From Archangium primigenium (GTDB taxonomy: Bacteria > Myxococcota > Myxococcia > Myxococcales > Myxococcaceae), in contig NZ_JADWYI010000001.1 in NCBI RefSeq assembly GCF_016904885.1, positions 1,364,001 through 1,428,000 on the forward strand: a stretch of DNA of 64,000 nucleotides. Direction: 5' to 3'. A program made the translations under genes and the position numbers. Shown here piece by piece: positions 1 through 64,000 of the stretch. Numbering within the stretch: position 1 is the first letter of the stretch; every line of letters begins with the position of its first letter. The notes beneath the pieces are model-generated. The model worked only from the letters and a program-made list of their open reading frames with translations, was not told the origin of the DNA and did no database searches.

Positions 1-104
1 CGCGGAATGGCCCCGAGCGCTGACGCCGCGCGTCATGCGTTGGGGAGTACACGGGGGGAGACGGGAGGGTGGTGTGCTCCCAGGCGCGCTCCTAGGCTGA
101 CGCG

Positions 105-1400
105 ATGACTTTCCCGTCCTTGTCCCAGGCGCCCGCGCCCCGGGTCGGCCTCCACCGGCACCTGTATGTCCAGGTGCTGGTGGCCATCACGCTCGGCGCG
201 CTGCTCGGCCACTTCTTCCCCTCGCTCGGCGCGTCCATGAAGCCGCTGGGCGATGGCTTCATCAAGCTGGTGAAGATGATCATCGCGCCGGTCATCTTCC
301 TCACGGTGGTGACGGGCATCGCGGGCTCGCATGACCTGGGCAAGGTGGGGCGCGTGGCCGTCAAGGCGTTCGCCTACTTCCTCACCTTCTCCACGCTCGC
401 GCTGGTGGTGGGCATGGTCATCGCCAACGTGGTGCGGCCGGGGGCGGGGATGAACATCGACCCGGCCACGCTGGATGCCGGGTCGGTGTCCGGCTACGCG
501 ACCAAGGCGCACGAGCAGCACCTGACGTCCTTCCTGCTCAACATCATCCCCACCACGGTGGTGAGCGCCTTCTCCGAGGGGGAGATCCTCCAGGTGCTCT
601 TCGTCTCCATCCTGTTCGGCGTGGCGCTGTCGCTCGTGGGCGAGAAGGGCCGGCCGGTGGTGGACCTCCTGCACTCGCTGAGCATCGCCTTCTTCAAGCT
701 CGTGGGCATCCTGATGAAGGTGGCGCCAGTGGGCGCGTTCGGCGCGTTCGCCTTCACCATCGGCAAGTACGGCATCGGCGCCATCGCGAACCTGGCGGCG
801 CTGGTGCTCACCTTCTACGCGACGTCGGCGGTGTTCGTGCTCGTCATCCTGGGGGCGGTGGCGCGCTTCAACGGCTTCTCCATCCTGCGGCTCATCCGCT
901 ACCTCAAGGCGGAGCTGCTGCTCGTGCTGGGCACCAGCTCGTCCGAGTCCGCGCTGCCCAACCTCATCGAGAAGATGGTGCGCGCGGGCTGCCCCCAGCC
1001 CATCGTGGCGCTGGTGGTGCCCACCGGCTACTCCTTCAACCTGGATGGCACCAACATCTACATGACGCTGGCGGCGCTGTTCATCGCGCAGGCCACCAAC
1101 ACGCCCCTGACCCTGGGCCAGCAGGTGCTGCTCCTGCTCGTGGCGATGCTCAGCTCCAAGGGGGCCGCGGGCGTGACGGGCGCGGGCTTCATCACCCTGG
1201 CGGCCACGCTGTCCGTGGTGCCCACCGTGCCCGTGGCGGGCATGGCGCTCATCCTGGGCGTGGACCGCTTCATGTCCGAGTGCCGCTCGCTCACCAACTT
1301 CATCGGCAACGCCGTGGCCACGGTGGTGGTGGCCCGGTGGGAGGGGGGGCTGGACAAGGCGGCCCTCGACGCCGCGCTCGAGGGCAAGTCGCTCTCCTAG
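105..1400 (+). CDS. DctA-type dicarboxylate/amino acid:cation symporter
   Basis: This 431-residue inner-membrane protein belongs to the DAACS family (DctA/GltP), which imports C4-dicarboxylates or acidic amino acids with protons or sodium. The family length is about 420-440 residues, so it is complete. Visible signatures are the serine-rich re-entrant loop [10 protein letters not shown] (276-285), the substrate and cation site [15 protein letters not shown] (306-320, containing the NxDGT-like NLDGT) and the conserved [17 protein letters not shown] segment (387-403), with hydrophobic helices throughout. It stands alone; the next gene is convergent and shares the four bases CTAG of the stop codon. 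The exact substrate cannot be read from the sequence. Confidence 0.93.
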
Positions 1401-3184
1401 AGCGTCTTCTCGCGCGCGTCGCGGTCGAAGAGCTGCTCCAGCTCCTCGCGGGCCTTGAGCGCCAGTTGGGCGAGCTTCTCCACGTCGCCCTGGTGCTGGT
1501 AGGTGGACTCGAGCAGCGCCTCGTCGTGCTGGCGGAAGCGCTCCACGGTGCTCTTGCTCTCGCTGAAGGAGAAGCCGAGCGCCTCGAGCACGTCGCCGGT
1601 GAGCTCCAGGCTGCCCGCGTACGTCTCGCGCATGATGTGGGTGATGCCGAGGGCGCGCAGCCGGTAGGCGTGCTGGCGGTTGCGCGCGCGGGCGAAGAGC
1701 GCGAGGTGGGGGAAGTGCTGGCGCACCGTCTCCGCCGTGCGCACCGAGGCCTCCACGTCGTCGATGGCCAGCACGAAGACGCGCGCCTTGTCCGCGCGCG
1801 CTGCCCGCAGCAGCTCCAGGCGCGAGGCGTCGCCGTAGAAGACGTGGGTGTTGCCGAACTTGGTGATGAACTGGATGTGCTCGGCGTTGATGTCCAGGGC
1901 GGTGAAGCCGATGCGGCGCGCGCGCAGGAGCCGCGCCACCACCTGGCCCACGCGCCCCAGCCCCGCGATGATGACGGGCTGGTCCTCCTCGGGGGACACG
2001 TCGAACGCGCGCTGCTTCTCCGCGCGGCGCAGGCGCGGCCGCACGAGCTTGTCGTAGGCGGCGAAGAGCAGCGGCGTGACGGCCATGGACACGCTCACCA
2101 CGCCCACCAGCAGGTCGGACAGCTTCGGGTCCATCACCCGGAAGCCCACCGCGAGCCCGAAGAGCACGAAGGCGAACTCGCCGCCCTGGGAGATGGCCAC
2201 CGCGAGGCTCAGCGAGGGCTCCTGGCTCTTGAAGACACGGAAGCCCAGGCCGAAGAGCACCAGCGCCTTGATGAGCACGAGCCCCACCACCAGCGCCGCC
2301 ACGCGCAGCGGCGCTTCCGCGAGCAGCCCCAGGTTCACCGACATGCCCACGGCGATGAAGAACAGGCCCAGCAAGAGGCCCTTGAAGGGCTCGATGTCGG
2401 CCTCCAGCTCGTGGCGGTACTCGGAGTCGGCCAGCAGCACGCCGGCGAGGAACGCGCCGAGCGCCATGGACAGGCCCACCTGGGCCATGAGCAGCGCGGT
2501 GCCCACCACCACGAGCAGCGCCGTGGCGGTGAACAGCTCCTGACTGTGCAGGGACGCCACGGAGCGCAGCACCGGCCGCAGCACGTAGCGGCCGCCGATG
2601 ATCACCGCCGCCAGCACCGCCACCACCTTGGCGGCGGACACCCAGCCGGACTGCACGGGCGCATTCGCCAGGGGCTCGCCGAGGAAGGGCAGGAGCGCGA
2701 GCAGGGGAATCACCGCCAGGTCCTGGAACAGCAGGATGCCGAAGGCCGCCTGGCCATGCTCCGTGGTCAGCTCGTTCTTCTCCGTGAGCAATTGCAGCGC
2801 GAAGGCGGTGGAGGACAGCGACAGGCCGAACCCCGCGATGAGCGCCGCGGCCGGGGGCAGCCCGAGCACCCCCATGCCCACGCCCATCAGCAGGATGCCC
2901 GTGCCCATCACCTGCGCCCCGCCCAACCCAAACACCGAGCGGCGCAGCGCCCACAGCCGCGAGGGCTGCAACTCCAAGCCAATGAGGAACAGGAGGAACA
3001 CCACCCCCAGCTCGGAGAAGTGCAGGATGTTCTCCACGTTGCTGACGAGCTTCACTCCCCAGGGGCCTATCACCACGCCCGCCGCCAGATAGCCGAGCAC
3101 CGAGCCCAATCCGAGCCGTTTGAACAAGGGCACGGACACCACGGCGGCCGTGAGGAAGATCAGCGCTTCGTGCAGAAAGGACAT
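1397..3184 (-). CDS. KefB/KefC-type monovalent cation:proton antiporter (CPA2) with TrkA-N domain
   Basis: A 595-residue CPA2 antiporter. Residues about 5-380 form a Na+/H+-exchanger membrane domain rich in Gly, Leu and Val helices. A cytosolic Rossmann-type RCK/TrkA-N domain follows from about 400, with the dinucleotide fingerprint GLGRVG; in this family it senses NAD(H) or glutathione conjugates and gates K+ efflux. The C-terminal 70 residues are charged and probably helical. The family role is K+ efflux and cytoplasmic acidification during electrophile or osmotic stress. It is transcribed divergently from the TonB-dependent receptor and its TAG stop overlaps that of the symporter. KefB versus KefC, or a plain Na+/H+ exchanger, cannot be decided. 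Confidence 0.9.
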
Positions 3185-3340
3185 GGCGCCTGCTTCATGT
3201 CACGCACCCCCGAAGCATGGCAATGGAGCCGGATTTCAGGCCCTCCCTTGTTTTTGGTCGAACGTCTCTGTTAGCAAGACGCACTGCGGCATCGGCGAGC
3301 ATGGAGCGCGCGGTGCCCGGCAATTTGAGGGGCTCGTTCT

Positions 3341-6300
3341 TTGATCCGACATCTCGAAAGTACCCTGAGGCGCGTCCTCATGGCCGCGCTGGTGGTGGGC
3401 GTGGGCCTGGGAGTGTCCTCCGCCCTGGCGCAACAGAACACGTCTGTGTTGACCGGCACCGTGTTCAACGCCGAGACGAAGAAACCCGTTCCGGACGTGG
3501 TGGTGACCGCGACCTCGCCCAGCGTCCAGGGTGAGCAGCTCGCCGTCACCGATGCCTCGGGCCTCTACCGGATCCCGCAGCTGCCTCCCGGCACCTATAC
3601 GCTGCGCTTCGAGAGCGAGGGGTTCAAACCCTTCCAGCGCACGGACGTGGCCCTGCGCCTCAACCGCACCATCCGGCTCAACGCGGAGCTGCTGCCCGAG
3701 GGCTTCAACGAGGAGATCCAGGTCGCGGGCGTGCCGCCGTCCGTGGACGTGGGCTCCACCCGCACGGGCGTGAGCGTGGACAAGGATCTCATCAACCGCC
3801 TGGCCACGGTGCGCCCCGGCTCCAAGGGCAGCGCGTCGCGCTCCTTCGAGAGCCTGGCGGACTTCGCCCCCACGGCCACCACGGATGCGTACGGCGTGTC
3901 GCTCAATGGCACGACCTCGCCGGAGAACGGCTTCCAGGTGGACGGTCTGTCCACGGGCAACCCGGCGCTCGGCACCCTCGGCACGCCGCTGTCGGTGGAG
4001 TTCATCCAGGAGGTGAACATCATCACCGGTGGCTTCCTGCCCGAGTACGGGCGCTCCACGGGCGGCGTGCTGACGGCCGTCACCAAGTCCGGCTCCAACG
4101 AGTTCCACGGCTCGGTGTTCGGCAACCTGACGCCGGGCGCCTTCGAGGGCACTCCCACGCGCGTGCTGAGCCAGGGCAGCGTCATCACCACCACCCAGCG
4201 GCTGTGGAACCTGGGGGACTTCGGCGGCACGCTCGGCGGCCCGCTCGTGAAGGACAAGCTGTGGTTCTTCGCCGGCGTGGCCCCGTCCTTCACCCGCCGC
4301 GCGCTCGACCGCAACCTCAACGCCTTCGTGCTGGGCGAGGACGGCCGGCCCGTCAAGGACGCCAACGGCTTCTCCCAGACGGAGTCCATCGACGGCACCT
4401 TCCGGCGCTACTTCGCCGACCAGCGCTCGCTGCAGTACATCGGCAAGCTCACCTGGCAGGTGCACCCCGACCACGGCCTCACCCTGTCGGTGACGGGCAC
4501 GCCGTCCGCCTCGGGAGGCAACGGCCGCTTCGGCTACAACATCGACAGCGGGCTCATCGAGACGGACACCCTCAACGGCCGCTACGAGGCGCTCGCCCAC
4601 CGCTACAACCAGAGCGCGCGCGACATCGCCCTCAAGCTGTCCTCCTCGTTCCTGGACAAGCGCGTGCTGCTGGACGTGAACGCGGGCTGGCACCACCAGA
4701 CGGACGACACGCTGCCCGTGGACGGCAGCGCCCTGGGCAGCAGCGCGGGCCTGGCGGGCGTCGCCCAGTTCAACATGCGCCGCACCGGCACCGCCGCCGA
4801 CCCGCGCTACTACTCCATCAACGACTTCGAGGTGCTGCCGGACCCGTCCGTGTGTGACCCCGCCGGCACGCGCAACGCCGTGCGCTGCCCCGTGGCGAGC
4901 TACCTGCTCGGCGGCCCCGGCTTCCTGCTGGACCGCACCGTGGACCGCTACCAGGCCAACGTCGTGGGCACCTACCTGCTCAACGCGCTCGGCCACCACG
5001 TCATCAAGGCGGGCGCCGACGTGGAGATCATGACCAACGTGGACACGCGCGCCTACTCCGGCGGCGTGCTCTACAACGAGGCGGTGGACGGCAACTCCTT
5101 CGTGGACTTCCGCTCCTTCGGCTACCTCACCGGGCCGGACCAGGCCGTCTACCAGGCGTTCGTGCCCACCTCCACCCGGGCCAACGCCGTGGGCGCCTTC
5201 CTCCAGGACAGCTGGAGCATCCTCGACCGCGTCACGCTCAACGCCGGCCTGCGCTACGACACGCAGACGGTGGTGGGCACGGGCGGCAACGTGGCGTTCG
5301 AGCTGCCCAACCAGATCTCCCCGCGCGTGGGCCTCGTCTACGACTTCACCCGCACGGGCCGCTCCAAGCTGTTCGCCAGCTACGCGCGCTACTACCAGAA
5401 CTCGGTGCTGGCCATGGTCAACTCCCAGTTCTCCAACATCACCCGCCTGACGGCCACGCGCAGCCGCGCGCCCATCAACGGCGGCCCCGGGTGTGATCCG
5501 CTCACCCAGTCCGCGCCCTACACCGAGTGCCGCGACCCGGCGAACATCCCCGTGCCGGCCGGCACCAGCACGGGCATCAGCCGCCAGTACACGCAGACCT
5601 TCGCCATCAACAGCCCGGTGGATCCCTCGCTCAGGCCGCAGTCCTCCAACGAGCTCGTCCTGGGCGGCGAGTACGAGGTGCTCCCGCGCGCGACGCTGGG
5701 CGTCAACTACACCCGCCGCACGATGAACGACGTCATCGAGGACATGTCCATCAACGAGACGACCAACTACTTCATCGGCAACCCGGGCCGGGGCATCGGC
5801 GCGGCGTTCCCCAAGGCCGTGCGCGACTACGACGCGGTGGCCGTCTACCTGAACAAGGCGTTCGCGGACCTGTGGCTCGCACAGGTGAGCTACACGTACT
5901 CGTACCTGCGCGGCAACTACTCGGGCCTCTACCGCCCGGACAACAACCAGCTCGCCCCCAACGTCACCTCCGACTTCGACCTCATCGGGATGATGGAGAA
6001 CAAGTCCGGCGTGCTGCCCCTGGACCGCACCCACAACATCAAGGTGTTCGGCTCGCGCGAGTTCGTCATCGACTCCAACACCAGCCTGGACCTGGGCCTG
6101 TCCTACCGGGGCAACTCCGGCACGCCGCTCAACGTGACGGGCTCGCACTACATCTACGGCAGCGGCTTCACCTTCATCCTGCCGCGCGGCAGCGGCGGGC
6201 GGCTGCCCTGGGTGCACGGCGTGGACGCGCACCTGGGCGTCAACCGCAAGCTGGGCCGGGGCCTCTTGGCCACCGTCACCCTGGACGCCTTCAACATGTT

Positions 6301-6499
6301 CAACTTCCAGGCCGTCACCAGTCAGGACCAGGTCTACACGCTGGACAACATCGACGCGCTCGTGGGTGGCACGCTCGCGGACCTGCCGGACGTGAAGAAC
6401 CGCAACGGCCAGTCGCCCGCGCTCAACCCCAACTACCAGAAGCCCCTGTCCTACCAGCCGCCGCGCAGCATCCGCATCGGCGCGCGCGTCTCGTTCTGA
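3341..6499 (+). CDS. TonB-dependent receptor, Oar-like, with carboxypeptidase-regulatory-like domain
   Basis: A 1052-residue outer-membrane receptor. A signal peptide (1-30, Arg-Arg n-region, cleavage after ALA) precedes a carboxypeptidase regulatory-like Ig fold (about 36-115, with TDASGLYRIPQLPPGTYTL), a plug domain (about 125-260, containing NGTTSPENGFQVDGLSTG) and a long beta-barrel ending in the aromatic terminus RIGARVSF. No periplasmic TonB box was identified. The TTG start is chosen because GAGGGG lies 8 bases upstream (3327-3332) and because it supplies the n-region of the signal peptide. The architecture matches the Oar family of myxobacteria, which has many paralogues; in Myxococcus xanthus Oar itself is needed for development and protease secretion. 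The substrate here is unknown. A small lipoprotein follows 18 bases downstream. Confidence 0.88.
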   Translation: MIRHLESTLRRVLMAALVVGVGLGVSSALAQQNTSVLTGTVFNAETKKPVPDVVVTATSPSVQGEQLAVTDASGLYRIPQLPPGTYTLRFESEGFKPFQRTDVALRLNRTIRLNAELLPEGFNEEIQVAGVPPSVDVGSTRTGVSVDKDLINRLATVRPGSKGSASRSFESLADFAPTATTDAYGVSLNGTTSPENGFQVDGLSTGNPALGTLGTPLSVEFIQEVNIITGGFLPEYGRSTGGVLTAVTKSGSNEFHGSVFGNLTPGAFEGTPTRVLSQGSVITTTQRLWNLGDFGGTLGGPLVKDKLWFFAGVAPSFTRRALDRNLNAFVLGEDGRPVKDANGFSQTESIDGTFRRYFADQRSLQYIGKLTWQVHPDHGLTLSVTGTPSASGGNGRFGYNIDSGLIETDTLNGRYEALAHRYNQSARDIALKLSSSFLDKRVLLDVNAGWHHQTDDTLPVDGSALGSSAGLAGVAQFNMRRTGTAADPRYYSINDFEVLPDPSVCDPAGTRNAVRCPVASYLLGGPGFLLDRTVDRYQANVVGTYLLNALGHHVIKAGADVEIMTNVDTRAYSGGVLYNEAVDGNSFVDFRSFGYLTGPDQAVYQAFVPTSTRANAVGAFLQDSWSILDRVTLNAGLRYDTQTVVGTGGNVAFELPNQISPRVGLVYDFTRTGRSKLFASYARYYQNSVLAMVNSQFSNITRLTATRSRAPINGGPGCDPLTQSAPYTECRDPANIPVPAGTSTGISRQYTQTFAINSPVDPSLRPQSSNELVLGGEYEVLPRATLGVNYTRRTMNDVIEDMSINETTNYFIGNPGRGIGAAFPKAVRDYDAVAVYLNKAFADLWLAQVSYTYSYLRGNYSGLYRPDNNQLAPNVTSDFDLIGMMENKSGVLPLDRTHNIKVFGSREFVIDSNTSLDLGLSYRGNSGTPLNVTGSHYIYGSGFTFILPRGSGGRLPWVHGVDAHLGVNRKLGRGLLATVTLDAFNMFNFQAVTSQDQVYTLDNIDALVGGTLADLPDVKNRNGQSPALNPNYQKPLSYQPPRSIRIGARVSF

Positions 6500-6517
6500 G
6501 CCGGAGTCGACCACACC

Positions 6518-7183
6518 ATGAAGACCCAACGAATCCTCACGTGGACGCTCCCCCTGGGCCTGGCGACCCTGCTGGCCGCCTGCGGCGCCGAGCAACCGCC
6601 TCCCCAGTGCACCGTGGGCCGCGGTGAGCATGCCGTGCGCTTCACGCTCAAGTCGGGCTCGGGCGTGTGCGCGCAGAAGAAGGCGGAGATCGTCGGCGCG
6701 CAGGCCTTCCGTGTCCCCGGCTCGGGCGAGCCGCCCACCCTGGCGCTCAAGCCCGCCTTCCTGCTCGCGGGCGCGGAGCCGGCGGCGTCCATCACCTCCT
6801 CGGGCGCCTTCACCACCGAGTACCCCGTGGACAACGTGTGCGAGGTGCCCTCGATGTCCGCGGCGCGGCAGACCAATGCCGGCACGACGCTGAGCTATGC
6901 GTGGAGCGGCTTGCGCATCCAGGGCCAGGCGGCCATCCCCGGCACGCAGTGGGTGGGCGAGCTGCGCTACACGGAAGGCGACTGCACGGCCACCTACGAG
7001 GCCGTGGGCGTGTTCCCCGCCATCCGGTGCGTGCGCACGGAGAACGGCGCCGAGGTGCGCGACCCGGCCATCTGCAAGCAGGCGCGCGCGGGCTCGTCGC
7101 TGGATCCCGCGTTCGCCATCGTCTGCGAGGAGAGCACGAACCTGTGCGTGCTGGACGGCCAGCCGCCCGCGCTGAAGCCCTGA
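6518..7183 (+). CDS. Secreted lipoprotein paired with the TonB-dependent receptor
   Basis: A 221-residue protein of unknown function. The N-terminus is a lipoprotein signal peptide with lipobox LAAC (Cys22). The mature part has several cysteines spread along it (for example PPQCTVG, SGVCAQ, DNVCEV, EGDCTA, AIRCVR, ICKQ, IVCEE, NLCVL), suggesting disulfides in the periplasm or at the cell surface. It begins 18 bases after the receptor stop and is surely cotranscribed with it, so an accessory role such as ligand capture for the receptor is likely but inferred. No enzymatic motif is visible. Confidence 0.75.
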   Translation: MKTQRILTWTLPLGLATLLAACGAEQPPPQCTVGRGEHAVRFTLKSGSGVCAQKKAEIVGAQAFRVPGSGEPPTLALKPAFLLAGAEPAASITSSGAFTTEYPVDNVCEVPSMSAARQTNAGTTLSYAWSGLRIQGQAAIPGTQWVGELRYTEGDCTATYEAVGVFPAIRCVRTENGAEVRDPAICKQARAGSSLDPAFAIVCEESTNLCVLDGQPPALKP

Positions 7184-7184
7184 G

Positions 7185-7868
7185 TCACTCCCGGGGGCGG
7201 TGCTCGCTCGGGGCGCCGCCCTCGCCCAGGCGACAGGTGAGGGGCAGGGACAAGCCCACCTCCTCCAGCGAGTGCGTCGTCTGCTCCACGGCGCCGGCGG
7301 GCACGCACTCCACCACGGTGAGCGGCACCCCGGCCGAGCCCAGGGCCGCCGCCGTCTCGCGCACCCGGGCGACGTAGCGGCGCAGCAGTTCGTCGCGGTG
7401 GGCCTCGGGTCGGGCCACGAGGGCCCGCGCGGCGCCGAAGCTGAATCGCGGCAGCTTGCGTGACTGGCGGCTGTCCCCCTCGGCCTCCTGGCAGGCGCGC
7501 GTCAGGGCGCCCAGGCGCGCGGCGCGCTCCCAGAAGTCATGCTCCGCGGCGAGCGGCAGCTCCAGCCAGCCCTCGAGCGTGACCAGGTGGGTGTCGCTCT
7601 CGGTGAGCGCCAGCTTCTTGGAGCCGCCGCCCCGGTCGAAGCGCAGGTCCTGCGGCCGGAAGCTCACCTCGGTGCCGCTCCGTTCCTGGACGCGCCGCCG
7701 CAACTGCTCGCACGCTTGACGCAGCGAGGCGAGCAGGGGAGCCGCCTCGTCGGCCTCGAGCGAGGCCGAAAGGGGCACGCGGAGGACATCCGGCTTCACG
7801 GTGAGTTCGGCCCGGAGCGGCGGCGACTCGCGGACGGGAGTCGCGTATTTTTCACTGTTAAAGGACAT
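7185..7868 (-). CDS. Protein of unknown function, cytoplasmic member of a divergent paralogous pair
   Basis: A 227-residue protein I do not recognise. It has no signal peptide or membrane segment. Its sequence aligns by eye with the lipoprotein encoded divergently at 7950-8666: LTVKPDVLRVPL versus MTVRPDVLLVAF near the start, DFWERAARLGALTRA versus DYWGREMLVAALARV in the middle, and EVGLSLPLTCRLG versus EVSLSLAGVSCRLG at the C-terminus. The two genes are therefore ancient duplicates whose products differ in cell location. The spacing and the repeated EEAL/LRQA helices recall SIMPL/BP26-type folds (DUF541), but this is only a guess. The start codons of the pair are separated by about 80 bases, which must hold both promoters. 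Confidence 0.7.
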   Translation of the reverse strand: MSFNSEKYATPVRESPPLRAELTVKPDVLRVPLSASLEADEAAPLLASLRQACEQLRRRVQERSGTEVSFRPQDLRFDRGGGSKKLALTESDTHLVTLEGWLELPLAAEHDFWERAARLGALTRACQEAEGDSRQSRKLPRFSFGAARALVARPEAHRDELLRRYVARVRETAAALGSAGVPLTVVECVPAGAVEQTTHSLEEVGLSLPLTCRLGEGGAPSEHRPRE

Positions 7869-7949
7869 GGCGGACGGAGAGCCTATCCGGTACCACTCCA
7901 GACGGCATCGGCCCCGGGGGACCTCCGGGCCCTCGTCGGAAAGCGCGCG

Positions 7950-8666
7950 ATGAAACGACGTCCTCTAGTCTGGTCCGCTTGTGGCGTACTGCTCTGCCTG
8001 TGGGTCTCGTGTGGCCGCTCGTCCTCCTCGGAGGCGCATGCCGGGGGCTCGCGGGGTGCCTACGCGGCCGGGGAGCCGACGCTGCCCGAGGGCATGACGG
8101 TGCGGCCAGACGTGCTGCTCGTGGCCTTCACGCTTCGCCAGGAGGCGGAGTCCCTGGAGGAGGCCCTGCCCCGGCTCAAGCAGGCGGCCGAGCACTACGG
8201 CGCGGCGGCGAAGGGGGCGAGCCCCGCGGGGGCGGTGGTGCGCATGGGCGAGCTGGAGTGGGTGGCGCGCAAGGTGGGCTACAGCGACGTGGTGGCGCAC
8301 GGCGTGCTGGAGGTGGCGATGCCCGAGTCGCTGGACTACTGGGGCCGGGAGATGCTGGTGGCGGCCCTGGCGCGCGTGGCCGACGGCGAGGTGAGCCAGG
8401 CGGAGCGGGCCAACGCGGGGCTGATCGTGGCGTTCAGCCATCCCCGCGCGCGATTGAAGGACCCGGAGCACTACCGCGAAGCGCTCATCCAGCAGTGGGC
8501 GCGGCGCACCCGGACGTTCATCAGCCAGGTGCAGTCCGAGCGCGCGCCGCTGGAGCTCATCGGGTGCGAGCCTCCCGTGGAGGTGAAGCAGCAGCCCCTG
8601 TCCGTCAACGAGGTGTCGCTGTCGCTGGCGGGCGTGAGCTGCCGCCTGGGTCTGGCCCAGCCCTGA
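7950..8666 (+). CDS. Lipoprotein of unknown function, secreted member of a divergent paralogous pair
   Basis: A 238-residue protein. The ATG at 7950 is chosen because it begins a lipoprotein-like signal sequence (MKRRPLVWSACGVLL) ending at WVSC (Cys21); the residue at -3 is Trp, an unusual lipobox. The mature part matches the neighbouring leftward protein at 7185-7868 along most of its length, including the C-terminal EVSLSLAGVSCRLG. No catalytic motif is visible. Having one lipidated and one apparently cytoplasmic copy back to back suggests partners or compartment-specific versions of one binding function. Nothing in the sequence names the ligand. Confidence 0.7.
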   Translation: MKRRPLVWSACGVLLCLWVSCGRSSSSEAHAGGSRGAYAAGEPTLPEGMTVRPDVLLVAFTLRQEAESLEEALPRLKQAAEHYGAAAKGASPAGAVVRMGELEWVARKVGYSDVVAHGVLEVAMPESLDYWGREMLVAALARVADGEVSQAERANAGLIVAFSHPRARLKDPEHYREALIQQWARRTRTFISQVQSERAPLELIGCEPPVEVKQQPLSVNEVSLSLAGVSCRLGLAQP

Positions 8667-8676
8667 GTCGCCTCAC

Positions 8677-8690
8677 CTGAGTCGACTCAG
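8677..8690. repeat. Perfect 14-bp palindrome between convergent genes
   Basis: CTGAGTCGACTCAG lies in the 20-base gap between two convergent stop codons and contains the leftward gene's stop (TCA at 8687-8689). With no loop it is a poor hairpin, so it may be a protein-binding or transcript-end element rather than an intrinsic terminator. Function is inferred. Confidence 0.45.
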
Positions 8691-9358
8691 ACGTGGTCGG
8701 ACTCGAGGGCGAACTCGGTGTCCTCCACCAGGGCCCGTCGCAGGACCGACTCGGCGTCCGCGACGATGGGCGCGCCGTGGGCGAAGCAGACCACGTCGAT
8801 GGGCAGCTTCTCGAGCAGTCGCCGCACGCTCGTGCGCGTCCGGGCGGGCTCGTCCTGGTACTGGCTGTCGATGAAGCGCGGCGTGCCGTGCGTGTCGTGG
8901 GTCAGCAGATCCGACACGAAGACGACGCTGCGGGGCCGCTCCAACCACAGCGTGTACATGGACATGGCGGGGCCCGGCGTGTGGTAGGCCACGAGGCCTC
9001 CGGGCAGCGTGTCCCCCGCGCCGTAGGTGATGTCCGCGTTGTCCTCCAGGCCGTAGGCGTGTTGGGGGGCCCAGACCGGTGCCCGGAAGACGCGGCGCAG
9101 CTGCCACGCCGCGCGCTGGTGGTTGCCGGCGGTGAGCACGATGGCCTCCACCGGCCCCAGCTCCTTCAGGGCCCGCTCCTCGATGGGCAGGGGATCGATC
9201 AGGGTGACGGCGCCGTCCTCGGCCACCACGGCATAGGCCTCGCTGCGCACTCCACCAATCCGATCATCCCGGACACTCCACCGGTAAAGACCTGGAATTA
9301 CCTGCTCGACTCGCTCGGCTCGTTCCTTGGGTTGGCTCATGTGGGGAAAGATAGGCAT
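8687..9358 (-). CDS. Metallo-beta-lactamase-fold protein with degenerate metal site
   Basis: A 223-residue protein with the layout of small MBL-fold hydrolases: VIPGLYRWSV near the start, TLIDPLPIEE, LTAGNHQRAAW, AYHTPGPAMSMYTLWL, VVFVSDLLTH and a final FAHGAPIV segment. The canonical zinc motif HxHxDH is absent; its place is taken by AGNHQRAAW, with one histidine. The second-half His (HTPGP) and Asp (SDLL) positions are retained. It could bind a single metal or be non-catalytic. A second ATG 18 bases inside (9340) is an equally plausible start, since neither has a clear ribosome site. It is divergent from the LMF1-like gene. Confidence 0.75.
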   Translation of the reverse strand: MPIFPHMSQPKERAERVEQVIPGLYRWSVRDDRIGGVRSEAYAVVAEDGAVTLIDPLPIEERALKELGPVEAIVLTAGNHQRAAWQLRRVFRAPVWAPQHAYGLEDNADITYGAGDTLPGGLVAYHTPGPAMSMYTLWLERPRSVVFVSDLLTHDTHGTPRFIDSQYQDEPARTRTSVRRLLEKLPIDVVCFAHGAPIVADAESVLRRALVEDTEFALESDHV

Positions 9359-9470
9359 CCATTCCAGGGAATCCGGGGCGGCCTGGTCGCCTGGCTACTC
9401 CCGAGGCGGGGGGACCGACCGGGCTGGCGGGGGTCGGAGCCGAGTCCAGCTTGGGGAGGGGAGGTGGCGC

Positions 9471-10976
9471 ATGGGCTGGAAACAGACGCGGGGATTGGAG
9501 CGGTTCGTGCCTCACCGCCGGGTGCGGCAGGCGTTCCTCATGGCCCTGGGAGGCATCTACTTCATCGCCTTCACGTCGTTGGGGCGGCAGGTGCTCGGGC
9601 TGCATGGCGCGCGGGGCATCCGGCCCGTGCGGGACGTGGTGGACGCGCCCCGGTGGGCGGTGGTGGGCCGCCGACGCTGGCTGGAGGTGCCCTCGCTGTT
9701 CTGGTGGGGCGCGTCGGACCGGGCACTCCTCGGGGGCACCCGCGTGGGACAGGCCCTGGCGCTGGCGGTGATGGCGGGCGTGCTGCCCCAGCCGGCGCTG
9801 GCCGCCCTGTGGGCGCTCTACCTGTCCTATGTGTCGGTGGGGCGGGAGTTCCTCTCCTTCCAGTGGGACGCGCTGCTCTTGGAGATGGGCCTGTTGGCGG
9901 CGCTCACCGCGCCGGCCGGGTGGCGTCCGGGTCCGGGCCGCTGGGAGCCGTCCGCGTGGGAGGTGGCCGCCTGGCGGGTGCTCCTGTTCCGGCTGTACCT
10001 GGGCTCGGGGCTGTCCAAGCTCCAGTCCGGCGACCCGACGTGGCGCCAGCTCACCGCGTGCGACTTCTATTTCGAGACCGCGCCGCTGCCCACGCGGGTG
10101 GGGTGGCTCGCGCACCAGACGCCGCCCCGGCTGCGGCGCTTCTCCACGGCGAGCGTGCTCGTGCTGGAGACGCTCGTGCCGCTGCTCGTCCTCGCCCCGA
10201 GGCGCGCGCGGTTCGCGGGCTTCGGCCTCTTGTCCGCGCTGCAGGCCCTCATCTTCCTCACGGGCAACTACGGCTTCTTCAACGTGCAGTCGGCGGTGCT
10301 CGGCCTGTGGCTGCTGGATGACGAGGCGCTGCGCCGGGTGTGGCCCGCCACGCCCCGGGCCCGTCCCCGTCCGGTGTGGCGCACCGTGGGCGGCGCCGTC
10401 GCGGTGGCGCCCCTGCTGGCCCTGGGCGCGAACGAGCTGTTGGCCCGGCTGCCGCGTCCGCCCACGCCACCGCGCTGGTTGGACGTGGTGGACACCTGGA
10501 CGCGGCCGCTGCGCGCGGTGAACAGCTATGGCCTGTTCGCGGTGATGACGGTGCGGCGGCCGGAGATCACCCTGGAGGGCTCCCTCGACGGCCACACGTG
10601 GCACCCCTACACCTTCCGCTACAAGGTGGACGCCGTGGACGAGGCGCCTGCCCGGGTGGCGCCCTATCAGCCCCGGCTGGACTGGCAGATGTGGTTCGCG
10701 GCCCTGGGCTCGCCGCCGGGGTGGTTGCTGGCGCTCGTGGTGCGGCTGCTCGAGGGCTCGCCCGAGGTGGAGGCCCTCTTCGCCCAGACGCCCTTCGGCC
10801 CTCGCCCGCCCCGCTACGTGCGCGGCGTGCTGCACGAGTACCGGATGACGGACCGGGAGACGCGCCGGCGCACCGGGGCCTGGTGGACGCGCGAGCGGGT
10901 GGGGCTCTACCTGCCGCCCATGGAGCTGGCCCCGCCGGGAGGGGAGCGTCGGCTCCGGCGGTACGTCCAGGCGTGA
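9471..10976 (+). CDS. Bacterial LMF1-like (lipase maturation factor family) membrane protein
   Basis: A 501-residue multi-spanning protein. The start is set at 9471 because a GGGAGGGGAGG-rich ribosome site precedes it directly. The family features of LMF1 are clear: SFQWDALLLEMGLLAAL, RLYLGSGLSKLQSGDPTW, ETAPLPTRVGWLAHQTP and GNYGFFNVQSAVL, in the family's order, followed by a soluble C-terminal part (RPEITLEGSLDG, PRLDWQMWFAALG). Vertebrate LMF1 is an ER protein required to fold secreted lipases; bacterial members have no established role. The next gene is a convergent acyltransferase, 4 bases away, so lipid or secreted-lipase biology is suggested but unproven. Confidence 0.85.
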   Translation: MGWKQTRGLERFVPHRRVRQAFLMALGGIYFIAFTSLGRQVLGLHGARGIRPVRDVVDAPRWAVVGRRRWLEVPSLFWWGASDRALLGGTRVGQALALAVMAGVLPQPALAALWALYLSYVSVGREFLSFQWDALLLEMGLLAALTAPAGWRPGPGRWEPSAWEVAAWRVLLFRLYLGSGLSKLQSGDPTWRQLTACDFYFETAPLPTRVGWLAHQTPPRLRRFSTASVLVLETLVPLLVLAPRRARFAGFGLLSALQALIFLTGNYGFFNVQSAVLGLWLLDDEALRRVWPATPRARPRPVWRTVGGAVAVAPLLALGANELLARLPRPPTPPRWLDVVDTWTRPLRAVNSYGLFAVMTVRRPEITLEGSLDGHTWHPYTFRYKVDAVDEAPARVAPYQPRLDWQMWFAALGSPPGWLLALVVRLLEGSPEVEALFAQTPFGPRPPRYVRGVLHEYRMTDRETRRRTGAWWTRERVGLYLPPMELAPPGGERRLRRYVQA

Positions 10977-10980
10977 GGCG

Positions 10981-11736
10981 TCAGCGCGGGGCCGCGGGGG
11001 GCTCGGTCGGCACGGGCGGCCGGGGCGGAGCGGGGGGCGCCCCCTCGCCGTAGACCCCTCGATACGCCGGCGGCAGCAGCTCGGCCACCCGCCGCATCAT
11101 CGCGTCGGCGAGCGCCTGCCGGGGATCCTCGGCGTGGGGGGCGTCCACGGCCAACTCCTCCACGCGGAAGGGAGGGCCGAAGCGCAGGGTGATGTGGGCG
11201 CGGCGCACCTGCTCGCGGCCCATGTCCTGGTCGTCGATGGGCATGAAGTGCTCGGTGCCGGTGAGGGCCACCGGGACGAGGGGCACCCGGGCCCGCCGGG
11301 CGATGAGCGCGGCGCCCTGCTTGGCGGGCAGCAACCCCCCCGTGCGGCTGCGGCCCCCTTCCGGGAAGATGAGGACCGAGTGCCCCGCCTTGAGCGTCTC
11401 GACCGAGCGCTTGAGGGACTCGATGTCCGCCGAGTTGGGCCGGATGAAGATGGTGTGCACCACCTCGGTGGCCAGCCGGGTCATCACCGTGTCGCGCAGC
11501 TTGATGCCCGCGAGGAAGTACACCCGCCGGGGCCGCAGCGCCCGGTCGAGCGTGAAGCCATCCGCGTTGGACAGGTGGTTGCAGACGAAGAGGCAGGGGC
11601 CGTCCGGCACGTGCTCCCGTCCGATGACGTCCACGGTGGTGCGGCGCGACCAGACGGCGTCCATCAGCCGCCGGACCGCGGCGCGGCGCGGCCGTGTGGG
11701 GAGCAGGGACAGAAGAGTGAAGACATGGTGGATCAC
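10981..11736 (-). CDS. PlsC-type lysophospholipid/glycerol-phosphate acyltransferase
   Basis: A 251-residue acyltransferase of the PlsC/AGPAT family, which transfers acyl chains to lysophospholipids or 1-acylglycerol-3-phosphate at the inner membrane. The catalytic HX4D motif is NHLSNAD (His54, Asp59), the substrate-binding motif is FPEGGRSR (124-131), and the VPLVPVALTG block (151-160) completes the fold. The C-terminal 20 residues are a Pro/Ala-rich tail. It reads away from the Ig-like lipoprotein gene across a 197-base gap that must contain both promoters. Confidence 0.9.
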   Translation of the reverse strand: MIHHVFTLLSLLPTRPRRAAVRRLMDAVWSRRTTVDVIGREHVPDGPCLFVCNHLSNADGFTLDRALRPRRVYFLAGIKLRDTVMTRLATEVVHTIFIRPNSADIESLKRSVETLKAGHSVLIFPEGGRSRTGGLLPAKQGAALIARRARVPLVPVALTGTEHFMPIDDQDMGREQVRRAHITLRFGPPFRVEELAVDAPHAEDPRQALADAMMRRVAELLPPAYRGVYGEGAPPAPPRPPVPTEPPAAPR

Positions 11737-11933
11737 GGCGCTGGCCTCGTGGCACGAGCACCCCGGGGGGAGCTCCCGCGAGGAGAAACCGCGCGCGGGC
11801 GCGGAGGCATTCCGAAGCCGACGAGGGCTTGCCAGGAGGGTTTTGGGGACGTATCGAAATACATCCCGCCCTCGCGCCGTTCGTGTGGAGGCCCCTGCTG
11901 CCCGCCCGCCCCCCCTCCGTCGAGCCTCGTCTG

Positions 11934-12770
11934 ATGCCTGTCCGTCTTCCGCTCCTGTTGTCCCTGCTCCTGCTCGGGGCCTGCCATGCCACGCCCGAGG
12001 CCCTCTCGTTGACCATGCCCAGCACCCAGCCCCTGCATGCCTCGGGGCAGACGGTGGTGGTGCAGGCCATCGTGTTCGACGCCCAGGGCGAGCGCATCGA
12101 GGAGCCCAAGCTGCGGTGGATCAGCTCGTCGCCGGAGGTGGCCTGGGTGGAGGACGGCGTGGTGACGGCGCGCCGCTCGGGCCGGACCACCATCGCCGTG
12201 GCGGCGGGCAAGGCCCGGGGCCAGGTGGAGGTCCAGGTGTCCATCCCCAGCCTGGTGGACATCCGGGTGGACAGCCCGGACTTCCTCCTGGCGGGCAACT
12301 CCGTCGCCATCTCCGCGGTGGTGCGCAACGAGCTGGGCAAGCCCCTGCTGGACGTGCCCCCCACGTGGTCCTCGGCGGACGAGGACGTGGCGCGGGTGGA
12401 GAACGGCCGGTTGATGGGCGTGGCGCCGGGGAAGACGACCATCACCGTGACGGTGCCGCCGCTGAGCCGGAACCTGTCGGTGCAGGTGGTGCGCTCGGAC
12501 TTCGCGCGCATGGAGGTGGACCCCACGCACCTGGTGTTCGGCAAGGTGGGGCAGAAGCAGCAGCTTCGGGCGCGCACCTTCAACAACCGCAGCGTGGCGG
12601 TCACCGACGTGCCCGTCACCTGGTTCAGCTCGGACTGGTCCGTGGCGACGGTGTCCCCCACGGGGCAGGTGACGGCGGTGGGGCCCGGACGCACGGTGGT
12701 GACGGCCACCGCGGGCCGGCGCAAGGCGGCCGCCGAGGTCGTCTTCGACGTGAAGCAGGCCAGCCGCTAG
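11934..12770 (+). CDS. Lipoprotein with tandem bacterial Ig-like (BIG2) domains
   Basis: A 278-residue lipoprotein. The signal peptide ends at lipobox LGAC (Cys17). Three Ig-like BIG2 repeats follow at about 22-100, 105-185 and 190-275; each carries the family pattern of WxSS, VA.V..G and a closing 'G.T.ITV' strand (WISSSPEVAWVEDGVV, TWSSADEDVARVENG, TWFSSDWSVATVSPTG). Such domains usually serve as surface stalks or adhesive modules. The ATG at 11934 is chosen as the start of the lipoprotein signal. Its TAG stop shares four bases (CTAG) with the stop of the leftward XRE regulator downstream of traB. Confidence 0.85.
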   Translation: MPVRLPLLLSLLLLGACHATPEALSLTMPSTQPLHASGQTVVVQAIVFDAQGERIEEPKLRWISSSPEVAWVEDGVVTARRSGRTTIAVAAGKARGQVEVQVSIPSLVDIRVDSPDFLLAGNSVAISAVVRNELGKPLLDVPPTWSSADEDVARVENGRLMGVAPGKTTITVTVPPLSRNLSVQVVRSDFARMEVDPTHLVFGKVGQKQQLRARTFNNRSVAVTDVPVTWFSSDWSVATVSPTGQVTAVGPGRTVVTATAGRRKAAAEVVFDVKQASR

Positions 12771-13183
12771 CGCGCGCCGCCCCGGCGGGACAGGGGCCTC
12801 AGGCGGCCCTTCTGGGGAAGCATCGCGGCGAGCTGGATCAGCACCCGGATCGAGCGGGGTGACAGCTTGCGCGCGCGATCGAGCATGCGGCCCAGGTGCC
12901 GGGACTCCGGGGCCTGGAGCCCCGCCGTCGGGGGCCGGGCCGGGGCGCCCGCGTGCACGGTGCCGAGCATCCGGTCCGCGGACAGGTCGAGCGTCACGCA
13001 CAGCTTGCGCAGGGTGAAGATGCTCGGGGACACGGTGCCGCGCTCCAGGCGGCCGTACACCTCGGTGGCCATGTCGAGCCGGGCGGCCACGTCCTCCTGG
13101 GTGAGGCCCAGCCGCAACCGGGACTCCCGGGCGGCGGTTCCAATGGCGTGTCGCAAGGACTGGGTGAGCGCGTCCGAAGGCAT
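12767..13183 (-). CDS. XRE-family regulator downstream of traB
   Basis: A 138-residue protein with an N-terminal XRE helix-turn-helix (about 11-70, RLGLTQEDVAARLDMATEVYGRLERG) and a 60-residue C-terminal tail ending in Arg-rich sequence. It is a paralogue of the regulator upstream of traA (16998-17360): both share TEVYGR(I/L)ERG, a V-P/S-S-tLrkLC segment, LSAD(E/R)(L/M)LG and a C-terminal RvL..L...l block. It begins 47 bases after the traB stop on the same strand, so it may be the third gene of the traAB transcript. A role controlling traAB is inferred from position only. Confidence 0.85.
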   Translation of the reverse strand: MPSDALTQSLRHAIGTAARESRLRLGLTQEDVAARLDMATEVYGRLERGTVSPSIFTLRKLCVTLDLSADRMLGTVHAGAPARPPTAGLQAPESRHLGRMLDRARKLSPRSIRVLIQLAAMLPQKGRLRPLSRRGGAR

Positions 13184-13230
13184 GGTGGCGGGCACGAGCG
13201 GTGGAGGGCGGAGGAGGCGACGCCGCCCCG

Positions 13231-14847
13231 TCACGGCGTGAAGGGCGGGGACGCCTTGCCCCCCTTGCCGCGGGAAGGCGGGGAGGGGCTCGCGGCGGCG
13301 GGATCCGGGGGGCACGGCGGCGGCCGGCCCTGCACGGGCGGCAGCAGGGTGAACTCCACCCGGCGGTTGAGCGCCCAGTTCGCCTCGGAGTCGTTGGCGG
13401 CCAGGGGCCGGCTGCGGCCGAAGCCCGCCGAGCACAACCGCTCCACGGCGATGCCGCTGTCGAGCAGGAAGTTCATCACGCTCGCGGCGCGGCGGCGCGA
13501 CAGGTCGTAGTTGTAGGCGTCGTTGGCGCGCGCGTCGGTGTGGGCCTCGACGAGCACGCGCTGGATCTCCTCGTGCCGGAGCATCTCCTCGGCCACCTCC
13601 TCGAGGATGGGGAAGGACTCGGGGAGGATGACGTCCTGGTCCGTGGCGAAGTGGACCTGGTCGAGCACGATGATCTTGTTGCCTTCCACGCGCGCGAGCG
13701 GGCAGCCATTGCGGCCCCGGGGCCCGGCGGCGACGGCCGGACAGGGATCGAGCCGGTCCACCACGCCATCGCCATCCAGGTCCGTGTCGGGACAGCCGCC
13801 GTTCTCCACGGTGCCGGCCACGGTCGGGCAGCGGTCGGCCTCGCCGATGACGGAGTCACCATCGGGGTCCACGTTGGGCGGGGGCGGCGGGGGCGGCTCG
13901 GGCGGATCCTTGAAGCGCTCGATGGCCTCCCACTCGCGCGTCTTGGCGGGCACCCAGATGAGCGAGGTGAAGAAGCGCAGGGTGGGCGAGGTGAGCGAGC
14001 AGCCACAGCCCGCGCCGCCGCCCACGGTGAGGGTGATGCCCAGGGAGCTGTACCAGCGCAGGCCCACGAGCACCTCGGAGGGCAGCTGCTTGAGCTGGGT
14101 GGGGAGGTTGTTGAGCAGGGTGCTGCCGGTGAACATGCCCACGGCGGTGATGCCGGCGCCGCGCAAGAGCGGCACCTCGGCCCCGGCGCCGAAGGTGGCG
14201 GAGCTGCCCCACTGCACGCCGGCGAACTGGGCCTCGGGGCGCAGCCACAGGCCCGCGTTGAGCGCCACGAGGATGCCCGACTCGAAGCGGTAGTCGGTCA
14301 TGAGCGTGGGGTTCCACGTGACCGAGCCGTCGCTGGCGAAGGCGTCCTTGAGTCCGGTGGGAAGGCTCATGCCGAGGCCGAGCGCGGCGCCGAAGCCCGT
14401 CTCGTCCGCGGTGCGGCGCAGGCCGGGAATGGCCCCCTTGACCATGAGCCGCAGGTCCGCCGGGGTGAAGGAGCGGATGAAACCCTCGGTGCCGATGGCC
14501 TCCAGGTTGTCCGAGTTCTGCAGGAGCACGAGCGGCATGTCGATGCCGAACTCCAGCCAGTCGAACAGGCCCACCGAGGCCATGACATCCAACTGGAGGC
14601 GGTTGTTCACCACGCCGAGCGCCTTGGCGTCCGTGCCCGAGACGACGAGCACCAGCGGATTGAGCGAGAAGTTGAGGTAGGCGCCGCCGGAGATGGACAG
14701 GTGCGAGAGGGGCCGGGACTGACCGACACCGACCAGATCCTGGGGCGCGCCAAGGGGGCGGAAGGCCTGGACGTCGAAGCCGGTGTCCTGGGCCGGGGCT
14801 CCGGTGGCCACGAGCAGCCCGAGCAGGAGGACCGCGAGACGGCTCAT
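13231..14847 (-). CDS. traB: TraB: OmpA-domain partner of TraA in outer membrane exchange
   Basis: A 538-residue outer-membrane protein. The signal peptide (1-20, cut after APAQ) is followed by a barrel-like region (about 40-305), a proline stretch (316-325), thrombospondin type-3-like calcium repeats (about 326-372, DPDGDS and DTDLDGDG) and an OmpA peptidoglycan-binding domain (about 385-505, VEAHTDARA and LNRRVEF). In M. xanthus TraB is encoded with TraA, and both are required for the outer-membrane fusion by which kin cells exchange lipoproteins and lipids. The ATG overlaps the traA stop as ATGA (14844-14847), implying translational coupling. The identification rests on domain order and on its partner gene. 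Confidence 0.87.
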   Translation of the reverse strand: MSRLAVLLLGLLVATGAPAQDTGFDVQAFRPLGAPQDLVGVGQSRPLSHLSISGGAYLNFSLNPLVLVVSGTDAKALGVVNNRLQLDVMASVGLFDWLEFGIDMPLVLLQNSDNLEAIGTEGFIRSFTPADLRLMVKGAIPGLRRTADETGFGAALGLGMSLPTGLKDAFASDGSVTWNPTLMTDYRFESGILVALNAGLWLRPEAQFAGVQWGSSATFGAGAEVPLLRGAGITAVGMFTGSTLLNNLPTQLKQLPSEVLVGLRWYSSLGITLTVGGGAGCGCSLTSPTLRFFTSLIWVPAKTREWEAIERFKDPPEPPPPPPPNVDPDGDSVIGEADRCPTVAGTVENGGCPDTDLDGDGVVDRLDPCPAVAAGPRGRNGCPLARVEGNKIIVLDQVHFATDQDVILPESFPILEEVAEEMLRHEEIQRVLVEAHTDARANDAYNYDLSRRRAASVMNFLLDSGIAVERLCSAGFGRSRPLAANDSEANWALNRRVEFTLLPPVQGRPPPCPPDPAAASPSPPSRGKGGKASPPFTP

Positions 14848-16883
14848 GCCTCGCCTCGGGGGCGCCGGGCGAGGAGCACGGCGAGCAGCAGCAGGCCGAG
14901 CGCCAGGGGCGCGCCCTGGGTGGTGACGCCGCAGCACGGCGGGCCCCCGGCGGCCTCGGTGCCGGGCTTGCGGCGGCCGGGCTCGCACTGCTGGGTGAGC
15001 GCCGAGCAGTACTCCGTGCCGAGGCAGTCGTTGCTGTCGTTGCACGACGTGGTGCAGACGTTGAGCGCGGTGTCGCAGGTGCCGCCGCAGGGGCAGTGGG
15101 CATCGGCGAAGCACTGCACGCACGCCTCGCCGAGGCACACGCTGCCCTCGCCACACGTCACGGTGCAGGTGGTGGCCGAGCAGGTATGGGTGGCGGTATC
15201 GCAGGTGCCGCCCGGACCACAGTCGGCGTTCTCCCGGCAGCCCACGCAGGAGCTGCCCGTGGTGGTGCCGTCGGTGAGGCAGAAGGGCTTGTCGGCGTCA
15301 CAGGCGCCGCAGCGCGCGCCGCAGCGCTTGTCCGTGGTGCAGGAGGCGCACTCGCCACTGAGGCAGAACTTGCCGTCCCCGCACTCGAGGTCCGAGCGGC
15401 AGGAGACGCACACCTGCCCATCGAGGCAGTAGGGGCGGTCGGTGGGGCACTTGGCGCACTGCTCGCCGCAGCGCTCGGAGGTGTTGCAGGCGGCGATGCT
15501 GGTCACGCACCGGCCGTTGGCCACGTCGCAGCGCTTGCCGTCGGCGCAGTCGTTGTCGTTGCTGCACTCCACGCAGGTGGGCGAGGCGCCCGGCGTGGGC
15601 GAGGCGCACTTGAGTCCACCGGGGCAGCAGTTGCAGGAGGTGCCCGCGCAGCTGTCCTGGGCGGAGCAGGCCTGGCAGGTGTTGTCGACGCACGTCTGAC
15701 CGCGCCCGCAGTGGTCGTTGGTGACGCAGTCGCGGCACTCGTGCGCCTCGGTGTCGCAGTGCTGGCCATTGGAGCACTGCGCGTCGGTGTTGCAGCCCCG
15801 GCACTGGTTGGTCTCCGGGTCGCAGCGGCCGTTCTTGCAGTCCGAGTCCTTGGTGCACTCGGCGCAGGTGAAGGTGCCGTTGCGGTTGACGCACGCGGGC
15901 GTGGATTGGCCACAGGGCGAGCAACTGGGACCGCAGAAGACGGCCGAGTCACACGGCGCGCACAGCGCCGCGCCATTGCAGTAGTAGCTCGGGCCGCAGC
16001 TGCTGTTGCTAGGTTTGTTGGCCGCCTCCCGGTTGCATTGCTGGCACTGGTTCAGGTCCGGGTAGGACGGGCGTCCGCTCTCCGTCTGGTAGAGCGAGGT
16101 GGGGGCGACGAGCGAGAAACCCGCTTCCTTGAGCCGGACGATGGGCGAGGTGTTCGCCCCTCGTTGGAAGTCGGAGAAATCGCCGACGAACACGGACATC
16201 TCGAGCGCGGCGTTCTCAGTCAACGACACGTAGAGCAACTCGACGCCGTAGAGACCGGACTTCAGGAAGGTGACGCTGTTGGTGATGCGCCACGTGGCCT
16301 CGCCCAGCTTCGGAGGTCGATTGATGACGGCGTAGGGGACTGCCAGCCGGTCGTAGAGCGTGAGCGCGACGGCGTCATCCGCGTAGATGCCGAAGTGGAT
16401 TGGGCGCCCCACCATGGCCGGGGTGACGTTCAGGTAACCGCGCAGACGAGAACCGAAGTTGTTGCCATTCAGCGCGAAACCGCAGCCGCCCTCCGGACAT
16501 CCTGGCACGGCGTTCGCGAAATCGCCGTAGCTCGTCCGGGTGGTGTCGATGTTGTTGTTCGACAAATCCAGCAGCGTGCGGAGCACCGCGGTGGTGCGCA
16601 CGTTCGGATTGGACGCGTTGGGGACCGCGTCCAGGAAGTCGTTGAGGTTGCCGATGAAGCTGGTGCGCCTCTGCGAGAAGTCCGTGGAGATGCGCGTCGA
16701 GAAGCGCGACGTCGAGCACAGACCGGTTCCGGGCTGGTCGGGTGACGCGGCGACCGGATCTCCAGTGACGACCACGGGGTCGAGGGGAATGTCCTCGGGC
16801 TCCTGGGCGTGTACCGCCGGGGCGAGGGCCACCAGCGCCATCGCCACCAGGGGGGCCAATCTTCGGAAGAGGATCTCGGACAC
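14844..16883 (-). CDS. traA: TraA: cell-surface kin-recognition receptor for outer membrane exchange
   Basis: A 679-residue protein (687 if the upstream TTG at 16907 is used). The GTG at 16883 is preferred because it gives a compact signal peptide (MSEILFRRLAPLVAMALVAL, cut after AVHA). A PA14-like domain spans about 60-265 (HFGIYADDAVALTLYD, GLYGVELLYVSLTEN). Residues about 280-635 are tandem cysteine-rich repeats of the form C..DxDC..G..C, and the end is PPCCG, a hydrophobic helix and RRPRGEA, a MYXO-CTERM-like sorting tag. This is the layout of myxobacterial TraA, which displays a polymorphic recognition domain and, with TraB, fuses outer membranes of compatible cells. A TTGACC (16915-16920) and AATCCT (16892-16897) pair, 17 bases apart, sits just upstream. 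Confidence 0.92.
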   Translation of the reverse strand: MSEILFRRLAPLVAMALVALAPAVHAQEPEDIPLDPVVVTGDPVAASPDQPGTGLCSTSRFSTRISTDFSQRRTSFIGNLNDFLDAVPNASNPNVRTTAVLRTLLDLSNNNIDTTRTSYGDFANAVPGCPEGGCGFALNGNNFGSRLRGYLNVTPAMVGRPIHFGIYADDAVALTLYDRLAVPYAVINRPPKLGEATWRITNSVTFLKSGLYGVELLYVSLTENAALEMSVFVGDFSDFQRGANTSPIVRLKEAGFSLVAPTSLYQTESGRPSYPDLNQCQQCNREAANKPSNSSCGPSYYCNGAALCAPCDSAVFCGPSCSPCGQSTPACVNRNGTFTCAECTKDSDCKNGRCDPETNQCRGCNTDAQCSNGQHCDTEAHECRDCVTNDHCGRGQTCVDNTCQACSAQDSCAGTSCNCCPGGLKCASPTPGASPTCVECSNDNDCADGKRCDVANGRCVTSIAACNTSERCGEQCAKCPTDRPYCLDGQVCVSCRSDLECGDGKFCLSGECASCTTDKRCGARCGACDADKPFCLTDGTTTGSSCVGCRENADCGPGGTCDTATHTCSATTCTVTCGEGSVCLGEACVQCFADAHCPCGGTCDTALNVCTTSCNDSNDCLGTEYCSALTQQCEPGRRKPGTEAAGGPPCCGVTTQGAPLALGLLLLAVLLARRPRGEA

Positions 16884-16997
16884 GGGGGCGCAGGATTCCC
16901 CGGCCAACCTCTGTGGTCAAGTAACGGCCGGGGTCACTGATGGGGGGCGGTACGGAAGCTTACCCTGCGTGCGGTCCGGTCTCCACTCGTCGACGCT

Positions 16998-17360
16998 CTA
17001 CTCCTTCTTCAAGGCCACCGCGAGCCGACCCAGCAGCTTGATTTGCCCGGAATCCAGCTGTCGCAGCACCCGCAGGACCGCGCGCACCTCGGGCTTCTCG
17101 CCCTGTTCGTTCGGCGGCTCGGTCAACTTGAGCGCGCCATCCGGACCCGCCAGGCCCAACAACTCGTCCGCGGAGATGCGCAGCGCCCGGCACAACCGCA
17201 GCAGTGTCGGAACGCTCGGCACCATGCCGCCACGCTCGATGCGGCCGTAGACCTCGGTCACCAGGTCCACCATCTCGGCTACATCCGCCTGGGTGAGCTG
17301 CGCACGCAGACGGGCCGACCGCGCGGCTTCTCCAATCGTCTTCGCCAGTTTCTTGTCCAT
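16998..17360 (-). CDS. XRE-family regulator upstream of traA
   Basis: A 120-residue protein with an XRE helix-turn-helix at about 8-66 (LRAQLTQADVAEMVDLVTEV, then YGRIERG) and a short C-terminal helix-rich part (EVRAVLRVLRQLDSGQIKLL). It is paralogous to the regulator downstream of traB. The ATG at 17360 starts the conserved MDKKLAKTIGEAARS; a longer reading frame upstream lacks conservation and would run through the palindrome at 17373-17385. The gene ends 114 bases before the traA start on the same strand. It probably controls itself through that palindrome, and perhaps traAB; the target is not shown by the sequence. Confidence 0.87.
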   Translation of the reverse strand: MDKKLAKTIGEAARSARLRAQLTQADVAEMVDLVTEVYGRIERGGMVPSVPTLLRLCRALRISADELLGLAGPDGALKLTEPPNEQGEKPEVRAVLRVLRQLDSGQIKLLGRLAVALKKE

Positions 17361-17372
17361 ACCTGAACCCAC

Positions 17373-17385
17373 CCTACAGTGTAGG
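17373..17385. promoter_or_regulatory. Perfect palindrome, candidate XRE operator
   Basis: CCTACAGTGTAGG is a perfect 6-1-6 inverted repeat, 12 bases upstream of the ATG of the XRE gene at 17360. Read on the minus strand it contains TACACT, a fair -10 box, so a repressor bound here would block transcription. XRE proteins commonly bind such short palindromes at their own promoters. I did not find the same half-sites upstream of traA or of the second XRE gene. Confidence 0.5.
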
Positions 17386-17619
17386 CACGGCGGAATACGA
17401 CGCATCAGGTTGTTGGAACAGGACTGCAAAGGTCATTTCCTCGACCCTATTTCCGAAGTCAGTCCCCGCGTGCTCACTCCACCTCCGGAGCCCGTTCCCT
17501 CCCCGCCTCCCCCTCGCCACCGCGCGGAACAACCCATGTGCGAAGCACTCCCACCCGCCTCGTGGTCCGCGTGTCGCGGCGAAACACAGAATGCCCGACC
17601 GGTCTGACACGGCGGGAAT

Positions 17620-19362
17620 TCAGGAGGCGATCCGCGAGGTCGTCTCGGCGAGGATTCGCGAGGTGCGCTCGCCCTGTTCGACCTGGGCGTCGAGCCGGGT
17701 CAGCAGGGGCGTGAAGAAGCGGGACTCGAGGGCGCGGGCGAGGGTGGCCCCGTGCGAGTCGGCCCAGCGGTTGATGACGCGCTCGCGCACGTCCGCGCCC
17801 AGCAGGTCCACGAAGCGCTCGAGCAGCGGCGTGGACAGGAGCGTGCCCGCCCAGATGACGGCGTCCTGGCCCAGGCCGCCCGTCACCACCGTCACCACGG
17901 CGGCGGCGCCCGCGGGCACCGAGTACACGAGCGTGGCGAGCGACTGCAGCAGCTCCTCGCGGGGGCCTCCCGTGAGCTCGGTGCCGACGAGCTCCCGGCA
18001 GAACTGGTAGAGCGCCTCCCGGTCCCCCGCCTGCGCCTGGAGCGTCTCGAAGCCCAGGGGCTCCTCCAGGCGCTCCAGGGTGGCCGGTCCCAGCACCTCG
18101 CGCAGCACCTCTCGCGTGGGGGCATCGCCCGTCCACGTGGCCACCTCCGGGGCGAGCCCCTCCACCAGCCGCCGCACGCCATCGCGCAGCGTGGCCTCGG
18201 TGGATTGCTCCACGGGCGGCACGGTGGGCTCGGGGCCGGTGAAGGCGCGGTGCACCTGGCGCGACACGAAGGTGAGGGCCGTGGCGAGCCCCCGGAAGGG
18301 CAGGCGCACGTAGCGGTGGAAGGTGCTGCGCGCGTCCAGCTCGTCCCGGAAGGCCTCCACCATCACGTCCGCGGGAATGGCCCGGAGCGCGGCGGCGCGG
18401 CCCGCCGCGTGCAGCTCGTGGCGCAGCCGACCGCGGAGCCGCTCGGGCTCCTGGGTGAGGGCGAGGGTGGCGCGCGTGAGTTGCTCCAGTTCCGCGCGCG
18501 CGTCGCGCAGCGAGGCCTGGAGGGCCCGGGCCTGGAGGGCGCGCGTGTGCACGGGGTCACCGAGCAGCGACGACAGCGGAGGGCCCTCGTCGAGCGGGTG
18601 CGTGGCCAGCGGCTTCTCCCCGGCCTCCACCTCGGGCTGGTGCGGCGCGAGGTAGCGTGCGAGGGGCGGATGGCCCACGTCCTGGGCCAGCTTCTCCAGG
18701 TGGCCCCGCGCGGTCTCCTCGCGCGAGGCCTCGTTGTAGACGAGCAGGTAGGGGTGGCCATGGCCCACCGCCTTGCGCAGGAAGTCCACCAGGGCGGCGT
18801 TCTGGTACGTCTGCCGGCTCACCACGAAGACGAGCACGTCCACGGTGACGAGCAGCGCCTCGGCGCGCTCCCGGTTGTCCCGGTAGACGCTGTCGAAGTC
18901 CGGCGTGTCCATGACCACGAGGCCTCGCGGCACGGCCTCGGCGAGCACGAGGTAGAGCCGGCCCGCGGGCCCCGCCTGGTCCACCGGGGCGCTGTCTCCC
19001 GGGGCCACGAGGACGATGTCGTAGCGCCGGGTGAGCACCTCGCGCAGCGAGCCCGCCCACGTCTCCGGATGCGCGGCGGCGAGGCACTGCTTGGTGAGGC
19101 CTCCCTCGGGACGCGCGGGCGAGAGCGTGGCGCCCACCAGGGTGTTGAAGAGCGTGGACTTGCCCACGTTGTTCGGCCCGGCGATGGCCACGAGCAACAG
19201 CGGGGTGTCCCCTCCCCCGAGCCGGGGCAGCAGGTCGCGCCGCAGCCGCTCCTGGACACGGCGCGCCACCTCGGCGTCGTCACCGTGGACGAGGGGCTCC
19301 AGGGTCGGCAGGACACCGAGTGCGGCTTCGAGCGCGGGGCGCAGGGGCGTGAGGTCGTTCAT
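17620..19362 (-). CDS. Dynamin-like/YfjP-type P-loop GTPase
   Basis: A 580-residue GTPase. The P-loop is GPNNVGKS (62-69), the G3 motif is DTPDFDS (152-158), and a G4-like position reads LLVYNEAS rather than NKxD. The C-terminal half is long, helical and charged, with one hydrophobic segment near 485-530 (SVPAGAAAVVTVVTGGL), suggesting membrane association as in bacterial dynamin-like and YfjP-type proteins. It is the last of four leftward genes; 54 bases separate it from the Ser/Thr kinase. Its cellular role is unknown; membrane remodelling is the usual inference for this class. Confidence 0.8.
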   Translation of the reverse strand: MNDLTPLRPALEAALGVLPTLEPLVHGDDAEVARRVQERLRRDLLPRLGGGDTPLLLVAIAGPNNVGKSTLFNTLVGATLSPARPEGGLTKQCLAAAHPETWAGSLREVLTRRYDIVLVAPGDSAPVDQAGPAGRLYLVLAEAVPRGLVVMDTPDFDSVYRDNRERAEALLVTVDVLVFVVSRQTYQNAALVDFLRKAVGHGHPYLLVYNEASREETARGHLEKLAQDVGHPPLARYLAPHQPEVEAGEKPLATHPLDEGPPLSSLLGDPVHTRALQARALQASLRDARAELEQLTRATLALTQEPERLRGRLRHELHAAGRAAALRAIPADVMVEAFRDELDARSTFHRYVRLPFRGLATALTFVSRQVHRAFTGPEPTVPPVEQSTEATLRDGVRRLVEGLAPEVATWTGDAPTREVLREVLGPATLERLEEPLGFETLQAQAGDREALYQFCRELVGTELTGGPREELLQSLATLVYSVPAGAAAVVTVVTGGLGQDAVIWAGTLLSTPLLERFVDLLGADVRERVINRWADSHGATLARALESRFFTPLLTRLDAQVEQGERTSRILAETTSRIAS

Positions 19363-19416
19363 CCGGAGCGCCGGAGGACACCACGGCCCGGGCGGGATGC
19401 CTACGGAAAGCGGGCC

Positions 19417-20691
19417 TCAGCGGCGCGCGCGCAGGGCCCGGCCCACCTTGCGCGCCAGGTCCGTGGGATCCAGGGGGAGGGGGACGTAGTCGTACACGCC
19501 GCTGGCGATGGCCCGCGACACCACCGAGAAGTCATCCCCTCCGCCACACAGCAGGATGGGCGGCGCCTGGGGCCTGCTCGCCAGGGCGCTCGCCAGGGCC
19601 AGGGCTTCCTCCAGGGCGTGGGTGCCCCGGGGCACCACCACCAGCGCGCCCAGGCCCTCCAGCGAGTCCTCCGCGCGTCGCAAGACGACCGGATAGCCGG
19701 CCACCGCCAGCGCGGTGCCGACGCCGTGCGTGGGCCCGGCCCCCTCCGGTTCGATGACGCCCACGGGCCGGGCCGCCTTCACGGGGACGACGGGGGGCGC
19801 GCTCGTGGCGGGAGGGGTCGAGGGCACGGGAGGCCGGAGGGCCTCGCGCAGCCGGGCGGCCAGCTCCCGCGCGCTCGCGGGCCGCTGGGTCTTCGCCTTG
19901 GCGAGGCTCGCGAGCACCAGGGACTCCACCGCCTCGGGGATGTTCCGCTCGGGCACGAGCTGACGCACGGGCGTGGGGGGCCGGTAGAGGTGGCCGCTCA
20001 TCACCTCCGCGTCGGCGCCATCGCCGAAGGGGGGCCGGCCCACGAGCAGCTCGTGCAGCAGGCAGCCCACGGCGTACAGGTCCGCGCGGGCGTCCACGGA
20101 CTCGCCGCGGCAGCTCTCGGGGGACATGTACGCGGGCGTGCCCAGCACCTCGCCCTTCTCCGTGAGCCGGGTGGACTTGTCCTCGTGCACGAGCGCGGCG
20201 AGCCCGAAGTCGAGCACCTTCACCCGGGGCGCGGACACCTCGCCCACCATCATCACGTTGGAGGGCTTGAGGTCCCGGTGCACGAGCCCCACGCCGTGCG
20301 CGGCGTCCAACACCTCCAGCACCCGCGCGGCCAGCTCCACGGCGGTCGTCACCTCGAGCAGGCCGTAGGAGTCCAGCAGCTCGTCGAGGGGAAAGCCCTC
20401 CACGCGCTCCATGGCGAGGTAGAGGTCGTCTCCCTCCTGCCCATGGTCGAAGACCTGGACGGCGCCCGGGTGCTTGAGCCGGGCCATGAGCTGGCCCTCG
20501 CGCTGGAAGCGGGCCGTGGCGCCCGGGGTCTGGGCCACGTGCGGGTGGAGGATCTTCAGCGCCACGACGCGGCCGAGCCCCAGCTGCTCGGCCTCGTACA
20601 CCGTGCCCATGCCGCCACTGCCGAGCATTCCCGTCACCTGGTAGCGCCCGGCGACGACCTTGCCCACCCACGGGTCCTGCTTGCGCGCCAT
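19417..20691 (-). CDS. Ser/Thr protein kinase with C-terminal degenerate receiver domain
   Basis: A 424-residue Hanks-type kinase. The glycine loop is GSGGMGTVYEAE (24-35), the ATP lysine is K46 (VALK), the catalytic loop is HRDLKPSN (138-145), the DFG motif is at 161-163 and the activation loop ends in MSPE. All catalytic residues are present. Residues about 300-424 do not look like a usual PASTA or PEGA tail; they resemble a response-regulator receiver (final block ASGVYDYVPLPLDPTDLARK), but the phosphoacceptor Asp and the conserved Lys (here Leu) are missing. No membrane segment is seen, so it is cytoplasmic. The gene starts 4 bases after the sigma-54 activator stops. Confidence 0.9.
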   Translation of the reverse strand: MARKQDPWVGKVVAGRYQVTGMLGSGGMGTVYEAEQLGLGRVVALKILHPHVAQTPGATARFQREGQLMARLKHPGAVQVFDHGQEGDDLYLAMERVEGFPLDELLDSYGLLEVTTAVELAARVLEVLDAAHGVGLVHRDLKPSNVMMVGEVSAPRVKVLDFGLAALVHEDKSTRLTEKGEVLGTPAYMSPESCRGESVDARADLYAVGCLLHELLVGRPPFGDGADAEVMSGHLYRPPTPVRQLVPERNIPEAVESLVLASLAKAKTQRPASARELAARLREALRPPVPSTPPATSAPPVVPVKAARPVGVIEPEGAGPTHGVGTALAVAGYPVVLRRAEDSLEGLGALVVVPRGTHALEEALALASALASRPQAPPILLCGGGDDFSVVSRAIASGVYDYVPLPLDPTDLARKVGRALRARR

Positions 20692-20695
20692 CCGC

Positions 20696-22060
<1,365 letters not shown>

Positions 22061-22067
22061 GTGTCCT

Positions 22068-23768
22068 TCACAGGGGGAGAAAGAGGCTGAAGTGGGTGCC
22101 CTCGCCGGGCGTGCTGCGCACGTCCAGCCAGCCGCCGTGCTCGCGGACGATTTCCAGCGACACCGGCAGGCCGAGGCCGGTGCCCTCGCCCACGGGCTTG
22201 GTGGTGAAGAAGGGCTCGAAGATCTTCTGCAGGTTCTCCGGGCCGATGCCACCGCCCCGGTCGATGACCTCGATGAGGGCACACGGGGCGGCGGTGGCCG
22301 TGGGCCCGGCCTTGGGTGGCACGGCGTCCGGGGTGGACAGGCGCAGCGTCACGAGCCCCTTCTCCGGCGAGGCGTGCAGGGCGTTGACCACCAGGTTCGT
22401 GAGCGCCTGCTGCAACTGGCCCGGGTCCACCTGGGCGCGCACCGGCTCGGCGGGCTCCTCCAGCTCGAGCCGCTGCATGCGGCGCTGGGTCAGGGGCGCG
22501 AGCAGCGCGAGCACCTGCTTGAGCACCGCGCGCAGGTCCACCTCGCTCTTCTGGGGCTGGCGGCGCCGGGCGAAGTCGAGCAGCTGGCGGATGATGCGCG
22601 CCATGCGATCGGCCTGGAGGCGGATGGTGCGCGCGCTCTGCCGCGCCGCCTCGCCCTCCACCTCCGCATCGGCGATCATCGCCGCGTGGCCGGAGATGAC
22701 GGCCATGGGCGTGCCCAGCTCGTGCGCGATGCCACTGCCGAGCTTGCCCACCGTGTTGAGCCGGTCCGCGTGCCGCAACTGCTCGAGCGCCGCCACGCGC
22801 GCGGCCATCTCCGCCTCCAGCTTCTGGTTGGCCTCCTGGAGCGAGCCGGCCAGGGCGCGCAGCTCCAGGTCGGCGCGCATGCGCTCGGTCTCGTCGCGGG
22901 TGATGAGCACCGCGCCCCAGCGCGAGCCATCCGCCCGGAGCAGCGGCGAGGCCGTGCCCGTGAGCACCCGCGTGCCCCCGTTCGCGTGCCGCACGCCCCA
23001 CCCGATGCCGCGCACCACCTCGCCCCGCAGCGCCCGCTCCAGCGGCCGGTAGCGCCGCTCGATGGGCTTCTGGCTCTCCAGGGACAGCCACGCCTCGGGC
23101 TTCATCAAGAGCAGCGCGCCGTCCTCCTCGGCGATGCCGAACTGCTCGCGCGCCGCCGGGTTGATGAGCTGGGGCCGCCCCTGCGGGTCCACCACCAGGA
23201 GGCCGTCCCCTGTCTGCTGGATGAGGGCGTCGAGCATCTCCTGGCGCTCCTGGTCGCGCTCCAGGGACGAGCGCGCCGCCGCCGCCACGCGCCGCCGCAA
23301 TTCGATCTGCGCCACGACCTGCCGCCCGAGCGTGCGCAGCGCCTGCTCCTGCACCGCGGTGGGGACCCGCACCTCGGGCATGAGCACGCACAGCGCGCCC
23401 AGGGCGGTGCCCTCCGCGTCGAACAGGGGCACGCCGAAACAGGCCCGGAGGGCGGGCGCCTCCAGGACGAGCGGAAGCGTGGCGAGCAGCGGCTCCTGCC
23501 GGGCGTCCCGCAGCACGAACAGGTCCTGGCCGCTCAAGAGCGCCTGCTCGCAGAAGGCGAGCGAGTGGCCCCACTGCGCGGGTGTCAGGTCGCCGATGCG
23601 GGCCAGCAGCCGCTGCTGATCCTGCTCCACGCGGCTCACCAGGGCGATGGGCGCCTGGCAGAGCGTGCCCGCCAGCGCCGCGAGGTCGTCGAACTCCTGC
23701 TCGGTGGGATTGTCGAGCGCCGCGTATCGGCGAAGGACCTGGAGACGGGTACTTTCCGCGAAGCTCAT
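22068..23768 (-). CDS. Soluble GAF-PAS sensor histidine kinase
   Basis: A 566-residue kinase without membrane segments. A GAF domain occupies about 22-160 and a PAS domain about 175-295. The dimerisation and phosphoacceptor helix has H349 in GIAHELGTPMAVISGH, and the ATPase domain shows NLVVNALHA (N box), DRGGGIG (G1), FEPFFTTK (F box) and GEGTGLGLP (G2). The ATG at 23768 begins the GAF-type N-terminus. It is the first gene of the leftward run with the NtrC-type regulator, so together they should form a two-component system sensing an intracellular signal. The ligand is not evident. Confidence 0.92.
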   Translation of the reverse strand: MSFAESTRLQVLRRYAALDNPTEQEFDDLAALAGTLCQAPIALVSRVEQDQQRLLARIGDLTPAQWGHSLAFCEQALLSGQDLFVLRDARQEPLLATLPLVLEAPALRACFGVPLFDAEGTALGALCVLMPEVRVPTAVQEQALRTLGRQVVAQIELRRRVAAAARSSLERDQERQEMLDALIQQTGDGLLVVDPQGRPQLINPAAREQFGIAEEDGALLLMKPEAWLSLESQKPIERRYRPLERALRGEVVRGIGWGVRHANGGTRVLTGTASPLLRADGSRWGAVLITRDETERMRADLELRALAGSLQEANQKLEAEMAARVAALEQLRHADRLNTVGKLGSGIAHELGTPMAVISGHAAMIADAEVEGEAARQSARTIRLQADRMARIIRQLLDFARRRQPQKSEVDLRAVLKQVLALLAPLTQRRMQRLELEEPAEPVRAQVDPGQLQQALTNLVVNALHASPEKGLVTLRLSTPDAVPPKAGPTATAAPCALIEVIDRGGGIGPENLQKIFEPFFTTKPVGEGTGLGLPVSLEIVREHGGWLDVRSTPGEGTHFSLFLPL

Positions 23769-23867
23769 GGGGGCGAGGTGGGGAGAGGGGCTCCACCATA
23801 GCCTACCCGGCCCCTCCCCGCCGGTCGCCTTCCTCCCTCGCTCGTTCCCAGGGTAGGGTGCCGGGCC

Positions 23868-25217
23868 ATGCGATTGCCCCTCTCCTGCCTGCTGGTCGTG
23901 GGATTGTGGGGGTGCGCCGCGACGCGAGGCCCGGCTGTGTCCGAGCCCTCCGCCGCGCATGCCCCGAGTCCCCTGCCGTTCATCGAGAACGATTACGCGC
24001 GCGCCCTCGCCGAGGCCAAGAGCCGCGGCGTGCCGCTCTTCGTCGACACGTGGGCGCCCTGGTGTCACACCTGTCGCTCGATGAAGGCCTACGTCTTCAC
24101 GGATCCGGCGCTCGCCAAGCACGCGGGCCGCTTCGTCTGGCTGGAGGTGGACACGGACCAGCCGCGCAACGCGGACTTCCTGGAGAAGTACCCCGTGGAG
24201 AGCTGGCCCACCTTCTTCATCCTCGACCCGCGCGAGGAGAAGCCCTTGGTGCGCTTCGCGGGCAGCGCGACCGTGCCCCAACTGGAGAAGCTCTTCGAGG
24301 ACGGCGAGCGCGCGTACCAGGGCGGGGCCCAGGGTCCCGAGGCCCTGCTGGCCCGCGGCGACGCCCTCTATGGCGCGAGCAAGGCGGCCGAGGCGGCCGA
24401 CGTCCTCACCCAGGCGCTCGCCGAGGCCCCCGCCGACTGGTCCCGCCGGGGCCGGGCCCTGGAGTCGCTGCTCGTCGCGCAGTACGGGGCGAAGCGCTAC
24501 GAGGCCTGCGCGCGCACCGCCCTGGCCGAGCTGCCCCGGGTGCCGCACTCCGCGTCGTGGGCGAACGCGGCGGGCCTGGGCCTGTTGTGCGGCCTGCGGC
24601 TGCCGCCGGAGACGCCGGGCGCCCGCGAGCTGATGGCCTCCCTGGAGGAGCGCGGCCAGCAAGCGCTCTCCCCGGACATCGCCATGCCGGCGGATGATCG
24701 CTCGGGGGTGTACGAGCTGTTGGTGGAGGCGCGTCAGCAGGCCAAGGACCCGGAGGGCGCGAAGGCGCTCGCCGCGCGGTGGCTGTCCTTCCTGGAGGCG
24801 GAGGCCGCGCGGGCTCCCACGCCCGAGGCCCGCACCGTGTTCGACTCGCACCGCATGCTGGCGGCCCTGGTGCTCGGCGAGCCGATGCGCGCGGTGCCGG
24901 CGCTCGAGCAGAGCGAGAAGGACCTGCCCGGCGACTACAACCCGCCCGCGCGCCTGGCCAACCTGTACCGGCAACTGGGTCGCCTGGATGACGCGCTCGC
25001 CGCGAGCACCCGGGCCCTCGAGAAGGTCGAGGGCGGCCGGCGCCTGCGGGTCATGTCCGAGCGCGCCGACATCCAACTGGCCCGGGGCGAGCGGGACGCG
25101 GCGCTCCGCACGCTTCAGGACGCCATCGCGTACGCGCGGACGCTCTCCCCGGCGCAGGCGCCGCCCGCCTCGGTGGCGCGCCTGGAGAAGAAGCTCGCGG
25201 AGCTCCAGGCGAAGTGA
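23868..25217 (+). CDS. Thioredoxin-fold lipoprotein with TPR-like repeats
   Basis: A 449-residue lipoprotein (lipobox GLWGC, Cys16). A thioredoxin-like domain spans about 35-145, with redox motif WCHTC (65-69) and cis-Pro in SWPTFF. From about 150 to the end the sequence is helical and repetitive, with TPR-like pairs (ALYGASKAAEAADVLTQAL, NLYRQLGRLDDALAASTRAL). The fold suggests a periplasmic thiol reductase or disulfide carrier held to a partner by the TPR scaffold. It stands alone, convergent with the DUF1444-like gene 6 bases downstream. Confidence 0.83.
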   Translation: MRLPLSCLLVVGLWGCAATRGPAVSEPSAAHAPSPLPFIENDYARALAEAKSRGVPLFVDTWAPWCHTCRSMKAYVFTDPALAKHAGRFVWLEVDTDQPRNADFLEKYPVESWPTFFILDPREEKPLVRFAGSATVPQLEKLFEDGERAYQGGAQGPEALLARGDALYGASKAAEAADVLTQALAEAPADWSRRGRALESLLVAQYGAKRYEACARTALAELPRVPHSASWANAAGLGLLCGLRLPPETPGARELMASLEERGQQALSPDIAMPADDRSGVYELLVEARQQAKDPEGAKALAARWLSFLEAEAARAPTPEARTVFDSHRMLAALVLGEPMRAVPALEQSEKDLPGDYNPPARLANLYRQLGRLDDALAASTRALEKVEGGRRLRVMSERADIQLARGERDAALRTLQDAIAYARTLSPAQAPPASVARLEKKLAELQAK

Positions 25218-25223
25218 GCCGCC

Positions 25224-26639
25224 TCACGGCTCTCGCTCGTCGAACAGGTCGCCGGGGTCGTTCTGCCACCCGGCGAGCTGGGCCTCGGTGGGGAAGTCCC
25301 GGGTGAGGTAGCGCTCGGGGTAGAGGCCGGGAACGGGCTCGAGCAGGCCGTTGTCCCGGCCCACCACGTCCTCCCAGCGCGCGATGCCGACGGGGCGGTC
25401 GCCCTGGCCGCGCGAGGGGTCCATGAAGAAGATGACCTCGGTGCGCGGCAGCAGCGTCGTCAGGCCCTTCTGCCACACGGCGTAGCTCAGGCTGCGGCCC
25501 CGCTCGTCTTGATAGGGCGTGAAGGTCGCCACGAAGCGCGCCTCCCCCGTGCGGGTGTGGTGCTTCTCGAGCTGCTGCAACTGCTCGTCGTAGTCGCGCG
25601 CCTGGGTGAAGAGCTCCAGCTTGCGGAAGTCCGCCCACGCCTCGCTGAGCCGCTCGGGCATGAAGGGCACCCACCCCTGGGGCGTGCGCCGCAGGGCCCG
25701 GCCGTCCACGCCTCGCGGGGTGAGGATGGCCTTCAAGGCCCGCGCGCCCACGAGGCGCAGGCCGTCCTCGTCCTCCGCGCCGGTGATGAGCAGCAGATCG
25801 CGGTGGGGCACCATCACCACGGGCGCGCCCTTCACCGGGCAGCGGCGCACCACCTCGTCGAGCACCAGCCGGGACGCGCCATAGGTGTCGTTCCACGGGG
25901 ACTGACAGGTGCCGGGCGCGAGCGACTCGAGGGGCCCCGTGCTGCGCTGGCGCAGGTTCTCCTCGGCGATGGCGAGCGCCTGGCTGAAGGACACGCCCCA
26001 GCGGCCGAGCTCCTCCGGCCCGAGGTAGCGCAGCGTGTCCACGCTGTCGAGGGCGAGCCCCACGGCGAGGTGGCCGCCCACGGCCTTGAAGGACGCCGGG
26101 GCCTGCTGGGGACTGTCCCGGCCCATCAACAGCCACATCTTCTCGAAGAAGGCCCGGCCGCGCACCACGGGCATCAGCTTGGGACGGGCCACGGAGAAGG
26201 ACTCGGGCACCGAGGGGCTGAAGCGCACCTGCGCGAGCCGCCGCAGCACGTCCATGCGTTGCTCGGGCGTGCTGGCATCGAGGTACTCGTCGAAGAAGTC
26301 GGACAGTGGCAGCGTGCGGGCGTCCTCCGCCGTGCCCAGCTCGAGGAGGAAGTGCTCCGAGTCGTAGCGGATCTCACGCTGCTCGCCCGCGTCCCGCAGG
26401 GCCGTGAGCGCCTGCTGGGCGAACGCGTCACGGTCCCGCACGGCCTCGTCGGGGGTCGCCGGGGCCTCGCCGTCGACGTGCTCGGCGAGTCGGGCCTCGG
26501 TGCGCCGGGCCTGCTCGGCCTCGACCGGAGCGGGCGGGGCGGGGGCCTGCTGAATCACGGGGCGGACGGGCGTCGCGCAGCCGCTCCCACCGAGCATGCC
26601 GAGCAGCACCCAGGCGCTCATCCACGGGGCTCGGCTCAT
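25224..26639 (-). CDS. DUF1444 (YtpQ/UPF0354)-like lipoprotein
   Basis: A 471-residue protein with lipobox GGSGC (Cys21) and a Pro/Ala-rich linker. The central part (about 130-330) resembles DUF1444/YtpQ proteins: RPKLMPVVRG, LAVGLALDSVDTLRYLG, WGVSFSQALAIAEENLRQ, and PHRDLLLITGAED. That family has no known function and is usually cytoplasmic, so lipidation is unusual. The C-terminal third (about 340-471) is extra and ends acidic. The start overlaps the phosphatase stop by four bases (ATGA at 26636-26639), so the two are translationally coupled. The family assignment is moderate. Confidence 0.7.
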   Translation of the reverse strand: MSRAPWMSAWVLLGMLGGSGCATPVRPVIQQAPAPPAPVEAEQARRTEARLAEHVDGEAPATPDEAVRDRDAFAQQALTALRDAGEQREIRYDSEHFLLELGTAEDARTLPLSDFFDEYLDASTPEQRMDVLRRLAQVRFSPSVPESFSVARPKLMPVVRGRAFFEKMWLLMGRDSPQQAPASFKAVGGHLAVGLALDSVDTLRYLGPEELGRWGVSFSQALAIAEENLRQRSTGPLESLAPGTCQSPWNDTYGASRLVLDEVVRRCPVKGAPVVMVPHRDLLLITGAEDEDGLRLVGARALKAILTPRGVDGRALRRTPQGWVPFMPERLSEAWADFRKLELFTQARDYDEQLQQLEKHHTRTGEARFVATFTPYQDERGRSLSYAVWQKGLTTLLPRTEVIFFMDPSRGQGDRPVGIARWEDVVGRDNGLLEPVPGLYPERYLTRDFPTEAQLAGWQNDPGDLFDEREP

Positions 26640-27808
26640 GTCCGGGCTCCCCGCTCCGCCACGGGCCGGGCCGCGCGGCCGGTGTCGAGGTCGAGCAGCT
26701 CGAACGAGTCCAGGGGCGACTCGCGCATGCCTCCGTCCGTGAAGACGAGCACCGCCCGGGTGGGGTCGGTGTCCCCGGGGGGCCCGAGTTGGTAGTCGAC
26801 GGTGGTGCCGTCCGTGACGAGGTGGCGCAGCACGCCGTCATGGGCGCCGGGAGGCAGGGCGAGCAGCTCCCGACAGCGCTTGTCCCGCGTGTGGCCCACC
26901 ACCTGGACGAGGCCCGGCGGAAGGCGGCGCGGATCGAAGCGGCGGCGGGGCGTGAGGGCGCGCAGGGGGGCCTCCTCGGGCAAGAGGCTGGGGCGTTGGT
27001 AGAAGATGCCGCGGCCTTCGCCGTAGTCGGCCGTGCCGGGGTGGTGCAGGTGGGGAACGGTGAAGGGGCCGTGTCCGTCCCAGGCGCGCACGGCCGCGTC
27101 GAGGGCGCCGTTGAGCGCCTCCGCCACCGAGGGCGCGTGGCCCTGGCGGTCCTCGGGCAGGCCCAGGGCGCGGAGGTCCTCCCGGGTCACGCCCGCGTGC
27201 AGGACGAGCCACCGCTCGGAGGCGGCGTGGGCGGCGCGGAAGCGTCCCGCGCGCAGCAGGTGCGCCACCCAGTCGCGCTGTACCTCGCGAAAGGTGCTGA
27301 AGTCCCGGGCGATGAGTTCCACGTTGGGCACGTCGGGATGGCGCGCGAGGAAGTCCCGCTCCTCGGCCGCGTCCGTGGCCTCGCCCCGGTAGATGCGATC
27401 CGCTTCCCGCTGGGCCGCGGCGAAGCGCGCATCGGTGAAGCCGGCCAGCTCGCTCACGCGGCTCAGGTCATGGTTGCCGAGCAGGGGCAGGAGTTGATCC
27501 GCCGGGTGCGAGGCCATCCAGGCCAGCAGCCGCACCGCGCTCGTGGCCACGGCCTCGCGCTCGGGCGCCTTGCCCCAGTCGAAGTGGTCGCCCACGGAGA
27601 CGAGCCGCACCTCGGGCGCGAGCAACCCGTCCGGCGCGAGCAGGCCATGGCGGTCGAGGAGGGCGAGGAAGCGGGTGATGTCCGCCTGGGGATCTCCGAT
27701 GGCGACGTGGCGCGTGCGCGGCCGTCCATCGGGAGGCAGGGAGAAGGGGTCCCGGAGAGCGGCGGCTTCGGCGAGTCGGAGGGCGGCCTCGATGCGGGGA
27801 GAACTCAC
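26636..27808 (-). CDS. Calcineurin-like metallophosphoesterase
   Basis: A 390-residue phosphoesterase. The dimetal site is visible as GDPQAD (38-43, Asp-x-x replacing DxH with Gln), GDHFDWG (73-79), GNHD (111-114), LHAGV (about 202) and VVGHTRDKR (about 305). The first motif normally reads GDxHG; here Gln occupies the His position, which may alter one metal ligand. The substrate could be a nucleotide, phosphoprotein or phospholipid. The gene is coupled to the following lipoprotein by an ATGA overlap. Confidence 0.85.
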   Translation of the reverse strand: MSSPRIEAALRLAEAAALRDPFSLPPDGRPRTRHVAIGDPQADITRFLALLDRHGLLAPDGLLAPEVRLVSVGDHFDWGKAPEREAVATSAVRLLAWMASHPADQLLPLLGNHDLSRVSELAGFTDARFAAAQREADRIYRGEATDAAEERDFLARHPDVPNVELIARDFSTFREVQRDWVAHLLRAGRFRAAHAASERWLVLHAGVTREDLRALGLPEDRQGHAPSVAEALNGALDAAVRAWDGHGPFTVPHLHHPGTADYGEGRGIFYQRPSLLPEEAPLRALTPRRRFDPRRLPPGLVQVVGHTRDKRCRELLALPPGAHDGVLRHLVTDGTTVDYQLGPPGDTDPTRAVLVFTDGGMRESPLDSFELLDLDTGRAARPVAERGART

Positions 27809-27897
27809 GCCCGCATCCTACGCCCGCCCGGGAGCACCTGCGGAAGGGCTCCGGGGCGGGGCGGAAGGGTTTGCGTTGAGGACTCCCCGCTTGAGGA

Positions 27898-28398
27898 CTA
27901 CGCGTCGGTGAGGGGCTTCTCCGGCAGACCGCGCTCGGACAGGGGCCGCGAGTACACGCCCGTGGCCGCGCCCACGAAGAGGCTGACCACGTGCATGACG
28001 ATCCACTGCGCGAACGTCAGGCCCAGCAGGAAGGCCATGCTGCCGCCGGGCTTGAAGCCGTTGAGGACGAAGAGCATCGCGGGCACGGCCACGGAGGCGA
28101 CGGCCGCCGCGGTGAAGGCGCGTCCCCAGCGCCGGGCGAAGAAGCCACCCACCGCGCCCGCCAGCAGCGCGCCGAACAGGGGCACCCAGAAGGTGAGGAA
28201 GCTGATGGCCACCATGCTCATCACCGCGATGACGAGGCCGCGGTTCTCGAGGGGCACGTCGCCTCCGGCGCGCACGATGACGGGCGAGTCGTCCACGTAG
28301 GTGAAGCGGGCGTTGGGCAGGGGCGCGTCGGGGGGCGTGACGATGACGTCACGCCGGACCGACAGCGGGCCATTCGGGGACTCGATGATCTCGGGCAT
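27898..28398 (-). CDS. Small membrane protein of unknown function
   Basis: A 166-residue protein. Residues 1-50 are soluble and polar; about 55-145 hold three or four hydrophobic helices (GLVIAVMSMVAISFLTFWV, LLAGAVGGFFA, AFTAAAVASVAVPAMLFVL, IVMHVVSLFVGAATGVY). The ATG at 28398 is chosen because GGAGGAC precedes it. I do not recognise a family. It is divergent from the small lipoprotein gene across 202 bases. Confidence 0.65.
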   Translation of the reverse strand: MPEIIESPNGPLSVRRDVIVTPPDAPLPNARFTYVDDSPVIVRAGGDVPLENRGLVIAVMSMVAISFLTFWVPLFGALLAGAVGGFFARRWGRAFTAAAVASVAVPAMLFVLNGFKPGGSMAFLLGLTFAQWIVMHVVSLFVGAATGVYSRPLSERGLPEKPLTDA

Positions 28399-28600
28399 GC
28401 GTTGTCCTCCCGGACTGGGGGTGGAATTCCCCCGCGTGGAACCAGCTGCGTTGAACATGGGACGTCTCCCCCCGGGAGGCAGGGGGCGGGGTTCCACTGG
28501 AGGCCGGGCATCCAGGGAGGCATGCCGGGACTTGGCTGCCCCTTGCCGACCGCTATGCTGCGCCTCCCTCGTGCCCCCGCCTGCCTGGATGGAGCATCAC

Positions 28601-28954
28601 ATGCGCCGTTGGATGTCCCTCGCCGTGCTGTCCGCTGGATTGCTGTCCGCTTGTGCCCTGCGCCCGAACTACCGGCAGATCCTGCCGCCGGACGTGAGCA
28701 ACCTCGCGCCCGTGCAGGCGCGCAACCACGAGGACGTGACGCTGCGCCTGGTGGAGCCCGGAACGAACCGGCCGCTGCCCGGCGTGAAGGTGTACCTGGG
28801 GACGAGCCAGGGCCGCTCGGCCTCCGTGAGTGATGCCCAGGGCCTCGTGAAGCTGCCGGTGACGCCCCACCTGTTGCAGGAAAACCCCCTGGTGGAGGTC
28901 TTCCTGCCGGCGGGCGCCACGGGCTACGCCTTCGAGGCCGTGAAGCCGGAGTGA
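28601..28954 (+). CDS. Small lipoprotein with carboxypeptidase-regulatory-like fold
   Basis: A 117-residue lipoprotein; the signal peptide ends at lipobox LSAC (Cys18). The ATG at 28601 is preferred over 28589 because GGATGGAG lies 6 bases upstream of it. The mature part (VTLRLVEPGTNRPLPGVKV, then SVSDAQGLVKLPV) looks like one Ig-like repeat of the carboxypeptidase regulatory type. No enzyme motif is seen. The junction with the next, convergent gene is a perfect palindrome, TGAGCCGGGCTCA, that contains both stop codons. Confidence 0.65.
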   Translation: MRRWMSLAVLSAGLLSACALRPNYRQILPPDVSNLAPVQARNHEDVTLRLVEPGTNRPLPGVKVYLGTSQGRSASVSDAQGLVKLPVTPHLLQENPLVEVFLPAGATGYAFEAVKPE

Positions 28955-28961
28955 GCCGGGC

Positions 28962-29636
28962 TCAGCCGAGCTTCTCGTGGAGGAACTCGATGGAGCGCTT
29001 CCACGCCTGCTCGGCGTTCGCGGGCGAGTAGACCTCGGGCCGCCGCTCGTTGGCGAAGGCGTGGTTCGCGTCATAGCGGTGCAGGCGCGCGGGCACCTGG
29101 GCGGCCTGGAGCGTCTTCTCCAGGGCGTCCACGCGCTCGGGGGTGCACCAATCGTCCTGGGTCGCGAAGTGCCCGAGCACGGGGCAGCGGATGCGGCTCA
29201 CGTCCGCCACCTGCTCGGGCGGAATGCCGTAGAAGGGCACGGCGGCCGCGAAGGTATCGTCCGTGGCCGCGGCCGCGAGCGCCAGGGCGCCGCCCATGCA
29301 GAAGCCCAGCACCGCGACGCGGGTGCCCGGGGCGCGCTGGCGCAGGGCCTCGGCGGCCTGGGCGAGCTCCCGGGCGGCCTTCTTCATGTCCAGCGCCTGC
29401 ATCAACTGCAGGGCCTTGTCGGCGTCCGTGGTCACCTGGCCCTGGTAGAGGTCCGGCGCGAACGCCGTGAAGCCCTCGCGCGCCAGCCGGTCCGCCACGC
29501 CGCGCACCTGGTCCGTCAGGCCCCAGAACTCGTGGATGACCACCACGGCGCCCCGGCTCTTACCGCCCTCGGGCTCCTTCAAATACCCGGGGAACGCGTG
29601 TCCGTTCGCGCCGCTCAGCTTCGCCTCGTGTGCCAT
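28962..29636 (-). CDS. Dienelactone hydrolase family protein
   Basis: A 224-residue alpha/beta hydrolase of the DLH family. The catalytic triad is readable as Cys113 (GFCMGG), Asp161 (TQDDW) and His192 (NHAF), and the oxyanion region as VVIHEFWGL. The length is typical. Family members open dienelactones or hydrolyse related esters in the cytoplasm; the true substrate here is unknown. The start at 29636 gives the usual short N-terminus (MAHEAKLSGANGHAFPGYL). Confidence 0.9.
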   Translation of the reverse strand: MAHEAKLSGANGHAFPGYLKEPEGGKSRGAVVVIHEFWGLTDQVRGVADRLAREGFTAFAPDLYQGQVTTDADKALQLMQALDMKKAARELAQAAEALRQRAPGTRVAVLGFCMGGALALAAAATDDTFAAAVPFYGIPPEQVADVSRIRCPVLGHFATQDDWCTPERVDALEKTLQAAQVPARLHRYDANHAFANERRPEVYSPANAEQAWKRSIEFLHEKLG

Positions 29637-29790
29637 GTGTCCGCTCCGGGGGTCTGGGGTCGGGTTGCCGACGCGCACCCTAGCGGGACCGGTGCTGGAC
29701 GCGGGGTGGGGTGGGGAAATCCCGTTGGGGATTGAATGAATGGCGGGGGGCCTCGTCAGAAGGAGCAAGAACGATTGGGAGGACACGACA

Positions 29791-30192
29791 ATGGCGCTCA
29801 AGACCGGCTTCTTCGCTCTGGCTTTCTCCGCACTGCTCTTCATCCCCGTGGCCGCCCAGGCCCAGGACTTCGCCCGCGGGTCGCACCACGACGCCGCGCC
29901 GGTGACGCAGATCCAGGCTCCGGCGGGACGCGGTCGGCACCACGCGCCGCCCCCGCCCCGGCCGCACACCACGCGCCGGGATGGCCGCTACGAGCTGCGC
30001 ACGGTGGAGCGTCAGGTGCCGGGCCGCTACGAGCGGGTGTGGATCCCCGAGCGCTGCCAGCCGGTGGGCCGCCGCGGCGCCCAGCGCTGTGAGCCGGGCC
30101 GCTACGAGCAGCAGTGGGTGCCGGGCTACACGGAGGCCTACCAGGAGTGGGTGTGGGTCTCCTTCCCCCGCCACCACCACGGCCGGGGCTAG
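29791..30192 (+). CDS. Small secreted Arg/Tyr/His-rich protein
   Basis: A 133-residue protein with a signal peptide (1-24, MALKTGFFALAFSALLFIPV, cut after AQA) and a strong ribosome site GGGAGGA upstream. The mature part has a His/Pro-rich stretch (RGRHHAPPPPRPH) and then two imperfect copies of a PGRYE..W.P unit (VPGRYERVWIPERC, EPGRYEQQWVPGY). It ends HHHGRG. This YERVW/Q..W motif occurs in small secreted proteins of unknown function. A structural or metal-binding role is only a guess. Confidence 0.65.
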   Translation: MALKTGFFALAFSALLFIPVAAQAQDFARGSHHDAAPVTQIQAPAGRGRHHAPPPPRPHTTRRDGRYELRTVERQVPGRYERVWIPERCQPVGRRGAQRCEPGRYEQQWVPGYTEAYQEWVWVSFPRHHHGRG

Positions 30193-30320
30193 CGCCCCGA
30201 GGGACATGACGGGAACGCGGGGGACGCCTCGGCTCGATGGGAGCCGGGGCGTTTCGCGTTTCTGGACGCTGGCGGGCGCGTAACTGCCGCCCGCGCGGGA
30301 GCCAGGGTAGAGTCGGCCGC

Positions 30321-32286
30321 GTGTCCGCCCCTGAGCCTTGCCTTGGCGTTCTCCTTGTTCCCGCGGCCTCCTCCGCGCGCGAGCCGCTCCTGTTCACGGC
30401 GGAGCGGGCCGGAGTCCGGGTGGTGGAGCGCCTGGACGAGGCCTCCATCGCGGTCGTGGATTTGACCCACCCCGGCGGCTCCGCCGCGCTCGGCGCGCTG
30501 ATGGCCACCTCCCAGGGGGCCTCGCTCTCGCTGCTCGTCATGGTGGAGCCCTCCGAGTCCATCTTCCTCACCCTGGACGCCCTGCAGCCCGCGGAGGTGA
30601 TGAGCGGGGGCCTGCGCTCGTGTGAGCTGGGCTGGCGGCTCAAGCGCGTCACCGAGCGCCACCACAAGCGCCAGGAGCTGTGGCGCCGTCAGCAGGACCT
30701 GTCGCTCCTGGTGGAGCTCACCGCGGACTACGCCGAGCACCTGAACGTGGAGGCGCTCCTGCACGACGTCACCCGCCGGCTCGCCGAGCGCCTGGGCATC
30801 AACCGGGCGGCGCTGGTGGTGGTGGACCGGGGCATGGAGAGCGCCCGGGTGGTGGCCGCCAGCGACACCTCGGGCACCCAGGACACCCCCCTCGAGCTGG
30901 AGCGCTACCCGGAGGTGCGCGAGGCGGTGCGCACCGGCCGCATCGTGCTCGTGGAGGATGCCTCCCACCATCCGCTGCTCGAGGGCGTGCAGAGCGAGGT
31001 GGCCGCGCGGGGCATCCATACGCTCGTGGCCCTGCCGCTGCACATCGCGGGGGAGGTGCGCGGGGTGCTGCTGCTGCGCGCCGCGGGCGGGGACCGGCGC
31101 ACCTTCGCGGCCCACGAGATCGACTTCCTGCACACGGTGGCGCACGCCACGGCCGTGGCCCTGCGCAACGCCTCGCTGCTGCAACTGGTGCGCGGACAGA
31201 ACGAGAAGGAGATCTCCGCGCGCATCGCCGCCGAGGCCAAGGCCGCGTCGCTGGAGACCTACCACCTCTTCTTCGCCAACCTGCGCGAGGGCGTGGCCAT
31301 CCTCGATGACCGCGCGTGCGTGCTCAGCCTCAACCCCTCGGGCGAGTCCATCCTGGAGACGACGTCGGAGGCCGCCACCGGCCAGCACCTGGTGGACCTG
31401 GCCCAGCCGGTGGACGAGACGGTGTTGATGGAGCTGGTCACCTCGGCCCGGCGGGGGGAGTCGCGCTCGGACGTGGACTTGATGGTGCGCACGCCCGGGG
31501 GCCGCCGCGTCACGCTGAGCTTCTCGGCGGCGCCGCTGGAGGACGGACTGCGCGCCATCATCCTGTCCTTCCGGGACGTCACCCAGGCCCGCCACCTCGC
31601 CGACGAGCTGCGCCACACCAAGGACTTCCTCGAGCGCCTCATCGACTCCTCGGTGGACGCCATCGTCGCCGCGGACATGCAGGGCCGCATCATCCTCTTC
31701 AACAAGGGGGCCGAGGCGCTCTTCGGCTACGGCGCGCCCCAGGCGCTCGGCGGGCTGCACGTGGACACGCTCTACCCCGCGGGCGTGGCGCGGCAGATCA
31801 TGCGTCAGCTGCGCGCTCCGGACTCCGGGGGCCGGGGCCGGCTCGGGGTCAACCGCCAGGAGGTCATCCACAAGGAGGGCCAGCGCGTTCCGGTGAACAT
31901 GACGGCCTCCATCGTCTACGAGGGCGGCCGGGAGGTGGCCAGCGTGGGCATCTTCACCGACCTGCGCGACCGCATGGAGCTGGAGCGCAAGCTGTCGGAC
32001 GTGGAGAACCGCCTGGAGGAGAGCGAGAAGAGCGCCGTCATCGTCGCCCTGGCGGGCACCGCCGCGCACGAACTCAACCAGCCGCTCACCTCGGTGATGG
32101 GCTACGCGGAGCTGCTCAAGCGCAAGCTGCGCGAGGAGGACGCCGCCTACAAGCCCGTGGACATCATCTACCGCGAGGCCGAGCGCATGGCGGAGATCGT
32201 GCGCAAGATTGGTCGCATCACCCGCTTCGAGACGAAGACCTACGTGGGCACGCAGCAGATCCTGGACCTCGACAAGGCGAGCTCTC

Positions 32287-32297
<11 letters not shown>
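30321..32297 (+). CDS. GAF/PAS sensor protein ending at the HisKA domain (no ATPase domain)
   Basis: A 658-residue protein from the GTG at 30321 (MSAPEPCLGVLL). Residues 1-110 resemble a receiver fold without phosphorylation residues. A GAF domain (about 130-300), two PAS domains (about 320-430 and 440-560) and a HisKA helix follow, with H583 in AAHELNQPLTSVMGYAELL. The protein stops about 18 residues after the second HisKA helix: no N, G1, F or G2 box exists, so it cannot bind ATP by itself. The next gene, a complete kinase, starts inside it (ATG at 32287) with an 11-base overlap in another frame. A phosphate-accepting partner of that kinase is the likely role. Confidence 0.85.
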
Positions 32298-34203
<1,906 letters not shown>

Positions 34204-34318
34204 GTCAGGGGCTCGCTCGGCCGTCCGCTCGTGCGGGGCGTGCGGAATGCCCAACGCTCCCAGGCGTGTTCGGGCGGTCGAGCCGACCCCTCGGCCTCGG
34301 CAAGGAGCCGTCTTCGCG

Positions 34319-36103
34319 ATGAAGCTGGGCCGGTACGAACTGGTGCGCAAGCTCGCCTCGGGTGGCATGGCGGAGGTGTTCCTCGCCCGCGCCGAGGGGC
34401 CCATGGGCTTCCAGAAGACGGTGGTGATCAAGCGCGTGCTGCCCCACCTGGCCGAGGACCCCGCCTTCACCCGCATGTTCCTGGCCGAGGCGAAGGTCGC
34501 CGCGCTGCTGGACCACCCCCACCTGGGCCAGACCTTCGACTTCGGCGAGGCGGACGGCGCCTACTTCCTCGCCATGGAGTACGTGGACGGGCTCAACCTG
34601 CGCGTGCTGCTCAAGCGGGCGCACGCGGCGGGACGGCGGCCGCCCTTCGCGCTGTGCGCCCGCATCATCGCGCAGGTGTGCGAGGGCCTCGCCCATGCCC
34701 ACGGCTTCGTGGATCCCGCCACGGGCAAGCCCATGGGCCTGGTCCACCGGGACATCAGCCCCGACAACATCCTGGTGTCCTGGAGCGGCGTGGTGAAGGT
34801 GGTGGACTTCGGCGTCGTCAAGGTGTCCAGCCAGGGCGCCGGGACGGAAGCGGGGCGGCTCAAGGGCAAGGTGGCGTACATGCCGCCTGAGCAGATCCAG
34901 GGGCGTCCCCTCGACGCGCGCGCGGACCTGTTCGCCCTGGGCATGGTGTTCTACGAGCTGCTGGGGGGCCGCAAGCCCTTCGCGGCCGAGAGCGACGCGG
35001 GCCTGCTGCGCGCCATCGTCTCCCAGCCGCTCCCGCCGGTGACCACGCACCGCGCGGATGTGCCCGTCGCGCTCCAGCGCATCCTCGAGCGCGCCCTCGC
35101 CAAGGACCGGGAGGCCCGCTACGCGACGTGCCGCGAGCTGCACCAGGACCTGGAGCGCTACCTGGGGACCCAGGGAGAGCCCGTCGGGTCCTTCCAGCTC
35201 GCCCAGTGGATGGCCCCGCTGGCCGGTCCCACCGTCCGTCCCAGCACGCCCCCGGCCGAGACGCGGGTCGCGCCCGCGCCCTCCAAACCGTCCCTGACGC
35301 AGATCGCCGTGATGCCCTGGGCCGTGCCCCCGCCGCCGGAGCCACGGCCGCCCGTGCGCTCCGCCGCGCGCGTGCCCCGCGTGGCCCCGGGCCGACAGCC
35401 CCGGGCGTGGCGTCTGGCCCTGGGGGGCGTGGGCGGTCTGGCGCTGACGGGCCTGGGTCTCTGGGGCTGGCTCCACGCCGGAGGCGCCGGGCCGCGGAGC
35501 GACCGGTCCGTGCGCCCGCACGAGGCATCCCGCACGCGCGCCCTCGCGCCGCCCTCCTCCCCCGAGGGCTCCGCCGTCCCCGCGCCAGAGGCCACCCCGC
35601 TGGAGCAGGCGGGGCTGTCCTCCGAGTCCCTGGGCGAGGTCCAGGGCCGGGTGTTGCCCGGCCGGAGGTCCCGCGCGGCGGCGAGCGCCTCGGTCCGCAT
35701 CGAGTCCAACCTGAGGGGTCAGGTCCGCGTGAATGGCCGGGTCTGGGGGTGGACGCCTCGGCTCGTGTGGGGTCTGCCGCCGGGCGCCGTGGACGTGGAG
35801 GTCTTCGACCCCGAGGGCGCGTTCTCCACGCGGCACACGGTGGAGCTCGGCGCGGGCCGCAATCCGCCCGTGCGCGTCACCGTGGCCAAGGGCTCCATCC
35901 TGTTCTACGTGCGGCCCGACGCCACCACCGTGCTGCTGGATGGCAAGCCCCTGGGCGTCACGCCCCTGCCGCCCATCGAGGTCTACGAGGGCACCCACGC
36001 CCTCACCTTCATCCACCCCCAGCACGGCACGCGCCGCGAGGAGCGCGCCTACCGCGTCCTGGGCAGCGCCCCCCAGGTCTACCAACTGGACCTGCGGCGC
36101 TAG
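34319..36103 (+). CDS. Membrane-anchored Ser/Thr protein kinase with C-terminal PEGA domains
   Basis: A 594-residue kinase. The catalytic domain (1-285) has the loop [14 protein letters not shown] lysine K38 (VIK), HRDISPDN (143-150; the usual Leu-Lys of HRDLKxxN is Ile-Ser, a variant common in myxobacterial kinases) and DFG (163-165). A Pro-rich linker leads to one transmembrane helix (about 364-386, [20 protein letters not shown]). Two PEGA-like repeats (about 458-510 and 525-590; [30 protein letters not shown]) lie outside the membrane. The ATG at 34319 begins the conserved MKLGRYELV. Absence of the Lys in HRDIS may affect activity but active kinases with this variant exist. Confidence 0.9.
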
Positions 36104-36122
36104 CCGCGCTCACCCGCCGCGC

Positions 36123-36923
36123 TCAGGAGTTGGACTCGTCGTCCAGCTCGCGCGTGAACTCCTCGTTGGTGAGCAGGCCCTTGCGCGCCATGATGCGCAT
36201 GAGGGCCCAGAACTTGCGTTCCAGCTCCTCCACCGGCTCCGCGGCGGTCGCCGTCCGCGTGTCGCCGAACAGCGAGTCCAGGTCCGCGCTGACGTCCCCC
36301 GTGGCGGGCCGGGACTGGCCGCGCTTGAGCCGCTGGCGCTTCTCGCGCTCCTGGATGAGCTGCTCCAGGGTGACGCGCCGGGTCATCTCCCCGGGAGGCA
36401 GCTCCTCGCCGACGATGATCTCCTCCACGTCCTCGGCGTCCGCCTCGGGGATGGCCGGCGCCAGGGGCGCGGGGGTGGGGGCGGGCCGGTGGTAGTAGCG
36501 CTGGAGGGCGGCGCGCACGGCGGACAGGGGCGCCACGCGCGCGTTCACCTTGAGTCCGGTGGTGAACTCCAACTCCTGCAGGGCTGCCGAGTCGAGCGGG
36601 TCCGCCATGGCCACCACCAGCAGCTTGCGCCCGCCGGCATTTTCCAGGGACACCGGAAACAGGTCGTGCTGCTCGCAGAAGCGCGCGCGCACCAGGTGGA
36701 TGGCGCCCCAGTCCGGGGGACGGTTGTTCAGGTCCATCACCGGCACGCCCAGGGCCTCGCTCAGCGCATGGGCCAGGGTCTTCTCGGTGATGGCGCCCTG
36801 GGCCACCAGGGTCGCGCCCAGACGCTGCCGGGTGCGCTGCTGGGCCTGCAAGGCCGCGTCCAACTGGGCCACGCTGATCGCCCCCCGCTCCAGGAGCAAC
36901 TCACCGATCCGCTTTCGGGCCAT
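36123..36923 (-). CDS. Stand-alone GspE/MshE N-terminal-domain protein
   Basis: A 266-residue protein. Residues 1-145 match the N-terminal domain of type II secretion and type IV pilus ATPases (MshEN/GspE-N: IGELLLERGAISVAQLDAAL, LGATLVAQGAITEKTLAHAL, LLVVAMADPLDSAALQEL). The ATPase domain is absent; the rest is an acidic linker and a Lys/Arg-rich helical part ending in RKGLLTNEEFTRELDDE. In some bacteria this domain binds c-di-GMP. It precedes the aglRQS operon, facing away. Its partner is unknown. Confidence 0.82.
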   Translation of the reverse strand: MARKRIGELLLERGAISVAQLDAALQAQQRTRQRLGATLVAQGAITEKTLAHALSEALGVPVMDLNNRPPDWGAIHLVRARFCEQHDLFPVSLENAGGRKLLVVAMADPLDSAALQELEFTTGLKVNARVAPLSAVRAALQRYYHRPAPTPAPLAPAIPEADAEDVEEIIVGEELPPGEMTRRVTLEQLIQEREKRQRLKRGQSRPATGDVSADLDSLFGDTRTATAAEPVEELERKFWALMRIMARKGLLTNEEFTRELDDESNS

Positions 36924-37074
36924 GGGCGCCGCCTTAGTCCTACCCCGGACGCCACGTCAAGCCCCCGACCCGGTGCGTCAAACCCTGTCCGTTCGCCATC
37001 CGACCTGCCGTGCGGCCAATGTCCAATCGCAAAATTCCCGTGAGATTTCAGCAACTAAGAGAGCAGGCCATGCC

Positions 37075-37104
37075 TTGACACTATTCAAGAGCCGTTCCTA
37101 AAGT
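37075..37104 (+). promoter_or_regulatory. Vegetative-type promoter of aglRQS
   Basis: TTGACA (37075-37080), a perfect -35 box, is followed after 18 bases by TAAAGT (37099-37104), 4 of 6 matches to TATAAT. The predicted transcript starts about 110 bases before the aglR ATG. It lies in the local low-GC part of the 297-base gap 36924-37220. Nothing else gene-like was seen in that gap. Confidence 0.65.
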
Positions 37105-37177
37105 CCGGCGTCCATGAATGCCAATCCCGGCCAGGGCCCCGTGCGGAAGGTCGCAGGGGGGCTGCCCGGATGGTGAA

Positions 37178-37206
37178 GACCCGCCATGCCGGGTCCGCCC
37201 CTTTTT
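37178..37206 (+). promoter_or_regulatory. Hairpin plus T-run in the aglR leader
   Basis: GACCCG (37178-37183) pairs with CGGGTC (37190-37195), loop of six, and TTTTT follows at 37202-37206, directly before the ribosome site GGAGG (37207-37211). This looks like a weak attenuator or a structure near the ribosome site. The stem is short, so the call is tentative. Confidence 0.35.
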
Positions 37207-37220
37207 GGAGGCCATAAGCG

Positions 37221-37964
37221 ATGAACCTGGGTTTCGTGACGAATCTGACCATCCTCGCCAACACCGGCCACGGTGCGGAGCGCTCGTTTTTCGAGGAAGT
37301 GGCCAAGCGCTGGGAGGCGGGTCAGTGGGGTATGTACCCCATCGCCGTCTGCCTGGTGTTCGCGCTGGCCATCATGATCGAGCGCGGCATCGTGCTCTTC
37401 GGCAAGGCGTCCATCAACAAGGACGCGTTCCTGCGCGGCCTCAAGAAGCACATCTACGCGGGTGACCTGGACAAGGCCATCAACTACGTGTCCGGCCAGA
37501 AGAAGACCCCGCTGACGGAGGTCATCAAGGCGGGCCTCATGAACGTGCCCAAGGGCGAGGAGGAGGTCCAGGCGGCGCTCGACGAGGCCAGCCTGCGCGA
37601 GACGCCCCGCATCGAGGCGCGCACGGGCTACCTGGCCATGCTCGGCAACGCGGCGATGCTCGCCGGTCTGCTCGGAACGGTGTCCGGTCTGATCGCCTGC
37701 TTCGAGGCGGTGGCGAACGTGAACCCGGCCGACAAGGCGACCATTCTCGCCAACGGCATCTCGGAAGCCATGAACTGCACGGGCTTCGGGCTGCTCACGG
37801 CGATCCCCGCCGTCGTGGCCTTCTCCATCCTCTCCGGCCGCGCCACGTCCATCGTGAACGACATCAACGAGACGAGCGTCGCGGTGCTCAACCTGATCGT
37901 CAACAACCGCGACAAGTTCAAGAACGCCACCGTCGCGGTGTCGGCGGGCCGGGACGAAGAGTAG
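37221..37964 (+). CDS. aglR: AglR: MotA/TolQ/ExbB-type subunit of the gliding motor
   Basis: A 247-residue proton-channel protein of the MotA/TolQ/ExbB family with three membrane segments (about 38-58, 130-165 and 180-205) and the conserved GLLGTVSGLI, LANGISEAMNCTGFGL and AIPAVVAFSIL blocks. Two ExbD-type genes follow on the same transcript. In M. xanthus AglR with AglQ and AglS forms the proton-driven motor of gliding (A-)motility. I assign it by operon layout (one TolQ-type, two TolR-type genes, no TolA or TolB) and by the AglQ aspartate position; a different Tol-like paralogue remains possible. GGAGG lies 9 bases before the ATG. Confidence 0.78.
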   Translation: MNLGFVTNLTILANTGHGAERSFFEEVAKRWEAGQWGMYPIAVCLVFALAIMIERGIVLFGKASINKDAFLRGLKKHIYAGDLDKAINYVSGQKKTPLTEVIKAGLMNVPKGEEEVQAALDEASLRETPRIEARTGYLAMLGNAAMLAGLLGTVSGLIACFEAVANVNPADKATILANGISEAMNCTGFGLLTAIPAVVAFSILSGRATSIVNDINETSVAVLNLIVNNRDKFKNATVAVSAGRDEE

Positions 37965-37988
37965 TTCTCCTCTCACGAGAACCAGAAC

Positions 37989-38024
37989 AGGGGGCGCGGT
38001 GTCTGTCGCGGTAGCGCGCCCCCT
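37989..38024 (+). promoter_or_regulatory. Strong hairpin between aglR and aglQ
   Basis: AGGGGGCGCG (37989-37998) and CGCGCCCCCT (38015-38024) form a perfect 10-bp all-but-one GC stem with a 16-base loop. It is followed by CTTGAAAGGAGAG, the ribosome site of aglQ, with no T-run. It may tune the ratio of the channel subunit to the two peptidoglycan-facing subunits by partial termination or by protecting the upstream mRNA. Confidence 0.6.
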
Positions 38025-38041
38025 CTTGAAAGGAGAGCCCC

Positions 38042-38530
38042 ATGGCCGGCGGAATGGACCTGGGGGGAGGCAAAGGCAAGAAGTCGCTCGACGTTGCCAT
38101 CAACCTCACCCCCTTTATCGACCTGATGGCGGTGACCATCAGCTTCCTCATCATGACGGCGGTCTGGACACAGATCGGCCGCCTCCAGGTGGCGCAGGCC
38201 GGAGGCCCCGCCACCGAGGAGGAGCAGAAGCAGGAGGAGCAGACCAAGACGGTCCTGCTCACCCTGTTCGTGACCCCCACGGAGCTCAAGCTCGTGGCGG
38301 ACCAGAGTGATTATCCGGCCATCGAGGCCAAGCGTGGGGCCAACGGCAAGCTGGACCTGGCGCCGTTGCTCCTGCGCTTCAAGGAAATCAAGTCGACGTT
38401 CCCGGATCAGTCGGCCATCACGCTGCAGACCGACGACAAGGTCCGCTACGAGGACCTGGTCCGGATCATCGATCAATGCATCGGCGCGGGACTGCCCCAG
38501 GTCTCCGTGTCCGCCATCGTGGGCGTATAG
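38042..38530 (+). CDS. aglQ: AglQ: ExbD/TolR/MotB-type subunit of the gliding motor
   Basis: A 162-residue single-pass protein. The membrane helix (about 22-44, LTPFIDLMAVTISFLIMT) carries Asp27, the proton-binding residue of the ExbD/TolR family; M. xanthus AglQ has its functional Asp at 28. The remainder (about 60-162) is a small periplasmic domain (KYED-like segments, VRYEDLVRIIDQC). It sits 77 bases after aglR and 12 bases before the third gene. Proton flow through AglR-AglQ/AglS drives the focal-adhesion trafficking of gliding. Confidence 0.78.
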   Translation: MAGGMDLGGGKGKKSLDVAINLTPFIDLMAVTISFLIMTAVWTQIGRLQVAQAGGPATEEEQKQEEQTKTVLLTLFVTPTELKLVADQSDYPAIEAKRGANGKLDLAPLLLRFKEIKSTFPDQSAITLQTDDKVRYEDLVRIIDQCIGAGLPQVSVSAIVGV

Positions 38531-38542
38531 GAAGGCGGACGC

Positions 38543-39127
38543 ATGGCCATCAAGGCTCCCGGAAAGCGCTATTGCAAGCGGCTGCAGCACTCCAAGGTGT
38601 TCGGCCACGGCACGCATGGGCACAAGAGCGGCAACGCCGACGTGCTCATCACCCCGCTGGTGGACATGTTCGTGATCATCGTGCTCTTCCTCATCGCCAA
38701 CTTCTCGGCGACGGGCGAGGTGCTGATGATGACCAAGGACATCCAGCTGCCCGAGGCGGTCAACGTCAAGGAAGTGGAGATGAACCCGGTCGTCATGGTG
38801 TCCGGCGACGAGGTCTCCATTTCCGGCAACGTGGTGGGCCGCGTGCAGGACCTGGTCAAGGAGGAGTACCTCAACATTCCCGCGCTGGAGGAGAAGCTGC
38901 GGGACATGAAGAAGCAGTTCGAGGACCTCCACGCCATGGCCGACGGCAACACCAACGCCTTCAAGGGTGACGTGAACATCCAGGGTCACAAGGACGTGGA
39001 GTTCTCCATCATCAAGCGCGTGATGTTCAGCTGCGCCAGCGCGGGCTACAACAACATCAACTTCGCCACGCTGCAGAAGGGCGAGGCCGGCGCGCCGGGT
39101 GAGTCCACCGCGGCCGCCACCCCGTAG
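38543..39127 (+). CDS. aglS: AglS: second ExbD/TolR/MotB-type subunit of the gliding motor
   Basis: A 194-residue single-pass protein. The helix (about 33-55, VLITPLVDMFVIIVLFLIA) carries Asp41 in the family position. An N-terminal Lys/His-rich cytoplasmic segment (HSKVFGHGTHGHKSG) is longer than in AglQ, and the periplasmic part contains a helical insertion (EEKLRDMKKQFEDLHAMADG) before the FSIIKRVMFSCASAGYNNI block. Two different ExbD-type subunits with one channel subunit is the pattern known for Agl. Which of the two ORFs is named Q or S rests on order and Asp position. Confidence 0.76.
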   Translation: MAIKAPGKRYCKRLQHSKVFGHGTHGHKSGNADVLITPLVDMFVIIVLFLIANFSATGEVLMMTKDIQLPEAVNVKEVEMNPVVMVSGDEVSISGNVVGRVQDLVKEEYLNIPALEEKLRDMKKQFEDLHAMADGNTNAFKGDVNIQGHKDVEFSIIKRVMFSCASAGYNNINFATLQKGEAGAPGESTAAATP

Positions 39128-39162
39128 CCGTCACCGGCCCCCAGGGTCCGGAAAAATCACCG

Positions 39163-39206
39163 CGCCCCGTGCCTCGGACTTGTCCGGGCCGGGGCGTTGG
39201 TGTTTG
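39163..39206 (+). terminator. Candidate terminator of aglRQS
   Basis: CGCCCCG (39163-39169) pairs with CGGGGCG (39190-39196), with an inner CGGAC/GTCCG pair, and TTGGTGTTT follows. The tail is only moderately T-rich, so strength is uncertain. Confidence 0.4.
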
Positions 39207-39215
39207 CGGGGAGGC

Positions 39216-39887
39216 ATGACCCTGCCTCCTCGCGCCGCGATCTTCGATCTGGATGGAACGCTGCTGGACTCGCTGCACGACATCGGCGCGGCGCTCAACC
39301 ACGCGCTCGTCACGCACGGCCTGCCCCCGCATCCGCTCGAGGCCTGCCGCTCGTTCGTGGGCGAGGGCGTGAGCGTGCTCGTGTCCCGGGCGCTGCCGCC
39401 GGGCCGGGAGGACGCGCACGCGGCCGTGGTCGCCTCCTACCGCGCCCGCTACGCCGAGCACATGCTCGACCACACCCGCCCCTTCGTCGGCATCCCCGAG
39501 CTGCTCGCCCGGCTCCAGGCCGAGGGGGTGAAGCTGGCCGTGTTGAGCAACAAGCCCGACGCGGCCACCCGCGCGCTCGTGACCGCGCTGTTTCCCCAGG
39601 TGCCCTTCGCGGCGGTGTACGGCGAGCGCGCGGGCGTGCCGCGCAAGCCCGATCCCACCGCGGCGCTCGGCGTGGCGGCGGAGCTGGGCGTGGCGCCCGC
39701 TGAATGCGCGTTCATCGGGGACACGGCGGTGGACGTGGACACCGCGCGCGCCGCGGGCATGGTGGCGGTGGGCGTGAGCTGGGGTTTCCGGGACGCCGAG
39801 GAGCTCGTGTCGCATGGTGCACAGGTGGTCGCCCCCACGGTCCAGGCGCTGCTCGGCGCCCTCGTGCCCGCTGTGTTGGATAGATGA
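39216..39887 (+). CDS. HAD phosphatase, phosphoglycolate phosphatase-like
   Basis: A 223-residue HAD-family phosphatase. Motif I is FDLDGTLLDS (D11, D13), motif II is LSNKPD (Ser), motif III is the Lys in RKPDPTAAL and motif IV is IGDTAVDVDTA. The helical cap sits between motifs I and II as in Gph, which dephosphorylates 2-phosphoglycolate from DNA repair and oxygenation reactions. The ATG at 39216 has GGGGAGG upstream. Other small phosphate esters are possible substrates. Confidence 0.88.
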   Translation: MTLPPRAAIFDLDGTLLDSLHDIGAALNHALVTHGLPPHPLEACRSFVGEGVSVLVSRALPPGREDAHAAVVASYRARYAEHMLDHTRPFVGIPELLARLQAEGVKLAVLSNKPDAATRALVTALFPQVPFAAVYGERAGVPRKPDPTAALGVAAELGVAPAECAFIGDTAVDVDTARAAGMVAVGVSWGFRDAEELVSHGAQVVAPTVQALLGALVPAVLDR

Positions 39888-39970
39888 ACAGCAATTCACG
39901 TTTCACGTTTTCTCAGACGCATCGGCCCGGTTAACATGGACTGACCGCGCGAGCGTCCAATCGCTGGCGT

Positions 39971-42424
39971 ATGTGGGGGGGCTCCGCCATTTCGACGCAA
40001 GCACAGTCGCTCGACCGCCCTGGCGCCTCCGGGCCGGGTGAACTCGCCGAGGTGCTCGCGCTCGCGCTCGTGTATCTCGCGTCCACGTGGCTGAGCCTGA
40101 CGCAGGCGGCCCTGTCCGGCGGGGCGAGCGTGGTCTGCGTCTCCGCGGGCGTGGCGCTCGCGGGCCTGTACCGCCTGGGGCCCGCGCGCTGGCCCGCCCT
40201 CTTCGTGGCCTCCGTGCTCGTCCAGGCGGTGTCCTCGTCCCTGTCGCCCGCCGCGGTGCTCCTCGTCGCCACGGGCGACACCCTGTCGGCGCTCCTGGGC
40301 GCCTGGTTGTTGAAGCGGTGGGGGTTCTCCGCCGCGCTCTCCCGCGTCCGGGACGTGTGGGGCCTGGCCCTGGTCGCCGCCGCGAGCCCCTCGGTGGGCG
40401 TGTTGGGCGGGGTGCTCGGCGGGGTGTTGAGCGGCGCGCTCGGCGCCTCCGGCGGCTGGGCCGCGGGGGGCATGGCCCTGGGGGTCGAGTGGCTGGGGCG
40501 GACGCTGGGGGTGCTCGGCGTGGGCTCGGTGTTGATGTGGTGCGCCCAGCGTCGGCCGGAGCCCTCGGGTCGCGAGGGACTGGTGCTCGCGTTCATCACC
40601 TTCGCCATGTGCGGCGGCGCGCTGCTCGCCCGTTCCCAGACGCCCGTCTACCTGTCCACGTGGGTGTTCTTCCTGCTGCCCGTGGGGGTCTGGGTGGCCT
40701 GGCGGTTTGGCTCCCGGCTGGCGGCGTGCTGCCTCGTGCTGTTCGCGGGGGCCTCCGCGTGGACGCGGGTGCCCGAGCCCGCCGCGGTGTTCACCAGCGT
40801 GGCGGGGGCGGGCAGGCTGCTCGAGCCCCGGCTCTTCCTCGTCATCGCCGCCTTCGGGGGCCTGCTGCTGCTGGCGGCCCGCGCCGAGCGGGGCCTGTCC
40901 CATACCCAGCTGGAAGTGCTCACCACCGCGCTCAAGGGCGTGCAGGAGGGCGTGCTCGTCGCCGAGCAGCTCCCGGGGCGCGAGCCCCGGCTCGTGTTCG
41001 CCAATGCCTCCCTGCTGGAGATGGGCGGCTGGCGCATCGAGGAGCTCCTGGGCCAATCGCCCTTCGCGCTCTGGGGGGACACGCTGGACCCCGCGCTGCG
41101 CGAGCGCCTGGCGGACGCGCTGCGCGAGCGCACGCCCCTGCAGGCCGAGGTGGTGATGACCCACCGCGATGGCTCGCGGGTGTACAGCCAGATGCAGCTG
41201 TCGTTCGTGCGGTCCGCGGGGGGCGCCAGCACCTTCCTCGTGTCCACCCACCGCGACATCACCACGCAGAAGCGGCTGCAGGCGCAGCTCGTCTCGGCCG
41301 AGCGCATCGCCGCGGTGGGCACGCTCGCCGCGGGCGTGGGACACGAAATCAACAACCCCCTGGCCTACCTGCTGCTGAACCTGGAGGGCGCCATGCGCAG
41401 TCTCAAGAAAGGCCCCGAGCACATGATGGAGGCGAGAACCCGTCTGGAGTGTGTCCGCGAGGGCGCCGAGCGGATCCGGGTCATCGCCCGGGACCTGAAG
41501 GTCTTCAGCCGGCAGGAAGGTGAGGAGCGGGAGATGCTGGACGTCAATGAGGTCGTGGTGCCCGCGCTGCGCATGGCGGCGCATGCCGTGCGGGCCCGGG
41601 CCCGGCTGGTGGAGGACTTCGGCTCGCCGCCCCTGGTGTCCGCCAATGAGTCCCGGCTCGGGCAGGTGCTGCTCAACCTCCTCGTCAACGCCCTGCAGTC
41701 CATCCCCGAGGGCCACCCCGATCGGCACGAGGTGCGCGTGCGCACGGGCGTGGACTCGCTCGGCCGCGCCCTGGTGGAGATCTCCGACACGGGCTGCGGC
41801 ATGGCCCCCCATGTCCTCGAGCGCATCTTCGATCCCTTCTTCACCACGAAGCCCTCGGGGGAGGGCACCGGCCTGGGACTCGCCATCTGCCAGCAGATCG
41901 TCCAGTCCCACGGCGGCGAGCTCCAGGTGCGCAGCGAGCAGGGCAAGGGCAGCGTCTTCACGCTCGTGCTGCCCGCGGCCCCGCCCACGGACATGGTGGC
42001 CCCGGAGGCCGACGAGGCGGCGGCCCACGTGGCCGAGTCCCCGCGGCGCCGGCGCATCCTCGTCATCGACGACGAGCCGCGCCTGGCCCAGTCCATGCGC
42101 ATGCTCATCGAGCCCTCGCACGACGTGGTGGTCACCACGCGCGGCGCCGAGGCGCTGGCGTGGGTGAGCGCCGGTCAGCGCTTCGATCTGGTGCTGTGTG
42201 ATTTGCAGATGCCGGGCACGACGGGCATGGACGTCTACTCGCACCTGACCGCGCACGCGCCCGAGCTGCTCGAGCGCCTGGTGTTCATCTCCGGCGGGGC
42301 CTACACCCAGGCCACGCGCGACTTCGTGCGCTCGGTGCGCAACCGCATCCTGGAGAAGCCCGTGCGGCCGGACGAGCTGCTGGCCACCATCGACGAGGCG
42401 CTGGCCACCTCCACGGCGGCCTGA
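39971..42424 (+). CDS. MASE1-type hybrid sensor histidine kinase
   Basis: An 817-residue hybrid kinase. Residues about 28-300 hold eight or so membrane helices resembling the MASE1 sensory domain. A PAS domain follows (about 315-430), then HisKA with H458 (GVGHEINNPLAYLLLN), an ATPase domain with NLLVNALQS, DTGCGM, FDPFFTTK and GEGTGLGLA, and a C-terminal receiver (about 695-810) with phosphoacceptor D744 (LCDLQMPG). No start with a better ribosome site was seen downstream. It is monocistronic, convergent with the YqaA-type gene. The signal is unknown. Confidence 0.9.
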   Translation: MWGGSAISTQAQSLDRPGASGPGELAEVLALALVYLASTWLSLTQAALSGGASVVCVSAGVALAGLYRLGPARWPALFVASVLVQAVSSSLSPAAVLLVATGDTLSALLGAWLLKRWGFSAALSRVRDVWGLALVAAASPSVGVLGGVLGGVLSGALGASGGWAAGGMALGVEWLGRTLGVLGVGSVLMWCAQRRPEPSGREGLVLAFITFAMCGGALLARSQTPVYLSTWVFFLLPVGVWVAWRFGSRLAACCLVLFAGASAWTRVPEPAAVFTSVAGAGRLLEPRLFLVIAAFGGLLLLAARAERGLSHTQLEVLTTALKGVQEGVLVAEQLPGREPRLVFANASLLEMGGWRIEELLGQSPFALWGDTLDPALRERLADALRERTPLQAEVVMTHRDGSRVYSQMQLSFVRSAGGASTFLVSTHRDITTQKRLQAQLVSAERIAAVGTLAAGVGHEINNPLAYLLLNLEGAMRSLKKGPEHMMEARTRLECVREGAERIRVIARDLKVFSRQEGEEREMLDVNEVVVPALRMAAHAVRARARLVEDFGSPPLVSANESRLGQVLLNLLVNALQSIPEGHPDRHEVRVRTGVDSLGRALVEISDTGCGMAPHVLERIFDPFFTTKPSGEGTGLGLAICQQIVQSHGGELQVRSEQGKGSVFTLVLPAAPPTDMVAPEADEAAAHVAESPRRRRILVIDDEPRLAQSMRMLIEPSHDVVVTTRGAEALAWVSAGQRFDLVLCDLQMPGTTGMDVYSHLTAHAPELLERLVFISGGAYTQATRDFVRSVRNRILEKPVRPDELLATIDEALATSTAA

Positions 42425-42434
42425 GCGCCCGGGC

Positions 42435-43001
42435 TCACACGCGCAGCCACTTGCGCGCGGTGGGCCCGAAGAAGCGCATCACCCCGCCCACGGCGAGAAA
42501 GCGCGCCGAGCGGCCCAGCACCGCCGCGAGGAAGAAGCGATCCAGCGGCACCGCCACCATGCCGCTGCCAATGGCCACCACCTTGAAGGGCGTGGGCAGC
42601 ACCGAGCACAAGAGCGCGAGCACCCAGAAGTTCTGCCCCAGCAGCTCGCCCACGGTGGCGTTGACGCCGAAGCGCTCGATGCGCGCATCCAGGTTGATGT
42701 CCAGGAACGTCAGGGCGCCCTGGTGGATGAGCGTGCCCAGGTAGTAGCCGAGAAAGCCGCCGAGGATGCTCGCCACGGTGCCGGCCAGCGAGTACGGCAG
42801 CCACCGGCGCGGCTGGGCGAGCACCATGGGCACGAGCAGCACGAAGGGCGGCACGGGGAACACCGAGGCGTCGATCACCGACACGACGATGAGCGCGATC
42901 ACGGCGTAGCGCGTGGAGGCGAGGGCCTCCACCCGCAGGTACAGCCGGCGGTACCAGGAGAGCTTCTCGGGAGGGACGGCCACGGGCGGGGATGGGTTCA
43001 T
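42435..43001 (-). CDS. YqaA/DedA-like (VTT domain) inner-membrane protein
   Basis: A 188-residue integral membrane protein. Its helices (YAVIALIVVSVIDASVFPVP, GTVASILGGFLGYYLGTLIH, NFWVLALLCSVLPTPFKVVA, FLAAVLGRSARFLAVGGVM) and the S.P/F.VP and GSGxxAxP-type loops match the YqaA branch of the VTT/DedA superfamily, whose members help flip or traffic lipids. The start at 43001 gives a typical short cytoplasmic N-terminus. Substrate unknown. Confidence 0.82.
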   Translation of the reverse strand: MNPSPPVAVPPEKLSWYRRLYLRVEALASTRYAVIALIVVSVIDASVFPVPPFVLLVPMVLAQPRRWLPYSLAGTVASILGGFLGYYLGTLIHQGALTFLDINLDARIERFGVNATVGELLGQNFWVLALLCSVLPTPFKVVAIGSGMVAVPLDRFFLAAVLGRSARFLAVGGVMRFFGPTARKWLRV

Positions 43002-43128
43002 CGAGGGCGCGGACCCTAGCGGAAAGTCGGGACTTTGGCAGCCGTCCGTCCCCCGAGCGACGCCTGGCTGACGCCTCGGGGCGGAGCGACTTCCGCCCCA
43101 CGGGCCGAAGCGGGTACGGTGCCCGGTC

Positions 43129-43788
43129 ATGACGACGGCCCTCGAACGCATCGAGCTCACCTCCCAGGCGCTGAAGGTCTTCCCGCTGCCCTCCGCGGTC
43201 CTCTTCCCGCATGCCGTCCTGCCCCTGCACATCTTCGAGCCGCGCTACCGGGCGCTCGTGAAGGACGCGCTGGCGGGCGACAAGGTGATGGCGCTCGCCC
43301 AGCTCGAGTCCGGCTGGGAGGGCCAGTACGGCGAGCGGCCACCCATGCAGCCCATGATGTGCGCGGGCCTCATCATCTGGCACGAGGAGCTGCCCGACGG
43401 CCGCTACAACATCCTCCTGCAGGGGGTCTGCCGTGCCCGGCTGCTCGAGGAGCTGCCGGCCCACGCGTCCTACCGCCAGGTGCGGGTGCAACTGCTGCCG
43501 GATCCGGCCTACCAGGGGCCCGGGGAGGAGCGGCTGCGGCAGGCGGTGTTCGACCTGGCGGGGCGGGTGCCCGCCTCGTTCGCGGAGAACCTGCTGCCCG
43601 TGGCGGCGCGCTCGCGGGGTGGGGCGCTGGCGGACGTGGTGGCCGCGGCGATCGTGCCCGAGCCCGAGCGGCGCCAGGAATTGCTGTGCGAGCTGGACGT
43701 GGGCCTGCGCCTGGCGGCGGTGATGGAGGACGTGGGCGAGCTCGTCGCGCGTTTGAGTCCGGTCAAGCCGGTGGGTCCGCTGAATTAG
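43129..43788 (+). CDS. Lon protease N-terminal (substrate-binding) domain protein
   Basis: A 219-residue protein consisting of the LON N-terminal domain alone (VFPLPSAVLFPHAVLPLHI, FEPRYRALVKDAL, GLIIWHEELPDGRYNILLQG, then C-terminal helical bundle). The Lon ATPase and protease domains are absent. Such stand-alone proteins are widespread in proteobacteria and have no settled function; adaptor or substrate binding is usually proposed. It ends 72 bases before the NAD synthetase gene. Confidence 0.9.
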   Translation: MTTALERIELTSQALKVFPLPSAVLFPHAVLPLHIFEPRYRALVKDALAGDKVMALAQLESGWEGQYGERPPMQPMMCAGLIIWHEELPDGRYNILLQGVCRARLLEELPAHASYRQVRVQLLPDPAYQGPGEERLRQAVFDLAGRVPASFAENLLPVAARSRGGALADVVAAAIVPEPERRQELLCELDVGLRLAAVMEDVGELVARLSPVKPVGPLN

Positions 43789-43859
43789 GCGCTTGCACCC
43801 GGAACGTGGGGGGCGTCTGCTAGCGCGCCTCAACGTCTCGCCCGGGAGGAAAGCGTTCC

Positions 43860-45749
43860 ATGCGGCTCGTGAAGATGGGGCTGGCCAGCGTCAATGTCAC
43901 CGTGGGCGCCTTCGCCCGCAACGTGGACCGCGCGCTGGAGCAGGCGCGCAAGATGGCCGCCGAGGACGTCACCCTGGGCGTCTTCCAGGAAGCGCTCATC
44001 GGGGGCTATCCCCCCGAGGACCTGGTGCAGTGGCGCGGCTTCGTGGAGAACCAGTGGCCCCAGCTCGAGCGCTTCGCCCGGGAGACGGCCGCCTTGCCCA
44101 CCGTGTTCGTGATCGGCGTGGCGGTGGCGCACCAGGGCCTGCGCTACAACTGCGCGGCCATCGTCGCGGGCGGCCGGGTGCTGGGGCTCATCCCCAAGGA
44201 GAAGCTGCCCACCTACGGCGTCTTCTACGACGGGCGCACGTTCTCGCGCGGCACGCCCGGCATGAACGAGTCCTACCGGGGCGTCCCCCTGGGCGACTTC
44301 CTCTTCCGCTTCGACTTCGGCGTGCTCGCCGCCGAGGTGTGCGAGGACATCTGGAGCCCGGATGGGCCCATGCGCCGGCGCACCTACTCGGGCGCGGAGG
44401 TGGTGGTGAACCTGTCCGCCTCGCCCTTCCGGGTGGGGCAGTCGGACACGCGCCGCGAGCAGATCGCCACGCGCGCGGCCGACTTCCAGTGCACCATCGC
44501 CTACTCCAACGCGCTGGGCAGCAACGACGGCCTCATCTTCGACGGCGGCGGCTACATCAACCAGAACGGCAAGCCCGTGGCCGAGGAGACGCGCTTCCGG
44601 GAGGGCTACGCCACGGCGGTGGTGGACCTGGACCGCACGCTGCGCCTGCGCACGGAGAACACCACCTGGCGGAGTGACCACGAGTCCTGGGTGAACGCGC
44701 ACGGCACGCGCGTGCCCGTCCTCGACTGCACCCCGGTGGTCACTACCCGGCGCGAGGGCCTGCGCTACCCCGTGCCCTCGCACGGCAGCTTCTTCCTGCC
44801 CTCGCCCGACACGCGCCGCACCGCCCGCGTGGCGCTGTGCGAGGACATCCTCGACGCGCTGAGCCTGGGCGTGGGCGACTACTTCGAGAAGACGCGCGCC
44901 TTCAAGGTGATTGGCATCGCGCTGTCCGGCGGCCGGGACTCGCTGCTCACGCTGCTCGTGGCGCACCGCTACGCCAAACGCGCCCGGCCCGAGGACCCCG
45001 GCAGCCTCCTGCGCGCCTTCTACATGCCCAGCCGCTACTCCAGCGACGCCACGCGCGATGCCGCGGAGAGCATCGCGCGCGACCTGGGCGTGCCCTTCCA
45101 GGTGGTGCCCATCGAGGAGGCGTTCGACCGGGAGTTGGAGATCGCGCGCACCATGCTCGCCGGCGGCGAGGTGACGCCCATCACCGAGCAGAACATCCAG
45201 GCGCGGCTGCGCGCCCAGCGCATGTGGAACTGGTCCAACTCGAGCAGCGGCCTGTTCCTGCAGACGGGCAACATGAGCGAGCGCGCCGTGGGCTACACCA
45301 CCATCGGCGGGGACCTGATGGGCGCGCTCGCCGTCATCGCCAACGTGCCCAAGACGGTGGTCATGTTCCTCTTGGACTACCTGCTCGAGCAGACCGGCTA
45401 CGAGGGCATCCGCAAGGTGCTGGCCAAGCCGGCCGGGCCGGAGCTGGCGCACAACCAGGTGGGCGAGGAGGAGCTGATGCCCTTTCCCATCCTCGACGCG
45501 TGCTTCTTCCTCTTCGCGGGCGAGAAGCTCGTGCCCGCGGAGATGTTCGACGCGCTCGCGGCCATGTTCCCCCAGGTGGAGCCCGAACGGCTCCGGGGCT
45601 ACGTGGAGAAGTTCAGCCGCCTCTTCCTCCAGTCCATCTACAAGTGGGTGCAGGCGCCGCTCTCCCTGCACATCGGCAACCTGGACCTGGATCGCGAGCG
45701 CGCCCTGCAACTGCCGGTCGTCACCAGCAGCGATTGGACGCGCGGCTGA
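43860..45749 (+). CDS. nadE: Glutamine-dependent NAD+ synthetase
   Basis: A 629-residue enzyme that amidates nicotinic acid adenine dinucleotide to NAD+ using glutamine and ATP. The glutaminase (nitrilase-type) half (1-290) has the triad Glu44, Lys113 (PKEKLPTYG) and Cys161 (AEVCEDIW). The synthetase half has the P-loop SGGRDS (about 356-361) and LQTGNMSER. Length and order match the class with a fused glutaminase domain. Two bases before the ATG there is no perfect ribosome site, but GGGAGGAAAG lies upstream at 43842-43851. Confidence 0.95.
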   Translation: MRLVKMGLASVNVTVGAFARNVDRALEQARKMAAEDVTLGVFQEALIGGYPPEDLVQWRGFVENQWPQLERFARETAALPTVFVIGVAVAHQGLRYNCAAIVAGGRVLGLIPKEKLPTYGVFYDGRTFSRGTPGMNESYRGVPLGDFLFRFDFGVLAAEVCEDIWSPDGPMRRRTYSGAEVVVNLSASPFRVGQSDTRREQIATRAADFQCTIAYSNALGSNDGLIFDGGGYINQNGKPVAEETRFREGYATAVVDLDRTLRLRTENTTWRSDHESWVNAHGTRVPVLDCTPVVTTRREGLRYPVPSHGSFFLPSPDTRRTARVALCEDILDALSLGVGDYFEKTRAFKVIGIALSGGRDSLLTLLVAHRYAKRARPEDPGSLLRAFYMPSRYSSDATRDAAESIARDLGVPFQVVPIEEAFDRELEIARTMLAGGEVTPITEQNIQARLRAQRMWNWSNSSSGLFLQTGNMSERAVGYTTIGGDLMGALAVIANVPKTVVMFLLDYLLEQTGYEGIRKVLAKPAGPELAHNQVGEEELMPFPILDACFFLFAGEKLVPAEMFDALAAMFPQVEPERLRGYVEKFSRLFLQSIYKWVQAPLSLHIGNLDLDRERALQLPVVTSSDWTRG

Positions 45750-45867
45750 GTGGCCGCATGCCTCCCGAGAGGGGAGGCGACCTGCCTTCCGGGGGACCCG
45801 CGGAGCCTTGCCGCGTGTCCAGCCCGGAACGAACTTCCCGTCACCCACACGACGGTTGGAGGTTCGG

Positions 45868-46857
45868 ATGAAAGGCAAGATTCTGGCGGGGCTCGTGACG
45901 GCGATTTTCTACAGCGGCGCCGCCCTGGCCGGTGATGACGTGATGAAGCAGCAGCAGGGGGATTTGCAGGCGTCGCCGGACGGAATGAACGGCGCGGACT
46001 TCCAGCACAAGGAGCTCGGGGACTCGCGCATCCTGCCGCCCGACCAGGTGGGGATTGGGGGCTCGGGCCAGGCGGTCGCCCCGGCCGTGAAGCCTCCGCC
46101 GCCGGGCGCGCCCGCGGCCCAGGGCCAGACCCTGTTCTGCACGCCGGTCCAAGGCACGGGCGGCGCGGGCTTCCAGGAGCAGGCGCCGCTGCCGCCTCCT
46201 CCCCCGCCGCTGCACGAGCATGAGCACTCGTCGCTCCAGCGCGACTTCGACGAGCGGGCCGCCATCGGGGGCTCCGGCTACGACGTGAAGGAGAGCGAGC
46301 GGTGGCGCGAGACGGACAAGGAGAAGGCGCCCAAGGATCAGGGCCAGCGCAAGGGTGACATGCGCGGCCTCACGGTGCTCATCGGCGGCGGCGTCGAGGG
46401 CTACACCGGCGGTCTGGCTCCCGAGGTGCGTCCCGGCGCGGCGCTCGGCGTGACGGCGGCGCTCAAGCCCTCGAAGGTGCTCGGCATCGAGGTGGGCTAC
46501 TCCGGCGCGGTGAACAACCTGCGTGAGGACGCGGGCGGCAGCGGCCCGGACATCATCCGCAACGGTGGCCAGGCGGCCCTGACGCTCGGCCTGACGGCCA
46601 GCCCCGTGCAGCCCTACGTGCTGGGCGGCATCGGCCTGAACCGCTACAACGTCCGCAACGGCGACGCGCTGGGCTTCCGCAGCGACACCAACGCCAACGT
46701 GCCGGTGGGTGGCGGTCTGCGCACGCACATCGGTGATTTCACCGCCGACGCCCGCATCAACTACAACTTCCTCGTGAACAACGACTTCGCGCCGGTGGCC
46801 GCGGACACGTGGACGGGCCGCTACACGGGCACCATCAACCTGGGCGGTACCTTCTAG
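45868..46857 (+). CDS. Outer-membrane beta-barrel protein with Pro-rich N-terminal region
   Basis: A 329-residue secreted protein. The signal peptide ends after ALA at residue 21. Residues about 70-125 are Pro/Ala/Gly-rich (LPPPPPPLHEHEH), and about 165-329 alternate polar and hydrophobic residues with aromatic girdles (GLTVLIGGGVEGYTGGL, GNGDALGF-like turns, RINYNFLVNNDF), ending in TINLGGTF with a terminal Phe as barrel proteins do. GGAGG precedes the start. Specific function unknown. A strong terminator follows the stop. Confidence 0.78.
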   Translation: MKGKILAGLVTAIFYSGAALAGDDVMKQQQGDLQASPDGMNGADFQHKELGDSRILPPDQVGIGGSGQAVAPAVKPPPPGAPAAQGQTLFCTPVQGTGGAGFQEQAPLPPPPPPLHEHEHSSLQRDFDERAAIGGSGYDVKESERWRETDKEKAPKDQGQRKGDMRGLTVLIGGGVEGYTGGLAPEVRPGAALGVTAALKPSKVLGIEVGYSGAVNNLREDAGGSGPDIIRNGGQAALTLGLTASPVQPYVLGGIGLNRYNVRNGDALGFRSDTNANVPVGGGLRTHIGDFTADARINYNFLVNNDFAPVAADTWTGRYTGTINLGGTF

Positions 46858-46889
46858 GCCTCTCCCGGACTGACGAGGGCAGGACACTC

Positions 46890-46931
46890 CGCGGCGCGGT
46901 GCTCCACTCGAGCATCGCGCCGCGTCTTTTT
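46890..46931 (+). terminator. Intrinsic terminator after the outer-membrane barrel gene
   Basis: CGCGGCGCG-GTGCTC (46890-46904) pairs with GAGCAT-CGCGCCGCG (46910-46924): a 15-bp stem with one G-U wobble and a five-base loop, followed by TCTTTTT. This is a textbook factor-independent terminator and the clearest one in the window. Confidence 0.88.
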
Positions 46932-47001
46932 CGCCGGTTCCCATGCGGCGTGAGGCGAGCCCGGGCATTAAGGTGGGCGCCTTTTCTCCAGGAGCAGGCA
47001 C

Positions 47002-47325
47002 ATGAGCTTGAAGACCGAGGACACGAAGGTGGGCACCGGGGCCGAGGCCACGGCGGGCAAGTCGGTGACGGTGCACTACGTGGGCACGCTCACCACGGGC
47101 GCGAAGTTCGACAGCAGCCGGGATCGCGGTCAGGGCTTCACCTTCCGCCTGGGGGCCGGTCAGGTCATCCAGGGGTGGGACCAGGGCGTGGCCGGCATGA
47201 AGGTGGGCGGGGTGCGCAAGCTCACCATCCCGCCGGAGCTGGGCTATGGGGCCCGGGGTTACCCGCCGGTCATTCCGCCCAACTCCACGCTCGTTTTCGA
47301 GGTGGAACTGCTGGACGTCCGTTAG
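47002..47325 (+). CDS. FKBP-type peptidyl-prolyl cis-trans isomerase
   Basis: A 107-residue minimal FKBP fold: [49 protein letters not shown] and [10 protein letters not shown], with the active-site Tyr, Phe, Asp, Val-Ile, Trp and Tyr in family positions. No signal peptide, so cytoplasmic. AGGAG lies upstream of the ATG at 46991-46995. It is 10 bases before the thioredoxin gene and forms a small folding-related operon with it. Confidence 0.93.
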
Positions 47326-47335
47326 GAGGACACCC

Positions 47336-47716
47336 ATGGCCACTCAAGAAATCACCAAGGACAATTTCAAGGACATGGTGTCCAAGCAGGGCATCGTCAT
47401 TCTCGACTGGTGGGCGGCCTGGTGTGGTCCCTGCCGCGCCTTCGCGCCCACCTTCGAGAAGGCGGCGGGCACCCACGCGGACATCGTCTTCGGGAAGATC
47501 GACACGGACGCGCAGCCCGAGCTGTCCGGTGCGTTCGAGATCCGCTCCATCCCCACGCTCATGGTCTTCCGCGACGGCATCATGCTGTTCAACCAGCCCG
47601 GGGCGCTGCCGGCTCCGGCCCTGGACGACCTCATCAAGCAGGTGCGGGCGCTGGACATGGACACGGTGCGCAAGGAAGTCGAGGCGCAGCGGGCCGCCAA
47701 GGAGCCTCAGGCCTGA
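47336..47716 (+). CDS. Thioredoxin
   Basis: A 126-residue thioredoxin with active site WCGPC (29-33), cis-Pro in SIPTLMVFRDG and a 15-residue C-terminal extension (DTVRKEVEAQRAAKEPQA). It reduces cytoplasmic protein disulfides. TTAGGAGGA ahead of the ATG (47336) overlaps the FKBP stop, implying cotranscription. Confidence 0.93.
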   Translation: MATQEITKDNFKDMVSKQGIVILDWWAAWCGPCRAFAPTFEKAAGTHADIVFGKIDTDAQPELSGAFEIRSIPTLMVFRDGIMLFNQPGALPAPALDDLIKQVRALDMDTVRKEVEAQRAAKEPQA

Positions 47717-47793
47717 CCTGACGGACCCGGGGGCGGGGCGAGACCCGCCTCAACCCCGATGCACGCGGGGCCGTTCTGGGGCAGGCTCGGCGC

Positions 47794-49992
47794 ATGACGT
47801 GGGCCCGGGTGCGCGACTGGTGGCGAGGCAGGACGGCTCAGCCCCTGCGTCCTTTCCTCGAGTGGTTGAGCCGCAGTCCGTTGCTGCTCGTGCTCCAGCT
47901 CCTGGTGCTGTGCCTGGTGTGGGGCACGTTCGACGTGCTGGGCCTCTCGAGCCTCTTCTTCCATGACGTGCCCCGGGTGACGTTCGTCGCGGGGTTCATG
48001 GCGGCGATGGTGCTCGGCCAGTTGTGCTTCGTCGGCTATCTGCTCGACGCGGACGAGTCCTGGGCCCTGGCCGCGCGAGGCGTGAAGCGCGCCGGACAGC
48101 CCCCCACGTTGGGGTGGTACCTGTTCCGCACGGGCATCTACCCCGTGCTGCTCGCCGTGTTGAGCGTGCCGGGCTTCACCCGACGGCACTTCGCCTTCCT
48201 CTTCGGAATCCTGGCGGCGCTGGGCACCATGGTGCTCATCACCCGGGGCACCGAGGCCCTGCAGCGCTGGAGCACGACGGGCTGGTCCTCGCACCGTCGG
48301 CTGCGGCGCATCCGGGCGCTGCTGTTCCGCCGTCGGCCCACCCACATCGTGGTGCTGCACGTGTTGCAGGCGTGGCTCTTGGGGCTCTTCGTGGCCGGCT
48401 ACCTGGTGGTGGCGCTGACCGTGGCGATCACCGGCTACCCGGGGTGGGTGTCACCCGCGGTGGTCATCTGCGTGGCCATGGGCCTGGTGGGCGCCTCCTA
48501 TGGGGCCCTGCGCTTCTTCTTCGCCGAGCGCTACCTGGGCTCCGTCCTCTTGGTGGGCACGGCGGTGTTGTTCTTCGGGCGCGCCTGCGCGGACATCTCC
48601 GTCTACGACGAGCTGACCCAGCCCCACACGCCCGCCTACGCCGTCTCGAGCCTGAAGCCGCCCGCCGAGGCGGGGCTGCTGGGCGACGAGGCGGTGCTCG
48701 ACGCCTGGCTCGCGGGCATGTGGGAGGCGCCGCCCGCGGGGGCGCCGTGGCGCACGCCGGACGAGGCCCCGCCGACGGTGGAGGCGCGCTGCGGCGGTGG
48801 GGAGGCCCGGCCCCGGCTGGCGCTGGTGGCCACGAGCGGGGGCGGCATTCGCGCCGCGGCGTGGACGGCGCATGTGCTCGCGCGGCTCCAGGGCCCCGAG
48901 GGCGTGCCCGACTTCCACCGCTATGTGCGCCTGGTCACGGGGGCCTCGGGTGGCATGGTGGGGGCGGGCACCTGGGTGACGGGCCTGGAGCGCGAGGGCC
49001 TGCCCCGGCCGGAGTCCCTGCCGGAGATGATGGAGCGGGACAGCCTCTCGGCGGCGGCCATCGCGCTGCTCTTGCCCTTCGGGTTGGACCGGGGGCGCTC
49101 CTTGGAGCGGGCCTGGGTGGACTTCACGGACGGGCGACTCGGACGCTCCTTCGCGTCCCTCCAGCCCGGGGAGCGCGCCGGGTGGCTGCCCTCGCTCGTG
49201 TACTCGCCGATGATCGTGGAGGACGGTCGGCGCCTGCTGGTGAGCAACCTGGACCTGATGGGGCTCACCTCGTCGGAGGGGAGCCTGCTGACGGTGGAGC
49301 ATGGGGGCGACCAGCGCCCGGCGGAGACGCGCTCCCGGCTGTCCCTCTCCAGCGTGCAGCTCTTCCAGCTCTTCCCCCAGGCCCAGCCGCGCTTCACCGT
49401 GGCCTCCGCGGCGCGCATGAGCGCGTCCTTCCCCTTCATGAGCCCGGCGAGCACCCTGCCCACCGCGCCCCGGGTGCGGATCGTGGACGCGGGCTACTAC
49501 GACAACTATGGCGTGGACTTGGCCGTCATGTGGCTGCACGCCCACCGGGAGTGGATCCGCACGTGCACCTCCGGGGTGCTGCTGATTCAAATCCGCGATC
49601 ACCTGGGCAACGGCCGGCGCGCCACGCTGCCCTCGTGGTTGGAGGACTCGCCGCGAGGGGGCGGGCTGACGTCTCCGGTGGAGGCGGTGCTCCGGGCGCG
49701 CGAGTCGAGCATGTCGTTTCGCAACGACGAGGTGCTCAGCGTGGTGCAGGACGAGCTCAACGTGTCCGAGCCGTGCTTCTTCACCACAGCCACCTTCGAG
49801 TTCAATGAGACCGCGCCCTTGAGCTGGGCCCTGACGAAGCAGGACACCACCCGGCTGCGGCACGCGGCGGACAGCGCCACGCTGGCCACCCAGGTGACGG
49901 CGGTGCGCGAGTGGCTCACCGCCAGTCCCGGGGCCCGGGCCCACGCCCTGCGGCATGGGCTGTGTCCCGGCCAGCGCGACGTCCTGCCCTGA
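47794..49992 (+). CDS. Membrane-anchored patatin-like phospholipase
   Basis: A 732-residue protein. The N-terminal 290 residues form about six or seven membrane helices (for example LLLVLQLLVLCLVWGTFDVL, VTFVAGFMAAMVLGQLCFVG). A patatin domain follows: the oxyanion loop SGGGIRAAAW (near 348-357), nucleophile elbow GASGG (Ser near 386) and the catalytic Asp in DAGYYDNYG (near 565). Patatins hydrolyse acyl esters of phospholipids. Fusion to a large membrane module is unusual and should hold the enzyme at the inner membrane. The stop junction with the FHA gene is palindromic. Confidence 0.83.
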   Translation: MTWARVRDWWRGRTAQPLRPFLEWLSRSPLLLVLQLLVLCLVWGTFDVLGLSSLFFHDVPRVTFVAGFMAAMVLGQLCFVGYLLDADESWALAARGVKRAGQPPTLGWYLFRTGIYPVLLAVLSVPGFTRRHFAFLFGILAALGTMVLITRGTEALQRWSTTGWSSHRRLRRIRALLFRRRPTHIVVLHVLQAWLLGLFVAGYLVVALTVAITGYPGWVSPAVVICVAMGLVGASYGALRFFFAERYLGSVLLVGTAVLFFGRACADISVYDELTQPHTPAYAVSSLKPPAEAGLLGDEAVLDAWLAGMWEAPPAGAPWRTPDEAPPTVEARCGGGEARPRLALVATSGGGIRAAAWTAHVLARLQGPEGVPDFHRYVRLVTGASGGMVGAGTWVTGLEREGLPRPESLPEMMERDSLSAAAIALLLPFGLDRGRSLERAWVDFTDGRLGRSFASLQPGERAGWLPSLVYSPMIVEDGRRLLVSNLDLMGLTSSEGSLLTVEHGGDQRPAETRSRLSLSSVQLFQLFPQAQPRFTVASAARMSASFPFMSPASTLPTAPRVRIVDAGYYDNYGVDLAVMWLHAHREWIRTCTSGVLLIQIRDHLGNGRRATLPSWLEDSPRGGGLTSPVEAVLRARESSMSFRNDEVLSVVQDELNVSEPCFFTTATFEFNETAPLSWALTKQDTTRLRHAADSATLATQVTAVREWLTASPGARAHALRHGLCPGQRDVLP

Positions 49993-49998
49993 GCCGCC

Positions 49999-51393
49999 TC
50001 AGTCGCAGGCGAGCACGGGCCTGAGGGCCGCGGCGAACTCCTCCTCGCCGGGATAGACGGGGTGGCGCACCCACGTGCGCGCCTCCACGCCGCCGCGCAG
50101 CAGGTGGGCGCCGCTCTCGGGCTCCACCGTCCACTCGGGCACGTCCCCCACCAGGTGCTCCACGCCCCACGGCGAGGCGCAGTCCTCCCAGTTCTCCTGG
50201 GACAGGTTGCCCCACGGGTAGCGCCGGCCGTCCGGCCCCCGCGCCGCCATCTCCCACTCGTCCGCCGTGGGCAGCCGCAGCGTCACCCCCTCCACCTGCG
50301 ACAATTGCACACACAGGCGCTGGGCTTCCTTGTAGGCACCCAACCACACCTGCTCATGGTCAAGGGCGACACGGCTGGGTTGCGGCTGACCCATCCACTT
50401 CACCAGGAGGCGATCCACCGGAACCCGGGCGACGAAGAAGCCCCGGGCCCGCACGCGGCGGCTGGGGGGCGGGCCCACCAGGTGCTCCACGGGCGCCACC
50501 CAGCGCAGCGGCAGGCCCGAGCGGGCCAGGACATACTCGCCCTGCTCCTCCACCACGCCGTCGGGGAGCCGCTCCGGGCCCGGGCCGGTCTCCAGGGGCG
50601 TGCTGAGCGCGTGCAGGAGCAGGGAGGCCGCGTCCGTCACGGTCGGGGCGCCCACCAGCACCTGCCACAGCGGCTTGAGCGGATCCCTCCCGGGCACCGT
50701 GTCGGTGGGTTGCCGACGCTCCTGGAGGTAGCGGATGACCCCGTACCAGACCTGCTCCAGCAGCCGGCGCTCGCGCGGCGCGTCCACCTCCTGCAGCAGG
50801 GAGGGGGTGTCCGAGCCCTGCAAGAGGGGCAAGAGCTCGCGGGCGCGCAGCCGCGCGGCCGCCAGCGCCCCCGTCATGCGCACCTCCAGGTCGGCGTCGC
50901 GCAAGGCCGCCCGCAGCAGCCCCTCCACATGCGGGTGCGCGGTCGGCTCGCGCATGAGCCAGCGCAGCTCCTGACGCCTCTGTTCGAGCGTCGACAATCC
51001 CCGCGACAACACGGTTCCCTCCCGCGCCGAGGCCCCGGACGTGCCCAGACGCGGGTGGATTTGGACCCCCCAGCCCTTGTCGCCCGAGGCGTTCTGTCCC
51101 ACGAGCGATTGGACCCGCAGCGTGTAGGGGCCAATCACCAGTTCATCCTCGAAGTGGACGACACACGGATGGTCCACGGGTTTGCCGTTGAGCCAGGTTC
51201 CGTTCTTCGAGTTCTCATCCAGCACAATGGTGGCTCCTTCAATGGCGACCAGTCGGCAGTGGGTGCGCGAGACGCTCCCGTTATCGAGGACGAGATCGTT
51301 CCCCGGGTCCCGGCCAATGGCGATTTCCCGCGCCGCCAGGGTCCCCGTCTGGGTGTTGCGATCTCCGATGAGCCCGACAGTGATGTTGAACAC
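49999..51393 (-). CDS. FHA-domain protein with C-terminal SUMF1/EgtB-like domain
   Basis: A 464-residue cytoplasmic protein. An FHA phosphothreonine-binding domain spans 1-95 (IGRDPGNDLVL, SRTHCRL, NSKNGTWLNG). The middle (about 135-260) is helical, HEAT-like. The C-terminal third resembles the formylglycine-generating enzyme/EgtB fold (RLPTADEWEMAARG, YPWGN, GDVPEW), but the paired catalytic cysteines are not seen, so it is probably a binding module. With Ser/Thr kinases abundant here, the FHA domain should read their output. A sigma-54-type promoter lies 55 bases upstream. Confidence 0.82.
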   Translation of the reverse strand: MFNITVGLIGDRNTQTGTLAAREIAIGRDPGNDLVLDNGSVSRTHCRLVAIEGATIVLDENSKNGTWLNGKPVDHPCVVHFEDELVIGPYTLRVQSLVGQNASGDKGWGVQIHPRLGTSGASAREGTVLSRGLSTLEQRRQELRWLMREPTAHPHVEGLLRAALRDADLEVRMTGALAAARLRARELLPLLQGSDTPSLLQEVDAPRERRLLEQVWYGVIRYLQERRQPTDTVPGRDPLKPLWQVLVGAPTVTDAASLLLHALSTPLETGPGPERLPDGVVEEQGEYVLARSGLPLRWVAPVEHLVGPPPSRRVRARGFFVARVPVDRLLVKWMGQPQPSRVALDHEQVWLGAYKEAQRLCVQLSQVEGVTLRLPTADEWEMAARGPDGRRYPWGNLSQENWEDCASPWGVEHLVGDVPEWTVEPESGAHLLRGGVEARTWVRHPVYPGEEEFAAALRPVLACD

Positions 51394-51447
51394 GCGTGCT
51401 CCTGGGTGGAGGAGGGCCAGTTCATCCGGCTGCCGTTATGACTTCCA

Positions 51448-51463
51448 AGCACGACGCATGCCA
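51448..51463 (-). promoter_or_regulatory. Candidate sigma-54 promoter of the FHA gene
   Basis: Read on the minus strand the site is TGGCATGcgtcGTGCT, close to the -24/-12 consensus TGGCAYG-N4-TTGC, with GG (51462-51461) and GC (51450-51449) at exactly the required spacing. The predicted start is about 45 bases before the FHA-gene ATG. Upstream is a low-GC stretch (GGTATAAACC near 51479-51488). Confidence 0.45.
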
Positions 51464-51569
51464 GGGCTGCTTTCCCAGGTTTATACCGTGACGTCAAAGA
51501 CTTCCCGTGTTGTCTGGGTGTGAAGCGCCCGGGGGTCCGGGTCTCCTGATTTCCAATCACCCGGGAAAT

Positions 51570-52070
51570 CTAACGCGCCACCACGCGGCCCCGGCCGGCC
51601 TGCTTCGCCTGGATGCAGGCCGCCTCGGCCGCATCCAACAAGTTTCCATAGGGCTCATGGGGACGCAGCATGGCCACGCCCACTGACACACTGCCCTGGA
51701 AGTCGCCCGCCTCCGAGGCGAAGCGCCGGTCGGCGAAGCGCCGCCGCACCCGCTCGGCCAGCCGCACGCCCATGTCCGCCGTCACCCCGTAGAGGCTCGC
51801 GGCGAAGGCGTCACCCTCCACCCGGCCGATGGGGCCCCGGCCATCCAGCGCCGCGGCGAACTCCTCCACCAGCGCGCCCAGGGCCACGTCCATGGCCTCG
51901 CGGCCGTGGGTGTCATTGCCTTCCTGGGTCTCGTCCAGGTCCACCCACAGCAGCGTGAGCGGCATCCGGGTGCCGTGCGCGTCGGAGACGCCGCGGGCCA
52001 GCAGGTGCTCGAAGTGGGGCCGCAGGTAGGCCCCGGTCTGAAGACATACCTGGAGGGCGCGCTCGCTCAT
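51570..52070 (-). CDS. Degenerate GGDEF-domain protein
   Basis: A 166-residue protein that is almost entirely one GGDEF fold: LTLLWVDLDETQEGNDTHG (the substrate-binding Asp/Asn region), IGRVEGDAFAASLYG in place of the RxGGDEF loop, and SVSVGVAML near the end. The signature reads EGDAF rather than GGDEF, so diguanylate cyclase activity is unlikely; it may bind c-di-GMP or GTP. An ATG at 52070 starts the fold. It lies next to the EcsC-like gene on the same strand. Confidence 0.72.
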   Translation of the reverse strand: MSERALQVCLQTGAYLRPHFEHLLARGVSDAHGTRMPLTLLWVDLDETQEGNDTHGREAMDVALGALVEEFAAALDGRGPIGRVEGDAFAASLYGVTADMGVRLAERVRRRFADRRFASEAGDFQGSVSVGVAMLRPHEPYGNLLDAAEAACIQAKQAGRGRVVAR

Positions 52071-52088
52071 GGCTCTGGCCTGGACACG

Positions 52089-52706
52089 TCAGTCGGACTT
52101 GCTCGAGGCGGCGCGTGTCTTGGCATGGGCCTTGTCGAAGCCCTCGTAGAAGCGCACCGCGTGCTCGCCCACCTTCTGCATGTGCTGGTTGTTGAGGTAG
52201 GCCGTCACCGGCGCCGCCACGAGGGGCATCGCCCGGCCGATCGTCCCCAGGCCGCCCTTCTTGAGCAGCACCTCGGCCACCTTGCCGAGCACCCGGGGCC
52301 CGGAGCGCTGCATGGGCCCCACGCCGGTGGAATAGCCATACAGGTCCAAGAGCTCGTGGGTCGCCCGCGCGCCCTTGAGGTTGACCTTGTAGAGCGTGGC
52401 CAGGTCCACGAGCAGGGTGAGCTGCAACCAGGCCATCACCGTGAGGTCCATGGGCAGACCCACGAGGCCAAACGCGCCGAAGACCCCCCCGGTCATGCTC
52501 GCCACGCTCTTCTTCTCGTCGATGAGCCGCTGGGCGCGCTCGCGCGTCTTGGCCGAGGGGTAGCGCTGCTCGAGCTCCAGGATGCGCTTGCGCGCGCGCG
52601 GCACCTCCTGGCGCACCAAATCCGTGAGCTTCGTGTCCGCGAGCTTCTTGAGCTCCGCGGGAGTGAGCTTCTTCACCCCGTCGGTGATGGGATCGTAGAA
52701 CGCCAT
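52089..52706 (-). CDS. EcsC-family protein
   Basis: A 205-residue protein matching EcsC-type proteins: a helical N-terminal part, a hydrophobic Gly/Ala segment (GGVFGAFGLVGLPMDLTVMA) and the GYSTGVGPMQ to NNQHMQKVGEHAVRFYEGFD stretch. EcsC proteins are of unclear function, often near ABC exporters. The ATG is followed by a conserved start (MAFYDPITDGVKKLTP). Confidence 0.75.
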   Translation of the reverse strand: MAFYDPITDGVKKLTPAELKKLADTKLTDLVRQEVPRARKRILELEQRYPSAKTRERAQRLIDEKKSVASMTGGVFGAFGLVGLPMDLTVMAWLQLTLLVDLATLYKVNLKGARATHELLDLYGYSTGVGPMQRSGPRVLGKVAEVLLKKGGLGTIGRAMPLVAAPVTAYLNNQHMQKVGEHAVRFYEGFDKAHAKTRAASSKSD

Positions 52707-52745
52707 GTGCGTGCGGCCTCCCCTCGAGTCGTGAATGGTTGAGAG

Positions 52746-53189
52746 CTAGTAACCCCGCTCCGCGAGGTACAGGTCCACGAGCGCGCCCTCTTCGTACCAG
52801 GCATGGCGCATCTCGGAGTGGAACCAGCGCGAGTCCGGCTTGGCCGTGCGCACCTCGAGCTTGATCTGATTGGGCGCCGTGTCGATGACGGCCGCGCGCG
52901 CCTTGCAGGCCCCGCCCGGCTCCTCGCCGTACATGCCTTCCAGGCACACGTCGTCGCCCACGGACAGCCGGCGGGTGTACTCGGTGCCCAGGTAGCGGGC
53001 CTCGTCACAGGCGGCGCGGGCCGTGCGGCCCGTGTGTCCGGCGCACCGCTCGCGCAAGGGCGCGCGCACGATGGGGATGGCCCCCACGAACACGTCCTCG
53101 TCATTGGGGTTGGGCCGGAAGGCCTCCCGGCCGGTGCCACAGCCCGCCCACACCCAGAGCAGGGCACCACATGCCCACGTCCGCTTCAT
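52746..53189 (-). CDS. Small lipoprotein of unknown function
   Basis: A 147-residue protein with a lipoprotein signal (MKRTWACGALLWVWAGC, Cys17). The mature domain has four further cysteines (RERCAGHTG, AACDEARY, DVCLEGMYG, GACKARA) in pairs likely to form disulfides, and a C-terminal YEEGALVDLYLAERGY. I recognise no family. Confidence 0.65.
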   Translation of the reverse strand: MKRTWACGALLWVWAGCGTGREAFRPNPNDEDVFVGAIPIVRAPLRERCAGHTGRTARAACDEARYLGTEYTRRLSVGDDVCLEGMYGEEPGGACKARAAVIDTAPNQIKLEVRTAKPDSRWFHSEMRHAWYEEGALVDLYLAERGY

Positions 53190-53311
53190 CACGTCCCTCG
53201 CCTCGGGGACGCTCCAGGCGCCCCCCGCTCCCTCGCGGGAGCCAGAATGGGCGCCGAGCATCGCAAGCCCGGAGGGGGGCGTAAAGCCGAGCCACGCCCG
53301 GCCCTCCGCGC

Positions 53312-53704
53312 TCAGGCGATGCGCCGGGCCGGGCCCGGGATCTCCTCTTGGATGCCGGGCACGACGCGGTTGGCCGCGTCCACGAACACCACCGTGGGCT
53401 TCCAGCCGCGCGCCTCGTTCTCCTCCACCTCCGCGAAGGTGGCGATGATGACCAGGTCGCCCGGCTTGTTCAGGTGCGCCGCCGCGCCGTTGATGCAGAT
53501 GACGCCGCTGCCCGCCTCGCCCTCCAGCGCGTAGGTCTCCAGGCGGGTGCCCTGCGTCACGTTCCACACCGCCACCTTCTCGAAGGGCAGGATGTCGGCG
53601 GCGTGCAGCAGGTCGCGGTCGATGGTGACCGAGCCTTCGTAATCCAGGTCGGCCTGGGTCACGGTCGCGCGGTGGATCTTGGACTTGAAGAGGATTCGGC
53701 GCAT
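53312..53704 (-). CDS. panD: Aspartate 1-decarboxylase
   Basis: A 130-residue proenzyme that makes beta-alanine for pantothenate and coenzyme A. The self-cleavage site is Gly24-Ser25 (DYEGSVTID); Ser25 becomes the pyruvoyl cofactor. Other family marks are [20 protein letters not shown] and [19 protein letters not shown]. The ATG at 53704 gives the canonical N-terminus. It stands apart from other pan genes in this window. Confidence 0.96.
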
Positions 53705-53816
53705 GGGGATGTCGGGGGTTCCCGGAAGATTGCCGCGCAACCGTAACGGGGGACGCGCCAGCGGACAACGGACAATGGATGGCCCGCCCGCCTGCTCGCG
53801 CCCCCCTCGGGCTCCC

Positions 53817-54662
53817 TCAACGCAGGAAATTCAGGACTTGAGAGATATCCAGCGGCACGCGCTCGGACCCGGACACCAGCTGGCCGTCCATCTTCACCTG
53901 GGCGCTGCTGCCCGAGCGCAGGGCGTTGGCCGCGGACAGGGCGCTGGCGAAGTTGATGGTGAGCGGCAGCTTGAGCTCGCGCGAGGCGCCGGGCTCGAGC
54001 ATGCCGAGGTTGCCGGTGGAGAGGTTGCCCACGTTGGCGCCGGCGATCTTCATGGCGCCGGTGATGCCCGCCACCGGCAGGGCGAAGCTGTTGCGGTTCT
54101 TCACCACCAGGGGGAACTCCACCGTGGCGCCCTGCAGGGACATGGTGGTGATGCGCGGGGCGTTGAACTGCACCTGGGGCACCTTGGGGATCTCGAAGGT
54201 GCCCTCGTGCTGCAGGGGGAAGCTGAGCACGCCCAGGGGCGTCTTCACGCCGATGGAGCCCTGGGCCCGGTAGCGCGCGGCGTCCTTGTTGAGGAAGGTG
54301 GACACCACGGGGACCAGGTCCGCGAAGCGCACGTTGGCGGGGAAGACGAGGTCCGACTTGCCCTTGGCGGCGATGCTGAGCCCGGTGGGCGGGGTGCCGG
54401 CCACCACCTGCTTGTCCTCGACGAAGAAGGCGTAGTTCACCGAGGCCAGGCTCAGGCCGAGGGGGTTGGGGTTGTCGAGCTGGTAGACGAGGTCCACCGT
54501 GGCGTCGGACAGCGAGGCCTGGGACAGGCGCGCCGTCTTGAAGGTGAAGCGCGGCTTCTGGAAGGCCTTCTTGAAGAGGTTCTGCAGGGCGGCGCAGCCG
54601 GTGAGCATCAGCAGACAGGCCGTGGCGACGAGGAGGCGGGAGCGGGGAGTCTTCATGGGCAT
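53817..54662 (-). CDS. LEA14/WHy-domain lipoprotein
   Basis: A 281-residue lipoprotein (lipobox LTGC, Cys23). Two LEA type-2 (WHy) repeats occupy about 45-150 and 165-270 ([40 protein letters not shown]); the NPN and KNRN turns are the family's hallmark. Such proteins are linked to stress tolerance in plants and bacteria. An upstream TTG would add six residues and ATG 54656 would remove two; no clear ribosome site chooses among them. It is divergent from the hydrolase gene. Confidence 0.8.
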
Positions 54663-54739
54663 GGGCGGCGTGCGATTCAACGGCGAAAGGAACGGGCCGT
54701 CACCCGAGCAGTGCGCGGGCCGGAGGGGGATGGTAAGTC

Positions 54740-56227
54740 TTGAGCATCGTGAAACCGTACGAATTCCGGTGGTGGCCCGCGCTGCTGTGGGTCCTGTTGT
54801 GGCTGCCCGCGTGCAAGCGGGGCGCGGAGGCCGAGCCGGTGCGCACGCTCGCGCTCACACCGTGCCGGCTGGAGGGGGTGGGCCGCCAGGCCCTGTGCGG
54901 CACCCTGGAGGTGTGGGAGGACCGCGTGGCGAAGCAGGGGCGCAAGGTGCCCCTGAAGGTCGTCGTGGTGCCGGCGCTCGCCTCGTCGCCGCGGCCGGAT
55001 CCCCTGGTGCTGCTGGCGGGAGGCCCCGGCCAGGGCGCCGCGAAGCTGGCCCGGCATGTCATGCCCCTGCTCGAGCGCATCCAGCGCCAGCGCGACCTCG
55101 TCTTCGTGGACCAGCGGGGCACGGGTGACTCGGGGCCGCTCAAGTGCGAGCCCGTGCCGCCCGACGCGCCGCTCACCGCCCAGTTCGACGACACCTTCCC
55201 GGAGCAGGCCTTCCGCGAGTGCCTGAAGGGCTATGACGCGGACGTGCGGCTGTACACCACGCCCATCGCCATGGATGACCTGGACGAGGTGCGACAGGCC
55301 CTCGGCTACCAGACGCTCAACCTCTGGGGCGTGTCCTACGGCACGCGCGCCGCGCTCGTGTACATGCGCCAGCACCCGGAGCACGTGCGCTCGGTCATCC
55401 TCGACGGCGTGGCGCCCATGTCCCTCCTGCTGCCGCTCTACGTCGCGCGCGACAGCCAGCGCTCGTTGGACCTGCTCTTCGCGAGCTGCGAGGAGGACGC
55501 GGTGTGCACGAAGCGCTACCCGAACCTGCGGGGCCGCTTCCAGGAGCTGCTCGCGCGGCTTTCGCGCGAGCCCTTGAAGACGCGGGTGGACCACCCCCTG
55601 TCCGGCGCGCCCGAGGACGTGACGCTCACCCACGCGGGCGTCACCGCGGCGCTGCGCGGCCTGCTCTACTCGCCCGAGGCGGCGGCGATGCTGCCGCTCA
55701 TCATCGACCGGGCCACCCAGGGGGACTGGCGGCCCTTCGTCGCCATCCACGCCAACATGAGCGGGGGCTACGACAGCAACCTCGCCCAGGGCCTGTTCCT
55801 GTCCGTGGTGTGCACCGAGGACGCGCCGCTCATCTCCGACGCGGCCATCACCCGCGAGTCCAAGGACACGTGGATGGGCGAGCGCGCCCTGCGCGACATG
55901 CTCCGGCCGTGCGACTTCTGGCCCCGGGGCCGCGTGCCCGAGGGCTACCGCGACCCGGTGACGTCCGACGTGCCCGTGCTCCTGCTCTCCGGGGAGCTGG
56001 ATCCGGTGACGCCGCCCGCGTGGGCCGAGGACGCCCAGAAGACGCTCCCGCACAGCCTGCACGTGGTGCTGCCCGGCGTGGGCCATGGCACCAGCTCCAT
56101 TGGCTGCGCGCGGGCCTTGATGGCGGACGTCCTCCAGCGCGGGAGCGTGGACGGCCTCGAGGCCAAGTGCGGCCAGGGGCTCGTGCGGCCCCCCTTCTTC
56201 ACCTCCTTCGCGGGACCGGTGCCATGA
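54740..56227 (+). CDS. Alpha/beta-hydrolase lipoprotein (tripeptidyl aminopeptidase/TAP-like)
   Basis: A 495-residue lipoprotein (Cys25 in WLPAC) of the TAP-like branch of alpha/beta hydrolases: LVLLAGGPGQGAAK, FVDQRGTGDSG, nucleophile GVSYGT (Ser near 198), Asp in LSGELDPVTP and His in GVGHGTS, plus a C-terminal TAP_C segment. Such enzymes remove peptides from the N-terminus of substrates or act as esterases. TTG 54740 is the start because GGAGGGGGA precedes it by 9 bases. Its last bases overlap the ABC ATPase start (ATGA), so it belongs to the exporter operon. Confidence 0.85.
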   Translation: MSIVKPYEFRWWPALLWVLLWLPACKRGAEAEPVRTLALTPCRLEGVGRQALCGTLEVWEDRVAKQGRKVPLKVVVVPALASSPRPDPLVLLAGGPGQGAAKLARHVMPLLERIQRQRDLVFVDQRGTGDSGPLKCEPVPPDAPLTAQFDDTFPEQAFRECLKGYDADVRLYTTPIAMDDLDEVRQALGYQTLNLWGVSYGTRAALVYMRQHPEHVRSVILDGVAPMSLLLPLYVARDSQRSLDLLFASCEEDAVCTKRYPNLRGRFQELLARLSREPLKTRVDHPLSGAPEDVTLTHAGVTAALRGLLYSPEAAAMLPLIIDRATQGDWRPFVAIHANMSGGYDSNLAQGLFLSVVCTEDAPLISDAAITRESKDTWMGERALRDMLRPCDFWPRGRVPEGYRDPVTSDVPVLLLSGELDPVTPPAWAEDAQKTLPHSLHVVLPGVGHGTSSIGCARALMADVLQRGSVDGLEAKCGQGLVRPPFFTSFAGPVP

Positions 56228-56958
56228 TCGACGTGAAGCACCTGCACAAGCGCTTTGGCCAGGTGACGGCCGTGGAGGACGTGACGTTCCGCGCCGAGGA
56301 CGGCGTGGTGACGGGGCTGCTCGGGCCCAACGGCGCGGGCAAGACGACCACCCTGCGCATGCTCTACACGCTCATCCGCCCGGATCGGGGCCAGGCCACG
56401 GTGGATGGGTTGGACGTGGCCGAGCGTCCCCTGGAGGTGCGCCAGGCCATCGGCGTGCTGCCGGACGCGCGCGGCCTCTATCCGCGCCTCACCGCGCGCG
56501 AGCACGTGCGCTACGCGGGTGAGCTGCACGGCCTGTCCGGCGCGGCACTGGACCAGCGCATCGGCGAGCTGGTGGAGCTGTTGGACATGAGGGAGATCGC
56601 GGACCGGCGCACGGAGGGCTTCAGCCAGGGCGAGCGCATGAAGGTGGCGCTGGCGCGGGCGCTGGTGCACGGGCCGCGCAACGTGCTGCTCGACGAGCCC
56701 ACCAACGGTCTGGACGTGATGAGCACCCGCGCGGTGCGCACGCTCATCCAGCGGCTGCGCGAGCGGGGGCACTGCATCGTGTTCTCCAGCCACGTGATGC
56801 AGGAGGTGGCGGCGCTGTGCGACCGCATCGTCGTGGTGGCGCGGGGACGGGTGGTGGCGGACGGCACGGCGGACGAGTTGCGCGCGCGCACGGGCAAGGA
56901 CAGCCTCGAGGAGGCCTTCGTGACGGTCATCGGCAGTGAGCAGGGGTTGATGCAGTGA
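56224..56958 (+). CDS. NatA-type ABC transporter ATP-binding protein
   Basis: A 244-residue ATPase: Walker A GPNGAGKTT (34-42), signature FSQGERMKVALARAL, Walker B LLDEPTNGLD and His loop SSHVMQEV. It pairs with the NatB-like permease whose start overlaps its stop (GTGA at 56955-56958). NatAB-type exporters extrude Na+ or are orphan ABC-2 exporters; the substrate is unknown. Coupling to an extracellular hydrolase hints at a peptide or toxin substrate, which is inference. Confidence 0.9.
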   Translation: MIDVKHLHKRFGQVTAVEDVTFRAEDGVVTGLLGPNGAGKTTTLRMLYTLIRPDRGQATVDGLDVAERPLEVRQAIGVLPDARGLYPRLTAREHVRYAGELHGLSGAALDQRIGELVELLDMREIADRRTEGFSQGERMKVALARALVHGPRNVLLDEPTNGLDVMSTRAVRTLIQRLRERGHCIVFSSHVMQEVAALCDRIVVVARGRVVADGTADELRARTGKDSLEEAFVTVIGSEQGLMQ

Positions 56959-58127
56959 AGGCGCTCTTCTCCACGGTCTTCAAGAAGGAACTGCGCGACC
57001 ATCTGCGCGACCGGCGCTCGGTGGCGAGCGCGGTGGGCTTCACGCTGATGGGGCCGCTCCTGTTCGGGATGATGTTCACGGTGATGGCCTCCTGGGTGCG
57101 CGAGGACAAGCCGCTGGAGCTGCCGGTGGTGGGCCGCACGCACGCGCCGAGCCTGGTGGCGTTCCTGGAGCGCGCGGGGGCGAAGCTGTCCGAGGCGCCC
57201 CAGGACTACGAGGCGCTCATCCAGGCGGGCAAGGTGGACACGGTGCTCGTCATCCCCGACACCTACGGCAAGGACTTCTCCGAGGGTCACTCGGCGGCGG
57301 TGCACCTGGTGATGGACAACTCGCGCAACCAGGCGCGCAAGACGGTGCAACGCGCGCGGCAGTTGCTCGCGGCGTACTCGGGGATGCTGGGCTCGCAGCG
57401 CCTGCTGGCGCGCGGCGTGGCGCCGGAGCTGGCCGCGCCCTTGAAGGTCGAGGAGGTGGACCTGTCCACGCCCGAGCGGCTGGCGGCGACCCTGCTCACC
57501 ATCATCCCCATCTTCCTGGTGTTCGCGACGTTCTCGGGCGGGATGAACGTGGCCATCGACGCCATGGCGGGCGAGCGCGAGCGCGGCTCGCTGGAGTCCC
57601 TGCTGCTCAACCCCGTGCGGCGCGAGGCGCTGGTGATGGGCAAGTGGATGACGGCGGTGGTGTTCGCGGTGGTGGCGGCCACGGTGTGTCTGCTCGGCTT
57701 CGTGGGGGTGATGACCCAGGTGCCCCTGCAGGACCTGGGCGTGAAGGTGCGGCTGGATGCCGTGGCGGTGCTGTGTCTGTGGGCGGGCGTGCTGCCGCTC
57801 GCGCTCATGGCCTCGGCGGTGCAGATGCTCCTGTCCACCTTCGCGCGCTCCTTCAAGGAAGCCCAGACCTACATCCAGGTGCTGATGCTCCTGCCGATGA
57901 TTCCCGGCATGGTGCTGGTGCTCTCGCCCGTGCAAAGCCAGACGTGGATGTTCGCGGTGCCGGTGCTGGGCCAGGAGATGATCATCCAGGAGGTAATTCG
58001 GGGTGAGCCCCTGGGGGTGTTGCCCTTCCTGCTGGGATTGGCGAGCTGTGCCGCGCTCGCGGGGGTATTCCTCGCGTGGACGGCGCGCCTGCTCGCCGAC
58101 GAGCGCATCATCTTCGGGCGGTCTTGA
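56955..58127 (+). CDS. NatB/ABC-2-type transporter permease
   Basis: A 390-residue permease of the NatB/ABC-2 type: an N-terminal membrane helix (about 22-42), a large extracytoplasmic domain (about 50-170), and five or six helices in the C-terminal half (LLTIIPIFLVFATFSGGMN, VVFAVVAATVCLLGFVGVMT, LPLALMASAVQMLLSTFA). GTG start overlaps the ATPase stop, giving strong coupling. It ends three bases before a 14-bp palindrome. Confidence 0.87.
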   Translation: MKALFSTVFKKELRDHLRDRRSVASAVGFTLMGPLLFGMMFTVMASWVREDKPLELPVVGRTHAPSLVAFLERAGAKLSEAPQDYEALIQAGKVDTVLVIPDTYGKDFSEGHSAAVHLVMDNSRNQARKTVQRARQLLAAYSGMLGSQRLLARGVAPELAAPLKVEEVDLSTPERLAATLLTIIPIFLVFATFSGGMNVAIDAMAGERERGSLESLLLNPVRREALVMGKWMTAVVFAVVAATVCLLGFVGVMTQVPLQDLGVKVRLDAVAVLCLWAGVLPLALMASAVQMLLSTFARSFKEAQTYIQVLMLLPMIPGMVLVLSPVQSQTWMFAVPVLGQEMIIQEVIRGEPLGVLPFLLGLASCAALAGVFLAWTARLLADERIIFGRS

Positions 58128-58129
58128 AT

Positions 58130-58143
58130 AAAAACCGGTTTTT
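58130..58143. repeat. Perfect AT-rich 14-bp palindrome
   Basis: AAAAACCGGTTTTT is a perfect inverted repeat starting two bases after the permease stop, 44 bases before the crystallin-lipoprotein ATG, in an unusually low-GC patch. It may be a regulator-binding site for the downstream gene or the end of the exporter transcript. Which of these cannot be told. Confidence 0.5.
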
Positions 58144-58186
58144 CGTGCATTCTCCCATGAATAGGATTTTCCCGTGGGAGCGAATC

Positions 58187-59695
58187 ATGAAGCACGATGA
58201 GCGGACGTGGTGGGGACGAGGGGTGGTCCTGGCGGGGCTCGCGGCCCTCTTCTCTGGAGCCGGGTGCGACCCCCGAGCGGAAGAGAGCGCCGGACCCGAG
58301 CAGCGGACGTTCGCGCTCACCGGGCTCGCGGGTGACACCCGGTGTGGCTGGGGCGACACGGATTGCAACCTGTGCGTCAACGGGGTCGTCTCGGCGTTCA
58401 ACAACCTGCGGGACCATGGCGAGCCCCTGGGTTTCCACGCGGGGGGCTACGACCTCAACCTGGCCTATCCGAGCAGCGATCACCTGGAGGGCATCCAGCG
58501 GTTGAAGAGTGGCCAGGGGCGCTACTTCGTCGTGTCCAAGCGGGATGGCCGGAGTGCCTCGTCCGCCTATGTGGCTCACTCCGTGTTCATGGAGTCGCGT
58601 GATACGGCGGGCCAACGCCTGCGTTCCAACCGACTGTCCTATGGGACCTCCCAACCCGAGGACACCTCACCCTTCTCGGTGGATCGGGTGGTGGCTGGAT
58701 TGGGGGCGGGAGATGGGTACAAGTATGGCGGTGGGCTCCAGGCTTCCGGCAACATCGTCGCCCTTCCCCTGGAGGAGGGTCCGGGCGGTGGCAAGGTGGT
58801 GCTCTACGACTACGGCGATCCCTCCAACCCGGTCTGGCTTGGCACGGTTCCCGGAGCCAGCAACGCCGCGGGGACCGCATCCTTGACGAAGCTCGACGAC
58901 GGACACTTCATGCTCGTCATTGGACAGGGGGATGCGAAGACGCTCGAATTCTATCGCTCGTCCACCCCGGTGCTCTCCCCCTCCACCACCTGGGAGCCCT
59001 ACGACACCTGGACCCAAGCGGAGATCGCGTCGGGGGAGTGGGGCGCCTTTCAGAGCCTGAACTTCGTCACGGATTGCGGCGAGGGGCGGCTGTATTTGAT
59101 CGGCACGCGGCTCGGAGGGCTGCGCTGGGGCGCGGTGAGCGATGACTATGCCCACCTCTACGAGATCACGCTCACTCCCAACGTGACCATCCGGAGTGTC
59201 GCCTCCAAGCACTTCTATTGCAGCAATGATGGCTCGCGGCAGTGCAACTTCGACGCCGCGGGGGGCGCCTTCGTGGACCGGGATCGCAATCTGCTGCTTT
59301 ATGTCACCGAGCACGCGGATGATGGTCCTGGGGGCTCGGTGAAGATGATGGAGTACCGGAGCATCTTCCCCAACGCCGCCTGTGGTTACGACATCAACCA
59401 GGCTTTCGTCGACTTCTACGACGACTCCAACTTCAGTGACCGGGGCTTCATCTTCGACTACGCGGATCGCTTCCAGAAAAACTGGGCCCGATTCAGCAAC
59501 GTCGACAACTTCAACGACAAGGCCTCGGCGGTCCGCTACTGCATTCCTCCCGGCTATCGCGTCCGGCTCTACAAGGACTCGAACTACAGCGGGAAGACCA
59601 AGGACCTGGTGGGGACGGGCGCGCCCACGTCGGTCAACCTCAACAACTGGGGCTTCGGGGACGAGACGTCAGCGGCCCAATGGCTGTCGTTCTGA
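58187..59695 (+). CDS. Lipoprotein with C-terminal beta/gamma-crystallin domain
   Basis: A 502-residue lipoprotein (lipobox SGAGC, Cys27). Residues about 50-395 look like a beta-rich, possibly propeller-like domain (GLQASGNIVALPLEEGPGGG, TRLGGLRWGAVSDDY) of no assigned family. Residues about 408-502 are a two-motif beta/gamma-crystallin fold: VDFYDDSNFSDRGFIFD and VRLYKDSNYSGKTKDLVG, each followed by a Ca-binding-like strand (NFNDKASAVRY, GFGDETSAAQW). M. xanthus Protein S, a spore-coat protein, has the same fold. GGGAG precedes the ATG. The region looks less GC-rich than its neighbours. Confidence 0.82.
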   Translation: MKHDERTWWGRGVVLAGLAALFSGAGCDPRAEESAGPEQRTFALTGLAGDTRCGWGDTDCNLCVNGVVSAFNNLRDHGEPLGFHAGGYDLNLAYPSSDHLEGIQRLKSGQGRYFVVSKRDGRSASSAYVAHSVFMESRDTAGQRLRSNRLSYGTSQPEDTSPFSVDRVVAGLGAGDGYKYGGGLQASGNIVALPLEEGPGGGKVVLYDYGDPSNPVWLGTVPGASNAAGTASLTKLDDGHFMLVIGQGDAKTLEFYRSSTPVLSPSTTWEPYDTWTQAEIASGEWGAFQSLNFVTDCGEGRLYLIGTRLGGLRWGAVSDDYAHLYEITLTPNVTIRSVASKHFYCSNDGSRQCNFDAAGGAFVDRDRNLLLYVTEHADDGPGGSVKMMEYRSIFPNAACGYDINQAFVDFYDDSNFSDRGFIFDYADRFQKNWARFSNVDNFNDKASAVRYCIPPGYRVRLYKDSNYSGKTKDLVGTGAPTSVNLNNWGFGDETSAAQWLSF

Positions 59696-59744
59696 AGGAA
59701 GCCCGCCGGCGGGTGAACACGGCGTGAGCCATCCGTGACTCAAC

Positions 59745-60125
59745 TCAAGGTGTCGCGTAGCCGAGCGAGTGGGCCTTCAACTCGGCGGGGCCAGGCTCCT
59801 GGGTGAATGAAACCCAGCCGTTCCTGCGCGAGTGCCGGGGCACGTAGTCCAGCTGGAGCTCCGCGCGCTCCCGCACCTGGCCTCCCTGGGTCCAGACCAC
59901 CGCCACGCGCACCTGCTCGGCCGTCTCGTCTCCCTGGTTCATCACCCGGACGGGAACGCGCCAGCCGTGCGCTCCTTTCAGCGGCGTTCCCAGGTGGATG
60001 CTCAGGTCCGGCGGCGCGTCCTTCCCGCTCCACGCGTCCACGGCCAGCAAGCCCAGCACCGCCACCACGAGCAGGGTGCTCCCCGTGAAGACACTCCTCT
60101 CCAGCCAGTTCCGGTTCGCTCTCAT
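59745..60125 (-). CDS. TIGR02588-family small membrane-anchored protein
   Basis: A 126-residue protein with one N-terminal membrane helix (about 12-30) and an Ig-like extracytoplasmic domain (HGWRVPVRVMNQGDETAEQV, VWTQGGQVRERAELQLDYV). It matches the small partner of the TIGR02587 family, which usually precedes it. Its ATG overlaps that gene's stop (ATGA, 60122-60125). Function unknown. Confidence 0.8.
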   Translation of the reverse strand: MRANRNWLERSVFTGSTLLVVAVLGLLAVDAWSGKDAPPDLSIHLGTPLKGAHGWRVPVRVMNQGDETAEQVRVAVVWTQGGQVRERAELQLDYVPRHSRRNGWVSFTQEPGPAELKAHSLGYATP

Positions 60126-60979
60126 GATTGGATGAGCAGCCTTCCCGCCGAAGCGCCCAGGGTCCCCGCCAGGCCCAGCACCACCACCTGCGCCACGCAG
60201 ACGAACAGGCCCGTGTCCTTGAAGCGCCCGAAGAACCACAACACCAGCGCGCTCGACACCAGCGCCAGCGCATAGGTGACGAGGGTGCCCCACACCATGT
60301 CCCAGGCCACGTGCCGACGGGTGAGGCGATGGGCCCGCTTGAAGTCGACGTGATAGAGGATGAGGCCCCCCAACAGCAGTGACAGGACCGCCGTGCCGAG
60401 CAGCTTCCAGGGCGAGTCCTCCACGGCGATCTTCAGGATCTCCTCGGTGGGCGCCACGTTGCTCGCGAAGAGCACCGCGCCACAGAAGCCGATGACGAGC
60501 TGCCCGGGGACATGGTCCGCCGCGTCGCGCTTCTTCTCCTTCGCGTCCTCGCCCCCGCCGCCGCCGAGCTGCGCGGTGCCCACGGAGACGCCAATGGCCA
60601 CGGTGCCCGCCTCCACCGTCACCTTGCCCACCACTTCCTGCCACGAGCTGTCCACGGTCAGCTGGCCAATGAGGAAGAGCACGGCCGCGGACACGAGCAG
60701 TCCCAGGCCCAGCTCCTCCACCGAGTCGGTGAGCACCTCGCTCCAGGTCACGTCCTGGCGAAAGCCCCCATAGCGGTTGTAGCCGAGCAGCAGCACGAAC
60801 GTGGCCGCCAGGTACAGCAGCAGGTGCCCGGGGCGGGCGATGAAGCCCGCCCACCAGACTTCCATGGTGTAGAGCAGGGGAAGACTGAAGAGCAGCCCTC
60901 CGGCGAGCCCCCGGCCATACTCGCGCAGGGACTTCATGACCGCCTGGTGGCGGTCCTCCGGCGGGCGCGGTTCACCCAT
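60122..60979 (-). CDS. TIGR02587/DUF2391-family integral membrane protein
   Basis: A 285-residue membrane protein with seven or eight helices (GLAGGLLFSLPLLYTMEVWW, HLLLYLAATFVLLLGYN, GLGLLVSAAVLFLIGQL, GTAVLSLLLGGLILYHVDF). The conserved YTMEVWW and SNVAPTEEI segments fit the TIGR02587 (DUF2391) family. It occurs with TIGR02588, as here. ATG 60979 is preferred to GTG 60988 because the latter is too close to GGGAGGA. No function is established. Confidence 0.83.
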   Translation of the reverse strand: MGEPRPPEDRHQAVMKSLREYGRGLAGGLLFSLPLLYTMEVWWAGFIARPGHLLLYLAATFVLLLGYNRYGGFRQDVTWSEVLTDSVEELGLGLLVSAAVLFLIGQLTVDSSWQEVVGKVTVEAGTVAIGVSVGTAQLGGGGGEDAKEKKRDAADHVPGQLVIGFCGAVLFASNVAPTEEILKIAVEDSPWKLLGTAVLSLLLGGLILYHVDFKRAHRLTRRHVAWDMVWGTLVTYALALVSSALVLWFFGRFKDTGLFVCVAQVVVLGLAGTLGASAGRLLIQS

Positions 60980-61016
60980 GGGTTCCACCGTCCTCCCGCC
61001 CGAGGGCGCCGTCGGT

Positions 61017-61496
61017 TCAGCCCAGCTTCGTCGCCAGGCGCATGCCGACCGAGGTCACCAGCGCGTCCTCGAGGAAGCCCGCGATGACGTTGGGCACGTG
61101 CATCCGCTCGGTGGCGAGCCGACGCGCCGAATAGAGAACGAACGAGGACACCAGCGACGCCGCCGCGCCCACCACGGCCAGGCCCACCACCGGGACCTTC
61201 TTGTGCCGCGCCAGGGCCATGCCCACCAGCGCACCGGAGATGCCGCGCACCAGCAGGCCCGGCGTGCCGAGTCGGGGCGGCATGCCCGGCAGCTTGTCGA
61301 GGATGAACTCGCCGAACGCGAGCAGCGGCAGGGCGCGCGCCACCGTGGACGAGGCCAGGATCTCCTCCACCGGGCTCGCCTTGGGCGGGACGCCGTCCTC
61401 GGCCATCTGCTGGCTCATGAACGCCGGAGCGCTCAGCACCCGCATCCCCGCCATCGCTCCCATTCCCGCGGCCGTCACCACGTCGCTGCGCTTCAT
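61017..61496 (-). CDS. DUF4126-family membrane protein
   Basis: A 159-residue Ala/Gly-rich membrane protein. Signature parts are GMGAMAGMRVLSAPAFMSQQ, LLAFGEFILDKLPGMPPRLG and GALVGMALARHKKVPVVGLA. The family is uncharacterised. It lies upstream of the TIGR02587 gene on the same strand, 37 bases away, and may belong to that transcript. Confidence 0.78.
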   Translation of the reverse strand: MKRSDVVTAAGMGAMAGMRVLSAPAFMSQQMAEDGVPPKASPVEEILASSTVARALPLLAFGEFILDKLPGMPPRLGTPGLLVRGISGALVGMALARHKKVPVVGLAVVGAAASLVSSFVLYSARRLATERMHVPNVIAGFLEDALVTSVGMRLATKLG

Positions 61497-61598
61497 GTGT
61501 CCACCCCTCGGCTGCCTGCGCTGGTCTTCCCAACAGGATGCGGATGGACCTCGCGAGCGACCATTCCCCACACCAGGGCTCGCCTGCCTGGCTGCTCC

Positions 61599-62651
61599 TT
61601 ATTCCTCCCGCGCCATGGGGGGCACGTCCCGGCCCTCGCCGAACGCCAGCACCCACCACTCGGGGGCCTGGGCGCCCCGCTCGACGAGCGCGCCGGCCAG
61701 GTCCCACAAGGGCTCCGTCTCACCATCGTCCGCGAGCCGGAACGTCCCGTAGTGCATGGGCACGCTGTAGCGGGCGCCCAGGTCCACGCTGGCCTGCACC
61801 GCCTCGCGGGGGGACACGTGCACCGGGGACATGATGCCCTCGGGCTTGTAGGCGCCGATGGGCAGCACCGCGAGCCGCATGGGGCCCAGCTTCTCCCGGG
61901 CCTCGGTGAACTGGCCGCCCGCGGCCGTGTCTCCCGCGAAGTAGGTGCGCCCGTGTGGCCCCCGGAAGACGTAGCCCGTCCACAGCGTGCCGTTGGCGTC
62001 CCCGAGCCCCCGGTTGGAGAAGTGCTGGGTGCGCGCGCTCACCAGCGTCACCTCCGGCGCGAGGGGGAACTCCTGCCACCAGTCCACGTCGGTGACGTGG
62101 CGCAGGCCCTCGCCCAGGAGGAACGCGCGGTTGCCCAGGCCCGCGAAGACGCGCACCTCGGGGAAGCGCTCCTGGAGCCGCAGCAGCGTGGGCACGTCCA
62201 TGTGGTCGTAGTGGTTGTGGCTGATGACCACCACGTCGATGGGGGGCAGATCCTCGAAGCGGATGCCCGGGGGGCGCATGCGCTTGGGGCCCGCGAAGGA
62301 CACCGGGCTGCAGCGCTCGCTGTAGATGGGGTCCGTGAGGACGTTGAGCCCGTCGAACTGCAGGAGCACCGTGGCGTGGTTGATGAACGTCACGCGCAGG
62401 TCGCCCCGGCCCACGCGCTGGGGGGGCGGCGGGCCGTGGAGCGCGTCCAGCCGCTCCTTCCACGCGCCGGGCTTGCGTGTGGCCACCCACTCCAGGGCGC
62501 TCATCGTCCGGGGGCGGGGCTCGCGGTTGACGAAGCGCTCGCCGTCGAAGTGGTCGCTTGGGGTGCCCTTCCAGGTGGGGGCGGAGAAGAGACAGCCGCT
62601 CGTGCTCAGGGCGAGCACGAGCCAGGGCAAGGCGGCGCGCGGCGAGGTCAT
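61599..62651 (-). CDS. NAPE-PLD/UlaG-like metallo-beta-lactamase-fold lipoprotein
   Basis: A 350-residue lipoprotein (lipobox TSGC, Cys20). The zinc motif HNHYDH (145-150) is intact, with further ligands in ARTQHFSNRG, YFAGDTAAG and VPMHYGTF. The layout FINHATVLLQFDGLNVLTDP matches N-acyl-phosphatidylethanolamine phospholipase D-like and UlaG-like MBL proteins. It likely cleaves a phosphodiester or lactone in the envelope; lipidation places it at a membrane surface. Confidence 0.87.
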   Translation of the reverse strand: MTSPRAALPWLVLALSTSGCLFSAPTWKGTPSDHFDGERFVNREPRPRTMSALEWVATRKPGAWKERLDALHGPPPPQRVGRGDLRVTFINHATVLLQFDGLNVLTDPIYSERCSPVSFAGPKRMRPPGIRFEDLPPIDVVVISHNHYDHMDVPTLLRLQERFPEVRVFAGLGNRAFLLGEGLRHVTDVDWWQEFPLAPEVTLVSARTQHFSNRGLGDANGTLWTGYVFRGPHGRTYFAGDTAAGGQFTEAREKLGPMRLAVLPIGAYKPEGIMSPVHVSPREAVQASVDLGARYSVPMHYGTFRLADDGETEPLWDLAGALVERGAQAPEWWVLAFGEGRDVPPMAREE

Positions 62652-62663
62652 GCCGCCATCATG

Positions 62664-63503
62664 TCACTTCAGCCGGGCGCCCATCATGTTCACCAGCGCG
62701 TCGCCGGTCAGGTCCGTGTACTTGCGGCCCGCCACCTGTCGCACCAGGTCGGACGTGGCGTAGCGGAAGTGGGGCTCGGGGACGGTGGCCGCCTCCACGA
62801 TGATGCGCGCGATGTCCTCGCCTGTCTGCGCATGCTGGTAGACCGCCGCGGAGCCGGCCATGTAGCGCTCCAGCAGGGGCTGGTAGTGCGCGTCCCCGGG
62901 CGAGGGCTGGCCGCTGATCTTCGCCTTCACGTGGGTGACGAACTCGGTGTTCACCGGGCCCGGCTCGATGTTGGACAGGTGGATGCCGAGCGTGCGCGCC
63001 ACGGGGGCGAGGCTCTCCAGGAAACCCTCACAGGCGAACTTGGCCGCGCAGTAGGCGTCGTTGAAGGGCTGGCCCACGAGGCCGCCCACGCTCGTCACGG
63101 TGATGATGCGGCCGGACTTCGCCTCGCGCATGACGGGGAAGACGGCCTGCGTCATGCGCCACACGCCAAAGAAGTTCACCTCCATCACCGAGCGCAGCGC
63201 CTCCAGCGACGTCTGCTCCAGCGTGCCGAGGAAGCCCGCGCCCGCGTTGTTGACGAGCACGTCGATGCGCCCGTGGCGCTCGAGCACCCCGCGCACGCAG
63301 GCGCTCACGGACGCGTCGCTCGCCACGTCCAGGGGCTGGATGTCCAGGGAGACCCCGGCGGCCCGGGCGCGCTCCTGGAGGGCCCTGGCCCGGGCGGGGT
63401 CGCGCAGGGTGGCGACGGTGTGGAAGCCGGCCTGGGCCAGGTGGACGGCCGTGTCGAGGCCAATGCCGGAAGAGGTTCCCGTGATGAGTGCGACGCGCGC
63501 CAT
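62664..63503 (-). CDS. Short-chain dehydrogenase/reductase
   Basis: A 279-residue classical SDR: cofactor motif TGTSSGIG (8-15), NNAG (85-88), catalytic Ser138 and YCAAK (Tyr151, Lys155). DVAS after strand 3 and LRDPAR after strand 2 (Arg) suggest NADP(H). Substrate unknown; fold suits steroid, alcohol or polyketide carbonyls. Confidence 0.93.
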   Translation of the reverse strand: MARVALITGTSSGIGLDTAVHLAQAGFHTVATLRDPARARALQERARAAGVSLDIQPLDVASDASVSACVRGVLERHGRIDVLVNNAGAGFLGTLEQTSLEALRSVMEVNFFGVWRMTQAVFPVMREAKSGRIITVTSVGGLVGQPFNDAYCAAKFACEGFLESLAPVARTLGIHLSNIEPGPVNTEFVTHVKAKISGQPSPGDAHYQPLLERYMAGSAAVYQHAQTGEDIARIIVEAATVPEPHFRYATSDLVRQVAGRKYTDLTGDALVNMMGARLK

Positions 63504-63687
63504 GTGCGACCTCCGTGCGCCCGGGGAGTGGGCGGTGGGGGCGGGTTCTATCCCGTTCGGCCCTCCAGGCTTCCCGGATTCCAACCAGTGGCGCACACTT
63601 CGACTGGATTTTCCGTGCGCGAGTGCCCACTCGTTCCCCTGGCCAACGTGACAGGTGGAAGCGAATGGCCTCACCCTGGGAGGCACC

Positions 63688-64000
63688 ATGACACCGGAGC
63701 GAGAAGTCACCTTGTTGCCCGTGCCGGCCTCCGTGGCCACGGCGACGGGAGAACCGCGGTTTGGCACCTACCAGGGCGAATTGCCCGAGGTGGACCTGCA
63801 ACGCCTGGCGGGCCGGTGGGCGCCGGCGGCGGCGCGGGACCGGCTGCTCAAGCGCAAGCGCTGGCATTACACCCTGGCGGCTACCCAGGAGGTGGTGGCG
63901 CTGTTCGCGGTGGTGGATGTGGGCTACTCGTCCAATGCCTTCGCGGTAGCGCTGGACTTGAAGACCCGCAAGGCGCTCTGCGACGTGAGCTTCCTGGGCG
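63688..64000 (+). CDS. DUF2804 protein (N-terminal part; cut by window end)
   Basis: An open reading frame beginning at ATG 63688, with GGGAGG 5 bases upstream, runs off the window after about 104 codons. The visible sequence (FGTYQGELPEVDLQRLAGRW, RLLKRKRWHYTLAATQEVVA, FAVVDVGYSSNAFAVALDL) fits the start of DUF2804 proteins, which have a beta-rich fold and no known role. The full length cannot be judged. Confidence 0.72.
   Translation, partial: MTPEREVTLLPVPASVATATGEPRFGTYQGELPEVDLQRLAGRWAPAAARDRLLKRKRWHYTLAATQEVVALFAVVDVGYSSNAFAVALDLKTRKALCDVSFLG

Follow-up and report, generated by a model that had tools for sequence, protein, structure and literature searches.

The window analyzed here is a stretch of 64,000 nucleotides of the Archangium primigenium genome (contig NZ_JADWYI010000001.1, positions 1,364,001 to 1,428,000 of the forward strand), in which two genes, denoted P1 and P2, are arranged divergently and encode proteins resembling the SIMPL (DUF541) superfamily. 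The gene order around them is TonB receptor, small lipoprotein, P1, P2, MBL (a metallo-beta-lactamase-fold gene), LMF1 (an LMF1-domain gene) and a gene that, by eye, looks like an acyltransferase. The features that matter for the pair are the following, in window coordinates.

3341-6499: outer-membrane (TonB) receptor with a carboxypeptidase-regulatory-like domain
6518-7183: small lipoprotein without a Pfam match
7868..7185, minus strand: P1, SIMPL-like protein of 227 amino acids, ATG-to-stop ORF, no signal peptide, predicted to be cytoplasmic
7869..7949, no strand assigned: divergent intergenic region, 81 bp between the P1 and P2 start codons, covered by a three-way DNA alignment
7880-7885, minus strand: TAGGCT in the P1-side leader, 12-17 nt before the P1 ATG
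7950..8666, plus strand: P2, SIMPL-like lipoprotein of 238 amino acids, complete ORF, Cys21 predicted to be lipidated

The coordinates and the divergent arrangement are those given in a sequence-only reading of this DNA, both ORFs are complete, and the paralogy claimed there holds. A single BLASTP comparison aligns 204 residues of P1 and P2 with 29% identity and a score of 65.5 bits (E 1e-17), and searches of the whole 9.49 Mb genome with P1 and with P2 recover the query itself and the partner (E 6.8e-13 and 6.3e-13), with no third paralogue at E 0.001. A profile of the family, compared to the same genome with E up to 1, finds P1 and P2 and no further match. The shared motifs pointed out in the earlier reading are present in both proteins, namely, PDVL, DFWERAARLGALTRA / DYWGREMLVAALARV and EVGLSLPLTCRLG / EVSLSLAGVSCRLG. 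Given the BLASTP E value and the reciprocal matches in the genome, chance similarity between P1 and P2 was rejected.

The contrast between a signal-less P1 and a P2 with a lipoprotein signal was also borne out. The best 15-residue Kyte-Doolittle mean within the first 45 residues is 0.56 in P1 and 2.05 in P2, and no ATG, GTG or TTG codon precedes the P1 ATG at 7868 in frame as far back as the nearest stop, so that an overlooked N-terminal signal is unlikely; with neither an upstream start codon nor a hydrophobic N-terminus, this possibility was rejected. The P1-side leader (7869-7890, minus strand) is retained in all 6 P1 genes compared and includes TAGGCT, 12-17 nt upstream of the start codon; this hexamer may be a -10 element, in which case the transcript would be nearly leaderless. 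An origin of P1 and P2 from phages or defence systems was considered and rejected: no family among the PADLOC-DB models matches either protein with E up to 1, the PHROGs matches have E values no better than 0.35 and 0.12, and none of the 68 pattern matches in viral contigs is a relative.

The family is narrowly distributed. Among 145 genomes of the order, searched at E 0.001, P1 has matches in 16 and P2 in 17, counts that include cross-matches between subgroups. Two of the P2 matches, in G058 and G022 (E 7e-4 and 1e-3), are partial, involve what by eye look like other proteins and are not recovered by the family profile; they were dropped before alignment. The alignment comprises 22 members from 17 genomes of the order. 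Across 195 genomes of the phylum, with scoring confined to the 14 best candidates from a first look at each genome, the family profile matches 17, with no match outside the order. A scan of a named genome collection with the lipoprotein alignment yielded 4 loci from 94 pattern matches, all of them myxobacterial, in what is not a census, relatives known from the order-wide search being missed.

When genomes are classified by signal type and tree position, the adjacent pair is found in 4 of the 195, that is, in A. primigenium and in three other genomes (G043, G044 and G046), where it is likewise divergent, so that the pair does extend beyond this strain. Elsewhere, P1 and the lipoprotein are both present but apart (G048), P1 occurs without a lipoprotein-type gene (G075), or the lipoprotein occurs without P1 (G045, G055, G056, G082 and G083); two genomes (G091 and G137) have a type with a plain signal peptide alone, and four (G051, G052, G053 and G093) have another signal-less type alone, denoted cytX (loci L018, L019, L036 and L037). 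The cytX proteins share with P1 and P2 the match to the family profile and the FWxR motif, and are signal-less, but lack a pair of C-terminal cysteines discussed below; with one family match per genome, no lipoprotein paralogue was found alongside them.

The complete gene order of the window is conserved in G043. In G044 and G046, the order P1, P2, MBL, LMF1, acyltransferase is retained, and the TonB receptor and small-lipoprotein genes were not found within 5.5 and 6.5 kb, respectively, beyond P1. The start codons of P1 and P2 are 59-86 bp apart in the four pair-bearing genomes. In three genomes of the same genus (G073, G074 and G075), MBL comes immediately after the small lipoprotein gene, with a gap of ~80-90 bp, and no match to P1 or P2 was detected at this syntenic site at E 1e-6; the P1 gene of G075 lies elsewhere. 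At the same site in these genomes (L130, L131 and L129, respectively), a G+C-rich hairpin followed by T-rich sequence can be seen by eye, resembling a terminator between convergent genes, here the small lipoprotein and MBL. The receptor and the small lipoprotein occur together in G043, G045, G048, G073, G074 and G075.

Other genomes show partial versions of the locus. G048 has P1 at a site of the window type and the lipoprotein elsewhere, and in G055 and G083 the lipoprotein gene adjoins MBL without P1. Between the small lipoprotein and either P1 or MBL, G048 (L057, 2030-5800) and G045 (L127, 5340-9140) carry ~3.8 kb of extra genes, including a sensor-kinase-like gene and, called in G048 only, a response-regulator-like gene (both by eye); thus, insertions seem to be tolerated at this junction. 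At five off-site loci (L058, L059, L060, L063 and L066), which contain single-gene or signal-peptide relatives, no conserved third partner was seen, as judged by eye from crude gene calls. The exception among the off-site loci is formed by G045 and G048, whose lipoprotein genes have common neighbours.

The N-terminus of P2, MKRRPLVWSACGVLLCLWVSCGRSS, as read from its sequence and hydrophobicity, consists of a positive n-region, a hydrophobic core and a [GAS]C cleavage site. The lipobox is L-W-V-S-C, with the Trp at -3 that had drawn attention in the sequence-only reading. Its Leu, Trp, Ser and Cys are invariant in all 10 lipoprotein-type rows of the alignment, and the Trp falls at -3 in 6 of these and, through one extra residue, at -4 in 4, such that the residue at -3 is Trp in 6, Thr in 3 and Ile in 1, and in none is it the Leu of the lipobox consensus given in PMC3222651. 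A rough, uncurated filter for lipobox-like N-termini, applied to 361 kb of myxobacterial DNA from partly redundant loci, returned 28 candidates, 6 of them from the P1/P2 family, and missed P2 of the window itself; the 22 candidates outside the family have Leu at -3 in 16 cases and Trp in none. Because Trp at -3 departs from the consensus, P2 could be processed poorly. In M. xanthus lipoproteins, according to PMC3222651, Lys at +2 is associated with the inner membrane and Ala at +7 with the extracellular matrix. P2 has neither, with Gly at +2 and Ser at +7; hence, it most likely is an outer-membrane lipoprotein facing the periplasm.

The first of the two C-terminal cysteines is present in all 18 aligned P1, lipoprotein and signal-peptide rows and the second in 17, the exception being P1 of G075, and both are missing in all four cytX rows. 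In P2, the pair, Cys206 and Cys231, likely forms a disulfide. This pattern of the Cys pair, shared by P1 with the exported types and not with cytX, fits, without proving, the derivation of P1 from an exported ancestor. Retention of both cysteines in 5 of 6 P1 proteins, together with their absence in cytX, could also be taken to mean that P1 is itself exported without a classical signal, so that both proteins act together in the envelope and the Cys pair of P1 forms a disulfide as well. We consider this very unlikely in view of the features of the P1 N-terminus described above, namely, no hydrophobic segment and no upstream start codon in the window, and of the loss of the second Cys in G075.

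SIMPL proteins are widespread and poorly understood, and the bacterial members usually are exported by a signal peptide. The relationship of P1 and P2 to these proteins, traceable in Pfam, profile and structure matches, was overlooked when the pair was described as not a familiar system. Neither protein contains a Pfam domain above cut-off: P1 matches SIMPL (DUF541, PF04402) with 15.5 bits (E 0.021), below the curated cut-off of 25.2 bits, and P2 has no Pfam match with E up to 10. Weak matches to SIMPL (E up to 1, best E 2.4e-4) were obtained for 12 of the 22 family members. In single scans of 8 members, 6 match SIMPL at E up to 0.1 with 14.5-21.8 bits, again below the cut-off, and the remaining 2 have no SIMPL match up to that E value; the top score (21.8 bits, E 2.4e-4) belongs to a cytX protein, L036. 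When the family profile was run against PDB sequences, Brucella BP26 (4hvz) was the best match (E 0.012; next, 0.46), and profile-profile comparison by hhalign to SIMPL sequences chosen from 30 myxobacterial loci, 15 in number, gave E 8.1e-5 and a probability of 61% over 130 columns.

In the profile alignment, two elements of the family are in register with the SIMPL sequences, the N-terminal strand-helix unit "(R/K)PD..v..s...E" and the helix "dPE..R..L......RAR". Compared with the closest known proteins of the superfamily, Brucella BP26, the SIMPL-like protein 7c50 of Campylobacter and YggE of E. coli, the predicted fold and the length are similar, and P2, judged by its sequence, would be exported in keeping with the habit of bacterial members. 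The differences are the sub-threshold scores of the family, its [DP][FY]WxR signature and C-terminal Cys pair, the predicted lipid anchor that replaces a plain signal peptide in P2, and the absence of any signal in P1. The genome of A. primigenium also encodes a canonical SIMPL protein of the same superfamily (L044; G000:C1:1121364-1121978), at another locus outside the window. It is the only protein of this genome that matches PF04402 above the cut-off, scoring 181 bits compared to 15.5 for P1 and no match for P2, and it lacks both the signature and the Cys pair. We conclude that P1 and P2 are remote relatives of SIMPL and not members of PF04402 as curated. The SIMPL family itself is present in 8 of 14 control genomes, and a search of open-licence literature for the SIMPL domain in myxobacteria found no paper.

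Structure prediction leads in the same direction. The AlphaFold2 models, built on alignments of 8 rows only, have a mean pLDDT of 82.4 for P1 and 78.4 for P2, with residues 1-43 of P2 below 50. In Foldseek, the two top-ranked matches of P1 are SIMPL proteins, 7c50 from Campylobacter (E 5.1e-5) and 4hvz (E 5.1e-4); for P2, 7c50 is at rank 10, behind nine amidase/peptidase-type chains, and 4hvz is absent from the best 50 matches listed. The Foldseek TM-scores of P1 and P2 to SIMPL proteins are modest (0.36-0.48, with rmsd of 6.6-9.1). VIA-align, in which 7c50 and 4hvz again head the list for P1, superimposes P1 on 7c50 over 172 residues (Z 9.5, rmsd 6.4) and on 4hvz over 175 (Z 9.1, rmsd 4.3), compared to 75-107 residues for the other 48 matches listed, and P2 on 7c50, at rank 1, over 165 residues (Z 9.5, rmsd 5.8) and on 4hvz, at rank 28, over 168 (Z 8.4, rmsd 4.2), with many ferredoxin-like domains, aligned over 110 residues at most, within 1 Z unit of 7c50; Z values of 8-9.5 barely exceed the range that the structure-alignment tool calls common. 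Among the solved structures listed, the two SIMPL proteins alone align over most of the P1 or P2 model. Ribosomal S10, M20-peptidase/amidase, eIF2-alpha and ACT domains were not accepted as relatives because these matches are short (up to 107 residues for P1 and 110 for P2) and involve mostly the N-terminal ferredoxin-like part. A SIMPL-type fold of P1 and P2 is, on the strength of the models, well supported.

The models of P1 and P2 also resemble each other, with an identical order of strands and helices, and do not represent unrelated folds. An identity of merely ~29% might by itself suggest two different folds with motifs shared by chance, but the BLASTP E value of 1e-17, the alignment of all 22 rows as a single family with a common signature and the like order of predicted elements make this hardly conceivable.

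Of the seven genes of the locus that were compared, P1 and P2 show the lowest conservation. Identity to the three pair-bearing relatives is 56-57% for P1 and 50-53% for P2, compared to 66-69% for LMF1, 74% for MBL and 76-77% for the acyltransferase-like gene; the small lipoprotein and the TonB receptor, compared with G043 only, are at 67% and 77%, respectively. The NG86 dN/dS values among three Archangium genomes are 0.20-0.25 for P1 and 0.35-0.48 for P2, and reach 0.63 and 0.92, respectively, in more distant comparisons; in DNA so rich in G+C, these values are rough and serve only as a sign that neither gene is in decay. Across genera, the [DP][FY]WxR signature, the lipobox and the open frames are intact, as is the Cys pair in all but one P1, indicating that both genes are under selection.

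In the phylogenetic tree, P1 and the lipoproteins form separate clades, with support of 96/100 and 92/91, respectively, when all columns are used and of 97/91 and 89/93 when only the columns of the mature protein are included. The two trees disagree on the point at which the signal-peptide rows join, where two long branches meet; both rows from the window are on long branches as well. In the tree, the split between P1 and the lipoproteins is placed before the divergence of the lipoproteins of several genera, and so lends no support to a recent back-to-back duplication; the alternative topology expected from such a duplication, with P1 grouped with the lipoproteins of the pair-bearing genomes, is just not rejected (p-AU 0.059). 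A single clade of P1 and cytX is not rejected either (p-AU 0.56), leaving room for the signal to have been lost once, in an old cytoplasmic line.

These observations bear on whether the two genes function together. They could be ordinary lineage-specific paralogues with independent roles, products of an old duplication that were kept in one locus and drift under weak constraint. The patchy presence of the genes, the absence of the pair from the syntenic site in three genomes of the same genus, the fast divergence with the dN/dS values given above, and the lack of a conserved partner at the five off-site loci all speak for this possibility, which we consider a serious one, though less likely than the reading favored below; the elements preserved across genera, from the open frames to the [DP][FY]WxR signature, argue against it because they point to selection on both genes. 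The two-compartment sensing or binding pair proposed in the sequence-only reading could take the form of a lipoprotein that senses or binds a ligand in the envelope and a P1 that binds the same ligand, or one of the same class, inside the cell. Such coupling would be compatible with the closely spaced divergent starts in four genomes, with the presence of a lipoprotein-type gene in 5 of the 6 genomes that have P1, and with the joint position of P1 and P2 as the least conserved genes of the locus (50-57% identity compared to 66-69% and 74-77% for the neighbours). However, the two genes often occur without each other, the lipoprotein without P1 in five genomes, P1 without the lipoprotein in one and both apart in one, which weakens the proposal, and with the pair present in 4 of 195 genomes and absent at three same-genus sites, this is no obligate two-compartment system. 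There is, furthermore, neither a membrane-spanning link nor a signalling domain, no Pfam domain scores above cut-off, and no ligand-binding residue is known. Overall, the coupled sensing pair appears unlikely.

The interpretation that we favor, with about even confidence, is that a small myxobacterial family that evolves fast and includes P1 and P2 would be a remote branch of the SIMPL/DUF541 superfamily, P2 being an envelope lipoprotein and P1 its cytoplasmic paralogue, both serving as self-assembling scaffolds. After export, P2 would be anchored at the outer membrane by a lipid on Cys21, and P1, without a signal, would work in the cytoplasm while retaining the Cys pair of the exported forms. 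Both genes might be expressed from a common, putative promoter region between them. Each protein may self-assemble in the manner of BP26, a barrel-like homohexadecamer according to PMC6884894; by this analogy, P2 probably is a protein that self-assembles and either protects the envelope or binds something there, with P1 as the equivalent in the cytoplasm. More tentatively, and by analogy with the periplasmic YggE of E. coli, for which PMC5118699 reports an inferred protection against oxidative stress, each might be a scaffold that protects or binds components of the compartment in which it resides when the envelope is stressed or oxidative stress sets in.

In a bolder version that we regard as still less probable than the coupled sensing pair, P1 and P2 would form matched SIMPL-like assemblies in the cytoplasm and anchored in the outer membrane. 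The two would co-evolve, be expressed from a single divergent promoter region and recognize, on either side of the inner membrane, ligands or damaged components of one class. If true, a family that is otherwise periplasmic would here have been extended to two compartments. As it stands, the pair seems to be an unusual variant of a known fold, specific to this lineage, and not a new system. Nevertheless, a lipid-anchored form beside a signal-less paralogue raises the question of the role of the SIMPL fold and of its dependence on the envelope, P2 would test the tolerance of myxobacterial lipoprotein processing for Trp at -3, and two adjacent genes that are naturally missing from the same site in sister genomes offer a simple genetic setting.
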